From Dysosmobacter acutus (GTDB taxonomy: Bacteria; Bacillota; Clostridia; Oscillospirales; Oscillospiraceae), in assembly GCF_018919205.1 (NCBI RefSeq), contig NZ_JAHLQN010000001.1, forward strand, positions 558,001 to 622,000: DNA of 64,000 nt, read 5' to 3'. The first letter of the stretch is position 1, and the number at the start of each line of letters is the position of its first letter. The position numbers and the translations under genes are program-made. The notes beneath the pieces were generated by a model that worked only from the letters and a program-made list of their open reading frames with translations, was not told where the DNA came from and did not search any database. Positions 1 through 64,000 of the stretch are shown piece after piece.

Positions 1-1
1 G

Positions 2-43
2 GCCTGGATACGTGCGGCCTGGGGCGCTCAGGCCGCCGAATAA
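2..43 (+). CDS. C-terminal end of an upstream gene (partial)
   Basis: An open frame runs from the window edge to a TAA at 41-43 and would end in AWIRAAWGAQAAE. Only 13 codons are visible, so the product cannot be identified. It is on the same strand as the DivIVA gene and ends 36 bases before it, so the two could be co-transcribed. A short GC hairpin (about 48-62) and a GGGAGG ribosome binding site follow before the next gene. The frame may be chance. Confidence 0.3.
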   Translation, partial: AWIRAAWGAQAAE

Positions 44-79
44 AGACAGGGGCGACGCCCCTATGGGAGGGTTTTTCTG

Positions 80-751
80 ATGCTGACGCCGCAGGAGGTT
101 TCAAATCACGCCTTTACCAAGGCGATGATGGGTGGCTACAACATGGCCATGGTGGACGAGTTCTTAGATGAGCTGACCGACGACTATACGTCGCTGTACA
201 AGGAGAACGCCGCGCTGAAGGCGAAGCTGAAGGTCCTGGTGGACAAGGTGGAGGAATACCGCTCCACGGAGGACGCCATGCGGGCCGCGCTGCTGACGGC
301 CCAGAAGATGGCGGGCAGCATTGTGCAGGAGGCGGAGAAAAAGCGGGACGAGCTGCTTGATGAGGCGGAGACCAGGGCCAGAGAGCGGATAGGCGATCTG
401 CAAAACGAGGTGTCGGCGCAGCAGCAGCGGCTGACGGCCGGGCAGCAGTCCTTGGCTGAGTTCATCCGCACCTCCAGGGAAGCCTGTGAAAAGCAGCTGG
501 CGTTCTTAGAGGAGCTGCCGGAGCTGCCGGTCCAGGCGGCGCAGCCCCCGGAGGAGGAAAAGGGCCATTCCGTTGAGGAGATCGAGGAGCAGATCCTGGC
601 CGCCTACAACGAAGAGCCGTCCGCCGCCGTGGAGCCGGAGGAGGAGACTCCTGCAAGGGAAGAGGAGCAAAACCCCTTCCTGGACGACGCCACCCGGACC
701 ATTAATCTGGATGATTTGAAGTTTGGCCGCAACTACAACGGCGGAAAATAA
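80..751 (+). CDS. divIVA: DivIVA-domain septum/pole protein
   Basis: The 223-residue protein begins with the DivIVA membrane-binding segment (MLTPQEVSNHAF, then a GGYN..MVDEFLDEL stretch), followed by a long coiled coil (about residues 25-150, rich in E, K, A and L) and an acidic Pro/Glu-rich tail ending in NPFLDDATRTINLDDLKF. DivIVA proteins bind curved membrane at septa and poles and recruit division or wall-growth factors. GGGAGG lies 9 bases before the ATG. The gene is closed by an intrinsic terminator. The family call rests on the N-terminal motif and coiled coil; the tail is not conserved and its partner is unknown. Confidence 0.88.
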   Translation: MLTPQEVSNHAFTKAMMGGYNMAMVDEFLDELTDDYTSLYKENAALKAKLKVLVDKVEEYRSTEDAMRAALLTAQKMAGSIVQEAEKKRDELLDEAETRARERIGDLQNEVSAQQQRLTAGQQSLAEFIRTSREACEKQLAFLEELPELPVQAAQPPEEEKGHSVEEIEEQILAAYNEEPSAAVEPEEETPAREEEQNPFLDDATRTINLDDLKFGRNYNGGK

Positions 752-754
752 ACA

Positions 755-785
755 AAAGCGGCTCTTCCAAGAGCCGCTTTTTTCT
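755..785 (+). terminator. Intrinsic terminator after divIVA
   Basis: AAGCGGCTC and GAGCCGCTT arms around a short loop are followed by a run of six or more T. Confidence 0.88.
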
Positions 786-815
786 GCTGCGGCGAAAGAG
801 AAAGGAGGATGCGCC

Positions 816-1715
816 ATGACGCCCATCGTCGCCATCCTGTATGATTTTGACAAGACCCTCTGCACCACGGACATGCAGGATTACGCCTTCATCCCAAGCC
901 TGGGGATGACCCCGTCCGAGTTCTGGCAGAAGGCCAACCGGTTCGGCTGGGAAAACCGCATGGACGGCATTCTGGCCTACATGTTCACCATGCTCCAGGA
1001 GTCAAGGAGCAGGAACCTGCCCTGGACCCGGCAGGGCCTGGTGGAAAAGGGCAGGAGCATCGTCCTCTTCCCCGGGGTGCGGGACTGGTTCCGGCGGATC
1101 AACGCGTTCGGAGCGTCCCAGGGGGTGGAGGTGGAGCACTACATCATCTCCTCCGGATTGCGGGAGATCATCGAGGGTTCGTCCATCAGCGGCGAGTTCA
1201 AGGAAATTTATGCCAGTGAGTTCTACTACGATGAATCCGGCGTGCCGGTGTGGCCCAAACTGGCGGTCAACTTCACCGCCAAGACCCAGTTTGTCTACCG
1301 CATCAACAAGGGCGTGTTAGACGTGTCCAACGACAGGGACCTGAACGCCTCCATGCCCGACGACAGCAAGCGGGTGCCCTTCACCAACATGATCTACATG
1401 GGCGACGGGCTCTCCGACGTGCCCTGCATGAAGATGATGCGGGCCTACGGCGGCCAGGCCATCGCCGTGTACCAGGACGGCAACCGCCCCGGTGTGGAGG
1501 ACCTGCTGAGCAAGGGGCGGGTGGACTTCATCTTCCCGGCGGACTACAGCGAGGGCACGGATCTGGACGCCACGGTGAAGAACATCATCACCAAGATGTC
1601 CATTTTGGACCGGTTGACGGAGGAGAACACCCAGCAGCTCAAGCGGATCGGCTGGGACGTGCTGCCCAACCAGGCCAGCTTATTTGAAGCGCCGCAGGAA
1701 GGAAAGACCCTGTGA
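816..1715 (+). CDS. HAD-superfamily hydrolase
   Basis: A 299-residue protein starting at the ATG at 816, which has AAAGGAGG 7-8 bases upstream; a longer in-frame reading back to 723 would run through the terminator and is rejected. HAD motif I is visible as YDFDKTLC (about residues 8-15; nucleophile Asp and second Asp), motif II as IISSG, and motif IV as MGDGLSDVPCM with the Mg-binding acidic residues. HAD enzymes are usually cytoplasmic phosphatases; the substrate is not predictable here. The stop overlaps the start of the following hydrolase (GTGA), so the two are translationally coupled. Confidence 0.85.
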   Translation: MTPIVAILYDFDKTLCTTDMQDYAFIPSLGMTPSEFWQKANRFGWENRMDGILAYMFTMLQESRSRNLPWTRQGLVEKGRSIVLFPGVRDWFRRINAFGASQGVEVEHYIISSGLREIIEGSSISGEFKEIYASEFYYDESGVPVWPKLAVNFTAKTQFVYRINKGVLDVSNDRDLNASMPDDSKRVPFTNMIYMGDGLSDVPCMKMMRAYGGQAIAVYQDGNRPGVEDLLSKGRVDFIFPADYSEGTDLDATVKNIITKMSILDRLTEENTQQLKRIGWDVLPNQASLFEAPQEGKTL

Positions 1716-2326
1716 TCATATTGCTGCACGGGCTGGGGCAGACGCCCCAAAGCTGGGACCGGACGATCTCCCATCTTCCGGACTCAGACGTCCGCTGCCC
1801 TGATCTCTTTCGGCCCCTTGGGGGGAAGGAGCACACCTACCAGGCCCTCTATCAGGGGCTCTGCCGCTCCTGCGGGGAGGTGGAGCCGCCGTTTGTACTC
1901 TGCGGCCTCTCCTTAGGCGCGGTGGCGGCGCTCCACTATGCCATGGACCACCCGGGGAGGGTGTCCGCCCTCATCCTCATCGCGCCCCAGTACCGGATGC
2001 CCAAGACGCTGATGCGCCTGCAAAACGCCCTCTTCCGCCTGATGCCGGAGCGCTCCTTCCGGGAGATGGGGCTGGGGAAGAAAGCGGCGCTGGAGCTGAC
2101 CGGGTCCATGGCGGACCTGGACCTCAGCCGGGGCCTTTCGTCGGTCGCCTGTCCGGTGAAGCTCCTCTGCGGCAAGCGGGACCGGGCCAACCGAAAGGCG
2201 GCCGAAGAACTTTCCCGTCTCCTCCCGGAGGCCCGGCTGGAGTGGATGGAGGGCGCGGGCCACCAGGTCAACCTGGACGCGCCGGAGGCGCTGGCCCGCT
2301 CCATTGGAGACTTTTTAGAAAAATAA
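1712..2326 (+). CDS. Alpha/beta-fold hydrolase
   Basis: A 204-residue protein with a GTG start overlapping the preceding stop. It shows the alpha/beta hydrolase N-terminus (IILLHGLGQTPQSWD, oxyanion HG), the nucleophile elbow CGLSLGAVAAL (Ser in GxSxG, about residue 70), an acid region near LLCGKRDRANR, and a late catalytic His in GAGHQVNLDAPE. It is cytoplasmic and short for the fold, with no large lid. Esterase or thioesterase chemistry is likely but the substrate is unknown. Coupling to the HAD gene suggests a shared task. It ends in a strong terminator. Confidence 0.85.
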   Translation: MIILLHGLGQTPQSWDRTISHLPDSDVRCPDLFRPLGGKEHTYQALYQGLCRSCGEVEPPFVLCGLSLGAVAALHYAMDHPGRVSALILIAPQYRMPKTLMRLQNALFRLMPERSFREMGLGKKAALELTGSMADLDLSRGLSSVACPVKLLCGKRDRANRKAAEELSRLLPEARLEWMEGAGHQVNLDAPEALARSIGDFLEK

Positions 2327-2360
2327 AAGGCCGGACGCATCGCGTCCGGCCTTCTTTTTT
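2327..2360. terminator. Terminator between convergent genes
   Basis: A 12-bp GC stem (AAGGCCGGACGC / GCGTCCGGCCTT) has a 3-base loop, an A run on one side and a T run on the other, so it can serve both the hydrolase operon and the convergent peptidase gene. Confidence 0.88.
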
Positions 2361-2362
2361 GA

Positions 2363-4051
2363 TTAAGGCAGATAGTTCATGGGGTTTTTGGGCGTGCCCT
2401 TGTAGCGGATTTCAAAGTGGCAGTGGTTGCCGGTGGAATTGCCGGTGGAGCCCATGCGGGCCACCTGCTGGCCCTTGTACACGTGGTCGCCCACACTGAC
2501 CAGGAGGCTGGAGTTGTGGCCGTAGTAGGTCACGTAGCCGTTGCCGTGATCGACCTGGACCAGATAGCCGTAGCCGCTCATCCAGCCGGCATAGGTCACG
2601 GTGCCGCCGTCGGCGGCGCACACGGCGGTGCCGTAGCCGTTGGCGATGTCGATACCCTTGTGGTTCTTGGAGGCCTTGGCATAGCTCAGGTTCCGGTAGC
2701 CGTAGCGGGAGGTGATCCGGCCGGAGCAGGGCCAGCGGAAGCTGCCGGTGGCCACCCAGGTGGGCCGCTCAAGCGTGCCGCGGGCCTGGACTTCGGTGGT
2801 GGGGTTCACCAGTGTGACGGAGGAGAGCACATCCCGCTGGGTCTCCTCACCGTTGACATAGGTGACATTGGCCACCACGTCGGCGGAGCCGTAGGAACCT
2901 GCGGAGAGGACCTTGTAGTCGCCCTGATAGAGGTAGGCGCTGTCCTGATACTCGATGTCGTAGGGGATATCCTCCACATAGCGCTCCTGCTGGACCTGAC
3001 TGACGGTCAGGTAGGGCACCGCGTTGGAGATGGTCAGCACGTCGCCGATGGCGATCTTGTTGATGTCGTAGCCGGGGTTCATGGCCAAAAGTTCCTTGGA
3101 GGTCATGTCGTAGCGCTCCGCGATTTCCGACCAGGTGTCGCCCTTGACCACGGTGTAGGTCACCTCGCCGGCCTTGGTGCTGTTGAGCAGCTCGGCGATA
3201 TAGCCCAGGTTCATCACCTTGTCCGTGGGCACGTACTCCGGGCGGACCTGAATGTCCTCGATGATCTCGCAGGAGACGGTGTTCTCGTCTGTGTAGGCGT
3301 CCCGGATCTGCTGGAGCAGCTCCTCAAGAGCGCCCTCATAGGTGGTGGCGCCGATGAGCTCGCCGTCCAGATACAGGGAGTAGCCATAGGTGACCAGGCC
3401 AAGCTGGTCGGAAAGCTCCTCCTCCAGCGTGGCTTCATCCACCAGTGCTGAGCGGGAGATAAAGCCGGAGGTGTACTGGATGCGGTTTTCGTCGATGGTG
3501 TAGGCGCTGCCTAAGGTGCGGGCGGTGATGCGCTCCAAATTGGTGCAGGCGTCCTCCACCGTGTTCAGCGAACGGACGGAGGCGATGACGCTGCCGTCAA
3601 ACTTCACCGTGGTGCCGAAGGTATAGAGGGAGGAGAGGACGGCCACCACCGCCACCACCGCCGCGGAGCTTAGGAACAGGGCGGGGTGGATTTTGCGGCG
3701 CTCCAGTCCGGCGCGCAGGTGGGCGTAGGCGTTGATGCTTTTTTTGCGAAGGCCCCAGGTCTTCTCCCGCAGCGTGCCGCCCAACATGGGGAGCATGCCC
3801 CAGGCGAAGAGAAACAGCTGCACGACGCGGCGCTGGGACTCGGGGAAGCGCTTGGCCCGCTTCTCCCGCACCAACCGCCTGGTCTGGCGGTGGAGGGTGC
3901 GGACGCGGCGCATCGCCGCGCCGGGCAGACCCGCAACAAGGGACAGTATCCGTTCGCCGCCCGTGTGGATGGCCTGGGCGGCGCGGCTGGCGGCGTTGGA
4001 TTGCTCCTCCTGCCGCTTGTCAGACTCTTTTATCTGCAGTTCAGCGTTCAT
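2363..4051 (-). CDS. Membrane-anchored LysM/G5/M23 peptidoglycan endopeptidase
   Basis: A 562-residue, type II membrane protein. A basic cytoplasmic N-terminus of about 120 residues precedes one transmembrane helix (about 123-144). The outside part has a degenerate repeat region, a LysM peptidoglycan-binding domain (about 295-340, VVKGDTWSEIAERY...LLAMNP), a G5 domain (about 350-425), and a C-terminal M23 zinc peptidase (about 440-560). Metal ligands are visible in HKGID and the late HCHFE. M23 enzymes cut peptide crosslinks in the wall. The unusually long basic cytoplasmic region could bind DNA or a regulator, which is inference. It has its own promoter and no operon partner. Confidence 0.9.
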   Translation of the reverse strand: MNAELQIKESDKRQEEQSNAASRAAQAIHTGGERILSLVAGLPGAAMRRVRTLHRQTRRLVREKRAKRFPESQRRVVQLFLFAWGMLPMLGGTLREKTWGLRKKSINAYAHLRAGLERRKIHPALFLSSAAVVAVVAVLSSLYTFGTTVKFDGSVIASVRSLNTVEDACTNLERITARTLGSAYTIDENRIQYTSGFISRSALVDEATLEEELSDQLGLVTYGYSLYLDGELIGATTYEGALEELLQQIRDAYTDENTVSCEIIEDIQVRPEYVPTDKVMNLGYIAELLNSTKAGEVTYTVVKGDTWSEIAERYDMTSKELLAMNPGYDINKIAIGDVLTISNAVPYLTVSQVQQERYVEDIPYDIEYQDSAYLYQGDYKVLSAGSYGSADVVANVTYVNGEETQRDVLSSVTLVNPTTEVQARGTLERPTWVATGSFRWPCSGRITSRYGYRNLSYAKASKNHKGIDIANGYGTAVCAADGGTVTYAGWMSGYGYLVQVDHGNGYVTYYGHNSSLLVSVGDHVYKGQQVARMGSTGNSTGNHCHFEIRYKGTPKNPMNYLP

Positions 4052-4094
4052 GCAATCTCCCTTTCAGGAAATAGTTACAATTTGTTACCGCTTT

Positions 4095-4123
4095 ATGATA
4101 CCCTCTTTTTGCCTATCCGTCAA
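4095..4123 (-). promoter_or_regulatory. Promoter for the M23 peptidase gene
   Basis: TTGACG (-35) and TATCAT (-10) are separated by 17 bp on the minus strand, about 45 bases before the start codon. Confidence 0.65.
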
Positions 4124-4274
4124 GTACTTTTTCGCCGAAAAAATGTCAACTATCCCTTGTGTTCTGGCAGTTTTTGTAACTACAGCATCTTGTGCAATCC
4201 GCGCATCCGCCGGGGGAAGAGGGCGGCGATTGAGATATTTGTAACTTTTTTACCAAAAAAAGCGGCTCTTTTTA

Positions 4275-4302
4275 TTGACCCTGCGGTTGGGGCGTGTATA
4301 AT
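4275..4302 (+). promoter_or_regulatory. Promoter for pta
   Basis: TTGACC and a perfect TATAAT are separated by 16 bp. The rest of the divergent gap (4124-4274) is AT-richer and shows no further element that I can name. Confidence 0.75.
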
Positions 4303-4347
4303 AAAAACAGTATGAATTTTGAAAACTATTTGGGAGGCAAATGAAAT

Positions 4348-5325
4348 ATGTTCAATTTTCTGATCAACAAGCTGAAGGCCAATCCCCGCAAGATTGTCTT
4401 TACGGAGGGCACCGATCCCCGCATTCTGGAGGCGTCCGCCCGGCTGCTGTCCGGAACGTTCCTGACCCCGGTGCTGGTGGGCAACCCCGAGGAGGTCCAG
4501 AAGGCCGCCGAGGAGGCGGGCTTCAACATCCGCGGCGCGGAGATCATGGACCCCGAGAATTTCCCGGAGATGGAGAAGATGGTCTCCACCCTTGTGGAGC
4601 TGCGCAAGGGCAAGATGAGCGAGGAGGACTGCCGCAAAAGCCTGAAAAAGGGCAACTACTTCGGCACCATGCTGGTGAAGATGGGCTACGCCGACGCCCT
4701 CCTGGGCGGCGCCACCTACTCCACCGCCGACACGGTCCGCCCCGCGCTCCAGATCATCAAGACCAAGCCCGGCAGCAAGATCGTCTCCTCCTGCTTCATT
4801 CTGGTGCGCCCCTCCGCCACCGGTGAGAACGAGGTGCTGGCCATGGGCGACTGCGCCATCAACATCAAGCCCACGGAGGACGAGCTGGTGGAGATCGCCC
4901 TGGAAACCGCCAACACCGCCCGCACCTTTGGAATCGACCCGAAGATCGCCTTTTTGAGCTACTCCACCCTGGGCTCCGGCAAGGGCGAGGACGTGGACAA
5001 GATGCGCAATGCCTGCGAGAAGGCCAAGGCCGCCGCGCCGGATATGGCCATCGACGGCGAGCTCCAGTTCGACGCCGCCGTGTCCCCCAGCGTGGCCCAT
5101 ACCAAGTGCCCGGATTCCAAGGTGGCCGGCCATGCCAACACCTTCATCTTCCCGGACATCAACGCCGGCAACATCGGCTACAAGATTGCCCAGCGCCTGG
5201 GCAGCTTTGACGCTTACGGACCCATCCTTCAGGGCCTGAACGCCCCTATCAACGACCTCTCCCGGGGCTGCAACGCCATGGAGGTCTATTCCATGGCCAT
5301 CATCACCGCCGGTTTGGTAGACTGA
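4348..5325 (+). CDS. pta: Phosphate acetyltransferase
   Basis: A 325-residue protein, the length of the short clostridial Pta, which interconverts acetyl-CoA plus phosphate with acetyl phosphate plus CoA. Family motifs are visible: FTEGTDPRILEA near the start, LLGGATYSTADTVRPALQIIKT in the middle, and a C-terminal RGCNAMEVYSMA. It is cytoplasmic. GGGAGG precedes the ATG. It stands alone with its own promoter and terminator; no acetate kinase gene is adjacent, so ackA must be elsewhere if acetate is made by this route. Confidence 0.95.
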   Translation: MFNFLINKLKANPRKIVFTEGTDPRILEASARLLSGTFLTPVLVGNPEEVQKAAEEAGFNIRGAEIMDPENFPEMEKMVSTLVELRKGKMSEEDCRKSLKKGNYFGTMLVKMGYADALLGGATYSTADTVRPALQIIKTKPGSKIVSSCFILVRPSATGENEVLAMGDCAINIKPTEDELVEIALETANTARTFGIDPKIAFLSYSTLGSGKGEDVDKMRNACEKAKAAAPDMAIDGELQFDAAVSPSVAHTKCPDSKVAGHANTFIFPDINAGNIGYKIAQRLGSFDAYGPILQGLNAPINDLSRGCNAMEVYSMAIITAGLVD

Positions 5326-5328
5326 GAA

Positions 5329-5363
5329 AAAAGACACGGAGCTTTCGCTCCGTGTCTTTTTCT
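5329..5363. terminator. Terminator after pta
   Basis: A 14-bp stem (AAAAGACACGGAGC / GCTCCGTGTCTTTT) with loop TTTC; T runs occur on both strands, so it can also stop the convergent XRE gene. Confidence 0.9.
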
Positions 5364-5371
5364 ATTGTACG

Positions 5372-5593
5372 TTACTTTCCTTTTGGATAAGGCGCTTTCT
5401 TATCGGTGCGGCCCAACAGATAATCCACGCTGGTGTGGTAGAAGTTAGCCAATACGATCAATTGTAGTGCCCCGATGTGCCTCTTCCCTTTTTCATACGC
5501 ACTATACGTTTTATAGCTGACACCCAGCAACTCAGCAACCTGTTTCTGACTCAAGCCCTTGTCAATCCTCGAATCCCGGATTCTTGAATACAT
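5372..5593 (-). CDS. Small XRE-family repressor (module 1)
   Basis: A 73-residue protein that is little more than one Cro/C1-type helix-turn-helix (SQKQVAELLGVSYKTYSAYEKG, about residues 15-36), a helix seen in the other two XRE genes (FYHTSVDYLLGRTD), and the tail PYPKGK. That tail and about 20 bases beyond the stop are also shared by the XRE gene at 18415. It is divergent from the 58-residue protein at 5688, and a dyad lies between them, which suggests that it represses that promoter and its own. The start chosen (5593) lies just after a hairpin containing its ribosome binding site; in-frame extension further upstream has no motif. The DNA is visibly lower in G+C than its neighbours, consistent with transfer. 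Confidence 0.8.
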   Translation of the reverse strand: MYSRIRDSRIDKGLSQKQVAELLGVSYKTYSAYEKGKRHIGALQLIVLANFYHTSVDYLLGRTDKKAPYPKGK

Positions 5594-5595
5594 CT

Positions 5596-5611
5596 GCCTC
5601 ACCCCTGAGGC
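5596..5611 (-). promoter_or_regulatory. Hairpin over the XRE ribosome binding site
   Basis: GCCTCA and TGAGGC form a perfect 6-bp stem with a 4-base loop, ending two bases before the ATG. The GGGGTGAGG ribosome binding site sits inside it, so folding would limit translation. The two related XRE genes at 18103 and 18415 also have a dyad at the start codon. Confidence 0.5.
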
Positions 5612-5642
5612 ATCATAACATATTTCTCTGTAGATTAACCTG

Positions 5643-5668
5643 ATTTTACTAATGAACGATAGTAAAAT
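5643..5668. promoter_or_regulatory. Candidate operator between the divergent pair
   Basis: ATTTTACT and AGTAAAAT are perfect inverted 8-mers separated by 10 bases, about 20 bases before the small gene. TTTACT and TATTTT, 17 bp apart within the same stretch, could be its promoter, so repressor bound here would block it. Confidence 0.5.
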
Positions 5669-5687
5669 ATTTTGTGAGGTGATAAAA

Positions 5688-5864
5688 ATGATCCCGTATA
5701 AAAAGATGTATGCTCTCTTAATGGGCGCGGTCTCCGATGCATCGGATTCCATAGACGCCGGAAATGCCTCTCAGGCCAGAAAACAGCTGCTGACCGCAGT
5801 AGACGGAATAGAAAACCTCTACATTGAAACCGCCTTGAGCATAGAAGACGCGCACGACGAATAA
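5688..5864 (+). CDS. Unnamed 58-residue helical protein (module 1)
   Basis: I do not recognise this protein. It starts MIPYKKMYALLMGAVSDA and has the pattern MYA..SDA..IDxGxxSxARxxL..A..ExLY, predicted to form two amphipathic helices with an acidic tail (EDAHDE). There is no signal peptide or membrane segment. A ribosome binding site GAGGTGAT stands 5 bases before the ATG. The copy at 17825-18001 differs by two residues (S/L and R/K), and a distant relative is at 57473. All three are divergent from a small DNA-binding protein. It could be a partner or antagonist of that regulator, or part of a toxin-antitoxin-like pair; the sequence alone does not decide. Confidence 0.7.
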   Translation: MIPYKKMYALLMGAVSDASDSIDAGNASQARKQLLTAVDGIENLYIETALSIEDAHDE

Positions 5865-5878
5865 CCGTCGTGCGCGTC
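5847..5878. terminator. Hairpin containing the stop codon of the small gene
   Basis: Perfect 13-bp arms (GACGCGCACGACG / CGTCGTGCGCGTC) enclose a 6-base loop holding the TAA stop. It lies between convergent genes and probably ends transcription of both; T runs are weak. Confidence 0.7.
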
Positions 5879-5881
5879 CCT

Positions 5882-7273
5882 CTATTTTCTCCGTCTGCGG
5901 CGGCCGTCCGCCGCCGCCACCACATACCCGGGCAGCATCGGCGCGCCGGAGCGCACCTTGCGGGGCTTGGGCGGCTCCGCCGCCGCGGCCTGGGGCCGCT
6001 CCTGGTCCCTGGCCCGCTCCGCCTTTGCGGGCTGCTCTTTCCCTGCGGTCCGCTCCGCCGAGGGCTTTGCCGCCCGTTTGGCCGTCCGCTCCGCCCGGGG
6101 AGGACGGGGCGGGCGCTCCGCCTTGGGCGTGGCCTCAAAGACCTCCATGGGATAGGGGTGGTCCGTCACCTCCGGCACCCGCTTGCCGATGAGCTTCTCA
6201 ATGTCCTTCAAATAGGCCAGCTCGTCAAAATTGCAGAAGCTCACCGCCACGCCGCCGTGGCCCGCCCGGCCCGTGCGGCCGATGCGGTGGACATAGGTCT
6301 CCGGCACGTTGGGCAGGTCGAAGTTGATGACGCAGGAGAGCTCGTTGATGTCGATGCCCCGGGCCGCGATGTCCGTGGCCACCAGCACCCGGCTCTCTCC
6401 GCTCTTAAAGCTCTCCAAAGCCTTGACCCGGGCGTTCTGGCTCTTGTTGCCGTGGATGGCCATGGTGGGAATCCCCTCCCGGCAAAGCTCCTTGGCCACC
6501 CGGTCGGCCCCGTGCTTGGTGGCCGTGAAGACCAGCACCGAATACCAGCCGTTCTCCCGCAGCAGGTGGATGAGAAGCCGCCGCTTGTTGGCCTTGTCCA
6601 CCTTGTAGAGGGACTGTTGGATGGCGTCCACAGTGGAGGACACGGGCGTCACCTCCACGGTGATGGGGTTTTTCAGAATCTGGCGGGTCAGCTTGACGAT
6701 CTCCTCCGGCATGGTGGCGGAGAAGAGCAGCGTCTGGCGCTGCTCCGGCAGGCGGGCAAGCACCTTGCGCACGTCGTGGATGAAGCCCATGTCCAACATC
6801 CGGTCCGCCTCGTCCAGGACAAAGCAGCTGATGTGGCTGAGGTCGATATGGCCCTGGTTACAGAGGTCGTTGAGCCGCCCCGGCGTGGCCACCAAGATGT
6901 CGGTGCCCTTTTGCAGGGCCCCCACCTGGGGCACCTGGCTGACGCCGCCGAAGATCACCGTGGTGATCAGGGGCAGGTACTTGCCGTAGTCGTCGAAACT
7001 CTCCTTGATCTGGAGGGCCAGCTCCCGGGTGGGCGTGAGGATCAGGGCCCGGATGGGCTTGTGGGTAAAGTTCTTCTCCCGGTGCAGGTGTTGGAGGATG
7101 GGGATGGCGAAGGCCGCCGTCTTGCCGGTGCCCGTCTGGGCGCAGCCGATCAGGTCCCGGCCGGTCAGCACCGGCGGGATGGCCTGGGCCTGGATGGGCG
7201 ACGGGGTTACGTAGCCCACATCGCGGACCGCCCGTTGAATCTCGGGCAGAAGGTGTAAGTCTTGAAAGGTCAT
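5882..7273 (-). CDS. DEAD-box ATP-dependent RNA helicase
   Basis: A 463-residue protein with all core helicase motifs: Q motif (FQDLHL...[10 protein letters not shown]), Walker A AQTGTGKT (about residues 45-52), [13 protein letters not shown] (about 153-156), [13 protein letters not shown] and [10 protein letters not shown]. The core is followed by a basic, Pro/Arg/Ala-rich tail of about 90 residues ending RRRRRK, typical of RhlE/CshA-type enzymes that unwind structured RNA in ribosome assembly or mRNA decay. AGGAAAAG precedes the ATG. It lies 55 bases after lepA on the same strand. The last 23 bases are duplicated at 17785-17807 as part of the inverted repeat. Confidence 0.92.
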
Positions 7274-7328
7274 GAAATACTCTTTTCCTGTTTATTTTCG
7301 CTTGAATTGCGCGGGTACGGCGGCATTT

Positions 7329-9131
7329 TTATTCGTCCAACTTGAGCACCGCCAAAAACGCCTCCGTAGGCACCTGGACGGTGCCAAGGGTGCGCATCTT
7401 CTTCTTTCCCTCCTTCTGCTTTTCCAGCAGCTTCTTCTTTCGGGTGATGTCGCCGCCGTAGCACTTGGCCAGCACGTCCTTGCGCATGGCCTTCACCGTT
7501 TCGCGGGCGATCACCCGCCCGCCGATGGCCGCCTGGACCGGAATCTCGAAGAGCTGGCGGGGGATGTTCTCCTTCAGCTTTTCGCACAGCCGCCGCGCCC
7601 GGGGGTAGGCCTTGTCCTTGTGGGCGATGAAGCTCAGCGCGTCCACCTGGTCGCCGTTGAGCAGCACGTCCACCTTCACCAGCTCGCTGGCGCGGTAGCC
7701 GGATAGCTCGTAGTCCAGGGAGGCGTAGCCCTTGGTGTTGGCCTTCAGGGCGTCGAAAAAGTCGTAGATGATCTCGTTGAGGGGCATCTGGTAGTGCAGC
7801 TCCACCAGGTTGGTGTCCAGGTACTGCATGTCCTTGAACTCGCCCCGGCGGTCCTGGCACATGGGCATGATGTTGCCCACGTAGTCCTGGGGCGTAATGA
7901 TAGACACCTTCACATAGGGCTCCTCCGCCAGCTCGATGGAGGCCGGGTCCGGGTAGTTGTGGGGGTTGTCCACCTTCACCACCGTGCCGTCGGTCTTTGT
8001 CACGTGGTAGATGACCGAGGGCAGCGTGGTCACAAGGTCCAGGTCGAACTCCCGCTCCAGCCGCTCCTGGATCACCTCCAGGTGGAGCATGCCTAAAAAG
8101 CCGCAGCGAAAGCCAAAGCCCAGGGCCACGGAGCTCTCCGGCTCAAAGCTCAAGGAGGCGTCGTTGAGCTGGAGCTTTTCCAGCGCGTCCCGCAGGTCCG
8201 GGTATTTGGACCCGTCCTCGGTGTAGATGCCGCAGTAGACCATGGGCTGCACGGGCCGGTAGCCGGGCAGGGCCTCGGCGGCCGGGCGGTCCGCGCCGGT
8301 GACAGTGTCGCCCACCCGGGTATCCTTCACGTTCTTGATGGAGGCGGTGAAGTAGCCCACCTCGCCGGCCTCCAGCGCGTCGCAGGGCTCCAGGCCCAGG
8401 GGCAGCAGGTGGCCGCACTCCACCACCTGGTAGGTGGCGCCGGAGGCCATCATCTTCACGCTCTGGCCTGTGCGGAGGGCGCCCTCCATCAGCCGCAGGT
8501 AGACGACGACGCCCCGGTAGCTGTCATACTGGCTGTCGAAGATCAGCGCCTTGAGGGGCGCGTCCGCGTCGCCGGTGGGCGGCGGCACGTTCTTCACCAC
8601 GTCCTCCAACACGTCCTCGATGTTGATGCCTAACTTGGCGGAGATCTCCGGCGCGTCCATGGCGGGCAGGCCGATGATGTTCTCCACCTCCTCCTTGGCC
8701 CGCTTGGGGTCCGCGGCGGGCAGGTCGATCTTGTTGAACACCGGCAGGATTTCCAGGTTGTGCTCCAACGCAAGGTAGGTGTTGGCCAGGGTCTGGGCCT
8801 CCACGCCCTGGGTGGAGTCCACCACCAGCACCGCGCCCTCGCAGGCCGCAAGGGACCGGCTGACCTCGTAGTTGAAGTCAACGTGGCCCGGCGTGTCGAT
8901 CAGGTTCAGCTCATAGACTTCCCCGTCCCGGGCCTGATAGCTCAGCCGGACGGCCCGGGCCTTGATGGTGATGCCCCGCTCCCGCTCCAGGTCCATGTTG
9001 TCCAGGAGCTGGCTGGACATCTCCCGCTTGGAGACGGCGTTGCACCGCTCCAACAGCCGGTCGGCCAGGGTGGACTTGCCGTGGTCGATGTGGGCGATGA
9101 TGGAGAAGTTTCGGATATTTTCCTGTTTCAT
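7329..9131 (-). CDS. lepA: Elongation factor 4 (LepA)
   Basis: A 600-residue translational GTPase. G1 is AHIDHGKST near residue 12, switch II is DTPGHVDF and G4 is NKID; domains II and III and the LepA C-terminal domain follow, ending in a Lys/Arg-rich stretch ([14 protein letters not shown]). LepA binds ribosomes and helps elongation or ribosome assembly under stress. The start at 9131 gives the usual N-terminus ([19 protein letters not shown]) with AAGGAGG upstream; in-frame codons before it overlap that site. It is the fourth gene of a minus-strand run starting with an XRE regulator. Confidence 0.96.
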
Positions 9132-9167
9132 TATTTTTTTAACCTCCTTGAGGCAATGGACCACACG

Positions 9168-10214
9168 TCACTGCCAAATGGCGTCGTAGTCATAGTGTAC
9201 CACAAATTCCTTCCAGTCGGAAAGGACGTCCGCCGTTTCCGCCGGGTCGATCTCGTACTCCCCTGCGGCCAGCTCGCCGATCAGCCGGGAGCACACCGCC
9301 CCGGAGTGGTGGATATAGTCGCCGTAGTTATCAAGGTCCGTCACAATGTCCTCCTGGGCCGGGAAAAAGAAAACGCGGATGTTTTCCTGCCGCTGGTTCT
9401 CCGTAAGGTACCGCATTCCCATCTCCAGTGCGGAGAACACGGCGTCCGTGGCGCCGGTGCGCTGCATCTTGTCCCAGTAGAGCATGCTGTAGGGCGGGAA
9501 GAATACGTCGAACTCCGTCTCCGGATGGCGGTTGGCCCAGCTGAGGATCACCTTCACATTGTCCACGGCGTTCTGGTGATAGGCCGTATCCGCCACGCTC
9601 TCCCCCGAGACCTCCGGCCGCTGGTAGCCCGCCAGGGCGGTCGCCTTGGACCACCACACGTCGCCGTCCCAGGTGAAGGCTTGGTCCACGTCGCCGGTGG
9701 TGCCCCACTGATTGCACTTGATGCGGTAGAGGCTGTAGTACAGCGTGTCCTTATTCAGGATATAGTTTACATCATCCAGCGGGTTTTTGTTGTAGAGATA
9801 TGCGGGCAGGGCGTCGGTTTTTTTGGATTCGTCCCGGGTGAGGACGTTGATGTCCAGGCCGAAGAGCACCCGCTCCGGCGTGTGGTGGCGGAAAACCGTG
9901 TCCATGGCCTGGTCAAATTCGCTGAGGTAGCCGTCGGGAAAGGTCAGCTTCACCGCCGTGCCGCCGAAGGCCGCCTCCACCTCGCTGACGCGGTAGTTGG
10001 CGGTCATGGAGGTGCCCATCACCACCGTGTCCGCCGCCGCATGCTTGGCCATGCCCGCGTTCTGGTAGCGCTCGCTGAAAAAAACCGGCTCGATCTTCCC
10101 CGGAAAGCGGAAGTAAAAGCAGGGGTCGGCATACCAGACCAGGGCCGCGCAAACGCCCAGAGCCGCCAGTGTCAGGGCCAGTGTGCCCAGAACAAAGCGC
10201 CTTTCCTTCATCAT
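9168..10214 (-). CDS. SGNH/DltD-like partner of the MBOAT acyltransferase
   Basis: A 348-residue protein with one N-terminal membrane segment (about residues 7-28) and an extracytoplasmic SGNH-like domain: VMGTSMTANYRV contains the likely nucleophile Ser, and NYGDYIHHSG near the C-terminus supplies Asp and His. Such proteins pair with MBOAT transporters and move acyl groups to surface polymers. It starts 13 bases after the MBOAT stop, with GGGAGG upstream; two adjacent ATGs (10214 and 10211) fit equally well. The acceptor polymer is unknown, and no glycosyltransferase gene is nearby. Confidence 0.78.
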   Translation of the reverse strand: MMKERRFVLGTLALTLAALGVCAALVWYADPCFYFRFPGKIEPVFFSERYQNAGMAKHAAADTVVMGTSMTANYRVSEVEAAFGGTAVKLTFPDGYLSEFDQAMDTVFRHHTPERVLFGLDINVLTRDESKKTDALPAYLYNKNPLDDVNYILNKDTLYYSLYRIKCNQWGTTGDVDQAFTWDGDVWWSKATALAGYQRPEVSGESVADTAYHQNAVDNVKVILSWANRHPETEFDVFFPPYSMLYWDKMQRTGATDAVFSALEMGMRYLTENQRQENIRVFFFPAQEDIVTDLDNYGDYIHHSGAVCSRLIGELAAGEYEIDPAETADVLSDWKEFVVHYDYDAIWQ

Positions 10215-10227
10215 CCGCGCCTCCCTG

Positions 10228-11682
10228 TCAGAAATTGGAGTAGATAAACGTGGTGATGCCGCTGAAGGACAGCACCGACCATACAAGTACAACCGCCAGG
10301 CCCGCCGCCCGCCACCAGGTGGGGCGGAACTCGTCCATGCGCCGCACGGCGCTGCGGGGCATGGCGATGACCGCCAGGCCCACGCCATAGAGTCCCAGGA
10401 TCAAAATGGTGTTCAGCCAGGGCGTCAGCGACGGCAGCAGGATGCGCACCGCGTCCATCTCCGAGGAGAAAAGCCCGGAAACCAGCCACTTGTCCGGCCG
10501 CTCCATACGCAGGGAGAAAAGGGCCCGGAGCACGCTGCTGCCCGCCGCCACCGTAGGTGCCCTGAAATAAACCCAGGCGATGTTCACCACGGCAAAGGTC
10601 AGCGCCCAGCGGACCGCCCCCGGCAGGCGGTCCCGCCGGCTTCCCCACAGCCGCTCCGCCACCTGGCAGGCGCCGTGGATGGCGCCCCAGAGGAGGAAGG
10701 TCCAGCCGGCACCGTGCCAGAAGCCGCTGACCAAAAAGACGATCATGATGTTGAGGTAGGTCCGGACCGCGCCCCGGCGGCTGCCGCCCAGGGGGAAGTA
10801 GAGACACTCCCTCAAAAACGTGGTCAGCGTGATGTGCCAGCGCTTCCAGAACTCGGTGACGCTGAGACTGCGGTAGGGCGAGTCAAAGTTCAGCGGCAGC
10901 CGGACGCCCAAGAGCCGGGCAATCCCCGCGGCCATGTCGCAGTAGCCGGAGAAGTCAAAATACAGCTGAAGGCTGTAGCCTACTACCACCAAAGCCGCCG
11001 AGGGGGTGGCCAGCTCCCCGAGATGGGCGTAGCCGTTGTTGACAATGACGCCGAAGGAGTCCGCCAACAGCACCTTCTTGCCGCATCCTATAGCGATGGC
11101 ATAGAGTCCAGCCTGGGCGTCCTCCCAGCCGGGGTGGAGAAACTTCTCCCCCTTCAGCTGGGGAAAGAAGGCGCCTGGCCGCAAAATGGGGCCGGAGGTC
11201 ACCGTGGGGAAGAAAAAGCTGTAGAGGATGAAGGAATCGCCTCTGAGGCGCTCCGCCTCCGCCGCCGGGAACTCCCCCGTGTACACCTCTTTCAAAAACC
11301 AGAGCTGCTGGAAGGTGAAAAAGCTCAGCCCCAGCGGCGCCCAGCCCACCGCCACAGCGCCGCCGGTGAAAAAGCCCATGTACTTGAAAAGAAGCAGCAC
11401 GGCCACGTGATAACCCAGCGCCAAAAAGAACCATCTACTGCGGCCCTCAGCGCTCAGCCGCCCGGAGATAAGGCGCCGGCAGACCCCATAGGTCACGCAG
11501 CTCCCCACCAGCAGCACGCCCCACCCCCACCGGGCGGCGGAGGTGAAGCTCCAGAGGTAGAAGACCATGGAGGCGGCTGTCAGCGCCGCCTGACCCACCG
11601 GGCGGTTCCTGCGCCCCGCTCCAAGGCAAAGCGCCAGCGTCATGCTGAAAAAACCGACGAATCCGAAGGATTGAAAGTTCAT
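10228..11682 (-). CDS. MBOAT-family membrane O-acyltransferase
   Basis: A 484-residue integral membrane protein (about 10-12 hydrophobic segments) of the DltB/AlgI type. The conserved region VTEFWKRWHITLTTFLRECLYFPLGGSR and the essential-His region VSGFWHGAGWTFLLWGAIHG are both visible. These proteins pass an acyl group across the membrane to an SGNH-type partner for O-acylation of exopolysaccharide or teichoic acid. The following gene is that partner. It begins one base after the XRE stop, so the regulator and acylation genes are one unit. Confidence 0.9.
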   Translation of the reverse strand: MNFQSFGFVGFFSMTLALCLGAGRRNRPVGQAALTAASMVFYLWSFTSAARWGWGVLLVGSCVTYGVCRRLISGRLSAEGRSRWFFLALGYHVAVLLLFKYMGFFTGGAVAVGWAPLGLSFFTFQQLWFLKEVYTGEFPAAEAERLRGDSFILYSFFFPTVTSGPILRPGAFFPQLKGEKFLHPGWEDAQAGLYAIAIGCGKKVLLADSFGVIVNNGYAHLGELATPSAALVVVGYSLQLYFDFSGYCDMAAGIARLLGVRLPLNFDSPYRSLSVTEFWKRWHITLTTFLRECLYFPLGGSRRGAVRTYLNIMIVFLVSGFWHGAGWTFLLWGAIHGACQVAERLWGSRRDRLPGAVRWALTFAVVNIAWVYFRAPTVAAGSSVLRALFSLRMERPDKWLVSGLFSSEMDAVRILLPSLTPWLNTILILGLYGVGLAVIAMPRSAVRRMDEFRPTWWRAAGLAVVLVWSVLSFSGITTFIYSNF

Positions 11683-11683
11683 C

Positions 11684-12364
11684 TCACTTCTCCGTCAGCG
11701 CGCTCAGGCGCGCGTCCGTGTTGTGCAGCACCTGGGCCACGCTCTGGCTGCGGCCGGGATAGGCCTCCTTCAGGCTCTCGTCGGACACGGAGGGGAATTC
11801 CTCCTTCCTCTCCGCCGCTTCGTCCAAAGCCAGGGCATAACGTACCTCGGAGAGCTTCATATCCGCCAGGGCCATGTCAAGGGAGTAGACCTCCGCGTCG
11901 GCGGAGAAATAGGCCTCATTCCCGCCCGCGCAGCGGTAGAGCCGGCGGTAGAGCTGGTAGACGCCGGTGGAGAGGTAGGCCGCCGCCGCGTTGATGGCGC
12001 CTTTGTCCCCCACCTTGCCCAAAAGGTCAAACAGCACCGACACGGAGCCGGTGATCAGCTTGTTCTGCAGCGTGGCAAGAACGCTTCCCTTGAGCACGCC
12101 GCTGCGCTCCGCCTCCGGGTCGTAGACCTCGTCGGAGGAGATCATGGCCCCATCCCGGCTGAGCGTCCTGCCTAAGATAAAGTCCGCCGACACATGGTAG
12201 TAATCGCAGGCCCGCACCACAAAGGGAAGGCCCGGCTCCCGGATGCCGTTTTCATAGTGGCTCAAAAGGGCCTGGCTCACCCCCAGGTCCTTGGCCGCCG
12301 TCCGCTGGCTGACGCCCCGCTCCTGCCGCAAAAGGGACAGGATCCTTGGAAATTCAGAGCTCAT
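11684..12364 (-). CDS. XRE-family regulator heading the acylation operon
   Basis: A 226-residue protein with an N-terminal Cro/C1 helix-turn-helix (GVSQRTAAKDLGVSQALLSHYENG, about residues 15-38) followed by YYHVSADFILGRT, then about 150 helical residues of unknown function. The start at 12364 (MSSEFPRILSLL) has GAGGTGG upstream; a GTG six codons earlier is possible. It is the first gene of a minus-strand operon and may control it, responding to a signal through its C-terminal part; this is inference. It is unrelated in length and C-terminus to the 70-residue XRE proteins of the small modules. Confidence 0.8.
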   Translation of the reverse strand: MSSEFPRILSLLRQERGVSQRTAAKDLGVSQALLSHYENGIREPGLPFVVRACDYYHVSADFILGRTLSRDGAMISSDEVYDPEAERSGVLKGSVLATLQNKLITGSVSVLFDLLGKVGDKGAINAAAAYLSTGVYQLYRRLYRCAGGNEAYFSADAEVYSLDMALADMKLSEVRYALALDEAAERKEEFPSVSDESLKEAYPGRSQSVAQVLHNTDARLSALTEK

Positions 12365-12394
12365 CTCTCCCACCTCTTCCACCGGTTTTCATGG

Positions 12395-12420
12395 AAAACG
12401 GCGGCTGAATCCGCCGTTTT
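12395..12420 (-). terminator. Leader hairpin of the XRE/acylation operon
   Basis: AAAACGGCGG and CCGCCGTTTT form a perfect 10-bp stem with a 6-base loop inside the 5' leader. It could be an attenuator or a terminator for antisense transcription; the T run is short. Confidence 0.45.
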
Positions 12421-12435
12421 TTATACTTCTTGTAT

Positions 12436-12464
12436 ACTATATCAAAATAAATACCATTTGTAAA
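12436..12464 (-). promoter_or_regulatory. Promoter of the XRE/acylation operon
   Basis: TTTACA and TATAGT are separated by 17 bp on the minus strand, about 70 bases before the start codon. Confidence 0.65.
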
Positions 12465-12677
12465 GAATTTTTGTGAGGCGACCGGAGAATTTTTGCACAA
12501 AAGAAGATGGAATTATCCGTAAAACTGCACAAATTCCACCAAAGGATTTGTGAAATCTTGATCGAAGTATTCGGCAATTGATTCTGGACTATTGTAGGGT
12601 TTTCCTTCATAATAAGATAGATTATGGAACATTCTGTCCTTTATCGGAATCAAAATTCACGGAAAAGGGAGAGGGAT
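12465..12677. other. Leader region before carA
   Basis: The gap is AT-rich compared with the genes. I find no PyrR-type site, no intrinsic terminator and no convincing promoter. Several weak TTGAT and TATTGT-like hexamers are present but spaced poorly. Confidence 0.4.
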
Positions 12678-13738
12678 ATGAACAAGGGATATTTGGTGCT
12701 TGCCGATGGGCAGGTCTTTGAGGGTCTGCGCTTCGGCGCGGAGACGGACAGCGTGGGGGAGCTGGTGTTCACCACCGGCATGTGCGGCTATCTGGAGACG
12801 CTGACCGACCCAAGCTACTGCGGCCAGATCGTCATGCAGACCTTTCCACTGATCGGCAACTACGGCGTCATTGAGCAGGACTTTGAAGGCGAATGCGCCG
12901 TCCGGGGCTACGTGGTCCGGGAGGTGTGCGACGCGCCTTCCAACTTCCGCAGCCAGTACAAGTTAGACAAGTTCCTGAAGGACCGGGGTGTGCCGGGCCT
13001 GTGCGGTCTGGACACCCGGGAGCTGACCCGCATCATCCGGGAGCACGGCGTGATGAACGCCGTCATCTGCTCCAAGGTCCCCGGAGACCTGAAGGTTGTG
13101 CGCACCTATGCCGTGAAGGGCGCGGTGGAGGAGGTCAGCCGCACGGAGCTGGAGGTCTTCCCCGCCCAGGGGGAGGTGCTCCGCCGGGTGGCGCTCATCG
13201 ACTACGGCGCCAAGCGCAACATCATCCGGGAACTGCAAAAGCGGGGCTGCGAGGTGACTGCCCTGCCCTGCACCGCCCGGGCGGAGGATGTGCTGGCGCT
13301 GAGCGCGGACGGCGTGATGCTCTCCAATGGCCCCGGCGACCCGGCCGACGACCTCTTCCAGATCGAGCAGATCCGCCGGCTCCTGGGCAAGGTTCCCATG
13401 TTCGGCATCTGCTTGGGCCACCAGCTGACGGCGCTGGCCGCCGGCGGCAGGACCTATAAGCTCAAGTACGGCCACCGGGGTGTCAACCAGCCGGTGAAGG
13501 AAGTGAACGGCCGGCGCACCTACATCACCAGCCAGAACCACGGCTATGCCGTGGACGCGGACACGGTGGGCTCCGGGAGGGTCAGCCTTGTGAACGCCAA
13601 CGACGGCACCTGCGAGGGCATCGACTATCCGGAGCTCAGGTGCTTCACCGTCCAGTTCCACCCGGAGGCCTGCTCCGGGCCAAAGGACACTTCATTCCTC
13701 TTCGACCGCTTTATGAATCTGATGGGAGGTGAGCGGTA

Positions 13739-13739
<1 letters not shown>
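12678..13739 (+). CDS. carA: Carbamoyl-phosphate synthase small (glutaminase) subunit
   Basis: A 353-residue class I glutamine amidotransferase. The nucleophile Cys lies in MFGICLGHQLTALA and the His-Glu pair in VQFHPEAC. The N-terminal CarA domain (FGAETDSVGELVFTTGMCGYLETLTDPSYCGQ) precedes the amidotransferase half. It supplies ammonia from glutamine to CarB for arginine and pyrimidine synthesis. The start at 12678 (MNKGYLVLADGQVFEG) has GGGAGAGGG upstream. Its stop overlaps the carB start (TAATG). Confidence 0.95.
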
Positions 13740-17764
<4,025 letters not shown>

Positions 17765-17810
17765 GGCGGCGCAAAACAGAAAAAGCCGCCGCAGACGGAG
17801 AAAATAAAGA

Positions 17811-17842
17811 GACGCGCACGACGGTTATTCGTCGTGCGCGTC
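17811..17842. terminator. Stop-codon hairpin, second copy
   Basis: Same 13-bp arms and 6-base loop as at 5847-5878, lying between the convergent carB-dapF and small genes. Confidence 0.7.
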
Positions 17843-18001
17843 TTCTATGCTCAAGGCGGTTTCAATGTAGAGGTTTTCTATTCCGTCTACTGCGGTCAGC
17901 AGCTGTTTTTTGGCCTGAGAGGCATTTCCAGCGTCTATGGAATCCAATGCATCGGAAACCGCGCCCATTAAGAGAGCATACATCTTTTTATACGGGATCA
18001 T
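17825..18001 (-). CDS. Unnamed 58-residue helical protein (module 2)
   Basis: The product is identical to the protein at 5688 except for Leu instead of Ser at residue 19 and Lys instead of Arg at residue 31. The ribosome binding site is identical, but the upstream control region differs completely from copy A: the match ends 14 bases before the start codon. It is divergent from a tandem pair of XRE genes, with a CACAATATTGT palindrome in between. So coding sequence and terminator were copied while the promoter and operator were replaced. Function is unknown. Confidence 0.7.
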   Translation of the reverse strand: MIPYKKMYALLMGAVSDALDSIDAGNASQAKKQLLTAVDGIENLYIETALSIEDAHDE

Positions 18002-18028
18002 TTTTATCACCTCACCATTTATACATTG

Positions 18029-18042
18029 CCACAATATTGTAG
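18029..18042. promoter_or_regulatory. Candidate operator CCACAATATTGTAG
   Basis: A 10-bp perfect palindrome ACAATATTGT lies between the small gene and the first XRE gene. A perfect 14-bp version occurs at 18341, upstream of the second XRE gene, in an aligned 52-base segment. Confidence 0.55.
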
Positions 18043-18068
18043 CACATTCAAATGTGATATGCAACAAA

Positions 18069-18104
18069 ATAGTAGCATTTACTTGTGAGGAGTGATGCTG
18101 CTAT
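18069..18104 (+). promoter_or_regulatory. Start-codon hairpin of the first tandem XRE gene
   Basis: ATAGTAGCAT pairs with ATGCTGCTAT across a 16-base loop. The GGAG ribosome binding site is in the loop and the first two bases of the ATG are in the stem. The paired gene at 18415 has the same fold with a compensating base-pair change. Confidence 0.55.
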
Positions 18105-18315
18105 GGTTTTTCAGCGGTTAGAAGATTTGAGAATAGATGCGGATAAGACGCAAGAAGACATCGCCAAAATACTGAATTGCAAAAGGGAAGTGTATCGGCG
18201 ATATGAAAAGGGAATTCAAGAAATACCAGTCTGGGCACTCATCAAACTGGCAGACTTCTACAAGACAAGCACGGACTATATTCTGGGCCTGACAAACAAG
18301 CGGGAGCAGGACTAA
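18103..18315 (+). CDS. Small XRE-family repressor (module 2, first)
   Basis: A 70-residue helix-turn-helix protein (KTQEDIAKILNCKREVYRRYEKG, then FYKTSTDYILGLTN). It is about 85% identical to the next gene and a more distant relative of the XRE protein at 5372. The start at 18103 matches the start of its paralogue; a GTG at 18085 would be in frame but breaks the alignment. G+C is about 40% in the first part, far below the flanking genes. Tandem near-copies may form heterodimers or recognise different operators. Confidence 0.82.
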   Translation: MVFQRLEDLRIDADKTQEDIAKILNCKREVYRRYEKGIQEIPVWALIKLADFYKTSTDYILGLTNKREQD

Positions 18316-18340
18316 AACAGAAGAAAAAGAACATAATACA

Positions 18341-18354
18341 CCACAATATTGTGG
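18341..18354. promoter_or_regulatory. Candidate operator CCACAATATTGTGG
   Basis: A perfect 14-bp palindrome 61 bases before the ATG of the second tandem XRE gene, equivalent in position to the one at 18029. Confidence 0.55.
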
Positions 18355-18380
18355 CATATTCAGACGCGAGATGCAACAAA

Positions 18381-18416
18381 ATAATAGCATTTCTCCATAA
18401 GGAGTGATGCTATTAT
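18381..18416 (+). promoter_or_regulatory. Start-codon hairpin of the second tandem XRE gene
   Basis: ATAATAGCAT pairs perfectly with ATGCTATTAT across a 16-base loop that holds AAGGAG. Compared with 18069-18104, a G-C pair has become A-T and a wobble pair has become Watson-Crick, so pairing is kept while sequence changes. Confidence 0.6.
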
Positions 18417-18639
18417 GGTTTTCCAGCGGTTAGAAGATTTAAGGATAGATGCGGATAAAACCCAAGAGGACATTGCTGATATACTGGATTGTAAAAGGGA
18501 AGTGTATCGGCGATATGAAAAGGGGATTCATGAAATACCAGTCTGGGCACTCATCAAACTGGCGAGCTTCTACAAGACAAGCACGGATTACATTTTGGGC
18601 CTGACGGATATTCAAGAGCCTTATCCAAAAGGGAAGTAA
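18415..18639 (+). CDS. Small XRE-family repressor (module 2, second)
   Basis: A 74-residue paralogue of the protein at 18103, with the same helix-turn-helix and DYILGLTD segment but a C-terminus ending EPYPKGK, like the XRE protein at 5372. The DNA match to that gene continues past the stop. The gene therefore looks like a mosaic: N-terminal part from a tandem duplication, 3' end shared with module 1. It ends at a strong terminator. The likely role is repression of its own promoter and of the divergent small gene. Confidence 0.82.
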   Translation: MVFQRLEDLRIDADKTQEDIADILDCKREVYRRYEKGIHEIPVWALIKLASFYKTSTDYILGLTDIQEPYPKGK

Positions 18640-18649
18640 CGCATAACAG

Positions 18650-18683
18650 AAAGAGCGCGCGGCAACCGCCGCGCGCTCTTTTT
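18650..18683. terminator. Terminator after the tandem XRE genes
   Basis: 14-bp arms (AAAGAGCGCGCGGC / GCCGCGCGCTCTTT) with loop AACC and T runs on both sides; it also serves the convergent PII-like operon. Confidence 0.9.
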
Positions 18684-18684
18684 C

Positions 18685-19350
18685 TCACTCGAGGCCCATC
18701 ACGTCCTCCACCGGCATGGACAGCACCACGCCCTGGGCCGGACTCTTGGGGCCGAAGCCCTTGTGGATCGCGTCCATGATCTCCACCTTCTTCTTCCGGG
18801 AGGACACGATCAAAATCAGCTCCTGCTCCTCCTGGAGGGAGATGCCGAAAAAGCGCATGGGCTCCTCCAGACCCCGGCGGCGGCCACGCAGCACCGTGCC
18901 GCCGGTGGCCCCGGCGCTCCGGGCCGCGTCCATCACCTCGTCGCTGAAGCCCTGGTTGACGGCGGCTAAAATCATGGCGTATGCGGATTGTGAAGCCATA
19001 GGCGGATCTTCCTCCTCTTTTTTGGGAATGGGCCGATCCAGCAGGCGCAGCACGCTGGACTGAAGGCCGCTGATGGGGATGGTCACGGCGATGCCCGTGC
19101 CGTGGTGCTTCAGGTGCAGCGCCCGGTTCAGCTGCCGCAGCAGCCCCGGGGCCTCCTCACGGCGGATCATGGCCAGGCTGACGGCCTTGTCGGATTCGCC
19201 CAGGCCGCTCAGCCGCAGGATCTCCGAGCTGGCGGTGCCCTTTCCCCGGCACTGGTACTGGAGGGGGACAAAGCCCTGCTTCAACAGCGCTGACACCTGC
19301 ACGGCGTTATCCGCGTCGCTGATGACGAATAAAAGGCGGGGCTCGCTCAT
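18685..19350 (-). CDS. Tandem-domain PII-like (GlnB-family) signalling protein
   Basis: A 221-residue protein with two ferredoxin-like PII-type halves. The second half (from about residue 118) is clearer: MILAAVNQGFSDEVMDAARSAG, then ATGGTVLRGR, the T-loop/B-loop region of PII proteins, and LIVSSRKKKVEIMDAI. The first half (LLFVISDADNAVQVSALLKQGF, then SDKAVSLAMIRREE) is diverged. PII proteins bind nucleotides and gate transporters or enzymes. Its start overlaps the stop of the upstream DUF1538 membrane protein gene (ATGA), so the obvious target is that transporter-like protein. The start at 19350 has GGAGG 7 bases away. Confidence 0.78.
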   Translation of the reverse strand: MSEPRLLFVISDADNAVQVSALLKQGFVPLQYQCRGKGTASSEILRLSGLGESDKAVSLAMIRREEAPGLLRQLNRALHLKHHGTGIAVTIPISGLQSSVLRLLDRPIPKKEEEDPPMASQSAYAMILAAVNQGFSDEVMDAARSAGATGGTVLRGRRRGLEEPMRFFGISLQEEQELILIVSSRKKKVEIMDAIHKGFGPKSPAQGVVLSMPVEDVMGLE

Positions 19351-20867
19351 GCGCACACCTCCTCTTCCAGATCAACGATGTAGTCCTCTTCCTCCGGCGC
19401 GGCGGGGGCCTCCTCCGGGGCAAAGCGGAGCTTGCGGGCGTAGACCACGCCCATGGCCTGCACCGCGATCAGCGGGGCCAGGGCCACCAGGGCCACCACG
19501 CCGAAGGCGTCAGTGACCACGTTGCCGCCGGCGCCGGTGCACGCGCCGATGGACAGCGGCAGCAAAAAGGTGGAGGTCATGGGGCCGGAGGCCACACCGC
19601 CGGAGTCAAAGGCGATGCCCACGAACACCCGGGGCACGAAGTAGGTAAGAATCAGGGCGATGAGATAGCCGGGGATCAGAATCCAGTAGATGTGGATGCC
19701 CGTCACCACCCGCACCATGGCCAGCCCCACCGCCGCGGACACGCCTAAGGAGAGGCACAGATTCATGGACTTGCGGGAGATGGCGCCGTTGGTCAGGTCT
19801 TCCACCTGGTGGTTGAGAATCTGTACCGCCGGCTCCGCCTTGACGATGCAGTAGCCGATCACCGCGCCCACCGGCACCAGAAGCCACAGGTGGTCGGCCA
19901 TGCGGCTGCCCAAGAGGCTGCCCACCGGGGCAAAGCCCACGTTGACCCCGGTGAGGAACAAAATGAGGCCTACGATGGTGTAGGTGAAGCCCACGATCAT
20001 CCGCAGAAGCTGGCCCCGGTGGTAGCGGTGGGTGAAGAGCTGGAAAAGCAGAAATACCGCAAGCACCGGCGCCATGGAGGAGAGGACCTCCCGGCCAAAA
20101 TGGGGCAGCTGGACGGCAAAGGCCGCCGCCACATCCCGGGTGGTCTCCACCTGGGCGATGTCCACCGTGGCGTAGGAGCTGCCGTCGGGATGATAGAAGA
20201 TGCCCAGGAGCAGCACCATCAAAATGGGGCCGATGCTGGAAAAGGCCACCAGGCCGAAGCTGTCGTCCGCGCCGTTTTTGTCGCTTCGGGCGGCGGAGAG
20301 GCCGATGCCCATGGCCATGATGAAGGGCACGGTCATGGGGCCGGTGGTGACGCCGCCGGAGTCGAAGGCCACGGGCACAAAGTCCGCCGGAGTCACAAAG
20401 GAGAGGGCGAACAGCGCCAGATACAAAATGCACAGCAGCCGGGGAAGGGGGATGCGGAACAAAATGCGCAGCGCCGCCGCCACAAGGAAGAGGCCCACGC
20501 CCACCGCCACGGTCCAGATCAGCACCTCATTGGGCACCGAGGGCACCTGGTTGGCCAGGACCTGGAGGTCCGGCTCGGCGATGGTGATGATGGCGCCCAT
20601 CAAAAAGCACAGTCCCACCGTCAGCGGCAGGCTGCGTGTTTTAAAGAGCTGGGTGCCGATGCCCTCGCCCAACGGCGTCATGGACATCTCCGCGCCCAGC
20701 TGAAAAAGCCCCATGCCGACGATCAGCAGCACCGCGCCCGTGAGGAACAGCAGCACCGTGCCCACCTCCAGGGGCACCGCCGCCACCGTCACCAGCAGCA
20801 CGATGGCGGTGATGGGGAGCACCGCCGCCACGGATTCCATAATTTTTTCCCGTAATTTCTTGTTCAA
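19347..20867 (-). CDS. DUF1538 integral membrane protein
   Basis: A 506-residue protein with about 12 membrane segments and an internal duplication: PVAFDSGGVTTGPMTVPFIMAMGIG in the first half and GIAFDSGGVASGPMTSTFLLPLSIG in the second. The repeated, charged re-entrant-like motif suggests a channel or secondary transporter, and the family is described only as DUF1538. The acidic C-terminal tail (PEEEDYIVDLEEE) could contact the PII-like partner encoded by the overlapping next gene. The transported substrate is unknown; ammonium, bicarbonate or cations are guesses. Confidence 0.85.
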   Translation of the reverse strand: MNKKLREKIMESVAAVLPITAIVLLVTVAAVPLEVGTVLLFLTGAVLLIVGMGLFQLGAEMSMTPLGEGIGTQLFKTRSLPLTVGLCFLMGAIITIAEPDLQVLANQVPSVPNEVLIWTVAVGVGLFLVAAALRILFRIPLPRLLCILYLALFALSFVTPADFVPVAFDSGGVTTGPMTVPFIMAMGIGLSAARSDKNGADDSFGLVAFSSIGPILMVLLLGIFYHPDGSSYATVDIAQVETTRDVAAAFAVQLPHFGREVLSSMAPVLAVFLLFQLFTHRYHRGQLLRMIVGFTYTIVGLILFLTGVNVGFAPVGSLLGSRMADHLWLLVPVGAVIGYCIVKAEPAVQILNHQVEDLTNGAISRKSMNLCLSLGVSAAVGLAMVRVVTGIHIYWILIPGYLIALILTYFVPRVFVGIAFDSGGVASGPMTSTFLLPLSIGACTGAGGNVVTDAFGVVALVALAPLIAVQAMGVVYARKLRFAPEEAPAAPEEEDYIVDLEEEVCA

Positions 20868-20921
20868 ATCGTGGACTTCCCTCCGTTTCCAAAACCATAG
20901 GATGCATTCTTCTTATATCCC

Positions 20922-20950
20922 ATTATACGGGAAAAGGGAGGGGGGAACAA
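20922..20950 (-). promoter_or_regulatory. Promoter of the DUF1538/PII operon
   Basis: TTGTTC and a perfect TATAAT are separated by 17 bp on the minus strand, about 50 bases before the start codon. Confidence 0.6.
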
Positions 20951-21017
20951 CGGGAAAGACGGAATCTTATCAGAATCTTTACAATTTATTATGGATAAAA
21001 TGGATGAAAAACAAAAC

Positions 21018-21044
21018 AAACCGGGGAGAAACAATCCCCGGTTT
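21018..21044 (-). terminator. Hairpin with T-rich tail on the minus strand
   Basis: AAACCGGGGA and TCCCCGGTTT form a 10-bp stem. Read on the minus strand it is followed by a T-rich stretch. No minus-strand gene lies just upstream, so it may stop antisense transcription from the restriction gene region. Confidence 0.5.
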
Positions 21045-21055
21045 GAAACAGGCGA

Positions 21056-21084
21056 TTGACAGCCGGGGCGGCGCACCGTACAAT
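21056..21084 (+). promoter_or_regulatory. Promoter of the restriction endonuclease gene
   Basis: A perfect TTGACA and TACAAT are separated by 17 bp. About nine bases past the -10, an 8-bp GC hairpin (CTGCCGCC / GGCGGCAG, 21093-21121) would lie at or near the 5' end of the transcript. Confidence 0.78.
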
Positions 21085-21142
21085 GGGGAAAACTGCCGCC
21101 TCGCGCGGCGGCGGGCGGCAGATTCAGAAAAGAGGGAACGCC

Positions 21143-21718
21143 ATGAAGAAAAAGATTTCACCCGACGCGCGGAGGAGCGTAACTTTTCCCAAGTATACGA
21201 CCCAGCTGATGAACCTGGCCAACCAGACTGTCAAGGGAACGATCCCCAAGATGGTGGGCCAGATGTCAGAGCTGTACCCGGAGTATCGACGGAGCACGGA
21301 GGAACCCTCCGTTGAGGGGTGGGAGAAGTGGTACCTGGAGCGGAATCCCGATACCATCGACCGGGCCACGGACAAGATATGCCATCATATTGACCGCCTC
21401 AGGGAGGCCATTGGCCTCATTGACCGGGACATGATCCGTAATTGGGTGGAGGATTTGGTGATATTCAAGACCTACCAGGGCCTTTATTACCAGCAGCTCA
21501 TCCTGGAGGAGATCGCCGCGGAGCGGGGAGAGCCCTGGCGGCTGGCCACGCCGGAGGAAGAGGCCCAGGGCGTGGACGGCTACGTGGGGGACCAGGCCTA
21601 CTCGGTGAAGCCCTCCACCTACAAGTCCATGGACCGGCTTCCCGAGACGCTCCACGGAAAGATGGTTTTCTACCGCAAAAACGCCGCCGGGGAGCTGGTG
21701 TTTGAGGTGGAGGAATAG
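21143..21718 (+). CDS. MjaI-family type II restriction endonuclease
   Basis: A 191-residue protein matching my knowledge of the RE_MjaI family, whose founder cuts CTAG. The family-typical stretch is LMNLANQTVKGTIPKMVGQMSEL (about residues 20-42), followed by WVEDLVIFKTYQGLYYQQLILEEIA. The C-terminal region contains SVKPSTYKSMDRLPE. The start at 21143 has GAGGGA upstream; in-frame codons before it overlap the promoter and hairpin. It is convergent with a methyltransferase gene whose stop is 2 bases away, forming a compact restriction-modification pair. CTAG specificity is inferred from family membership. Confidence 0.82.
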   Translation: MKKKISPDARRSVTFPKYTTQLMNLANQTVKGTIPKMVGQMSELYPEYRRSTEEPSVEGWEKWYLERNPDTIDRATDKICHHIDRLREAIGLIDRDMIRNWVEDLVIFKTYQGLYYQQLILEEIAAERGEPWRLATPEEEAQGVDGYVGDQAYSVKPSTYKSMDRLPETLHGKMVFYRKNAAGELVFEVEE

Positions 21719-21719
21719 C

Positions 21720-22754
21720 TCAAAGGGGGGCGCAAGTAAAGCGGAACTCGCCGGGCGCGGGTGCGGTAAAGCCGGTGGTTTGGTAGAGGCGCAGCTCCGT
21801 CTCCTGCCGGGTCTTGACCGGGACGCCGTGGGGGAGGTTTACATAGCACCGCTGCCGTTCCTCGTCGCTGAGCTGTTCAATGAAGCTCAGGTGGCAGCTG
21901 AGCCGCTGGCCGGAGAAGGCCCCGGCCGGATGATGGGTTAGGCGGGACAGGGACAGGGACCAGAGGGATTCCTCCCGCTCGCAGCAGACGCAGCTGCGCT
22001 GGAGCGACGCGCAGGCAAGGGCCGTGGTGCCCAGGCCGCCGAAGGGGTCCAGCACCGTGTCGCCGTAGATGGAGTACATGGCCACCAGCCGCAGCGGCAG
22101 CTCCAGTGGAAAGGAACCGCTCCTCTGCCGGGCGGCGCTGGCGTCAAGCTGCTGGGCCGTGCCCTTGAACTCCCACAGGTCGGAGAACCAGAGGTTCCGC
22201 TCCTCCCAGAAGTAGGCGCTCTCCCTGCGCCTCTGCCGCTCCTCGCCGGAAAAGCGGCGCTTGGCACCCTTGCGGAAGACCAGGATATACTCGTGCTCAT
22301 AGGTGACGTAGGCCCCGGCGGGGTACATCCCGGACCCCATGAACTTGTTGGGGGAGTTGGACTGCTTGCGCCAGAGAATGTCCGGCAGCACGCTGTAGCC
22401 CATGGACTCAAAGGCCCGGATGATCCGGGCGTGGTTGGAAAAGAGGCGGAAGGTTCCGCCCAGAGTGCGGGTGGCGTCGCCGATGTTGATGCAGACGAAC
22501 CCGCTGGGGCGCAGCACCCGGTCGCACTGGAGCCAGACTTGGTCCAGCAGGCGGTGCATCTCTCCGTACGCTCCGTCCCAGTCGCCCTGGGCCATGGCCT
22601 CGCCCACCCCGCCGCACTGATCGGCAAAGCACTCGTCCCACATCCCGATCATGGGGTAGGGCGGCGATGTGACCACCAGGTCCACAGACCCCGCAGGCAG
22701 GGCGGACAGGTCTTCAGAGGACTGGTGCAGCAGCTTGATGAAAAAATGATCCAT
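21720..22754 (-). CDS. Type II DNA methyltransferase (N4-cytosine type)
   Basis: A 344-residue DNA methyltransferase. Motif IV is TSPPYPMIGMWD (SPPY, usual for N4-cytosine enzymes) near residue 30, and the AdoMet-binding motif is DPFGGLGTTALAC near residue 240: catalytic motif first and AdoMet motif later, the beta-class order. A middle variable region likely carries the target recognition domain. Its partner is the convergent MjaI-type nuclease, so it should protect CTAG. The promoter at 22785-22813 overlaps a CTAG. GGAGAG stands 7 bases before the ATG. Confidence 0.88.
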   Translation of the reverse strand: MDHFFIKLLHQSSEDLSALPAGSVDLVVTSPPYPMIGMWDECFADQCGGVGEAMAQGDWDGAYGEMHRLLDQVWLQCDRVLRPSGFVCINIGDATRTLGGTFRLFSNHARIIRAFESMGYSVLPDILWRKQSNSPNKFMGSGMYPAGAYVTYEHEYILVFRKGAKRRFSGEERQRRRESAYFWEERNLWFSDLWEFKGTAQQLDASAARQRSGSFPLELPLRLVAMYSIYGDTVLDPFGGLGTTALACASLQRSCVCCEREESLWSLSLSRLTHHPAGAFSGQRLSCHLSFIEQLSDEERQRCYVNLPHGVPVKTRQETELRLYQTTGFTAPAPGEFRFTCAPL

Positions 22755-22784
22755 ATGATCTCTCCAGTTATCTTCAGTCTCTCC

Positions 22785-22813
22785 ATTATAGCGGATTTTG
22801 CCGCGCTTGTCTA
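22785..22813 (-). promoter_or_regulatory. Methyltransferase promoter with CTAG on the -35 box
   Basis: TAGACA and a perfect TATAAT are separated by 17 bp on the minus strand. The -35 hexamer begins inside a CTAG tetramer (22811-22814), the probable methylation site. Confidence 0.75.
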
Positions 22814-22879
22814 GTGGAAATTTACAGCCGGGCGGGAGAGAAGCGAAGGAGAGCGGCCGGCGGAGCGTTTACAGGCGGA

Positions 22880-22915
22880 AAAACCCCGGACCCTTAGGGG
22901 CCCGGGGCTTTTTTT
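22880..22915. terminator. Terminator of the LacI/solute-binding fusion gene
   Basis: A 10-bp stem with one mismatch (CCCCGGACCC / GGGCCCGGGG), flanked by A and T runs on both sides. Confidence 0.8.
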
Positions 22916-22923
22916 GTATTCGA

Positions 22924-25122
22924 TCAGTCCCTGAGGAGGGCGGAGTCAAGAATGTCCATCATCTGGGGCAGGGCGTCCTCCGGCGTCCGCTGGCCCTGGA
23001 CAACGCTCTGAAGCAGCGGCAGCTGCAAAAGGGAGCTCCGGTTCTGGTCAAACACGTCCCAGACCTCCCGGCCCCGGGCGGATTCCAGATTTTCAAGGAG
23101 GTGGCTGTACCAGGGGTACTGCATGAGGATTTCGCTGCTGCGATACACCTCCGCGTAGGGCGAGAGGCCGCCGTAGAGGGTGAGCAGCTCCGTTTGGGGG
23201 AAGGAGGAGACCCAGCGGATGAACTCCTTGGTGGCCTCAATCTGGGAGGAGGTCCGGAAGATGGAGAAGGAGCCGCCGGTTATGTAGGAGATGCCCCCCG
23301 GCACGGTGGTATAGCCCACCTTTCCGCCGTAGATGTTTTTCTGGAGGTGGGCAATATTGGACGCATAGTTCAGAAACACCAGCTCCATGGCGGTCTGGCC
23401 GTAGATGAAGTTGTCAAGCGTGGCGCCCACCCAGCGCTTGCCCTGGACGGGCAGGGCATACTGCCCGCAGGTGTACATATTTTTCAGCGTCTGCAAAACC
23501 GCGGCTTCCTCCACGGCGGTCTCGCCGCGCCGGAAGGTGTCGCCCTTCATGTAGTTGAGATACCGTAGGAAGAAGGAGGAACTCAGCTCCGTGGGGGAGT
23601 CCCAGTTCATGCCCGTGCCGGCCTGGACCGGGGACTGGGGGTTGCCGTCCCGGCTGAAAAAGCGGATGATGCGCTCATACTGGTCAAAGGTGGCGGGTAC
23701 GCTGAGGTCCTCGCCGGTCTGCTCAAAGTACATCCGCTTGAGCAGCTGGTTTTCAAAGAGGTCCTTGCGGTAGACCAACATGTCGATGCCGATATCAAAG
23801 GGGATGGCCTGGGGCTTGCCGTGGATGTAGGAGAAGTCCTTGACGACCCGGGGAATCATCCCATGGGTGATCTGATGGAATTCCTCATCGGTGAAGGTGT
23901 GGAAGAGGTCGTCTGGAAACAGGGGAAGGCAGCTCATGTTGCTGCGCACCAGGTCGAATTCGCCGCTTTGAGAAGCCCGGATGGTTTCGGGAAACACCTC
24001 CGAGGGAAGGAGCTCCACAAACTCCACCGCAATCCCGGTCCTGCGCACAAATCCCGGCGTAATCCGCTGAAGCGCGGCGCTGGACTGGCTCTTGGACAGC
24101 AGAATGCGCAGCTTTGTGCCGGAGTGGGACGTCCCCATTTGACAGGGGGCCTGACGAAACCCGCTGACGCCTAAGATCTCCCGCTGCTCCCGCTTGGGAT
24201 CCTTGGCCGACAGATTGGACAGCAGGCATTGGGCGGCCCGCATCCCCGCGTGCAGGTAGTCCAGGGAGTAGCGGGTCACGTTGGGGTTCTCCACGGCGAT
24301 GCTGTCCCCGGAGATGGCAATGATGGGGGGACAGCCCTGGACGGAGGCCACGGAAAAGGCCAGCTGAACCTTTGGCAGGAAAAAGGAGTTGGTGAGGATG
24401 ATCACGTCCGGCGCCTCCTGGTTCCCCTCAAAAAAGTCAAAGGGCGACACGGAGATATTCAGCCAGTCCGCCGTTTCGATCTGGAGCCGGCGGGGACTCT
24501 GGGCGGTCTGGATCGTCTCCCGCAGTCCGCTGATGAAGTCCCGGTTCTCCGGATAGCACTCCGGGTCACTGATGACCGCCACCCGGAGGTAGCCCTGCTT
24601 TAAAACGTAGGTGCCGATCTCCCGGCCGATGGAGTAAAAGTCGAAGCCGATGAAATTGTGGGACTGGTTCACGGAGCGGAAGGCGTACAGCACCTCCGCG
24701 CCGCTGCTCAGGGCGTCCTGATAGATATCCACGTGGGAAATAGAACTGGTGACGGTGATGACGCCCGAAACCCGCATTTCCGCCACGTGCTTTGCGATCT
24801 GCTCCTCCTTGTAGGGAGAATCATCCGTGACAAACAGCAGCGGCGTGTATCCCCGCTCCTCAAGCAGCAGCTTGATGCCGCTGAAAAAGGAGCAGTAGCG
24901 CTTTTCGTCGATGTTGGGCAGGATGATGGCGACATGAGAGGAAAGGGGGATGTCCCGGCGCAGCTGCTTTGCCTGGGCGTTTGCCACGTACCCCAGCTGC
25001 TTTGCGGCCTCCGTCACGCGCTGAATTTTTTCCGCGCTGACATTTCCCCGGTTATTCAAGACATTGGAAACAGTGCCCTGGGATACGCCGGCAAGCTTGG
25101 CAATATCTTTTACAGTAATCAT
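22924..25122 (-). CDS. LacI-type regulator fused to a solute-binding-protein domain
   Basis: A 732-residue protein. Residues 1-50 are a LacI helix-turn-helix (ITVKDIAKLAGVSQGTVSNVLNNRGNVS). About 60-335 form the usual LacI-type periplasmic-binding-like sensor (VAIILPNIDEKRYCSFFSGI; YVLKQGYLRVAVISDPECYPENRDFISGL). From about 350 a second sensor follows that looks like an ABC-type extracellular solute-binding protein (LRILLSKSQSSAALQRITPGF; PFDIGIDMLVYRKDLF; GGSFSIFRTSSQIEATKEFIRW). There is no signal peptide or lipobox, so the whole protein is cytoplasmic. It is divergent from a dipeptidase/peptide-transporter operon whose promoter carries a LacI-type operator, making it the likely local regulator. 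The ligand is unknown. Confidence 0.85.
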   Translation of the reverse strand: MITVKDIAKLAGVSQGTVSNVLNNRGNVSAEKIQRVTEAAKQLGYVANAQAKQLRRDIPLSSHVAIILPNIDEKRYCSFFSGIKLLLEERGYTPLLFVTDDSPYKEEQIAKHVAEMRVSGVITVTSSISHVDIYQDALSSGAEVLYAFRSVNQSHNFIGFDFYSIGREIGTYVLKQGYLRVAVISDPECYPENRDFISGLRETIQTAQSPRRLQIETADWLNISVSPFDFFEGNQEAPDVIILTNSFFLPKVQLAFSVASVQGCPPIIAISGDSIAVENPNVTRYSLDYLHAGMRAAQCLLSNLSAKDPKREQREILGVSGFRQAPCQMGTSHSGTKLRILLSKSQSSAALQRITPGFVRRTGIAVEFVELLPSEVFPETIRASQSGEFDLVRSNMSCLPLFPDDLFHTFTDEEFHQITHGMIPRVVKDFSYIHGKPQAIPFDIGIDMLVYRKDLFENQLLKRMYFEQTGEDLSVPATFDQYERIIRFFSRDGNPQSPVQAGTGMNWDSPTELSSSFFLRYLNYMKGDTFRRGETAVEEAAVLQTLKNMYTCGQYALPVQGKRWVGATLDNFIYGQTAMELVFLNYASNIAHLQKNIYGGKVGYTTVPGGISYITGGSFSIFRTSSQIEATKEFIRWVSSFPQTELLTLYGGLSPYAEVYRSSEILMQYPWYSHLLENLESARGREVWDVFDQNRSSLLQLPLLQSVVQGQRTPEDALPQMMDILDSALLRD

Positions 25123-25178
25123 GTGACCTCCGATTTTTGAACGCCGGTTTGAACGGTCTGGGAAATTTTGTTGATTTT

Positions 25179-25207
25179 ATTATAGAATAAAGTAGTTTAC
25201 TCCGCAA
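25179..25207 (-). promoter_or_regulatory. Promoter of the LacI/solute-binding fusion gene
   Basis: TTGCGG and TATAAT are separated by 17 bp on the minus strand. Confidence 0.6.
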
Positions 25208-25286
25208 GTCAAACAGATAAATTAAATCGTATTATTGTTTGTATAGTATTCACATAATAGAATTGTAAAATTATATATTTATTATA

Positions 25287-25315
25287 TTGACACGTTTCAA
25301 AAAATGATGTAGTTT
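25287..25315 (+). promoter_or_regulatory. Dipeptidase operon promoter with LacI-type operator
   Basis: TTGACA and TAGTTT are separated by 17 bp. The -35 lies inside TTGACACGTTTCAA (25287-25300), a 14-bp palindrome with one mismatched pair that resembles the classic LacI-family operator TTGAAACGTTTCAA. A bound regulator would cover the -35. Confidence 0.65.
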
Positions 25316-25367
25316 ATATTTACAGATATCCACTGGGTGGACAATTCAAATGGGAGGAAGTAAAGTC

Positions 25368-26498
25368 ATGACAGAGCTTGAACAGGTCCATATTGCCAAG
25401 GATGCGATTATGACCTACTACAGTACGGATGATCCTGAAATCAAGGCGTATGTACTGGGCATCAACGCCGGCGTCTCTCCTGAGGCGGTGCGGATCCACC
25501 GGGAGGCTACCGTGATTGATACGTGCAGCTTTTACCTTGAGTCCTACAACTGGCATCTGAAGGAGTCGGGGGCCACGGCGCTGAACCTGACGGTCCCGCA
25601 GAACCTGGCCGGGACGGGAAGCGCCGTCAATTCCATCATCGACCACTACGAGGCCATTGCCAACAACTCCGATCACTTCCTGCTGGCGGAGACCGCGGAT
25701 GACATCCGCACCGCCAAGAAGGAGGGCAAGATCGCCATGATCTTGGGCGCGCAGAACCCCCGCTTTGTGGAGCATGCGAACCTGGAAGCCTCCACCGAGG
25801 CCTTTGCAAGACTTGGCATGCGCATCATCCAGATCGGCTACAACCAGCGGACCTTTGCCACGGACGGCTGCCTGTGCGAAACCGACGGCGGACTCTCCCC
25901 TATGGGCCGCAAGCTGATCCAGGGTCTGGAAAAGGCGGGGATCACCGTGGACCTCAGCCACATCTCCCCCCGCTCCGCCATGGAGGCCATGGATGTGTGC
26001 ACCAAGACTCCCATCTTCAGCCACTCCAACCCCAGAAAGCTCTTTGACCATCCAAGAAACATTTCCGACGAGGCCGCCAAGAAGTGCGCGGACATGGGCG
26101 GAGTAATCGGCGTATGCTCCTACCTCCCCATTCTCTGGAACCATGAGCATCTGCCCTGCATCGATGACTTTGTGGATGCCATCGCCTACTATGGGGACCT
26201 GGTGGGCATCGACCACGTGGGCATCGGCATCGACTCCAACGCGGAGCCCAGCGCCTATGACCGGCACGACACCCGCCACCTGATGGAGCTGAACCATCCC
26301 AACCGGGACGTCTATCTGGCGGCCGCCGCCGGAGGCCGAGGCAAGCGCAGCGCATTCCCCGAGGGACTGCACAGCCTGGCCAACATCGTCAACATCGTCG
26401 ATCACATGCTGAAGCGGGGCTTCAGTGAAGCGGACATCAAGAAGGTGATGGGCGAAAACTACCTGCGGGTGTTTGAGCAGACCTGGAGAAAGAAATAG
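25368..26498 (+). CDS. M19-family (membrane dipeptidase-like) hydrolase with altered metal site
   Basis: A 376-residue TIM-barrel protein of the renal dipeptidase family. Familiar late motifs are present: VDLSHIS, FSHSNPRKLFDHPRNISDE, and GIDHVGIGIDSN. The first metal motif, normally D-G-H-N-D with His and Asp ligands, reads VIDTCSF, and the bridging Glu region reads ILGAQNPRF, so two or three zinc ligands appear to be missing. It heads an operon with a peptide ABC transporter, so cytoplasmic cleavage of an imported peptide or related amide is likely, but the canonical binuclear mechanism may not apply. The start at 25368 has GGGAGGAAG upstream. A GTP- or NAD-type fold is not seen. Confidence 0.8.
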   Translation: MTELEQVHIAKDAIMTYYSTDDPEIKAYVLGINAGVSPEAVRIHREATVIDTCSFYLESYNWHLKESGATALNLTVPQNLAGTGSAVNSIIDHYEAIANNSDHFLLAETADDIRTAKKEGKIAMILGAQNPRFVEHANLEASTEAFARLGMRIIQIGYNQRTFATDGCLCETDGGLSPMGRKLIQGLEKAGITVDLSHISPRSAMEAMDVCTKTPIFSHSNPRKLFDHPRNISDEAAKKCADMGGVIGVCSYLPILWNHEHLPCIDDFVDAIAYYGDLVGIDHVGIGIDSNAEPSAYDRHDTRHLMELNHPNRDVYLAAAAGGRGKRSAFPEGLHSLANIVNIVDHMLKRGFSEADIKKVMGENYLRVFEQTWRKK

Positions 26499-26585
26499 AC
26501 CTGCGATTGTCCCGGTCAATGCGGCTTGCCCCGCGGTAAATCAATGCATCGCCCCGAGAGGGAAAAAATATAGGAGGTATCACAA

Positions 26586-28136
26586 ATGCAAAGAAATTGG
26601 TTGAAAAAGTCCCTGTCTCTTCTTTTGGCTGTCCTCTTGCTGAGCTCCCTTGCCGCATGCGGAGGCGGCGGGCAGGGAGGCTCCGGAGGAAGCTCCGGCG
26701 GCGGAGCGGACAACGCGGGCCGCACGGATGTGAACTACGGCCTGTCCAGCGACATCGCCTCGCTGGATCCCGTCTATACCACGGACCAGATCAGCACGAT
26801 TTTGTACCGCCAGCTCTACGATACCCTGATCGTAAAGGGTCCGGACGGCGAGTGGGCGCCCAAGCTGGCTGAGTCCTGGGAGCTCTCCGAGGATGAGATG
26901 ACCTACACCTTCCACCTGCGCGACGACGTGGTCTTCCATGACGGCAACAAGATGACCGCTGATGATGTGGCGTATTCCGTCAACCGGGCCATTGAGTCCG
27001 CTGCTGTCGGTGCCTCCATGACCAACATGAAAGAGTGCGTGGTCGTGGACGACAAGACGGTTGAAATCCACATGAACGCCCCCTTTGCCGGCGTCTATGA
27101 GATTCTCTCTACATACGGCCGGGTGTCCAGCGCCAACACCACGGACTATGAGTCCGCCCCCATCGGCAGCGGACCCTATAAGTTTGTCTCAAGAAACTCC
27201 GGCGACAGCATCAAATTAGTTGCCTTTGACCAGTATTACCTGGGCGAGGCCACCATCAAGGACCTGAACTTCAAGATCATCACCGATCCCACCACCCAGA
27301 TCGCCGCGCTGCAAAAGGGTGAGATCGACTTTTTGACCCACTGTAGCCTCTCCGCCAAGGCCACGGTGGAGGGCGACAGCAACCTGGTCTGGCAGGAAAC
27401 CCTGTTCCGCGGCAACAACTGGCTGAGCTTCTGCCAGAACAAGCCTCCCTTTGACAATATCCTTGCAAGAAAGGCCGCCCAGTACGCCATCGACAAGGAC
27501 GCGGTTCTGGTGGGCGGCTCCGAGGGCCTGGGCGCCACCATGAAGACGGTGTTCCCCTCCAGCGTGCCCTGCTCTCCCGAGGACGACTATGAGCAGCCTT
27601 ATACCTATGATGTGGAAAAGGCCAAGGAGTACCTGGAGCAGTATAAGAAGGAAGCCGGCGTGGACTCTGTGGATATTACGATCCTGGCGCCCGACACCCC
27701 CATGTACCTCTACCCCGCCATCACGGTGGAGGGCATGCTCCGCGAGGTGGGCTTCAACGTCACCACCGAGCAAATCGACCGCGCCACGTACTGGTCTTCC
27801 GTCTATGCCGGCAGCTATCAGCTGGCCGTCACCGGTACGTCCTGGCCGGTCAACGACTGCGACGGCAATTACCTGTATTTCTACAGCACCTCCGGCCAGC
27901 ACTACTTCATGGCCTTCAACGACGAACTGGATCGGGTTCTGGACGAGGCCCGCGTCACCTCCGATCCCGAGGCCCGTAAGGAGCTCTACACCCAGGTTCA
28001 GCAGATCATCGACGATGAAGCCATCTGCGTGCCTCTGCTCCAGCCCGCCAACGCGGTGGCCTACAGCGCCTCTTTGAAGGGCGTGGACAAGGAGAACGAC
28101 ATCTACTGTCACTTTGTCTACGACTGGTCCTGGTAA
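26586..28136 (+). CDS. Peptide ABC transporter substrate-binding lipoprotein
   Basis: A 516-residue family 5 solute-binding protein (DppA/OppA type). The N-terminus is a lipoprotein signal (KKSLSLLLAVLLLSSLAAC, lipobox Cys about residue 23) followed by a Gly/Ser linker. Family features include LSSDIASLDPVYTTD, the LAESWELSEDEMTYTFHLRDDVVFHDGNKMTADDV region, and PIGSGPYKF. It should capture di- or oligopeptides outside the membrane for the permeases encoded next. AGGAGG is 7 bases upstream. A perfect 18-bp hairpin follows the stop, likely stabilising the upstream part of the mRNA. Confidence 0.92.
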   Translation: MQRNWLKKSLSLLLAVLLLSSLAACGGGGQGGSGGSSGGGADNAGRTDVNYGLSSDIASLDPVYTTDQISTILYRQLYDTLIVKGPDGEWAPKLAESWELSEDEMTYTFHLRDDVVFHDGNKMTADDVAYSVNRAIESAAVGASMTNMKECVVVDDKTVEIHMNAPFAGVYEILSTYGRVSSANTTDYESAPIGSGPYKFVSRNSGDSIKLVAFDQYYLGEATIKDLNFKIITDPTTQIAALQKGEIDFLTHCSLSAKATVEGDSNLVWQETLFRGNNWLSFCQNKPPFDNILARKAAQYAIDKDAVLVGGSEGLGATMKTVFPSSVPCSPEDDYEQPYTYDVEKAKEYLEQYKKEAGVDSVDITILAPDTPMYLYPAITVEGMLREVGFNVTTEQIDRATYWSSVYAGSYQLAVTGTSWPVNDCDGNYLYFYSTSGQHYFMAFNDELDRVLDEARVTSDPEARKELYTQVQQIIDDEAICVPLLQPANAVAYSASLKGVDKENDIYCHFVYDWSW

Positions 28137-28165
28137 GTTCCGCAGCTGCGATTCCTGATATAGAG

Positions 28166-28204
28166 CGCCGTGCCGTGTGGAGCATCGCTCCACACGGCAC
28201 GGCG
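28166..28204 (+). repeat. Perfect 18-bp intercistronic hairpin
   Basis: Arms of 18 bp with only a 3-base loop lie between the substrate-binding and first permease genes. No T run follows, so it is probably an mRNA-stability element or partial processing barrier, not a terminator. Confidence 0.75.
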
Positions 28205-28237
28205 GAAGACTCAAGCGCAGAGAGGAGTATACGCGAT

Positions 28238-29170
28238 ATGCTGAAGTACATTGGAAAACGGCTGCTCATTTTAATTCCAGTGCTCCTTGGCGTTTCATTT
28301 TTGGTGTTTGGGATACTGGCCATGATGCCGGCCGATGTGGCTTCCGTGCAGTTAGGCGTTTCCGCCACCCCGGAGGGAATTGAAAAATGGAACGAGGAAC
28401 ACGGGCTGAACGACCCGTTTCTGGAGCGATATGTGAACTATATGGGGGGCCTTCTGACCGGGGACCCCGGCGTCTCCTGGTCCTCCAACACGCCCATTAA
28501 AACAGAGTTTTTGCAGCGCATCCCCTCCACCATGGCGCTTACGGCGGGAACGATCGTACTGGTCATTCTCCTGGGCGTCCCGGTGGGAATCCTGTCCGCA
28601 ATCAAGCAATACAGTATTTTCGACAACATTTCCCGTCTGCTGGCCATGCTGCTCACGTCGCTGCCCGCTTTCTGGCTGGGGCTTTTGCTGATCCTGAAAT
28701 TCTCGCTGGATCTCAACTGGTTCCCCGCCACCGGCGGCGGGTCGATTTCCCACTATGTGCTGCCCTGGATCACGCTTTCGGCAGCCATGGCTGCACAGAT
28801 GATCCGCATGACCCGCTCCACCATGCTGGAGGTCATCCGGGCCGACTATGTGCAGACCGCCCGGGCAAAGGGTGCCAAGCCCATGCGGGTCGTGATGATC
28901 CACGAGCTGCGCAACGCCCTGCTGCCCATGGTCACCGTGATCGGCATCATCCTTGGGCAGACTCTGGGCGGAGCGATCGTCACAGAGACCATCTTCGCGC
29001 TGCCCGGCGTCGGCACATACCTGCTGCAGGGGATTTTCAAATACGATATGCCGGTGGTGATGATCGGCGTGCTGTTCATCGCGGCTGTGATCGGTGTCAT
29101 CAATCTGCTGATCGACATCCTCTATATGTACATCGATCCCCGCCTGCGCAGTCAATTCGTGAAAAACTGA
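28238..29170 (+). CDS. Peptide ABC transporter permease (DppB type)
   Basis: A 310-residue inner-membrane protein with six predicted helices, starting MLKYIGKRLLILIPVLLGVSFLVF as in DppB/OppB. The EAA loop is visible as YVQTARAKGAKPMRVVMIHELRNALLPMVT. It forms the translocation pore with the next gene product. The start at 28238 has GAGAGGAG upstream; an in-frame upstream extension would read through the hairpin and is rejected. Confidence 0.92.
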   Translation: MLKYIGKRLLILIPVLLGVSFLVFGILAMMPADVASVQLGVSATPEGIEKWNEEHGLNDPFLERYVNYMGGLLTGDPGVSWSSNTPIKTEFLQRIPSTMALTAGTIVLVILLGVPVGILSAIKQYSIFDNISRLLAMLLTSLPAFWLGLLLILKFSLDLNWFPATGGGSISHYVLPWITLSAAMAAQMIRMTRSTMLEVIRADYVQTARAKGAKPMRVVMIHELRNALLPMVTVIGIILGQTLGGAIVTETIFALPGVGTYLLQGIFKYDMPVVMIGVLFIAAVIGVINLLIDILYMYIDPRLRSQFVKN

Positions 29171-29182
29171 GGAGGGCTGAGC

Positions 29183-30067
29183 GTGAAAGGAAAAGAAGAA
29201 CGGCTTCAAGCCCCTAACAGAAAAGGCCAGTTTGCCTCCATCTGCTACCGCTTCAGCCGCAACCGGATGGCCATGCTGGGCCTGGTGGTGTTTTTGATCG
29301 TGCTCTTTTTTGCGATCTCCGCGCCCCTTTTTGCAAATTACGAAGAAGAGGCGATCAAGCAGAACGTGTACGAAAAGTTTGCGCCGCCTTCCAGTGAGCA
29401 CATCCTTGGCATGGACGCCTACGGGCGGGACCTCTTTGCCCGGATCATCTTCGGCGCCCGGCTCTCGCTGCTGATCTCATTGTCCACGGTGGGCGCCTCT
29501 CTGGTCATCGGCTGCCTGCTGGGCTCCCTGTGCGCCTACTACGGCGGCTGGCTGGACGCGATCACCATGCGCATTGTGGACATCTTCCTGGCCCTGCCCA
29601 TGACGCTGATGGCCGTGACCGTGGTGGCCGCCCTGGGCACAAGCACCACAAACCTCATCATTGCGCTGACCATCTCCATGGTGCCGCCCTTTGTGCGGAT
29701 TGTCCGCTCGGCGGTCCTCCAGGTGAAGGGCTCAGACTACATAGAGGCCGCGCTGGCCTATGGGACCAGGGACATGCGCATCATATTGACCCATGTCCTG
29801 CCCAACGCCATCGGCCCCATCATCGTGCAGGCGACACTGAACCTGGCCTCCGTGCTCCTCTCCGTGGCGGCGCTGGGCTTCATCGGCCTGGGCGTTCCCT
29901 CTCCCCAGCCGGAGTGGGGCACCATGCTGGCGGAGAGCAAGGCCCAGATGCGCTATCAGCCGTGGCAGGTCATTATCCCCGGCATCGCCATTGCAGTGAC
30001 CGTCCTCTCCATCAATCTGATCGGCGACGGCCTGCGCGACGCCCTTGACCCCAAACTGAAGAACTGA
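29183..30067 (+). CDS. Peptide ABC transporter permease (DppC type)
   Basis: A 294-residue protein with an N-terminal cytoplasmic stretch, a first helix (MAMLGLVVFLIVLFFAI), the DppC-type motif HILGMDAYGRDLFARIIFGARLSLLI, and an EAA loop (DYIEAALAYGTRDMRIILTHVLPNAIGPIIV). GTG start with GGAGGG upstream, 12 bases after dppB-type stop. It is the second half of the peptide pore. Confidence 0.92.
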   Translation: MKGKEERLQAPNRKGQFASICYRFSRNRMAMLGLVVFLIVLFFAISAPLFANYEEEAIKQNVYEKFAPPSSEHILGMDAYGRDLFARIIFGARLSLLISLSTVGASLVIGCLLGSLCAYYGGWLDAITMRIVDIFLALPMTLMAVTVVAALGTSTTNLIIALTISMVPPFVRIVRSAVLQVKGSDYIEAALAYGTRDMRIILTHVLPNAIGPIIVQATLNLASVLLSVAALGFIGLGVPSPQPEWGTMLAESKAQMRYQPWQVIIPGIAIAVTVLSINLIGDGLRDALDPKLKN

Positions 30068-30077
30068 GGGGGACAAT

Positions 30078-31070
30078 ATGGACAATTTATTGGAAATCAA
30101 AGACCTGCATGTTCAGTATAAGACCCACGACGGCATCGTCTACGCGGTCAACGGCGTGAATCTGACCCTTGGCAAGGGCGAGACCCTGGGCCTCGTGGGC
30201 GAGACCGGCGCCGGAAAGACCACCACCGCCCTGAGCATTCTGCGCCTGCTGCCGGACCGCATCGGTCAGATCAAGAGCGGGCAGGTGATATTGGACGGCG
30301 AGGAGATCACGCAGGTGAGCGAGGCGCACATGCGCGACATCCGGGGCAATAAGGTCTCCATGATCTTTCAGGACCCCATGACATCCCTGAACCCCATTTT
30401 GCCGGTGGGTCAGCAGATCGGGGAGGCCGTGCTGCTCCATACGGACCTGAGCAAGGCGGAGCGGGAGAAGCGGGTGGACGAGATGCTGACGGCCGTCGGC
30501 CTCCAGCCCTCCCGGAAAAACGAGTACCCCCACCAGTTCTCCGGCGGCATGAAGCAGCGCATCGTCATCGCCATCGCCCTGGCCTGCAACCCGGAGCTGC
30601 TGCTGGCGGATGAGCCCACCACCGCACTGGACGTGACCATTCAGGCCCAGGTGCTTCAGATGATGAATGACCTGAAAAAGAAATTCAACACCGGTATGAT
30701 TCTCATCACCCACGACCTGGGCGTGGTGGCCCAGACCTGCGACAAGGTGGCGATCATGTATGCGGGGCGGATCGTGGAAAACGGCACGGTCCAGGACATC
30801 TATGAGTCGGAGGATCACCACCCCTATACGGTGGGCCTGTTCCACTCCATCCCGGAGATGAACAAGGACTCCGACCGGTTGGCGCCCATCCCCGGACTGA
30901 TGCCCGACCCCATGATCCTGCAGGAGGGCTGCCCCTTCAGTGACCGCTGCCCCCACAGCACGGACCGGTGCAAGTGCGAAATCCCCGGCAGCTATGCGGT
31001 TTCAGACAGCCATACCATTTCCTGCTTTTTGTATGAACCGCGCCAGACCGGCGGTGAGGAGGCGCAATGA
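30078..31070 (+). CDS. Peptide ABC transporter ATPase (DppD type)
   Basis: A 330-residue ATPase. Walker A is [10 protein letters not shown], the signature is [12 protein letters not shown], and Walker B is [12 protein letters not shown], followed by the H-loop ITHDLG. The C-terminal oligopeptide-transporter extension contains a Cys cluster ([16 protein letters not shown]) usual for an iron-sulfur site in this family. It pairs with the next ATPase, whose start overlaps its stop (ATGA). Confidence 0.93.
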
Positions 31071-32035
31071 TGGAAGAAAAGCGTGCTGAACAGGCGATCT
31101 TACAGACCAAGTCCCTTACAAAATACTTCCGGACGCCCCGGGGCCTGCTCCACGCGGTGGACCACGTGGATCTGAGCATCCCGGCGAACAAAACGCTGGG
31201 CGTGGTGGGCGAATCCGGCTGCGGCAAGTCCACCCTGGGCCGGACCATCCTCAAGCTGATCGAGCCCACCGAGGGAGAAATCCTGTACAAAGGGGCCAAC
31301 ATTGAAAAATACACCCCGGCCCAGATGCGGGAGATGCGCCGCAAAATGCAGATCATCTTCCAGGACCCCTATGCCAGTTTGAATCCCCGCAAAACGGTGA
31401 AGGACCTGATCGCCGACCCGCTGAAGGTGTACCAGGTGCCCAAGGCGGAGCGCAACCGGATTGTCTCCGAGATCATGGCCACGGTGGGCCTTGCGGAGCG
31501 GTTCGCTCAGTCCTATCCCCACGAGCTGGACGGCGGCCGCCGCCAGCGCATCGGCATCGCCCGGTCGCTGGTGCTCCAGCCGGAGTTCATCGTCTGCGAC
31601 GAGCCGGTCTCCGCTCTGGACGTGTCCATCCAGGCCCAGATTTTGAACCTGCTGATGGACCTCCAGCAGAGCCACGGCCTGACTTACCTCTTCATCACCC
31701 ACGACCTCTCCGTGGTCCGCCATATTTCGGATGAGATCATGGTTATGTACCTGGGCGTGGTGGTGGAGCGTGCGCCGTCTAAGGAGCTGTTCTCCAATCC
31801 GCTCCACCCCTATACCAAGGAGCTGATCCGCGCCATCCCCATTCCGGACTTAAAGCCGGAGCACAGGCTGGTGCACAGCATCCGGGGCGAGGTGTCCGAT
31901 CCCATCGAGCCTCCGGCGCGCTGCCGGTTTGCGCCCCGCTGCAACCACTGCACGGAGGCGTGCATGAACCGCCAGCCCGTATTGAAGGACATGGGCAGCC
32001 AGCACTATGTGGCCTGCGCCCTGTATGAAAGCTGA
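31067..32035 (+). CDS. Peptide ABC transporter ATPase (DppF type)
   Basis: A 322-residue ATPase with Walker A GESGCGKSTLG, Walker B FIVCDEPVSALD and H-loop ITHDLS. The signature motif reads ELDGGRRQRIGIAR instead of the standard LSGGQ, a variant met in some DppF-type proteins. Its C-terminal region also has paired Cys residues (CRFAPRCNHC). It is the last gene of the dipeptidase-transporter operon. After it, 32036-32152 shows no gene. Confidence 0.92.
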   Translation: MMEEKRAEQAILQTKSLTKYFRTPRGLLHAVDHVDLSIPANKTLGVVGESGCGKSTLGRTILKLIEPTEGEILYKGANIEKYTPAQMREMRRKMQIIFQDPYASLNPRKTVKDLIADPLKVYQVPKAERNRIVSEIMATVGLAERFAQSYPHELDGGRRQRIGIARSLVLQPEFIVCDEPVSALDVSIQAQILNLLMDLQQSHGLTYLFITHDLSVVRHISDEIMVMYLGVVVERAPSKELFSNPLHPYTKELIRAIPIPDLKPEHRLVHSIRGEVSDPIEPPARCRFAPRCNHCTEACMNRQPVLKDMGSQHYVACALYES

Positions 32036-32152
32036 CAGCCGAAAACGCATGGACTCCCGCCCCGCATGGGCGTGGTCAGCCGGGTAGGCCGCCTGCCCTA
32101 ATGGATTCCCCAGGATGAGGCGTACCGCCGGGGGTGCGCCCCAATCAAGTAA

Positions 32153-32190
32153 AAGAGGCCCCTGCTCTTTGGAGCAGGGGCCTCTTGCGA
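32153..32190. terminator. Terminator between the peptide operon and ppdK
   Basis: A perfect 15-bp stem (AAGAGGCCCCTGCTC / GAGCAGGGGCCTCTT) with loop TTTG. The T run is clear on the minus strand, so it mainly serves ppdK. Confidence 0.85.
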
Positions 32191-32199
32191 TGGATAATG

Positions 32200-34833
<2,634 letters not shown>

Positions 34834-34902
34834 GTTTTGATTTCCTCCGTTCATTCTTTCTCAACAATAAACATTTATAAATAATAATCGTCGCAGAATA
34901 AG

Positions 34903-34931
34903 ATTATAAACGCAATTTTCCCCGTTGACAA
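34903..34931 (-). promoter_or_regulatory. Promoter of ppdK
   Basis: TTGTCA and a perfect TATAAT are separated by 17 bp on the minus strand, about 70 bases before the start. Confidence 0.75.
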
Positions 34932-35030
34932 TCCACATTTTGATATTTTTTTGCCCCAAGTTGTGAAAATTGAGACAAGCCTTTGCACGTTTCCTACAAA
35001 AATGCGGTATTTGAGGGGAATTTTTCACAT

Positions 35031-35059
35031 TTCACCCCATCTAAACGCAAAATTATGAT
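35031..35059 (+). promoter_or_regulatory. Possible promoter of holB-ricT
   Basis: TTCACC and TATGAT are separated by 17 bp; an overlapping TATACT gives an alternative -10. Confidence 0.45.
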
Positions 35060-35102
35060 ATACTGATTTCAATTTTACACCTGTTGAGAGGGAGGGGAAA
35101 GC

Positions 35103-35939
35103 GTGGATATCCATGCGCGCATCCGCCGGGCGGCCCGGAGCGGCGCTCTTTCACATGCCATCATCTTCAGCGGCCCCGGCGACCGGGTGGAGGCGGCGCG
35201 CTGCGCCGCGGCGGCCATGGAGTGCACCGCCGGCCAGGACGAGCCCTGCGGCCGGTGCGAGGCCTGCCGGAAGGTGTTTGCGGGCATCCATCCGGACGTC
35301 ATCACCGTCCACGACTCCGACCACAAGATCATGGCCGTGGATCTGCTGCGCGCCGTCCGCTCCGACGTCTATATCCGCCCCAACGAGGGCAGGCGCAAGG
35401 TGTACCTCTTCGACGACTGCGCCCAGTTAGACGAGCGGTGCCAGAACCTGCTGCTCAAAACCGTGGAGGAGGGGCCGCCCTACGCGGCCTTCCTGTTCTG
35501 CGCCGCCAATAGCGCCGCGCTGCTGCCCACGCTGCGCTCGCGCTGCGTGGAGTGGAAAACGGCGCCCAACCCGGAGGAGGAGACAGAGGAGGACGACTCC
35601 CGGGCCCGGGAGCTGTGCAGCGTGCTCAGCGGGAAAAAGGCGGCCGCATTGGTGGAATTTTTGACAGGAATGGAGCATTCCAAACCCAGCCGGGAGGAGC
35701 TGGGCCGCTTTTTGGAGCAGAGCCGCGCCCTGTGCGCCCAGGCGCTGCTGGAATGCTACGGCCGGAGCGCTCCGCCGGACAGACAGGAAATCACCGGAAA
35801 ATTGCGCGAAAACTTGACAAAACCGCAATTGATGCGCACAATAGAGGTGTTGCAGACTTATCGGCAGGAGTGCGAATGGAACGTCGGCGTGGGCCACGTC
35901 CTGGGCGCGCTGGCCGCCGAATTGGAGGGAATCCTTTGA
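35103..35939 (+). CDS. holB: DNA polymerase III delta-prime subunit
   Basis: A 278-residue clamp-loader subunit. The N-terminal AAA+ fold shows the zinc-binding Cys set (EC, then CGRCEAC), the region VYLFDDCAQLDERCQNLLLKTVEEGPPYAAFLF and LPTLRSRC (SRC motif). The P loop is degenerate (SGPGDRVEAARC), as expected for the non-hydrolysing delta-prime. GTG start with GGGAGGGG upstream. Placement directly before ricT matches the conserved holB-yaaT order of Firmicutes. A short dedicated C-terminal domain follows. Confidence 0.88.
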   Translation: MDIHARIRRAARSGALSHAIIFSGPGDRVEAARCAAAAMECTAGQDEPCGRCEACRKVFAGIHPDVITVHDSDHKIMAVDLLRAVRSDVYIRPNEGRRKVYLFDDCAQLDERCQNLLLKTVEEGPPYAAFLFCAANSAALLPTLRSRCVEWKTAPNPEEETEEDDSRARELCSVLSGKKAAALVEFLTGMEHSKPSREELGRFLEQSRALCAQALLECYGRSAPPDRQEITGKLRENLTKPQLMRTIEVLQTYRQECEWNVGVGHVLGALAAELEGIL

Positions 35940-37183
35940 CAGAAGTAATCAGTGTCCGCTTTCGCAGCGGATGTAAGGAGTATGACTTTGATCCCAAAGG
36001 CGCGGAGATCGCGCCGGGGACCGATGTGATTGTAGAGACCAGCCAGGGCACGGCCTTCGCCACATGCACCGAGGGCAACCATGCCGTGGAGGACGAGCAG
36101 GTGGTGCAGCCCCTGTGTCCGGTGGTCCGCGTGGCCACGGAGAACGACCGCAAGACCCTGGCCTACAACGAAAAGCGGGAAAAAGAGGCCTTTGGCATCT
36201 GCCAGAAGAAGATCGCCGACCATGGGCTGGAGATGAAGCTGGTCAGCGTGTCGTGCAGCTTTGACGGCAGCAAGATCATTTTCTTTTTCACCGCCGACGG
36301 CCGGGTGGACTTCCGGGAGCTGGTAAAGGACCTGGCCTCCGTGTTTCGGGCCCGCATCGAGCTGCGCCAGATCGGCGTCCGGGACGAGGCCAAGATGCTT
36401 GGCGGCCTTGGCATCTGCGGCAGGCCCTTTTGCTGCTCTCAGTTTTTGGACAGCTTCCTGCCCGTGTCCATCAAAATGGCCAAGACCCAGAGCCTGAGCC
36501 TGAATCCGGCCAAAATCTCCGGCACCTGCGGCCGGCTGATGTGCTGTTTGAAATATGAGCAGGAGGCCTATGAGGACGCCACCCGCCGCATGCCCAAGCA
36601 GGACTCCTTTGTCATGACCCCGGATGGGACAGGCAATGTGAGCCAGGTGAACCTGCTCAAGGAGACGGTGAAGGTGAACCTGGACTCCGAGAGCAGCAAC
36701 TGCGGCCGCTGCTACCACAACTGCGAGGTCTGTGTACTGCGCAACGGAAAGGGCAGCCGGGAGGGCATCGAGATTCCCACGGAGCGCCCGGAGCGCTACG
36801 TGGAGGAGAGCAGGGAGTCGGAGATGCCGGTGATGAGGCCCATTGCCCCATCCTTTGAGGACGTGGACACCCCTACCCGGGAGAAGATCGCGCCTCCTGA
36901 GGAGAAGAGCCGCCGCCGGCCGAGGCGCCGGGGCAGCCGGGGCGGAGGCGGCGAGCGCCCCGCCGGAGAGAAAAAGAAAGAGGCGCCGAAGCCCCAGAAG
37001 GGCGCTGAAAAGCGGCCTGAGGGCGAGCGGCGGTCCGAGCAGCCGCCCAGGCACAAAGAGGCGAAGGCGGAGCGGCCGCAGAACGGGGAGGGCGCAGAGG
37101 CGCGCCGCCGTCCAAGACACAGGGGCGGACGCCGCCGTGGCCACCGCGGCGAGGGCGGAGCCGCGCCGCAGAGCGAATCCTGA
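35936..37183 (+). CDS. ricT: RicT/YaaT PSP1-domain protein with Arg-rich tail
   Basis: A 415-residue protein. Residues 1 to about 275 are the PSP1/RicT core, with three Cys groups: LGICGRPFCCSQF, SGTCGRLMCCLKYE and NCGRCYHNCEVC. RicT is part of the RicA-RicF-RicT Fe-S complex that in Bacillus affects RNase Y processing and phosphorelay. After about residue 290 comes a low-complexity tail rich in Arg, Pro, Glu and Lys (about 125 residues) not found in the Bacillus protein. The start is a TTG overlapping the holB stop (TTGA), with GGAGGG just upstream; it gives the usual N-terminus TEVISVRFR. Confidence 0.88.
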   Translation: MTEVISVRFRSGCKEYDFDPKGAEIAPGTDVIVETSQGTAFATCTEGNHAVEDEQVVQPLCPVVRVATENDRKTLAYNEKREKEAFGICQKKIADHGLEMKLVSVSCSFDGSKIIFFFTADGRVDFRELVKDLASVFRARIELRQIGVRDEAKMLGGLGICGRPFCCSQFLDSFLPVSIKMAKTQSLSLNPAKISGTCGRLMCCLKYEQEAYEDATRRMPKQDSFVMTPDGTGNVSQVNLLKETVKVNLDSESSNCGRCYHNCEVCVLRNGKGSREGIEIPTERPERYVEESRESEMPVMRPIAPSFEDVDTPTREKIAPPEEKSRRRPRRRGSRGGGGERPAGEKKKEAPKPQKGAEKRPEGERRSEQPPRHKEAKAERPQNGEGAEARRRPRHRGGRRRGHRGEGGAAPQSES

Positions 37184-37240
37184 TCCAACTGGCGGGGAGA
37201 GTCTCTCCCCGCTATTTTCTACAGAGTGAGGAGAAGAACC

Positions 37241-38083
37241 ATGGGGAAATTTGACGGCGTTTTGCTGGCCAGCGACTTTGACAACACACTGGTGGACACT
37301 GACGGCGCGGAGAGAAGCGAGTCCCCGCTGCCGCCCGTCCCGGAGCGGAACGTGGAAGCGCTGCGCTATTTCATGGACAACGGCGGCCGCTTCACCGTGG
37401 CCACCGGCCGGGCGCTGCCGGCCTTTGTGCCCTTTGCCGACGGCGTGCCCATGAATGCCCCCTGCATTTTGAGCAACGGCGCGGCGCTCTACGACACCCG
37501 GAAGAAGGCCTATGTGCTCACCGCGTTTTTGGACGACTCCATCCGGGAGCGGGGCAATGAGATCCTTGCGGCGGTGCCGGGCCTCGCCTGTGAGCTGTAT
37601 CACGACGGTATGGAGGTCCACTGCATGAACCCCAACGAGGTCACCCGCCGTCACAAGCACCTGACCCACGCGCCCTGCGAGGAGGTGGAAAACCTTCTGG
37701 ATGCGCCGGGCCCCTGCTCCAAGCTGCTGCTGGAGGGGACTCCGGAGATGCTAAACCAGGCCCGGCGATACATGATAGATCGGGGCTGGGGCGATGAATA
37801 CGAGATCGTCACCTCCAGCCAGTGGCTGTTGGAGGTGACGGCCAGGGGCGCCAACAAGGGCGACATGCTCCGGACCCTGGCCGCCCATGTGGGCGCCGCT
37901 CCGGAGAACACCTACGGCATCGGCGACCACCTCAACGACCTTGCGCTGCTGGGGGCCTCCGCCATTCCCTTTGCCCCCGCCAACTGCGTGGCCGAGATCC
38001 GCGCCTCCGGGGCCCGGCTGGTGTGCACCGCCGCCGAGGGGGCCCTGGCGGACGTGGTGGAGATTCTGGATCAAAAATACTGA
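37241..38083 (+). CDS. Cof-type HAD phosphatase
   Basis: A 280-residue HAD hydrolase of the Cof/YidA type with a large type IIB cap. Motif I is ASDFDNTLVD (about residues 10-19), motif II is VATGRA, the conserved Lys is in ANKGDML, and motif IV is YGIGDHLNDLALL. These enzymes dephosphorylate sugar phosphates or cofactors such as FMN or PLP; the substrate is not clear. The start at 37241 has GGAG upstream. It follows ricT by 57 bases and could be co-transcribed. Confidence 0.88.
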   Translation: MGKFDGVLLASDFDNTLVDTDGAERSESPLPPVPERNVEALRYFMDNGGRFTVATGRALPAFVPFADGVPMNAPCILSNGAALYDTRKKAYVLTAFLDDSIRERGNEILAAVPGLACELYHDGMEVHCMNPNEVTRRHKHLTHAPCEEVENLLDAPGPCSKLLLEGTPEMLNQARRYMIDRGWGDEYEIVTSSQWLLEVTARGANKGDMLRTLAAHVGAAPENTYGIGDHLNDLALLGASAIPFAPANCVAEIRASGARLVCTAAEGALADVVEILDQKY

Positions 38084-38093
38084 GGAACAGTCA

Positions 38094-38132
38094 AAAGCCG
38101 GGGAGACGCTGCTGCGTCTCCCCGGCTTTGCT
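38094..38132. terminator. Terminator between convergent genes
   Basis: A perfect 16-bp stem (AAAGCCGGGGAGACGC / GCGTCTCCCCGGCTTT) with loop TGCT. Confidence 0.88.
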
Positions 38133-38600
38133 TTAAAACCGGGAATGATCGTAGTTGTAGGGGATGCTTGTCCCAACCACCACATCCTCAATCTTCTCTA
38201 CGATCAGCCAGTCGTCCATGTTCCCCTGGTGGTCAAAGGCAAGAGGAGGGTCCAACTGTTCCACTCCCTGGAATTCCACCAGGCAGAGGCATTTTTTGTG
38301 CCAGCGCTGGGCCTGCTTTTCCGTCAGGCTGAGCTTTTCCTGGTTGACGCGCAGCACCTGGCCGATCTCCTCCTCCGTCAGCTTCACATAGTTTTCAACC
38401 CGCACCGCCGTGGCCCGGGCGGAGATCAGGCCGGACCCCTTTTCCATAAAGTACAGCGTTTCCCCTGCAAATACCCGGCTGTGGGGAATTTTACGCCCCG
38501 CCGCGCCCCGGACCACCATGGTCTTCCTGCCGGACAAAATCCTGTCCAACACGCGCTCCCCCTGTTTTCCCGCGTTGTCGCAATACACCAGATGTACCAT
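38133..38600 (-). CDS. ASCH/PUA-like small protein of unknown role
   Basis: A 155-residue protein I recognise only by shape. LDRILSGRKTMVVRGAAGRKIPHSRVFAGETLYFMEKGSGLISARATAVRV resembles an ASCH/EVE-type PUA fold: a Gly-Arg-Lys segment, a beta strand after GETLYF, and an internal SARATAVRV strand. Such domains bind RNA or modified nucleotides. A second half contains EKQAQRWHKKCLCLVEFQGV and a Tyr-rich end. It is a single gene. The ribosome binding site is a run of G before a second, out-of-frame ATG, so the start is reasonable but not certain. Confidence 0.6.
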   Translation of the reverse strand: MVHLVYCDNAGKQGERVLDRILSGRKTMVVRGAAGRKIPHSRVFAGETLYFMEKGSGLISARATAVRVENYVKLTEEEIGQVLRVNQEKLSLTEKQAQRWHKKCLCLVEFQGVEQLDPPLAFDHQGNMDDWLIVEKIEDVVVGTSIPYNYDHSRF

Positions 38601-38723
38601 GTCTGCATCCCCCTTCTCATAAAACGGACTCTCCGCCTTATCCTATCAGAGCCGCGGGGAAAAGGCAAGGGAAGTCTTTTCCAGCGTCAGTTTCAGGCCA
38701 ATAAAAAAAGTTTGAAAAAAGTC

Positions 38724-38757
38724 TTGACAAATCTGTATGGATGTATTACTGTATTAC
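38724..38757 (+). promoter_or_regulatory. Promoter and tandem operator of the GntR/ABC operon
   Basis: TTGACA and TACTGT are separated by 17 bp. The -10 lies inside two exact tandem copies of TGTATTAC (38742-38757), a likely site for the YtrA-type repressor encoded first. Confidence 0.65.
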
Positions 38758-38789
38758 TTGCTTAAGACAACAACACAGGAGGTGTTCCA

Positions 38790-39179
38790 ATGGAGTGGCA
38801 ATTTCGAAACGACGCCCCTATCTATACCCAGCTGATCAGCCAGATCACGCAGGGAATTGTGTCGGGCTCCTTCCCGGCGGGGGAGCGGCTGCCATCGGTG
38901 CGGGACCTGGCTACGGAGGCCAAAGTCAACCCCAACACCATGCAGCGGGCGCTGACGGAGCTGGAGCGGGACGGTCTGGTGTACAGCCAGCGGACCGCGG
39001 GCAGATTTGTGACGGAGGACAAAAAAATGATTGAAACGGCGAAGCGCGCCCTGGCAGAGGGACATATCCAGCGCTTTTTGGAGGCCATGGACCGGTTGGG
39101 CTATGGCCGGGAGGAGATAGTGTCGCTGGTGAGAGACAGTGCAAAGGAGGAGAGAGGCCATGTCGATCTTAGCGTGTAA
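38790..39179 (+). CDS. YtrA-subfamily GntR regulator
   Basis: A 129-residue regulator. A winged helix fills residues 10-75 (PIYTQLISQITQGIVSGSFPAGERLPSVRDLATEAKVNPNTMQRALTELERDGLVYSQRTAGRFV), and the rest is a short helical dimerisation tail as in YtrA, with no ligand-binding domain. YtrA-type repressors control linked ABC exporters that respond to cell-wall or membrane stress. AGGAGG lies upstream, and the next gene overlaps its 3' end by 20 bases. Confidence 0.9.
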   Translation: MEWQFRNDAPIYTQLISQITQGIVSGSFPAGERLPSVRDLATEAKVNPNTMQRALTELERDGLVYSQRTAGRFVTEDKKMIETAKRALAEGHIQRFLEAMDRLGYGREEIVSLVRDSAKEERGHVDLSV

Positions 39180-39855
39180 GGATTTGAGCAAAAACTATGG
39201 CGCCGTCCCGGCGCTGAACCATGTCAACCTGACGGTGGAGGCCGGACGGATTGTGGGGCTCCTGGGGCCCAACGGCAGCGGCAAGACCACGCTGATCAAG
39301 CTGGCCAACGGCCTGCTGACGCCCAGCGAGGGAGAGCTTTTGGTCTGTGACGAGCGGCCCGGCAGAATTACCCACTCCCTTGTTTCCTACCTGCCGGAGC
39401 GCACCTGCATCCCGCTGTGGATGAGCACGCAGCAGCTGCTGGACTTCTATAAGGACTTTTACCCCGACTTCCGCCGGGAGGCGGCCATGGAGATGCTCCA
39501 GCACCTGGGCATCCGCCTGAACCAGCGCATCAAGCAGATGTCCAAGGGTACCCGGGAGAAGGTGCAGCTCATCATGGTCATGAGCCGCCAGGCCAGCCTC
39601 TATCTCCTGGATGAGCCCATCGGCGGCGTGGACCCCGCCACCCGGGATTACATCCTTAACACCATCATCGGCAACTACAGCCCCGATGCGGCGGTGGTGA
39701 TCTCCACCCACCTGATCGCGGATGTGGAGAAGGTGCTGGACGACGTGATCTTTATCAATCAGGGCCAGGTGGTGCTGCAATCCTCTGTGGACGAGATCCG
39801 GGAGCGCAACAACATGAGTGTGGACGCCCTGTTCCGGGAGGTATTCAAATGTTAG
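39160..39855 (+). CDS. ABC transporter ATPase
   Basis: A 231-residue ATPase. Walker A is GPNGSGKTTL (about residues 37-46), the signature is QMSKGTREKVQL, Walker B is SLYLLDEPIGGVD and the H-loop is STHLIADVEK. It resembles YtrB/BcrA-type ATPases of bacitracin- or envelope-stress ABC systems. The start at 39160 lies inside the end of the regulator gene and has AAAGGAGG about 10 bases upstream. Its stop overlaps the permease start by 7 bases. Confidence 0.92.
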   Translation: MSILACKDLSKNYGAVPALNHVNLTVEAGRIVGLLGPNGSGKTTLIKLANGLLTPSEGELLVCDERPGRITHSLVSYLPERTCIPLWMSTQQLLDFYKDFYPDFRREAAMEMLQHLGIRLNQRIKQMSKGTREKVQLIMVMSRQASLYLLDEPIGGVDPATRDYILNTIIGNYSPDAAVVISTHLIADVEKVLDDVIFINQGQVVLQSSVDEIRERNNMSVDALFREVFKC

Positions 39856-40640
39856 GAAAACTGTTGAAGCATGAATTCCGTGCCACGGGCCGGATCATGG
39901 GCCCGCTGTATCTGGTGCTGCTGGCCACGTCCGTCGGCGCCAACATCTCCATCCGGCTGATGGAGGGCGCTCAAAGCAGGCTTTTGAATGTGCTGGCGTT
40001 TTTGCTGATGATGGCTTTTGTGGTGGCCATCAGCGCGGCCTGCATCATGAGTCTTGTGCTGATGATCAACCGCTTCCGCACCAACCTGATGGGGGACGAG
40101 GGGTATGTGATGTTCACCCTGCCCGCCTCGGTCCACCAGCTGGTGTGGTCCAAAATCCTGGTCTCCACCGTGTGGTTTGTGGCCACCGGCATCGCGGTGA
40201 TGCTCTCCTTTTTCATCATGGCGTACCAGGTGGGCATGGTGACGGACTTTCTGCGCCTCCTCTCCGAGGCCATGAGCCAGCTGACCGCATACTACGCGGT
40301 CAACGGCGCGGCGTTTTTCGCGGAGTTTCTGGCGCTGACCGTGGTGGGATGCGCGGCCGCCTGCCTGCAGTTCTACGCGGCCATGGCCGTGGGCCACAGC
40401 TTTGCCAACCACAAGACGCTGCTGTCCGTGGTATTCTTCTTTGCCTTCCAGTTCGCCATGCAGATTTTAGGCACCATGGGGCTCTTCGGCATTGACGATC
40501 TGAACCTCTCCTGGGAGATGAGCGGTGTGACCGCCGTCCATGTGGGCATGGGGATCGCCATTGCGGCCGTGGCGCTCTACGGAGCGGTGTTCTATGTCAT
40601 CACCACGCTGATGCTGAAAAAGCATCTGAACCTGGAGTAA
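39849..40640 (+). CDS. ABC-2-type transporter permease
   Basis: A 263-residue membrane protein with six predicted helices and an N-terminus MLGKLLKHEFRATGRI common in ABC-2 permeases. A cytoplasmic loop with DEGYVMFTLPASVHQLVWSKIL is the usual coupling-helix region (TLPVS-like). With the preceding ATPase it probably forms a homodimeric exporter for a membrane-active compound, repressed by the YtrA-type regulator. The substrate is unknown. It ends before a large palindromic terminator. Confidence 0.85.
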   Translation: MLGKLLKHEFRATGRIMGPLYLVLLATSVGANISIRLMEGAQSRLLNVLAFLLMMAFVVAISAACIMSLVLMINRFRTNLMGDEGYVMFTLPASVHQLVWSKILVSTVWFVATGIAVMLSFFIMAYQVGMVTDFLRLLSEAMSQLTAYYAVNGAAFFAEFLALTVVGCAAACLQFYAAMAVGHSFANHKTLLSVVFFFAFQFAMQILGTMGLFGIDDLNLSWEMSGVTAVHVGMGIAIAAVALYGAVFYVITTLMLKKHLNLE

Positions 40641-40647
40641 ATTTAAG

Positions 40648-40688
40648 AAACGGGAAGGCCGGCGGAATTCCGCCGGCCTTCCCGTTTT
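40648..40688. terminator. Terminator between the ABC operon and guaD
   Basis: A perfect 18-bp stem around AATT, with A run upstream and TTTT downstream, serving both convergent units. Confidence 0.9.
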
Positions 40689-40694
40689 ACGTCG

Positions 40695-41957
40695 CTATAA
40701 GACCTGATGTCCGTCCGCCCAGACAGCGCTGATGCAGCGCTCCTGACGGCGGTAGACGCAGCGCTCCACCCGCTCCCGGACGCTCAGGGGCCGCACGGAG
40801 GGCAGTTCGGAATCCTCCAGCACAATGGCGTGGAGCCTGTCGCCCACGGCAAAGCCGTCCCCGGCGCCGAACCACCTGTGGCCGGCGGTGGTGCCCAGGT
40901 AGAGGGCCTCCTCCACGGTGAGGAAAGGCTCCTGCCACTGGGAGTGGATGCGCCGGACCTTGGAGGAGCGGATGGTGGAGGCCACAACGTCCAGCATGTG
41001 GAGCATGGTGCTGCCGGCCATGTCGGAGCCAAGGGCCACCCAGACACCCTCGTCCAGCATGGCGCGGACCGGGGCGATGCCGGAGCACAGCGCCACGTTG
41101 GAGTCAGCGCAGTGGACGGCCAGGACATTTGCCCGGCGCATGGCGTCCCGCTCGGCCCGGTCGGAGTGGACGCAGTGGGCCATCACCGTGTGGTCCTTCC
41201 AAAGGCCGAACTTTTCATAGGACTGGTAGTAGCGCTGGCAGTCCGGATGGAGGGAGCGGACCAGTTCCATCTCCTGCAGGTTTTCGGAGAGATGGGACTG
41301 GACGCGCAGGTTCCGCTCCGCCGCGGCGGAGCCCAAAAAAGCCATCAGCTTGTCGGTGCAGGAGGGTGTGAAGCGTGGGGTGAGGATGGGCGCGATGCCG
41401 CTGATGCCCCCGCAGCTCTCCAGCCAGCGCAGCGTCTCCCGGATGGACTCCTCAGTGGTTTCCTCCAATACGCCGGGGACGCCGCGGCGGTCCATGTTCA
41501 CCTTGCCCACATAGCCCGTGATCCCGGCCCGGCTCAGCTCCTCCATCAGAATGAGGGTTGCGTCGGTGTGGAGGGAGGAGAACATGCACACCCGGGTGGT
41601 GCCGTGTTCAATCAGCTCCCGGGCCAGCCGGCGGTAGACGGTCCGGGCAAAGTCCGTGTCCGCGAAGCGGGCCTCGGTCTGGAAGGTGTAGGTCTGGAGC
41701 CACTCAAGAAGCGGCAGGTCCATGCCCATGCCCAACATGGGGTACTGGGGCGCGTGGAGGTGCAGGTCCGCAAAGGACTGCATCACAATCCGGTTGCCGT
41801 AGTCGACGACCGGGCAGGCGGCATAGCATGGGGGCAGGCGGCTGTATACGCCCTGAATAACCCCGTCCTCCAACACCAGATACCCGTTTTCAGTGATGCG
41901 CAGTTCCCCAAGGGAAGGGAAGTCGGCGATGTGGCCCTTCAAAATTTCAGTTGCCAT
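40695..41957 (-). CDS. guaD: Guanine deaminase
   Basis: A 420-residue amidohydrolase. The HxH zinc motif is ADLHLHAPQ (about residue 67), followed by GMGMDLPLLEWLQTYTFQTEARFAD, which is typical for guanine deaminase. Further ligands are in VQSHLSEN (His), MAHCVHS (His) and ALGSDMAG (Asp). It converts guanine to xanthine and ammonia. Upstream lies a guanine-type riboswitch with a terminator, so expression follows guanine. The start at 41957 has AAAGGAGG upstream; in-frame codons before it run through the terminator and are rejected. Confidence 0.93.
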   Translation of the reverse strand: MATEILKGHIADFPSLGELRITENGYLVLEDGVIQGVYSRLPPCYAACPVVDYGNRIVMQSFADLHLHAPQYPMLGMGMDLPLLEWLQTYTFQTEARFADTDFARTVYRRLARELIEHGTTRVCMFSSLHTDATLILMEELSRAGITGYVGKVNMDRRGVPGVLEETTEESIRETLRWLESCGGISGIAPILTPRFTPSCTDKLMAFLGSAAAERNLRVQSHLSENLQEMELVRSLHPDCQRYYQSYEKFGLWKDHTVMAHCVHSDRAERDAMRRANVLAVHCADSNVALCSGIAPVRAMLDEGVWVALGSDMAGSTMLHMLDVVASTIRSSKVRRIHSQWQEPFLTVEEALYLGTTAGHRWFGAGDGFAVGDRLHAIVLEDSELPSVRPLSVRERVERCVYRRQERCISAVWADGHQVL

Positions 41958-41975
41958 AGATAAGCCTCCTTTGAG

Positions 41976-42026
41976 CAAAAAAAGAAAATAAGTGTCCGCC
42001 CCGGTGTTTGATCCCGGGCAGACACT
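41976..42026 (-). terminator. Riboswitch terminator before guaD
   Basis: AGTGTCTGCCC pairs with GGGCGGACACT (one wobble) and is followed on the minus strand by a long T-rich tract. The first three bases of its 5' arm are also the last three of riboswitch helix P1. Confidence 0.85.
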
Positions 42027-42090
42027 CATAGCGGGAGCCTCAGGCGGCTCCGTAGAAACTTTCGCGCCAAGCATGCGAAACTATATGAGT
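42024..42090 (-). ncRNA. Purine (guanine-type) riboswitch aptamer
   Basis: Read on the minus strand: helix P1 ACTCATA/TATGAGT (7 bp); P2 TTTCGC/GCGAAA with loop ATGCTTGGC; the conserved joining sequence AGTTTCTAC; P3 GGAGCC/GGCTCC with loop GCCTGA; then CGCTATGAGT. Loop bases GGC and GCC could pair, as in known purine aptamers. The base before TATG is C, which specifies guanine, where adenine aptamers have T. The core U of TTTCTAC is kept, which argues against the 2'-deoxyguanosine class. Confidence 0.9.
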
Positions 42091-42107
42091 CGATTCACTT
42101 ACAACAC

Positions 42108-42135
42108 ATGATATCACAAGTTCGGAGAAAAGCAA
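42108..42135 (-). promoter_or_regulatory. Promoter of the guaD riboswitch transcript
   Basis: TTGCTT and TATCAT are separated by 16 bp on the minus strand, placing the transcript start just before the aptamer. Confidence 0.55.
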
Positions 42136-42236
42136 GAGGAGGCTTGAAAAGCAGCCTGAGGCATAGTAGAATAAGAGCAATTTCTGCTGAAATGCTGCTG
42201 GCGGCTGGGCCGCCGCGAAAAAGGAGTTGAACGTGG

Positions 42237-42767
42237 ATGGAATGGATCCGCCACACCGATATGGACGAGGCGCCCTTTGCATCGGTCTTTGCCCTCTATG
42301 AACAGAGCTTTCCCCTCCATGAGCAGCGCTTTGCCGCCCATCAGGCCCAGGCCATGGGCGATCCAAGGTTTTTCTGCGAGAGCGTGTGGGAAAACGGAGA
42401 GCTGCTGGCGCTGCTGTTCTCCTGGCGGCTGGAGGACCTCTGCTATGTGGAGCACTACGCGGTGAACCCCGCCCTGCGGGGCGGCGGCCTGGGCTCCAAA
42501 ATCCTCCGGGAGTTCTGCCAAAGAGAGGGAAAGGTGGTTTTGGAGATCGACCCGCTGGTGGACGAAATCTCCCGCCGCCGCAAGGGCTTTTACGAGCGGC
42601 TCGGCTTTTGCGCCAACCCCTGGCCCCACGCCCATCCGCCCTACCGCAGGGCCAACGCGCCCCATGAGCTCATCGTCATGAGCTGGCCCCATGAGCTGAG
42701 CCGGGAGGAATACGACCGGTTCTACCGCGCCCTGGCCCGGGAGGTCATGGCCTACGCCGAACACTGA
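42237..42767 (+). CDS. GNAT-family acetyltransferase
   Basis: A 176-residue GNAT-fold protein. The acetyl-CoA motif region is HYAVNPALRGGGLGSKILREFC (about residues 72-93), with the R/Q-x-x-G-x-G/A pattern as RGGGLG, and a motif B-like segment KGFYERLGFCANPW follows. The acceptor is unknown; it could be a small molecule or a protein amino terminus. AAGGAG lies about 10 bases upstream. It is a single gene with its own terminator. Confidence 0.85.
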   Translation: MEWIRHTDMDEAPFASVFALYEQSFPLHEQRFAAHQAQAMGDPRFFCESVWENGELLALLFSWRLEDLCYVEHYAVNPALRGGGLGSKILREFCQREGKVVLEIDPLVDEISRRRKGFYERLGFCANPWPHAHPPYRRANAPHELIVMSWPHELSREEYDRFYRALAREVMAYAEH

Positions 42768-42777
42768 TTCAAAAGAG

Positions 42778-42816
42778 GGACGCCTCCAATTTGGAGGCGT
42801 CCTTCTTGCTTTTTTG
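42778..42816. terminator. Terminator between GNAT and cinA
   Basis: A 10-bp stem (GGACGCCTCC / GGAGGCGTCC) with a T-rich tail on the plus strand; the position suits both convergent genes. Confidence 0.85.
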
Positions 42817-44070
42817 TTAGAGGGGCAGGCCCGTGAGATAGCGGCGCAGCAGGTCAAAGGCCACGTTGGAGGCGTTGCCCCGGATGCGGTCCCGGCGCTT
42901 GGCGCCATAGGAGAGGGCCTTGCACCACACGCCGTCGGGCGCGGCCAGGCCCACGAACACGGTGCCCACCTCGTTGCCCCGTTCGTCCCTGTCCGGCCCG
43001 GCCACGCCGGTGACCGAAAGGCCGATGTCCGCCCCGGTGATGGCCCGGGCGCCCTCCGCCATGGCCTTTGCCACAGGCTCGGACACGGCGCCGTATTCGT
43101 CCAGGAGCTGCCGGGGCACCCCAAGAACGCCGGCTTTCACCTCGCTCCAGTAGGAGACCACGCCGCCCCGGAACACGGCGGAGGCGCCGGAGAGCTCTGT
43201 GATCCGCTGGGCAATCATGCCGCCGGTGCAGGATTCGGCGGTGGCAAAGGTCAACGACCGCTCCTTGAGCCGCGCCATGCACACCTCTTCCAGGCTCCCC
43301 ACGTCCACGCCGTAGATCACGTCTCCAAGGATTTGCCGCACCTCCTCCATCACCGGGGAGAGCATGGCCTCCGCCTCCTCTTCGGTGGCGGCCTTGGCCG
43401 TGCAGCGCAGCAGCATTTCGCTGCGCTTGGCGTAGGGGGCCAGGGTGGGATTGGTGAGGGATTTCATCCGCTCCCGCAGAATCTGCTCCACCTCGGACTC
43501 GCCCATGCCGAAAATCCGCAGGTCGTGGGACACGATCACGTCCCTTGAAAGGCTCTTCAGATAGGGCACGGCGTGGCGGCGGAACATGAACTCGCACTCA
43601 TGGGGCGGGCCGGGCAGCATCAGCACGTGGACGCCGCCTTCGCAGAAGGCGCAGCCCGGGGCGGTGCCGATGGGGTTGTCGAACACCGTGCAGCCCACGG
43701 GCAGCATGGCCTGCTGGATGTTGTTCTCGGTCATGGGCTTGTGGAAGCTGCGCATGAACATGTCCCGCAGGGCGTCCACGATGTCCTGGTGCAGTTCCAG
43801 CTCCCGGCCGAAGACGCGGCAGATGGTCTGCTTTGTCAGATCGTCATAGGTGGGTCCCAGACCGCCGGTGGTGAGGATGATGTCCGAGCGGCGGCGGGCG
43901 GTCTCAAGGGCGGCGGAGAGCCGCTCCGGGTTGTCGCCCACCACGGTGTGGTAGTAGACGTTGATGCCCAGGGCGCTGAGACCCTCCGAGAGGATCTGGG
44001 CGTCCAGGTTGGCCACGCTGCCAAGCAGCAGCTCCGTGCCCACGGCGATCAGTTCAGCGGTATGTGCCAT
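42817..44070 (-). CDS. cinA: CinA-family nicotinamide mononucleotide deamidase
   Basis: A 417-residue protein with the N-terminal MoaB/MogA-like COG1058 domain (AELIAVGTELLLGSVANLDAQ; LTTGGLGPTYDDLT) and the C-terminal CinA deamidase domain (ATAESCTGGMIAQRITELSGAS; SVTGVAGPDRDERG). CinA recycles NMN formed by DNA ligase and other reactions and is linked to competence in some bacteria. GGAG stands 8 bases before the start. It lies downstream of thiI on the same strand. Confidence 0.94.
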   Translation of the reverse strand: MAHTAELIAVGTELLLGSVANLDAQILSEGLSALGINVYYHTVVGDNPERLSAALETARRRSDIILTTGGLGPTYDDLTKQTICRVFGRELELHQDIVDALRDMFMRSFHKPMTENNIQQAMLPVGCTVFDNPIGTAPGCAFCEGGVHVLMLPGPPHECEFMFRRHAVPYLKSLSRDVIVSHDLRIFGMGESEVEQILRERMKSLTNPTLAPYAKRSEMLLRCTAKAATEEEAEAMLSPVMEEVRQILGDVIYGVDVGSLEEVCMARLKERSLTFATAESCTGGMIAQRITELSGASAVFRGGVVSYWSEVKAGVLGVPRQLLDEYGAVSEPVAKAMAEGARAITGADIGLSVTGVAGPDRDERGNEVGTVFVGLAAPDGVWCKALSYGAKRRDRIRGNASNVAFDLLRRYLTGLPL

Positions 44071-44101
44071 GATTCCATCTCCTTATTTTGAATGGGTGTG
44101 C

Positions 44102-44272
44102 CTATTTCTTCCAGCCGATCCAAAGGGCGCTGACCGCGATCACGGCGGAAAGGTACAAAAGGGCGCACTCCAGATAGCCAAAGGGCAGATTCTCCAGACA
44201 AAGGGCGCCTAAAAACAGCGTGGCTGCAAAAACCGCGGCAGCCGCGGCGGCAAAGAAGCGCCAATCCTTCAT
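44102..44272 (-). CDS. 56-residue membrane peptide coupled to thiI
   Basis: A very small protein with two hydrophobic segments (about residues 6-26 and 33-52) and a basic end (GWKK). Its ATG overlaps the thiI stop (ATGA), so it is translated by coupling. I do not recognise a family. The composition and frame conservation with thiI make it likely real; a longer in-frame reading overlapping thiI exists but has no advantage. It may be a membrane accessory with no link to tRNA thiolation. Confidence 0.55.
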   Translation of the reverse strand: MKDWRFFAAAAAAVFAATLFLGALCLENLPFGYLECALLYLSAVIAVSALWIGWKK

Positions 44273-45480
44273 CCGGTGATCCTCCTTCCGTCCTCGTATT
44301 TGACGCGCACCCAGGTGGAGTCGGCCATGGCCTCCGCCACCAGGGCGTCCACGTCCAGGGCGGATTCCACCTCCCTGACCTCCTCCACGGTGGGCCGGGT
44401 GCGGGGATGGCGGGGGGTGAAGACGGTGCAGCAATCCTCATAGGGCAATATGGAGGTGTCGAAGGTGCCGATCTTCCGTGCGATTTTGACGATCTCCTCC
44501 TTGTCCATGCCGATCACCGGGCGCAGGATGGGCAGCGAGACCGCGTCCTCGGTGACGGCCAGGGCCTGCATGGTCTGGCTGGCCACCTGGCCCAGCGACT
44601 CGCCGGTGACCAGGGCGTGGGCGCCCACGCGTTGGGCAAGGCGCTGGGCGATGCGCATCATAAAGCGGCGCATAATCAGCGTAAAGTACTCCTCCGGACA
44701 GCCGCGGCGAATTTCCTCCTGGATGTGGGTGAAGGGCACCAGATGCACCACCAGCCGGCCCGTCCACGGCGTCAGCAGCCGAGCAAGCTCCAGCACCTTG
44801 TCCCGGGCCGCGTCGGAGGTGTAGGGCGGGCTGATGAAGTGGACCATCTCCAGCTGGCAGCCCCGCTTGGCCATCATGTAGGAGGAGACGGGGGAGTCGA
44901 TGCCGCCGGAGAGAAGAGAAACAGCCGTGCCGCCCATGCCGATGGGCAGCCCGCCGGCGCCGCTCTCGGCCGGGGCGTGGACATAGGCCGCGTTTTCCCG
45001 GATTTCCACGTAGACTGTGAGGTCCGGGCTGTGGACATCCACGCTCAGGTGGGGGAAGGCGTCGTGGAGCTCGCCGCCCACCCACTGGCTCAGCTGGATG
45101 GAGGTCATGGGGAAGCGCTTGTCCGCCCGCTTGGTCTCCACCTTGAAGCTCTGTGCCTGGCGCAGCGCGTCTCCAAGATAGGTTTTGGCGGTCTTTAGAA
45201 CCGCCTCCCTGCTTTTTTCGCAGGGCATGGCCCGTGCCACGGCGATGACGCCGAACACCTGCCGGCAGGCGGCGTAGGCGCCCTCCAGGTCGCACTCCGC
45301 CTCCAAGGGCTCCACATAGATGGTGCTCTGGCGGGAGTAGACGTTGAAGCTGCCGCAGCGGCGGACCCGGCGGCGGACGTTGGACAGGAGCTTGTCCTCA
45401 AAGCTGCGGCGGTTGAGCCCCTTGAGCACCACCTCGCCCAACTTCAGAAGGAACATCTCCTGGGCGGTTGTCTCGTTCAT
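44269..45480 (-). CDS. thiI: tRNA 4-thiouridine synthase
   Basis: A 403-residue protein. Domains in order are an N-terminal ferredoxin-like domain, a THUMP RNA-binding domain (about 60-165) and a PP-loop ATPase with SLLSGGIDSPVSS (about residues 185-197). It adenylates U8 of tRNA and adds sulfur. It is the short form without the rhodanese domain found in E. coli, so sulfur is likely carried by an external persulfide donor; no cysteine desulfurase gene is nearby. The start at 45480 has GGAGGGG upstream. Confidence 0.93.
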   Translation of the reverse strand: MNETTAQEMFLLKLGEVVLKGLNRRSFEDKLLSNVRRRVRRCGSFNVYSRQSTIYVEPLEAECDLEGAYAACRQVFGVIAVARAMPCEKSREAVLKTAKTYLGDALRQAQSFKVETKRADKRFPMTSIQLSQWVGGELHDAFPHLSVDVHSPDLTVYVEIRENAAYVHAPAESGAGGLPIGMGGTAVSLLSGGIDSPVSSYMMAKRGCQLEMVHFISPPYTSDAARDKVLELARLLTPWTGRLVVHLVPFTHIQEEIRRGCPEEYFTLIMRRFMMRIAQRLAQRVGAHALVTGESLGQVASQTMQALAVTEDAVSLPILRPVIGMDKEEIVKIARKIGTFDTSILPYEDCCTVFTPRHPRTRPTVEEVREVESALDVDALVAEAMADSTWVRVKYEDGRRITG

Positions 45481-45593
45481 AAAACCCCTCCATGCGCCCT
45501 TGGGCGCGAAAATAAAAAGTATCCTTCCGATCACTTCCAGGGCAGCGCCGTAAACGGGAGGCCGGATGGTATGGGAATCCAGATACAGGGATC

Positions 45594-45622
45594 ATTATAT
45601 CGTATTTTCGCCCGGATAAAAA
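45594..45622 (-). promoter_or_regulatory. Possible promoter of thiI
   Basis: A perfect TATAAT lies on the minus strand; the -35 17 bp upstream (TTTTTA) is weak. Confidence 0.4.
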
Positions 45623-45716
45623 GGGGAAGCCATGATTTTGAATGGTTTTCCTTGCCTTTTTTCCCGATCTGCCATAAGATAAAGGAGGCGGAATCCGCCA
45701 AAAGAGGGAGGAGCAT

Positions 45717-46676
45717 ATGAAAAAGGGATATGTATTCATTGCCATTGCCACGGTTTTGTTTTCCACCATGGAGATCGCGCTGAAGACGGTCGCCGGCGTG
45801 TTCAACCCGTTGCAGATGACCTTCAGCCGCTTTTTCATCGGCGGCCTTATTTTGCTGCCCTTTGCCCTTCGGGCCCTGAAAAACCGGGGGATCACCCTGA
45901 GGTGGAAGGACCTGACGCCCTTTGTGGGCATCGGCTTTGTGGGCATGACGGTGAGCATGACGCTCTACCAGCTGGCGGTCACCCGCACGGAGGCGTCGGT
46001 GGTGGCGGTGCTCTTTTCCAGCAATCCGCTGTTCGTGCTGCTGTTTGCCTACCTGCTGCTGGGCGAGCCCATCTACAGGCGAAACCTCCTGGCCCTGGGA
46101 CTGGAGATCGTGGGCATCCTCTTTGTGATCGACCCCATCCACATGGAGCTCTCCCCCTCGGGGGTGATTCTGACGCTGCTGGCCTGCCTGACCTTTGCGC
46201 TCTATGGCGTCATGGGCAAGCGCCAGAGCCAGCGCTACGGCGGAACGGTCAACGCCTGCTTCAGCTTCCTTTTCGGCAGTCTGGAGCTGATGGCCCTGTC
46301 GCTGTTGACCTATATCGGACCCGTGGCGGACGCCATGGGCCGGCTGGGGCTGGACATGTTTGTACGCATCCCCTTTTTCGCCGGCCACTCCGCCGCCACG
46401 CTGCCCACCTTCCTCTATGTCAGCGTGTGCGTCACCGGCGTGGGCTTTTGCAGCTATTTTCTCGCCATGGAGTACGCGCCGGCCAACACGGTGTCGCTGG
46501 TATTTTTCTTCAAGCCCATTCTGGCGCCCATTCTGGCCCTTCTCATCCTGAACGAGCAGATCGCCCCCAACCGCTGGATCGGCATTGCGCTGATGCTGGC
46601 CGGGTCGTTGAGCAATCTGCTGCCGCCCCTGCTGGCCCAGCGCCGGGCGGCGAAAGAAGAGGTACAAAACCGCTGA
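45717..46676 (+). CDS. EamA-family (DMT) transporter
   Basis: A 319-residue protein with ten predicted helices in two EamA repeats. The first repeat holds FSRFFIGGLILLPFALRAL and SSNPLFVLLFAYLLLGEPIYRRNLLALGLEIVGILFVI; the second ends FFFKPILAPILALLILNEQIAPNRWIGIALMLAGSL. Most relatives export amino acids or metabolites. AGGGAGGAG lies upstream of the ATG. TTGCCT and TAAGAT, 17 bp apart, may be its promoter. It stands alone between divergent thiI and convergent comM. Confidence 0.9.
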   Translation: MKKGYVFIAIATVLFSTMEIALKTVAGVFNPLQMTFSRFFIGGLILLPFALRALKNRGITLRWKDLTPFVGIGFVGMTVSMTLYQLAVTRTEASVVAVLFSSNPLFVLLFAYLLLGEPIYRRNLLALGLEIVGILFVIDPIHMELSPSGVILTLLACLTFALYGVMGKRQSQRYGGTVNACFSFLFGSLELMALSLLTYIGPVADAMGRLGLDMFVRIPFFAGHSAATLPTFLYVSVCVTGVGFCSYFLAMEYAPANTVSLVFFFKPILAPILALLILNEQIAPNRWIGIALMLAGSLSNLLPPLLAQRRAAKEEVQNR

Positions 46677-46681
46677 TGAAT

Positions 46682-46721
46682 AGAAAGCGCCGCCAACCCA
46701 CGGGTTGGCGACGCTTTTTGA
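46682..46721. terminator. Terminator between EamA and comM
   Basis: AAAGCG plus GCCAACCC pair with GGGTTGGC plus CGCTTTTT, with a small internal bulge; T run on the plus strand. Confidence 0.8.
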
Positions 46722-48239
46722 CTACCCTTTCAGGATGTCCGTGTTGCGGTACTGGATGGCCTCCGCCAGGTGGTGGGGGCCAATGGACTCGCTTCCGTCC
46801 AGATCGGCGATGGTGCGGCTCATGCGCAAAATACGGTCGTGGGAGCGGGCGGTGAGACCCATGCGCTCAAAGGCGGACTTCATCAACTGTTCGCAGCGGC
46901 CGTCCAGGGCGCAGTACCGGCCGATCATGGCAGGGGGCATCGCAGCGTTGCAGGAGATGCCCTCCGACGCGAAGCGGCGGCGCTGGATGAGGCGGGCCGC
47001 CTCCACCCGGGCCTTCACGGCGGCGGAGGGCTCCGGCGTCTCCCTGCGGCGCATGGCCTCGTACTCCACCGACGGTACCGACACATGGAGGTCAATACGG
47101 TCCAGCAGAGGTCCGGAGATCTTCTGAACGTACCGCTCCACCTCCCGGTCGGAGCAGGTGCACCTCCCGGAGGGATGGCCCCGCCAGCCGCAGCGGCAGG
47201 GGTTCATGGCGCACACAAGCATGAAGCCGCTGGGCATGCGGAGGGCGCCTCCGGCCCGGACCACCGTGACCTCCCCTTCCTCAAGAGGCTGGCGCAGCGC
47301 CTCCAGCACGTCCCGGTGGAACTCGGGCAGCTCGTCCAAAAAGAGCACGCCCCGGTGGGCCAGGGAAATCTCCCCGGGCCGCAGGGCCGGTCCGCCTCCG
47401 GTGAGGGCCGCGGCGGAGGCGGTGTGATGGGGGCTGCGGAAGGGCCGGCGGGTCAAAAGCGGGTGCTCCGGGTCCGTCAGACCGGCCACGGAGTAGATGC
47501 CTGAGACCTCCAGGGCCTCCTGGGGCGTCAGGTCCGGAAGGATGGAGGGGAGCGAGCGGGCCAGCATGGATTTGCCCGCGCCGGGCGAGCCGATGAGCAA
47601 TAGGTTGTGACCGCCCGCGGCGGCGATCTCCATGGCCCGCTTGGCGTTTTCCTGGCCCATGATGTCCTCAAGGTCCGGAAGGGGCTCCGTCTCCGGCTCG
47701 GGCGTCCACCGCGGGCGGGGGGAGAGGAGCTCTTCACCCCGGAGGTGGCGCACCAGGGCGGAGACATCCTGCACGCCGTAGACCGTGAGTCCTTCGGCCA
47801 GCGTGGCCTCGGCGGCGTTGCCGGCGGGGCAGAAGAGGGTACGCACTCCAGCCTTCACCGCGGCCAGGGCCATGGGAAGCACGCCGGAGACGCCCCGGGT
47901 TGCGCCGCTTAAGGAGAGCTCGCCAAGGAAGGCGGCGTCCGCCGGCAGGGCGGGCACCTCGCCCGAGGCGGCCAGCAGACCGACGAAGATGGGCAGGTCG
48001 TACACCGTCCCGGCCTTTTTCTGATTGGCCGGAGCCAGATTCACGGTGATGCGGGAGACGGGGAATCTGGCGCCGCAGTTTTTCACCGCTGAGCGCACCC
48101 GCTCCCGGGCCTCCCGGACGGCGGCGTCGGGCAGCCCCACAATATCAAAGGCGGGCAGGCCGCCGGAGAGGAAGCACTCCACGCTGACCTCATAGCCCGA
48201 CACGCCGGAAAGACCCAGGGATCGCACGCTGACCACCAT
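46722..48239 (-). CDS. comM: YifB/ComM-family Mg-chelatase-like AAA+ ATPase
   Basis: A 505-residue protein. The N-terminal Lon-like domain is VSVECFLSGGLPAFDIVGLPDAAVREARERVRSA; Walker A is IGSPGAGKSMLAR (about residues 217-229), Walker B VLFLDELPEF, and the C-terminal Mg-chelatase domain includes a Cys group (CAMNPCRCGWRGHPSGRCTC). ComM is a hexameric helicase that helps branch migration during natural transformation in Gram-negatives; the role in Firmicutes is less clear. The ribosome binding site GAGGTG is a little distant from the ATG. Confidence 0.9.
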   Translation of the reverse strand: MVVSVRSLGLSGVSGYEVSVECFLSGGLPAFDIVGLPDAAVREARERVRSAVKNCGARFPVSRITVNLAPANQKKAGTVYDLPIFVGLLAASGEVPALPADAAFLGELSLSGATRGVSGVLPMALAAVKAGVRTLFCPAGNAAEATLAEGLTVYGVQDVSALVRHLRGEELLSPRPRWTPEPETEPLPDLEDIMGQENAKRAMEIAAAGGHNLLLIGSPGAGKSMLARSLPSILPDLTPQEALEVSGIYSVAGLTDPEHPLLTRRPFRSPHHTASAAALTGGGPALRPGEISLAHRGVLFLDELPEFHRDVLEALRQPLEEGEVTVVRAGGALRMPSGFMLVCAMNPCRCGWRGHPSGRCTCSDREVERYVQKISGPLLDRIDLHVSVPSVEYEAMRRRETPEPSAAVKARVEAARLIQRRRFASEGISCNAAMPPAMIGRYCALDGRCEQLMKSAFERMGLTARSHDRILRMSRTIADLDGSESIGPHHLAEAIQYRNTDILKG

Positions 48240-48414
48240 CAGGACACACCTCGAATTTCTGAAAATTGCCGCCTGACGCGGCGAAAGAACGGCGGCGGCC
48301 GCGGTCTTTGGGCGCGGCGCCTGAATGCTTGTGCGTATTTTACCATAAATTAACGGATGGGGAAATGGGATTTGACAAATTCACCGGAATTTCCGTCCGG
48401 CAAAGAAAACGAAG
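48240..48414. other. Intergenic stretch before the aro promoter
   Basis: No gene or named element is seen. A second TTGACA at 48372 has no good -10 at the right distance. Confidence 0.4.
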
Positions 48415-48442
48415 TTGACAAATGAAGCTTGGGTGGTATACT
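48415..48442 (+). promoter_or_regulatory. Promoter of the aromatic operon
   Basis: A perfect TTGACA and TATACT are separated by 16 bp, about 215 bases before aroF, leaving a long leader. Confidence 0.85.
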
Positions 48443-48483
48443 GAGACACAATCAGGGAACTTAGGAAAGGATGCCGAATTTAT

Positions 48484-48573
48484 ATGCGTAGCTTCTCCTT
48501 TACCGTCGAATACAGCTTTTTTTATGCTTATTACTTTATTAATAAGCATATTTGTGCTGCACAGAGCCGGTAA
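48484..48573 (+). CDS. Phe/Tyr-rich leader peptide of the aro operon
   Basis: A 29-residue open frame: MRSFSFTVEYSFFYAYYFIN, then KHICAAQSR. Five Phe and four Tyr residues occur, seven of them in the nine codons from residue 10 to 18. AGGAAAGG lies 13 bases upstream, somewhat far. It sits in the leader between a strong promoter and an intrinsic terminator, exactly as attenuator leader peptides of amino acid operons do. Ribosome stalling at Phe or Tyr codons would change leader folding. The function is inferred from codon content and position. Confidence 0.75.
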   Translation: MRSFSFTVEYSFFYAYYFINKHICAAQSR

Positions 48574-48576
48574 AGG
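48497..48576 (+). promoter_or_regulatory. Leader RNA fold around the aromatic codons
   Basis: CCTTTACCG (48497-48505) is perfectly complementary to CGGTAAAGG (48568-48576), enclosing the Phe/Tyr codons. Inside it ATGCTTATT (48524-48532) pairs with AATAAGCAT (48541-48549). A ribosome in the leader would open these helices. Confidence 0.6.
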
Positions 48577-48609
48577 TTCCGAGTTTTGCTGAAGGAATTT
48601 CGTAATGGC

Positions 48610-48646
48610 AAGACCGCAGTGTAGCACACTGCGGTCTTTATTTTTT
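48610..48646 (+). terminator. Attenuator terminator before aroF
   Basis: A perfect 13-bp stem (AAGACCGCAGTGT / ACACTGCGGTCTT) with loop AGC is followed by TATTTTTT, 20 bases before the aroF start. TGTGCT (48553-48558) can pair with AGCACA in the loop and right arm, a possible piece of an antiterminator. Confidence 0.88.
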
Positions 48647-48665
48647 CGACGTAAGGAGAATACTC

Positions 48666-49682
48666 ATGATTATCGTACTCAAGCCCAATCCCGATCAAAA
48701 ACAGTTAGAGGCCCTGAAGAAGTGGCTTTCCGACCAGAACCTGACCGTCCATGATTCCCTGGGCGTCAACAACACCGTCCTGGGCCTGGTGGGCGACACC
48801 ACCGCCGTGGACACGGAGATGCTCCGGGCCATGAGCATCGTCCAGGACGTGCAGCGCGTCCAGGAGCCCTATAAGTGCGCCAACCGGAAAATGCACCAGA
48901 CCGACACGGTCATCGATGTGGGCGGCGTGAAGATTGGCGGGGGCTCCTTCCAGATCATGGCCGGCCCCTGCTCCATTGAGAGCGAGGAGCAGATCAGCGA
49001 GATCGCAGTGGCTGTGAAGGCCGCCGGAGCCAGCATCCTCCGTGGCGGCGCCTTCAAGCCCCGCACCTCTCCTTACGCCTTCCAGGGCCTGCGGGAAAAG
49101 GGCCTGGAAATGCTTATCAAGGCCAGCCGCCAGGCCGGGATGCCGGTGGTCACCGAGATCATGGACATCTCCCAGCTGCCCTACTTCGAGGATGTGGACG
49201 TGATCCAGGTGGGCGCCCGGAACATGCAGAACTTTGAGCTCCTCAAGGAGTTGGGCAGGACCGACAAGCCCATCCTCCTCAAGCGGGGGTTTTCCGCCAC
49301 GCTGACCGAGCTTTTGATGAGCGCCGAGTACATTATGGCCGGCGGCAACGAGAAGGTGATCCTCTGCGAGCGGGGCATCCGCACCTTTGCCACCGACACC
49401 CGCAACACCCTGGATCTCTCCGCCATCCCCCTGCTGCGCCGGATGACCCATCTGCCCATCATCGTGGATCCCAGCCACGGCACCGGCATCCGCTCCCTGG
49501 TGAAGCCCATGGCCCTGGCCAGCGCCATCATCGGGGCGGACGGACTGATGGTGGAGGTCCACAACCACCCGGAAAAGGCCTGGTGCGACGGCCAGCAGTC
49601 CATCACGCCCGAGACCTTTGCCGACGTGGCCAAGTGCGTTCGGGACGTGCTGCCGTACCGCTGCCGCGAGGAGATCGAATAA
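48666..49682 (+). CDS. aroF: DAHP synthase with N-terminal regulatory domain
   Basis: A 338-residue 3-deoxy-7-phosphoheptulonate synthase of the AroA I-beta type: an N-terminal ferredoxin-like regulatory domain (about residues 1-70, MIIVLKPNPDQKQLEALKKWL) and the catalytic barrel (MAGPCSIES; LRGGAFKPRTSPY; ILLKRGFSATLTELLMSAEYI; VDPSHGTG). It joins PEP and erythrose 4-phosphate, the first step to aromatics. The added domain gives feedback inhibition by Tyr or Phe in relatives such as Thermotoga. AAGGAG precedes the ATG. It is the first gene of an eight-gene operon after an attenuator. Confidence 0.95.
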   Translation: MIIVLKPNPDQKQLEALKKWLSDQNLTVHDSLGVNNTVLGLVGDTTAVDTEMLRAMSIVQDVQRVQEPYKCANRKMHQTDTVIDVGGVKIGGGSFQIMAGPCSIESEEQISEIAVAVKAAGASILRGGAFKPRTSPYAFQGLREKGLEMLIKASRQAGMPVVTEIMDISQLPYFEDVDVIQVGARNMQNFELLKELGRTDKPILLKRGFSATLTELLMSAEYIMAGGNEKVILCERGIRTFATDTRNTLDLSAIPLLRRMTHLPIIVDPSHGTGIRSLVKPMALASAIIGADGLMVEVHNHPEKAWCDGQQSITPETFADVAKCVRDVLPYRCREEIE

Positions 49683-49703
49683 GCGCCGGAAGGAGAGAGG
49701 ACC

Positions 49704-50762
49704 ATGCCCACCATCCATGTGCATACCAAGCCCGAATATGACATCCACATCGGCCGGGGTCTTTTGGATCAATGCGGGGAACTGACCCGCCCGGTGAAGG
49801 AGCCCTGCCGCGTGCTGGTGCTGTGCGACACCAACGTGGAGCCTCTGTACGCCGACCGGGTGGAGCGCTCCTTTGCCGCCGCCGGGTATGAGGTGAAGCA
49901 TCATGTCTTTCCCGCCGGGGAAGAGAGCAAGAACCTGACCGTGCTGGGGGAAATCCTGAACCGCTTGGGCGAGGAGGGCTTCACCCGCACGGACCTGCTG
50001 GCCGCCTTGGGCGGCGGCGTCTGTGGCGACATGGGCGGCTTTGCCGCGGCGGTGTTCCAGCGGGGCATCGACTTTGTTCAGATCCCCACCACGCTGCTTG
50101 CGGCGGTGGACTCCTCCGTGGGCGGCAAAACGGCGGTGGACCTGCCCTGCGGCAAAAATATGGCCGGCTGCTTCTGGCAGCCAAGGGCCGTGATCTGCGA
50201 CCCGGACGTATTCGACACGCTGACGCCGGAGGTGTTTGCCTGCGGCATGGCGGAGACCATCAAGACCGGCGCCATCTTGGATAAAACCCTCTTTGAACAG
50301 CTGGAGCGCTGCGACATCCGTGACAAGATCGAGGCTGTGGTGGCCCGCTGCTGTGCGCTTAAGCGCTCCGTGGTGGAGGAGGACGAGCGGGACCTGGGGC
50401 TGCGCCAGCTCCTCAACTTCGGCCACACCATCGGCCACGGCATCGAGCGTACCTCCCGTTTCACCCTGCCCCACGGCTACGCCGTGGCCATCGGCATGGT
50501 GCTCATGGCCCGCGCCAGCGAGCGGTCAGGCGCCGCCGAGGAGGGAATTACGGAGCGGCTCATCGCCATTTTGCAGCGCTACGGCCTGCCCACTTCCACC
50601 GATCTGCCGGTGGAGACGCTGTGCGAGGCCTCCCACATGGATAAAAAGCGCTCGGGCAAGGGGATCACCATTGTGGTGCCGGAGCGGCTGGGCGCCGCCG
50701 TCCGCCGGAAGATGACCATGGAGGAACTGGACCGGTGGATCAGCAAGGGGGCGGGGGTATGA
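49704..50762 (+). CDS. aroB: 3-Dehydroquinate synthase
   Basis: A 352-residue enzyme, second in the shikimate pathway, forming 3-dehydroquinate with NAD and a metal. Motifs are visible: PAGEESKNL, ALGGGVCGDMGGFAAAVFQRGIDFVQIPTTLLAAVDSSVGGKTAVDLPCGKNMAGCFWQP, and the metal His pair NFGHTIGHGIE. It follows aroF by 21 bases with GGAGAGAGG upstream. Its stop overlaps the aroA start (ATGA). Confidence 0.96.
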   Translation: MPTIHVHTKPEYDIHIGRGLLDQCGELTRPVKEPCRVLVLCDTNVEPLYADRVERSFAAAGYEVKHHVFPAGEESKNLTVLGEILNRLGEEGFTRTDLLAALGGGVCGDMGGFAAAVFQRGIDFVQIPTTLLAAVDSSVGGKTAVDLPCGKNMAGCFWQPRAVICDPDVFDTLTPEVFACGMAETIKTGAILDKTLFEQLERCDIRDKIEAVVARCCALKRSVVEEDERDLGLRQLLNFGHTIGHGIERTSRFTLPHGYAVAIGMVLMARASERSGAAEEGITERLIAILQRYGLPTSTDLPVETLCEASHMDKKRSGKGITIVVPERLGAAVRRKMTMEELDRWISKGAGV

Positions 50763-51976
50763 ACGTCCGCATCCCCCCCAACACCCTCCGGGGCTCGGTG
50801 GAGGCCATCTCCTCCAAATCCTGCCTCCACCGCCAGATGATCTGCGCCCTCCTTTCACGGCGGGAGACCGCCATCGCCTGCCGCGGCCTCTCCCGGGACG
50901 TGGAGGCCACCGCCCGGTGTGCCCGGGCGCTGGGGTGCGCGGTGGAGCTCAGCGAGACCGCCATCCGCCTGCGCCCGGCGGAGGGGATTGCGCATCGGCC
51001 GCTGTTGGATTGCGGCGAGTCCGGCTCCACGGCCCGCTTCCTCCTGCCGGTGGCCGCCGCGGTCACGGAGGGGTTTTCCATGACCGGAGAGGGGAGACTT
51101 CCCTGCCGGCCCATGGCGGACCTGGTCCGGGCCATGGAGGAGAACGGCTGCACCGTCTCCGGCGACCATCTGCCCCTGACGGTGGAGGGCCGCCTGCGCA
51201 GCGGGACCTACCGGCTGCCGGGAGATGTGAGCTCCCAATATGTGACGGGGCTGCTGCTGGCTTTACCCAATTTGGATGGGGACAGCGCCATCTGCCTGAC
51301 CACGCCCCTTCAGTCCCGGGCCTATGTGGACATCACCCTTGAGGTGCTGGAGTCCTTCGGCGTTCGGGTGGAAAAAAGGGACCGGGGCTTTTTTGTACCC
51401 GGGAACCAGACCTTTACGCCGCCTGACGACCTGCGCTCGGAGGGGGACTGGTCCAACGCCGCGTTCTGGTTCTGCGCCGCCGCCATGGGCGAAAACCGCC
51501 TGGAGGTCACCGGCCTCAACGGCTGGAGCGTCCAGGGCGACCGGGCGGTGGTGGAGGTGATCCGCCGCATGGGCCAGGAGGGCGACCTCTCCATCCGGGT
51601 GGAGGAGATTCCGGACCTGGTGCCGGCGCTGTCCATTCTGGCCTGTGCCCGGCGGGGAAAGACCACCTTCACCGGGGCCTCCCGCCTCCGGCTGAAGGAG
51701 AGCGACCGGATCGAGTCCTGCCGCCGGATGATCTGTGCCTTGGGCGGCAGCGCCGAGGCCGGGCCCGACAGCCTCAGCATTTTGGGGAGCGGCGCGCTGC
51801 GGGGCGGGACGGTGGATGGGTGCGGCGACCACCGCATCGTCATGGCCGCCGCCATCGGTTCCCTCTTGTGCAGCGAAGATGTCACCGTCACGGGCGCGGA
51901 GGCGGTGAATAAGTCCTATCCCCAGTTTTTTGCAGACTTCCGCGCCTTGGGAGGGATTGTGGATGACATCCTTTGA
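50759..51976 (+). CDS. aroA: EPSP synthase
   Basis: A 405-residue 3-phosphoshikimate 1-carboxyvinyltransferase. SKSCLHRQMICALL near the start corresponds to the substrate-binding SKS-x-x-x-R motif; LDCGESGSTARFLLPVAAA is the conserved GESGSTxR region; RLKESDRIES and GDHRIVMAAAIGSL are C-terminal catalytic motifs. The start at 50759 overlaps the aroB stop. The sequence CGESGSTARFLLP lacks the Gly-Asn-Ala-Gly-Thr of the E. coli class I motif, so the enzyme is of the other, class II-like type. Confidence 0.94.
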   Translation: MNVRIPPNTLRGSVEAISSKSCLHRQMICALLSRRETAIACRGLSRDVEATARCARALGCAVELSETAIRLRPAEGIAHRPLLDCGESGSTARFLLPVAAAVTEGFSMTGEGRLPCRPMADLVRAMEENGCTVSGDHLPLTVEGRLRSGTYRLPGDVSSQYVTGLLLALPNLDGDSAICLTTPLQSRAYVDITLEVLESFGVRVEKRDRGFFVPGNQTFTPPDDLRSEGDWSNAAFWFCAAAMGENRLEVTGLNGWSVQGDRAVVEVIRRMGQEGDLSIRVEEIPDLVPALSILACARRGKTTFTGASRLRLKESDRIESCRRMICALGGSAEAGPDSLSILGSGALRGGTVDGCGDHRIVMAAAIGSLLCSEDVTVTGAEAVNKSYPQFFADFRALGGIVDDIL

Positions 51977-53048
51977 GCTTGGACGAAACTTCACCGTGCA
52001 GGTCTTCGGCCAGTCCCACGCCGACGCCATCGGCGCCGTGGTGGACGGCCTGCCCGCCGGAAAACGGATCGACCTGGATGAGGTCTTCCGATTTATGGGG
52101 CGGCGCGCCCCGGGGAAGAACGGCTTTTCCACCGCGCGCCGCGAAGCGGACCGGCCGGAGGTGCTCTCCGGGCTGGTAGACGGCTGTACCACCGGCGCGC
52201 CGGTGTGCGCCGTCATCCGCAACGAAAACGTGCGCAGCGGCGACTATGCCAATGTCCTGACCGTGCCCCGTCCGGGCCACGCCGACTTTCCGGCCTATGT
52301 GAAGTACGGCGGCAAAAACGACGTTCGGGGCGGCGGGGCCTTCTCCGGCCGGATGACCGCGCCGCTGTGCTTTGCCGGCGCGCTGTGCCTTCAGCTCCTC
52401 CGGGAGCGGGGCATCGAGGTCTTTGCCCACATCCGCTCCGTCGCCGGAATGGAGGACGCGGCCATAGACCCCTGCTGCCCGGACCTTGACGCGCTGCGCG
52501 CCGTGGCGGAAAAGGAGTTTCCCACCCTCTCCGACGCGGCCGGCAAGGAAATGCGCTCCGCCATCGCCCAGGCCAAGGGGGAGGGCGACAGCGTGGGCGG
52601 CGTCATCGAGTGCGTGGCCGTGGGACTTCCCGTGGGGCTGGGCAGCCACATGTTCGGCGGGGTGGAAAACCGCCTCAGCGCCGCCCTTTTCGGAATCCCC
52701 GCCGTCCGGGGCGTGGAGTTCGGCAGCGGCTTTGCGGGCTGCGGCCGCCGGGGCAGCGAAAATAACGACCCCTTCCGCCTGCGGGAGGGGCGGGTGGTCA
52801 CCACGAAAAACGACCACGGCGGCGTCCTGGGCGGAATGACCAGCGGCATGCCCCTTGTTTTCCGCGTCGGCGTCAAGCCCACGCCTTCCATTGCAAAGCC
52901 CCAGCAATCCGTGGACCTTTCCGCCATGGAGGAGACGGAGCTTACGATCCACGGCCGCCACGACCCCTGTATCGTCCCCAGGGCGGTGCCGGTGGCGGAG
53001 GCGGTGACGGCCATTGTGCTGCTGGACCTTTTGTACGACAACAACTGA
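51963..53048 (+). CDS. aroC: Chorismate synthase
   Basis: A 361-residue enzyme using reduced FMN to make chorismate from EPSP. Visible motifs are FGQSHADAIGAVVDGLPAGKRID, the RPGHADFPAYVKYGGKNDVRGGG signature, and late EFGSGFAGCGRRGSENNDPF and HDPCIVPRAVPVAEAV. It is cytoplasmic. The start at 51963 lies within the end of aroA (14-base overlap), with GGGAGGG upstream. A 41-base gap before pheA has its own AAAGGAG. Confidence 0.95.
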   Translation: MTSFELGRNFTVQVFGQSHADAIGAVVDGLPAGKRIDLDEVFRFMGRRAPGKNGFSTARREADRPEVLSGLVDGCTTGAPVCAVIRNENVRSGDYANVLTVPRPGHADFPAYVKYGGKNDVRGGGAFSGRMTAPLCFAGALCLQLLRERGIEVFAHIRSVAGMEDAAIDPCCPDLDALRAVAEKEFPTLSDAAGKEMRSAIAQAKGEGDSVGGVIECVAVGLPVGLGSHMFGGVENRLSAALFGIPAVRGVEFGSGFAGCGRRGSENNDPFRLREGRVVTTKNDHGGVLGGMTSGMPLVFRVGVKPTPSIAKPQQSVDLSAMEETELTIHGRHDPCIVPRAVPVAEAVTAIVLLDLLYDNN

Positions 53049-53089
53049 ACCAAGCTTATATTGAATGAGAATAAAGGAGACTGCTTACT

Positions 53090-54229
53090 ATGGACATTCA
53101 GGAATTGCGCGCCGGAATCGACGCCGTTGACAATCAGATCCGGGAGCTCTTCACCCGGCGCATGGACCTGTCCAGCCAGATCGCGGACTATAAGCGGGCC
53201 AACAAGCTGCCCATCCTGGACCGCACCCGGGAGCGGGAGATTCTGGCCCGTCTGACGGCGGACCAGGACCCGGACCTGGCAAACTACACCCGGATGCTGT
53301 TCAAGACCCTTTTTGACATGAGCCGGGCCTATCAGTCCGCCCGCATGGGCGAGAGCCAGCAGCTGGAGGAGCAGATCAAATCCGCCCTTGAGTCCTCCCC
53401 CCGAAAGCTCCCCCAGAACGTCACCGTGGCCTGCCAGGGCGTGGAGGGCGCCTACTCCCAGATCGCCTGCGACAAGCTGTTCGCCTCCGCCGGCGTCATG
53501 TTCATGGACAGCTTTGAGGGCGTGGCCCGGGCGGTGGGCAGCGGCCTTTGCGACTACGGCATATTGCCCATTGAAAACAACCTCTACGGCTCCGTCAACG
53601 AGGTCTATGACCTGATGCGCAGGCACAGCTTCTATATCGTCCGCTCCATCAAGCTGCGCATCAACCACTCTTTGGTGGTGAAGCCGGAGACAAAGGGCGG
53701 CGACATCCGGGAGATTTTCTCCCACGAGCAGGCCATCGGCCAGTGCAGCGAGTTTTTGAAGAAGTATCCCAACGCCAAGGTCACCATCTGCGAGAACACG
53801 GCCATGGCGGCCAAGCGGGTGGCCCAGTCCGACCGCTCCGACACGGCCGCCATCTGCTCCGCTGAGTGCAGCGAGCTTTACGGCCTCAAGCAGCTCCACC
53901 GGGACATCCAGAACAGCGACAACAACTACACCCGCTTCATCTGCATCGCAAGGAACCTCCAGATTCTGGAGGGAGTCAATAAGGTCAGCATCCTCTTCCG
54001 CGTGCCCCACCGCCCCGGCTCCCTCTACGAGGTGCTCTCCACCTTTGCCACCGTGGGCGTCAACGTCTCCAAGCTGGAGAGCCGCCCCATCCCCGGTCAC
54101 GACTTTGACTTCCTCTTCTACGCCGACGTGGACGCGGACTGCCGGGAGGAGCAGACGGTGAAGATGCTGTGCGACCTGACCCGCTGCACTGAGGAGATGA
54201 CCTTCTTAGGCGCCTACTCCGAGGCGTAA
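53090..54229 (+). CDS. pheA: Chorismate mutase / prephenate dehydratase
   Basis: A 379-residue bifunctional enzyme: AroQ-type chorismate mutase (about residues 1-88, IDAVDNQIRELFTRRMDLSSQIADYK), prephenate dehydratase (about 108-285, CQGVEGAYSQIACDKLF, IENNLYGSVNEVYDL and the NYTRF catalytic Thr motif), and a C-terminal ACT domain (PGSLYEVLSTFATVGVNVSKLESRPIPG) that binds Phe. It turns chorismate into phenylpyruvate and is probably feedback-inhibited by Phe. No tyrA follows, so the operon leads to phenylalanine. Confidence 0.96.
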   Translation: MDIQELRAGIDAVDNQIRELFTRRMDLSSQIADYKRANKLPILDRTREREILARLTADQDPDLANYTRMLFKTLFDMSRAYQSARMGESQQLEEQIKSALESSPRKLPQNVTVACQGVEGAYSQIACDKLFASAGVMFMDSFEGVARAVGSGLCDYGILPIENNLYGSVNEVYDLMRRHSFYIVRSIKLRINHSLVVKPETKGGDIREIFSHEQAIGQCSEFLKKYPNAKVTICENTAMAAKRVAQSDRSDTAAICSAECSELYGLKQLHRDIQNSDNNYTRFICIARNLQILEGVNKVSILFRVPHRPGSLYEVLSTFATVGVNVSKLESRPIPGHDFDFLFYADVDADCREEQTVKMLCDLTRCTEEMTFLGAYSEA

Positions 54230-54231
54230 CC

Positions 54232-55458
54232 ATGTACGGGCTCATCGGAAAGACACTGGGCCACAGCTTTTCCCCCCAGCTCCACCGCTGGATGTGGGGC
54301 TGTGAGTACCGGCTCCTCCCCATGGACGAGGACGCGGCGGAACGGTTTTTCACCCAGCGCGCCTTTGACGGCGTCAACGTCACCATCCCCTACAAGCAGC
54401 TGGCATTGAGGCTGTGCGACGAGGTGGACGACCGGGCGGAGCGGATCGGCGCGGTGAACACGGTGGTGAACCGGGGCGGACGGCTCTACGGCTACAACAC
54501 GGACTACGACGGCCTCTCCGCCTGCATCCGCCGGGCGGGGATCAGCCTTCTGGGCCGCAGGGTGCTGATCCTTGGCACCGGCGGCACCTCCCGCACCGCC
54601 CGCGCGGTGGCGGAGGACATGGGCGCGGAGGAGATCGTCACCATCTCCCGCTCGGGCCCGGACAACTATGAGAACATCCGCCGCCACGCGGGCGCGGAAA
54701 TCCTCATCAACACCACGCCGGTGGGCATGTATCCCTCCGCGGGCGCGGCGGCGGTGGACATCGGCATCTTCCCCAAGCTCCAGGGCGTGGTGGACGCGGT
54801 CTACAATCCCCTGACCACTTACCTGGTGGATCAGGCCCGGCAGCGGGGGATTCCCGCCACCTGCGGGCTGCCCATGCTGGTGATCCAGGCCCAGCGGGCG
54901 GGAGAGCACTTCTCCGGGCGGCGCATCTCCGACGCGTCGGCGGAGGCCGCGCTGCGCCGCATCACGGCGGAGCAGACCAACCTGGTGCTGATGGGTATGC
55001 CCGGCAGCGGAAAGAGCACGGTGGGCGCCATATTAGGCAAGCGCCTGGGCCGGCCCTTCGTGGATTTGGACGAGGAGATCGTCCGCACCGCGGGCAAGCC
55101 CATCGCGGAGATTTTCGACTCCGGCGGGGAGGAAGCCTTCCGGACCATAGAGTCCCAGGTGCTGCGCCAGGTCAGCGCCCGCCACGGCATCGTGCTGGCC
55201 CTGGGAGGCGGCACGGCGGTGCGGGAGGAGAACCGCTATTTCATACGCCAGAACGGCCGTGTCTACTATCTCCAGCGTCCCCTTGAGGTCCTCTCCGGCG
55301 AGGGACGGCCCCTATCCAAGAGCCCCGAGGCCATCCGCGCCCTCTATGAAGAGCGCAGGGAGGTCTACCAGTCTATGGCCGACGTAAGCGTGGACTGCTC
55401 CGCACGCGGCACGGAGGAGGCCGCCGCGATCATTGCAAAGGAGTGGCAAAGCCTATGA
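54232..55458 (+). CDS. aroE-aroK: Shikimate dehydrogenase / shikimate kinase fusion
   Basis: A 408-residue bifunctional enzyme. Residues 1 to about 245 are AroE: IGKTLGHSFSPQLHRWMW, FDGVNVTIPYKQ (catalytic Lys), YNTDYDGL and the NADP motif LGTGGTSRTARAVAEDMGA. From about 246 AroK follows, with Walker A GMPGSGKSTVG, the DLDEEIV motif and LALGGGTAVREEN. It performs two consecutive shikimate pathway steps. Such fusions are known in clostridia. Two bases separate it from pheA, and its stop overlaps the aroQ start. Confidence 0.95.
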   Translation: MYGLIGKTLGHSFSPQLHRWMWGCEYRLLPMDEDAAERFFTQRAFDGVNVTIPYKQLALRLCDEVDDRAERIGAVNTVVNRGGRLYGYNTDYDGLSACIRRAGISLLGRRVLILGTGGTSRTARAVAEDMGAEEIVTISRSGPDNYENIRRHAGAEILINTTPVGMYPSAGAAAVDIGIFPKLQGVVDAVYNPLTTYLVDQARQRGIPATCGLPMLVIQAQRAGEHFSGRRISDASAEAALRRITAEQTNLVLMGMPGSGKSTVGAILGKRLGRPFVDLDEEIVRTAGKPIAEIFDSGGEEAFRTIESQVLRQVSARHGIVLALGGGTAVREENRYFIRQNGRVYYLQRPLEVLSGEGRPLSKSPEAIRALYEERREVYQSMADVSVDCSARGTEEAAAIIAKEWQSL

Positions 55459-55892
55459 AGATCATGGTGCTCAACGGCCCCAACCTCAATATGCTGGGCA
55501 TCCGGGAGCCGGGGATTTACGGCTCCGTCAGCTATGAGGGGCTTTTGAAGCTGATAGCGGACTACGCCGCCGCCCACGGCCATGAGCTGATTCTCCGCCA
55601 GAGCAACCACGAGGGGGACCTGGTGGACTGGATTCAGGAGGCCTACGGAAAGTGCGACGGCATCGTCATCAACCCCGGCGCCTACACCCACACCAGCGTG
55701 GCGCTTCTGGACGCGGTGAAGGCCGTGAACCTCCCCACGGTGGAGGTCCACATCTCCGATGTGGACAGCCGTGAGCCGTTTCGTCAGGTGTCCTACATCT
55801 CCCTTGGGTGCGTCCGCACCATCAAGGGCATGGGCCTGGAGGGGTATCTTGAGGCCATCCGGACGTTGGAACAGAGGGGGGGCGCGCAGTGA
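55455..55892 (+). CDS. aroQ: Type II 3-dehydroquinate dehydratase
   Basis: A 145-residue enzyme that dehydrates 3-dehydroquinate. Motifs are VLNGPNLNMLGIREPGIYG, RQSNHEGDLVDWIQEA, INPGAYTHTSVALLDAV and VEVHISDVDSREPFRQVSYIS; the catalytic Tyr and His lie in the first and last of these. The start at 55455 overlaps the aroEK stop (ATGA), with AAAGGAG 11 bases upstream. It supplies the step between aroB and aroE, so all seven shikimate pathway reactions are encoded here. Confidence 0.96.
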   Translation: MKIMVLNGPNLNMLGIREPGIYGSVSYEGLLKLIADYAAAHGHELILRQSNHEGDLVDWIQEAYGKCDGIVINPGAYTHTSVALLDAVKAVNLPTVEVHISDVDSREPFRQVSYISLGCVRTIKGMGLEGYLEAIRTLEQRGGAQ

Positions 55893-57085
55893 ACTACCAT
55901 TTTTCAAACCTCATGAGCCGCCAGAGCGACAGCGTGGAAAAGCTGCTGAAAAACACCAACGACCCGGCCATGATCCCCTTTTCCGGGGGAAACCCGGCGC
56001 CGGAGGCCTTCCCGGTGGCGGAGCTTTCGGCCCTGTGCGGCCGGATTTTCGCCGAGCAGCCGGTGGCGGCGCTGCAGTATAACTACTCCAGCGGCTATCC
56101 CGCCCTGCGGGATACGGTAAAGCGCTGGGTTCGGGAGCGCTATGGCGTGGGCGGCGGGGAGGACGAGGTCCTCATCACCACCGGCTCCCAGCAGGGCATG
56201 CTCCTCACCGCCCGGGCGCTGTGCGACCCCGGCGACGTGGTGCTGTGCGAGGAGTTCAGCTTCTTAGGCGCGCTCAACTCCTTCCGCTCCTGCGGGGCGG
56301 ACACGGTGGGCGTGGCCATGGAGCCGGACGGCATGAGCATCGGCGACCTGGAGCGCAAGCTCAAGGCCCATCCCAACGCCCGCTTTCTCTACACTATCCC
56401 CAACTTCCAAAACCCCACCGGCGTCACCCTCAGCGCTGAGAAGCGGCGGGAGGTGTACCGCCTGGCCTGCCGGTACGGCATCGTGGTTCTGGAGGACGAC
56501 CCCTACGGCGAGCTGCGGTTCCAGGGGGAGGACCTGCCGCCCATCAAGACGCTGGACGAGGAGGGACGGGTCATCTACTGCGGCAGCTTTTCCAAGGTGG
56601 TGGCGCCGGGGCTGCGGGTGGCCTACGCCGTGGCCAACCGGGAGCTTGTCACCCGCATGAGCCGGGACAAGGCCGGCGACGATGTGCACACCAGCGCCCT
56701 GCCTCAGATTCTCTGCCAGCGCTTTTTGGAGGAGACGGATTTTGCGGCTCACCTGACGAGCCTGAAGCAGGTTTACCGGCGCAAGGCCCGGCTGATGATG
56801 GAGTGCCTGGACCGGGAGGCGGTTCCCTCCGGCATTTCCTACCTGCCCATCGACGGCGGCATGTTCCTCTGGTGCACCCTGCCCGAGGGGGCCGACATGC
56901 TTGACTACTGCGACCGCCTGGCGGCGGAGGCCCACGTGGCCGTGGTGCCGGGCAGCGCCTTTGCCGCCGATGAGGGCGCGCCCTGCCGGAGCTTCCGGGT
57001 GAATTTCTCCACCCCCGCGGACGAGGACATCGTCCGGGGCTGTGAACAGCTTGGCGCGTTTACAAGGACATATCTTGGAAGATAA
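55889..57085 (+). CDS. PLP-dependent aminotransferase (aromatic or alpha-aminoadipate type)
   Basis: A 398-residue fold type I aminotransferase. MIPFSGGNPAPEAFP, QYNYSSGYPALRDTVKRW, TTGSQQGMLL, YTIPNFQNPTGVTLS and YCGSFSKVVAPGLRVAY (with the PLP Lys) place it with AAT-I enzymes of the LysN/ArAT group. Last in the aromatic operon, it most likely converts phenylpyruvate to phenylalanine; a broader specificity cannot be excluded. The GTG start overlaps the aroQ stop (GTGA). There is no helix-turn-helix, so it is not a MocR regulator. Confidence 0.88.
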   Translation: MNYHFSNLMSRQSDSVEKLLKNTNDPAMIPFSGGNPAPEAFPVAELSALCGRIFAEQPVAALQYNYSSGYPALRDTVKRWVRERYGVGGGEDEVLITTGSQQGMLLTARALCDPGDVVLCEEFSFLGALNSFRSCGADTVGVAMEPDGMSIGDLERKLKAHPNARFLYTIPNFQNPTGVTLSAEKRREVYRLACRYGIVVLEDDPYGELRFQGEDLPPIKTLDEEGRVIYCGSFSKVVAPGLRVAYAVANRELVTRMSRDKAGDDVHTSALPQILCQRFLEETDFAAHLTSLKQVYRRKARLMMECLDREAVPSGISYLPIDGGMFLWCTLPEGADMLDYCDRLAAEAHVAVVPGSAFAADEGAPCRSFRVNFSTPADEDIVRGCEQLGAFTRTYLGR

Positions 57086-57086
57086 T

Positions 57087-57119
57087 AAAAGCCTCCGGCC
57101 AGCAGCCGGAGGCTTTTAT
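57087..57119. terminator. Terminator of the aromatic operon
   Basis: AAAAGCCTCCGGC and GCCGGAGGCTTTT arms with a 5-base loop; the T run overlaps the end of the convergent ribbon-helix-helix gene. Confidence 0.9.
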
Positions 57120-57283
57120 TCCACTTTGGACGATTGGAGATGACGGAGGTGATTGCGCAGCGCAATGTTGATGTAGCTGGAAAGCTGGCGGTCATCTTCA
57201 GCTGCCAGCTTGCGCAGCTGCTCTACCAGATCCTCATCCAACGTTACGCTGACTTTTACTTTAATCGGTTTCGTCTTGTACAT
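57116..57283 (-). CDS. Small ribbon-helix-helix protein (module 3)
   Basis: A 55-residue Arc/MetJ-type DNA-binding protein: a basic beta strand (PIKVKVSVTLDEDLV), then two helices (EQLRKLAAEDDRQLSSYINIALRNHLRHL). It binds DNA as a dimer in the family. The start at 57283 has GGGGTGATTGGG upstream; a longer frame to 57361 runs through the repeat array. It is divergent from the small protein at 57473, taking the place of the XRE proteins in the other two modules, and probably binds the 10-bp repeats in between. Confidence 0.8.
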   Translation of the reverse strand: MYKTKPIKVKVSVTLDEDLVEQLRKLAAEDDRQLSSYINIALRNHLRHLQSSKVE

Positions 57284-57316
57284 CCCAATCACCCCGGATT
57301 TAAAGTAGCACAATCT

Positions 57317-57344
57317 CCTATAAAATTCCGAGTTTTCCCACCAA
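57317..57344 (-). promoter_or_regulatory. Possible promoter of the ribbon-helix-helix gene
   Basis: TTGGTG and TATAGG are separated by 16 bp on the minus strand; the -35 lies in the first repeat unit. Confidence 0.45.
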
Positions 57345-57394
57345 TTCCCACAACCTGCCACAACTTGCCACCAAGTGTCACAAAGTGCTACCGC
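57335..57394 (+). repeat. Six tandem 10-bp repeats
   Basis: Six consecutive units follow at exact 10-base spacing: ttcCCACCAA, ttcCCACAAC, ctgCCACAAC, ttgCCACCAA, gtgTCACAAA and gtgCTACCGC, decaying towards the right. One unit per helical turn places all sites on one DNA face, as expected for an array of ribbon-helix-helix dimers. Confidence 0.8.
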
Positions 57395-57412
57395 TTGAGG
57401 GCCTCCGGGCGA

Positions 57413-57441
57413 TTGACAAAGGCGGTTCGTTCCAATAAGCT
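57413..57441 (+). promoter_or_regulatory. Promoter of the module 3 small gene
   Basis: TTGACA and TAAGCT are separated by 17 bp, just right of the repeat array. Confidence 0.5.
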
Positions 57442-57472
57442 AAGAGAAACAGATGAAAGGGCGGTGAAATTG

Positions 57473-57670
57473 GTGGACGAAATTTCTCTCATGTTCCGGG
57501 TGTATCTTGTAATGTATGCCACGGTTTGTTCAGGGGCCTCCGACGCAATTGAAGCGATAGACAAGGGCCAGCCCAGCAAGGCGAGGGCGATGCTGAAGGA
57601 CGCATTGGAGGAGGCGGAATCCCTTTACGTGAAGTTTGCTCCGGAGGAGCACAAGAAGAAGGGAGATTGA
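57473..57670 (+). CDS. Unnamed small helical protein (module 3)
   Basis: A protein of about 65 residues (59 if started at the internal ATG) aligning with the proteins at 5688 and 17825: over 43 residues from MYA onward 18 are identical, including SDA, IDxG, SxAR, ExLY. The C-terminus is charged (APEEHKKKGD). The start is uncertain: TTG at 57470 or GTG at 57473 follows AGGGCGG, and an ATG is at 57491. No function is known. Its partner here is a ribbon-helix-helix protein, which shows that the small protein stays constant while the DNA-binding partner changes. Confidence 0.65.
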   Translation: MDEISLMFRVYLVMYATVCSGASDAIEAIDKGQPSKARAMLKDALEEAESLYVKFAPEEHKKKGD

Positions 57671-57812
57671 TTGAGGATTAAGGTCTATTATAACTGTTAA
57701 CGAAATACATGCATACGCATAGGCGTAATTACTGCTATTTTAGATCATTTGCAATTACTTTTGTGCATTTGAACACTAAATAGTATTCAATTGAGTTTTT
57801 GTATAGAAATAA
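57671..57812. other. AT-rich intergenic stretch
   Basis: No gene, hairpin or promoter that I can support; A+T content is clearly higher than in the flanks, like the DNA of the small modules. Confidence 0.4.
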
Positions 57813-57842
57813 GCGGAGCCCCGGCAACTGCCGGGGCTCCGC
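57813..57842 (-). terminator. Terminator of the trpB-like gene
   Basis: A perfect 13-bp stem (GCGGAGCCCCGGC / GCCGGGGCTCCGC) with loop AACT on the plus strand; read on the minus strand a T-rich stretch follows. Confidence 0.8.
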
Positions 57843-57879
57843 CTGCGATGATCCAAAAGAGAAGCCTTAAAAACGCGAC

Positions 57880-59262
57880 TTACAGATTCTCCGGCTGGGG
57901 AGGCAGCTGGGCAAAGCTCTCCTCCAGCTCCGCGTCCGTGGGGATCACGTCGGTCATCTCGCCGTCGTGGAACTTCTGATAGGCCACCAGATCGAAATAG
58001 CCCGTGCCGGTGAGGCCGAAGACGATGGTCTTCTCCTCGCCGGTCTCCTTGCACTTTTCCGCCTCGTCGATGGCCACCCGGATGGCGTGGCTGGACTCCG
58101 GGGCGGGGAGGATGCCCTCCACCCGGGCGAACAGCTCCGCCGCCTCAAAGACGGAGGTCTGCTCCACGGACCGGGCCTCCATGTAGCCGTCGTGATAGAG
58201 CTGGGACAGGATGGAGCTCATGCCGTGATAGCGCAGTCCGCCGGCGTGGTTGGCCGAGGGGATGAAGTTGGACCCAAGGGTATACATCTTTGCCAGGGGG
58301 CAGACCATGCCCGTGTCGCAGAAGTCGTAGGCGTACCGGCCCCGGGTGAGGCTGGGGCAGCTGGCGGGCTCCACGGCGATGAAGCGGTACTTGGCCTCGC
58401 CCCGTAGTTCCTGGCCCATGAAGGGCGCGATCAGGCCGCCCAAGTTGGAGCCGCCTCCGGCGCAGCCAATGATGACGTCGGGCACAATGCCGTACTTATC
58501 CAGGGCGGCCTTGGTCTCCAGTCCGATGACGCTCTGGTGGAGCAGCACCTGGTTCAGCACGCTGCCCAACACGTAGCGGTAGCCGGGGTTGGAGGTGGCG
58601 ACCTCCACGGCCTCGGAGATGGCGCAGCCAAGGGATCCTGTGGTGCCGGGGTGCTCGGAGAGGATCTTCCGGCCCACGGCGGTGGTGTCGCTGGGGGACG
58701 GCGTGACGCTGGCGCCGTAGGTGCGCATGACCTCCCGGCGGAAGGGCTTTTGCTCATAGGAGCACTTCACCATATAGACCTTGCAGTCCAGCCCCAGGTA
58801 TCCGCAGGCCATGGACAGCGCCGTGCCCCACTGGCCGGCTCCGGTCTCGGTGGTCACGCCCTTGAGTCCCTGCTCCTTGGCGTAGTACGCCTGGGCGATG
58901 GCGCTGTTGAGCTTGTGGGAACCGGAGGTGTTGTTGCCCTCGAACTTATAGTAAATTTTGGCCGGGGTCTGGAGCTTTTCCTCCAGGCAATAGGCCCGGA
59001 CCAGGGGAGAGGGGCGGTACATCTTATAGAAGCTGCGGATTTCCTCGGGAATGGGGAAGTAGGCGGTGTCGTTGTCTAACTCCTGGCGGATCAGCTCGTC
59101 GCAGAACACGCCGCGCAGGTCCTCAAAGCCCATGGGCTGGAGGGTGCCGGGGTTGAGCAGGGGGGCGGGCTTATTCTTCATGTCCGCGCGGACGTTGTAC
59201 CAGCTCTTGGGCATCTCCTCTTCGGTCAGATAGATTTTGTAAGGGATTTTTTCGTTTGCCAT
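57880..59262 (-). CDS. trpB: TrpB-like (TrpB2-type) tryptophan synthase beta
   Basis: A 460-residue PLP enzyme of fold type II, longer than standard TrpB (about 400) and with the TrpB2-type N-terminus (YKIYLTEEEMPKSWYNVRADM). The PLP Lys is in GNNTSGSHKLNSAIAQAYYAK; ETGAGQWGTALSMAC and the phosphate loop CAGGGSNLGGL follow. TrpB2 proteins can make tryptophan from indole and serine without a tightly bound alpha subunit; no trpA is nearby. A T-box with an apparent Trp specifier lies upstream. The start at 59262 (MANEKIPYK) has AAAGGAG upstream. Confidence 0.92.
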   Translation of the reverse strand: MANEKIPYKIYLTEEEMPKSWYNVRADMKNKPAPLLNPGTLQPMGFEDLRGVFCDELIRQELDNDTAYFPIPEEIRSFYKMYRPSPLVRAYCLEEKLQTPAKIYYKFEGNNTSGSHKLNSAIAQAYYAKEQGLKGVTTETGAGQWGTALSMACGYLGLDCKVYMVKCSYEQKPFRREVMRTYGASVTPSPSDTTAVGRKILSEHPGTTGSLGCAISEAVEVATSNPGYRYVLGSVLNQVLLHQSVIGLETKAALDKYGIVPDVIIGCAGGGSNLGGLIAPFMGQELRGEAKYRFIAVEPASCPSLTRGRYAYDFCDTGMVCPLAKMYTLGSNFIPSANHAGGLRYHGMSSILSQLYHDGYMEARSVEQTSVFEAAELFARVEGILPAPESSHAIRVAIDEAEKCKETGEEKTIVFGLTGTGYFDLVAYQKFHDGEMTDVIPTDAELEESFAQLPPQPENL

Positions 59263-59295
59263 GGTAATTTCTCCTTTCTGACTGGGGAAAGGGTA

Positions 59296-59341
59296 TAAAA
59301 AATCGCCCCTGTCCCCTGCAATACTTGCTGGGACAAGAGCG
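59296..59341 (-). terminator. T-box terminator
   Basis: CGCTCTTGTCCC pairs with GGGACAGGGGCG (two wobbles) on the minus strand and is followed by ATTTTTTAT. Confidence 0.85.
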
Positions 59342-59575
59342 GTAAACTCCTGCGGTGCCACCCGGCTTGACGCGTTTTGCGTCCACTTAGCGCGTACACC
59401 CTTGTATACGCCGGCTGTTCGTAACGGAGTGCCCAACTCCGGCTCACCTACGCGGGAATATCCATCCCTTCGGTTTGCCCTCAGAAGCCCATTCGGCGCC
59501 GTCCGCCGCACCGCATCCCACCAAACTGCGGCTCTCTGAAACGGAGTGACTGCGCGTACTTGCTCTTCCTCAACG
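59296..59575 (-). ncRNA. T-box leader, apparently tryptophan-specific
   Basis: The conserved T-box sequence GGGTGGCACCGCA is at 59351-59363 (minus strand), just before the terminator. Upstream, TACGCG and CGCGTA close stem I, which contains AGAGAG-type bulge sequence, GTTTG/CAAAC pairing in the upper stem, and a GAAGGGATGGATATTCC strand where TGG followed by A (59464-59462) fits a Trp specifier codon. Uncharged tRNA-Trp would favour the antiterminator and switch on trpB. Other in-loop triplets (GGA, GAT) are possible, but TGG fits the gene. Confidence 0.88.
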
Positions 59576-59584
59576 GTTTTTTGC

Positions 59585-59613
59585 AGTTTAGCACAAGCGC
59601 CGCCCGCTGTCAA
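59585..59613 (-). promoter_or_regulatory. Promoter of the T-box/trpB transcript
   Basis: A perfect TTGACA and TAAACT are separated by 17 bp on the minus strand. Confidence 0.75.
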
Positions 59614-59848
59614 GAAAAATTTTTTTAGCGTGATCCGTCCGGCGTTCAGAGGGCGCTTGGAAACGCGGCTTTCCCGTAAAAACAAGGATTCCTTTCATAT
59701 CCCGGACCACTTCGGAAAAATCTGCAAGTTATTATGCAGAAAATTGAAAAACTGGCACAACTTTTTTATAAAAGTGCGCAAAAAAACGATTCCTTTTTGG
59801 GCTTTCCGCAGAAAAGAAAAAATTTGTGTAAAAAATAACGAGCCTGCA
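59614..59848. other. AT-rich divergent spacer between trpB and nifJ
   Basis: Nothing gene-like is seen. Poly-A and poly-T tracts are frequent, which may cause DNA bending near the nifJ promoter. Confidence 0.4.
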
Positions 59849-59877
59849 TTTACAGCGCGAATTCCGGGTGTTATAAT
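59849..59877 (+). promoter_or_regulatory. Promoter of nifJ
   Basis: TTTACA and a perfect TATAAT are separated by 17 bp. Confidence 0.78.
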
Positions 59878-59954
59878 AATACCTGTATGCAGAAAGCCTA
59901 TCTGATGCAAACCGATGCTGCGCAAGGCAGCAAGAAAAAATAGGAGGTTAGTTT

Positions 59955-63617
<3,663 letters not shown>

Positions 63618-63635
63618 TCGCTCCATCTCAATCAG

Positions 63636-63666
63636 AAAAGGCCACGGGAATTCCCGTGGCCTTTTT
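63636..63666. terminator. Terminator of nifJ
   Basis: A perfect 13-bp stem (AAAAGGCCACGGG / CCCGTGGCCTTTT) around AATT, ending in a T run; it also suits the convergent zinc-ribbon gene. Confidence 0.9.
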
Positions 63667-63888
63667 CTATCCAAAGGTACGCCGAAGCTCCTCCAGCTCC
63701 CGGCGCTGTTCCACATAGTGCTCCACGTATCCGCAGTCGCAGCAGACATAGCGGATGACGGGGATTTTACCCATCAGGGTGAAGGTAGTGGTGTAGATGT
63801 TGTTGCCGCTAACGTGGCGGCCTGGGCGGTCCGGGATGCGGAGGATGTTCCCTCCGCCGCACTTGGGGCAGATGTGGGATGATTTCAT
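63667..63888 (-). CDS. Small zinc-ribbon protein
   Basis: A 73-residue protein with two Cys pairs, CPKC near residue 7 and CCDC near residue 49, spaced as in a zinc ribbon, and a charged C-terminal helix (EHYVEQRRELEELRRTF). The core GKIPVIRYVCCDCGYVEHY is like zinc-ribbon domains that bind nucleic acid or protein. I do not recognise a specific family. AAAGAAG lies 8-14 bases before the ATG. Confidence 0.7.
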   Translation of the reverse strand: MKSSHICPKCGGGNILRIPDRPGRHVSGNNIYTTTFTLMGKIPVIRYVCCDCGYVEHYVEQRRELEELRRTFG

Positions 63889-63966
63889 AACACGCTTCTT
63901 TCCTTTTGTTCAGTGACCGTTCTCACCTGAGAAAACGGGAGCGGAGTGCAGTTTTCTTCAACCTAT

Positions 63967-64000
63967 AAAAAAACCTGTTCCCGCGCGGGCGGGAACAGGT
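63967..64000 (-). terminator. Terminator of a minus-strand gene beyond the window
   Basis: A perfect 12-bp stem (ACCTGTTCCCGC / GCGGGAACAGGT) is followed on the minus strand by a run of seven T, so a minus-strand gene should lie just outside to the right. Confidence 0.8.

What the first reader, a model, noticed from the sequence alone, without database searches (positions are those of the whole stretch)
5372..5864. A small-protein family present three times, each time divergent from a DNA-binding protein
Seen: proteins at 5688-5864, 17825-18001 and 57473-57670 share MYA..SDA..IDxGxxSxARxxL..A..ExLY. The first two are near-identical; the third matches 18 of 43 residues. Each is divergent from a small regulator: one XRE (5372), two tandem XRE (18103, 18415), or a ribbon-helix-helix protein (57116). 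All lie in DNA of lower G+C at operon ends next to hairpins. Inference: a mobile or spreading gene module in which the small protein is constant and the DNA-binding partner and operator change. It may be a regulator antagonist, a toxin-antitoxin-like pair or a domesticated phage switch. I know of no named family, which is the limit of my knowledge.
Basis: partly seen in the sequence, partly recalled or inferred. Interest (0 to 1): 0.82.

Follow-up and report, generated by a model that had tools for sequence, protein, structure and literature searches.

The report
Small protein with interchangeable repressors
A previously unnamed family of ~55-residue bacterial proteins, common in gut Oscillospiraceae, sits back-to-back with a tiny DNA-binding repressor that has been swapped many times for unrelated ones, which points to a portable, repressor-controlled gene cassette whose payload still has to be identified.

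Summary
The three ORFs are real members of one family (helical hairpin, AlphaFold2 pLDDT 93) that Pfam, NCBIfam, PHROGs and PADLOC do not name. The same genome holds seven members, not three, under several kinds of control. Across 195 members, 124 of 180 with readable upstream DNA have a divergent XRE or ribbon-helix-helix (RHH) gene within 500 bp; the other three neighbouring positions give 2/180, 0/178 and 4/178. Partners are single-domain, ~70 aa, of several unrelated classes. Palindromic operators overlap the small gene's promoter. Partner class changes repeatedly on the tree: small proteins 80-82% identical carry XRE in one copy and RHH in the other, and DNA similarity stops at the ribosome-binding site. 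Conservation of the small protein is the same with and without a regulator. Some regulator-less members have an RNA attenuator leader instead. In the window's genome an RHH domain is fused to the small protein in one ORF. Best reading: a repressed, portable payload gene whose regulator is interchangeable. The payload's activity is unknown; I favour a stand-alone effector acting on a conserved target over an antagonist of its neighbour. A classical toxin-antitoxin pair is not supported.

The parts
5688..5864 (+). small protein, copy 1 (58 aa, helical hairpin)
   Evidence: structure from near-identical copy 2
5372..5593 (-). XRE-type repressor, divergent partner of copy 1
   Evidence: HTH_3 E 2.2e-14; start-to-start 94 bp
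5643..5668 (.). inverted repeat ATTTTACTA-8-TAGTAAAAT in the shared intergenic region, putative operator
5847..5878 (+). intrinsic terminator; the coding end of the small gene is its 5' arm
5330..5362 (.). hairpin with A-run and T-run between XRE gene and phosphotransacetylase gene, putative bidirectional terminator
   Evidence: sequence
17825..18001 (-). small protein, copy 2 (97.7% DNA identity to copy 1)
   Evidence: AlphaFold2 model of this copy
17785..18016 (-). segment shared with 5671-5904, including a remnant of the 3' end of the DEAD-box gene; similarity stops at the Shine-Dalgarno
18103..18315 (+). XRE-type repressor, divergent partner of copy 2
   Evidence: HTH_3 E 1.6e-9
18415..18639 (+). 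tandem duplicate of the XRE gene (185/213 nt identical); tail and 3' flank resemble those of XRE 5372
18027..18044 (.). palindrome TGCCACAATATTGTAGCA overlapping the putative -10, operator
   Evidence: promoter read by eye: TTGCAT-17-TACAAT, 18064 to 18036 on -, 8 of 12
18335..18360 (.). second copy of the palindrome, in front of the tandem XRE
17810..17843 (-). intrinsic terminator of copy 2
57494..57670 (+). small protein, copy 3 (alternative GTG start at 57473)
57116..57286 (-). ribbon-helix-helix repressor, divergent partner of copy 3
   Evidence: RHH_1 E 1.5e-4; Arc-like repressor PHROG E 1.4e-6
57335..57394 (.). about six 10-bp direct repeats (TTCCCACCAA-like), putative RHH operator array
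57299..57326 (+). promoter-like site TTTAAA-16-TAAAAT just before the repeat array
   Evidence: one found, 1.0 expected in shuffles

Best explanation
This is a portable, self-regulated expression cassette. A ~55-residue helical-hairpin protein is transcribed from its own promoter and, often, ends at its own terminator. A single-domain DNA-binding protein, read divergently, binds operators within the shared ~100-bp intergenic region and represses the small gene, probably also itself. What is kept in evolution is the small protein; the repressor plus operator is an exchangeable unit that has been replaced by unrelated types (several XRE types, three RHH types), with the break at the ribosome-binding site, and in other lineages by an RNA attenuator leader. 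Shown by sequence: family, pairing, geometry, operator-promoter overlap, partner exchange, purifying selection, predicted fold. Inferred: repression as the direction of control, an unknown inducing signal that frees the repressor, and an effector role for the small protein through a conserved face (Y8, F12, N13, T16, D17, Q38, E42, Y45), by homo-oligomerising or by binding a target common to all these bacteria rather than its neighbour.
For: Pairing: 124/180 divergent against 2/180, 0/178 and 4/178 in the other three positions; background 0.0037 per 500 bp and strand. Geometry: start-to-start median 107 bp (5-95%: 86-158), partner median 70.5 aa, so no room for an effector-binding domain. Independent Pfam check of 27 partners from loci that gave no HMM seeds: HTH_3 in 18, HTH_26 in 14, Arc in 2. 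Operators: best inverted repeat significant (p<=0.05) in 49/128 modules, several 14+14 perfect; promoters >=9/12 in 92/128 modules against 28/190 shuffled; 28 of 34 testable palindromes overlap the promoter. Exchange: 36 partner-class changes on the tree (shuffled mean 54) and 16 HTH/RHH changes; L066/L071 share gene and 330 bp downstream at 91% but have XRE2 against RHH, with the break at -10; L160 has two copies at 85% DNA identity with RHH against XRE; the window's own copies 1 and 2 are 97.7% identical with XREs 42% identical. Independence of payload: per-position conservation is nearly the same in 129 members with and 60 without a regulator. Selection. Fold. Other control modes: RNA leader on about 20 members without regulator.
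Against: No experiment shows repression; palindromes are significant in under half of the modules and rarely in RHH ones. One own-genome member fuses an RHH domain to the small protein, which suggests a physical partnership at least there. Partner classes still cluster on the tree more than chance. Close-pair counts include related genomes. Many loci are metagenome contigs, and L066 could be a chimera. The HMMs for partners were seeded from some of the same loci.
Confidence: 0.68

Rival explanations
1. The small protein is an antagonist or co-regulator of the divergent DNA-binding protein (SinI-like or anti-repressor), so the pair is a two-component bistable switch, and the fusion is its one-chain form.
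For: Tight pairing and geometry; fusion of an RHH domain with the family domain in the window's own genome, behind a 16+16-bp perfect inverted repeat; helical hairpin fold resembles in kind that of SinI (own knowledge).
Against: Partners belong to unrelated folds and lack any domain beyond the DNA-binding one; conserved residues are the same with a regulator or without; near-identical small proteins occur with partners that are 42% identical or of another fold; about 30% have no partner; only one fusion among 195 members.
Confidence: 0.27
2. Toxin-antitoxin-like pair: the small protein is a toxin and the DNA-binding protein its antitoxin.
For: XRE and RHH are the two hub antitoxin classes of the published TA network (PMC2701414); many copies per genome, patchy distribution.
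Against: Divergent, not co-transcribed (same-strand regulator upstream in 2/180); partners are bare DNA-binding domains; about 30% of members, including the repeat copies of one genome, have no regulator beside them; no PADLOC or TA family hit for the small protein.
Confidence: 0.08
3. Domesticated phage immunity region: XRE repressor with a divergent early phage protein.
For: Window XREs are nearest to phage-type repressors (phrog_8 E 1e-21, NCBIfam RstR family 3e-12 but below cut-off); one member lies at the end of a real prophage contig (L029); two next to what look like conjugation genes (L126, L130).
Against: No named PHROG for the small protein, weak only; most members stand alone between host genes; the phage-database hits look like bacterial scaffolds.
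Confidence: 0.12

Closest known systems
Type II toxin-antitoxin modules with XRE or RHH antitoxins (PMC2701414)
   Same: Two small genes, one an XRE or RHH autorepressor; partner classes exchanged around a constant protein; several copies per genome
   Different: Divergent instead of an operon; regulator has no neutralising tail; many members without regulator; small protein unrelated to any toxin family
XRE-DUF397 pairs of Streptomyces (Scr1/Scr2, PMC6262351)
   Same: Pairs of an XRE protein and a small non-DNA-binding protein, first proposed to be TA; the pair tested there did not behave as one
   Different: The small gene follows the XRE gene, always XRE, different protein family and phylum; both proteins needed together
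SinR/SinI of Bacillus (own knowledge)
   Same: XRE regulator and ~57-aa helical-hairpin protein
   Different: SinI binds a C-terminal domain of SinR that the partners here lack; no RHH versions
Phage CI/Cro and RstR-type immunity regions (own knowledge)
   Same: Divergent promoters with a small XRE repressor and operators over both
   Different: The divergent product here is not a DNA-binding protein and the regulator class changes to RHH or RNA

Membership tests
Type II toxin-antitoxin | Co-transcribed two-gene operon | tested here: not met
   Divergent in 124/180, same-strand upstream in 2/180
Type II toxin-antitoxin | Antitoxin with a toxin-binding region beside its DNA-binding domain | tested here: not met
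   Partner median 70.5 aa, DNA-binding domain only
Type II toxin-antitoxin | Toxic product neutralised by the partner | not testable with these tools
   Needs expression; about 30% of members without a partner argue against it
SinI/SinR-type antagonist pair | Small helical hairpin | tested here: met
   AlphaFold2 H4-23, H27-57, pLDDT 93
SinI/SinR-type antagonist pair | Regulator has a second domain that the small protein binds | tested here: not met
SinI/SinR-type antagonist pair | Physical binding of small protein and regulator | not testable with these tools
   One RHH fusion is suggestive only
Phage lysogeny switch (CI/Cro type) | Two divergent DNA-binding regulators over shared operators | tested here: not met
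   Only one of the two products is DNA-binding
Phage lysogeny switch (CI/Cro type) | Lies within a prophage | tested here: inconclusive
   Seen for L029 only; window copies lie between housekeeping genes
XRE-DUF397 pair | Small protein carries DUF397 | tested here: not met
   No Pfam DUF397 match in 23 members

The most novel reading that the evidence does not exclude
A new class of mobile, payload-constant regulatory cassette: one small effector protein family that acts on a conserved cellular target and has recruited, over and over, whatever local switch was available (XRE, RHH, RNA attenuator, or a fused RHH domain), so that each copy in a genome answers to a different signal.
Probability: 0.35. 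Interest if true: 0.85.

Novelty: new variant of a known kind. Interest (0 to 1): 0.66.

Why it matters
It describes an unrecognised protein family found in 42% of sampled genomes of one family of gut bacteria, and it is a clean natural experiment in regulator replacement: the same gene, often at nearly the same sequence, under unrelated repressors. It makes testable whether such pairs are physical partners or only a switch and a payload. Searches for toxin-antitoxin-like modules that look only at operons would miss divergent modules of this kind.

Tried and rejected
Family look-ups in Pfam, NCBIfam, PADLOC and PHROGs gave nothing at cut-off; YfdX and PHROG matches are local helix similarity. 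PDB sequence and fold searches returned only generic helical bundles. A first distant alignment was too divergent for pattern scans; a closer subset worked. Apparent phage hits MT838774, MT837744 and MT837348 are unannotated scaffolds that look bacterial. Empty-site test: order behind the phosphotransacetylase gene is not conserved in the genus, so no clean empty site; one relative (L259) carries another family member at the same place in the other orientation. The same flank test with the aminotransferase found no close orthologue. Literature searches found no description; the library is open-access only. dN/dS over distant pairs is saturated and was not used.

Full report
Observation. The three small ORFs and their neighbours are present as described. 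Copies 1 (5688-5864) and 2 (17825-18001) differ at 4 of 177 nt; copy 3 (best start 57494, end 57670) is a clear but distant relative (41% over 46 aa; 71 bits with the family profile). All three modules lie in AT-richer DNA (0.46, 0.42, 0.51 against 0.618), and copies 1 and 2 end in a terminator whose first arm is the coding end. The genome, an Oscillibacter-like member of the Oscillospiraceae, has four further members outside the window: at contig positions 485999 (divergent XRE of another type), 2611364 (divergent RHH of another type), 332608 (no regulator) and 1753485, where the domain is the C-terminal half of a single ORF that begins with an RHH domain.

Family. A profile from 23 members finds the family in 125 of 300 genomes of the bacterial family and 15 of 291 drawn from the class. 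The consensus is MxDYxKMYxLLFNAITDALxxLExGxxxxARxxLIxAQQxAEELYI. AlphaFold2 gives a two-helix hairpin with pLDDT 93 and no confident relative among solved or viral structures. No curated library names it. Among 20 close pairs, dN/dS is 0.04-0.41 in 19, so the frame is under purifying selection.

Pairing. In 180 members with at least 500 bp upstream, 124 have a divergent XRE or RHH gene; the other three neighbouring positions give 2/180, 0/178 and 4/178, and DNA further away 0.0037 per 500 bp and strand. Classes: 65 XRE type 1, 33 XRE type 2, 16 RHH type a, 13 type b, 1 type c. The partners are bare DNA-binding domains (median 70.5 aa), and start codons lie a median of 107 bp apart. Twenty-seven partners from loci that gave no HMM seeds were scanned by Pfam: mostly HTH_3/HTH_26, some Arc. 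The partner HMMs were seeded from some of the same loci, but the comparison positions were scored with the same HMMs.

Control logic. Of 128 paired modules, 49 have an inverted repeat in the intergenic region better than nearly all shuffles, several 14+14 perfect. 92 have a sigma-A-like promoter of at least 9/12 in front of the small gene against 28 of 190 shuffled, and 28 of 34 testable palindromes overlap it. The window's modules have ATTTTACTA/TAGTAAAAT, TGCCACAATATTGTAGCA and, for the RHH module, an array of 10-bp direct repeats. Repression is the natural reading and remains an inference.

Exchange of regulators. On a quick tree of the small proteins the partner class changes at least 36 times (shuffled mean 54), and HTH against RHH 16 times (26); branches are weakly supported on ~50 columns, so single pairs matter more. 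L066 and L071 share the gene and 330 bp downstream at 91% and lie beside what looks like the same host gene, yet one has XRE and the other RHH, with similarity ending 10 nt before the start codon; in L066 the host gene has also lost its end. L160 carries two copies, 85% identical in DNA, one with RHH and one with XRE. In the window, copies 1 and 2 are 97.7% identical from the Shine-Dalgarno on, while their XREs are 42% identical; the shared segment includes a remnant of the DEAD-box gene's 3' end, which gives the direction of copying. XRE 18415 and XRE 5372 are more alike in their tails and 3' flanks than elsewhere, which suggests mosaic exchange.

What the small protein does. Its conservation profile is nearly the same in 129 members with a regulator and 60 without: Y8, L34, E42 nearly invariant, F12, N13, T16, D17, Q38, Y45 strongly conserved. 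A surface that does not depend on which DNA-binding fold, if any, stands next door is more easily explained by self-association or by a common cellular target than by binding the regulator. The RHH fusion is the best argument for a physical link, but it is a single case. RHH type b proteins also occur without the family (7 of 14 loci). A toxin-antitoxin reading fails two defining features (operon, neutralising tail).

Other forms of control and mobility. About 20 members without regulator have a ~115-nt structured leader with a terminator just before the ribosome-binding site. One genome has 21 family hits; the six examined lie in a dispersed repeat of up to ~670 bp, 87-93% identical, with its own promoter-like site and no transposase gene seen. 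Some members lie beside conjugation-type genes (L126, L130) or in a prophage (L029).

Verdict. The new statement is that the small protein is the constant and its switch is interchangeable. What the payload does is open.

Noticed in passing
L309-L368; L005:1355-1471(+), L118:301-411(-), L128:1687-1797(-); not in the window's genome: A strongly covarying ~115-nt RNA motif (UUGGUAAAAAYGCA ... UUGUGUCGCAGCAA ... UGCGUUUUUC, then a terminator hairpin and U-run) with no Rfam match: 35/200 genomes of the bacterial family and 66/245 of the class, up to 15 hits per genome. 99% of cells paired, 13 of 18 pairs with changes on both sides (alignment fitted to the model). The 3' arm of a 5' hairpin can pair alternatively with the UGCGUUUUU strand. 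It precedes many unrelated genes, often lipoproteins and small proteins. Candidate unnamed cis-regulatory RNA.
   Followed up: partly
G122 loci L187, L191-L195: Dispersed repeat of up to ~670 bp with its own promoter-like site, the small gene and a terminator, no transposase gene seen; 21 family hits in one genome, many at contig ends.
   Followed up: partly
L089:1282-1662 (own genome, contig 1 about 1753260-1753650): RHH domain fused in frame to the small-protein domain, behind a perfect 16+16-bp inverted repeat TTTATGATGCATTGCA/TGCAATGCATCATAAA.
   Followed up: yes
window 13739-17764: One ORF of 1341 aa reads as carbamoyl-phosphate synthase large subunit followed by diaminopimelate epimerase, an apparent fusion (identified by eye).
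   Followed up: no
L259, just after the phosphotransacetylase gene: Another species of the genus has a different family member at the same place, in the opposite orientation, as if operon ends there were a preferred site.
   Followed up: no
L306-L308, L099: A recurrent spurious-ORF repeat (...APYYREARVTxAxRQTAC...) near several family members; in L307 two copies flank the small gene in inverted orientation.
   Followed up: no
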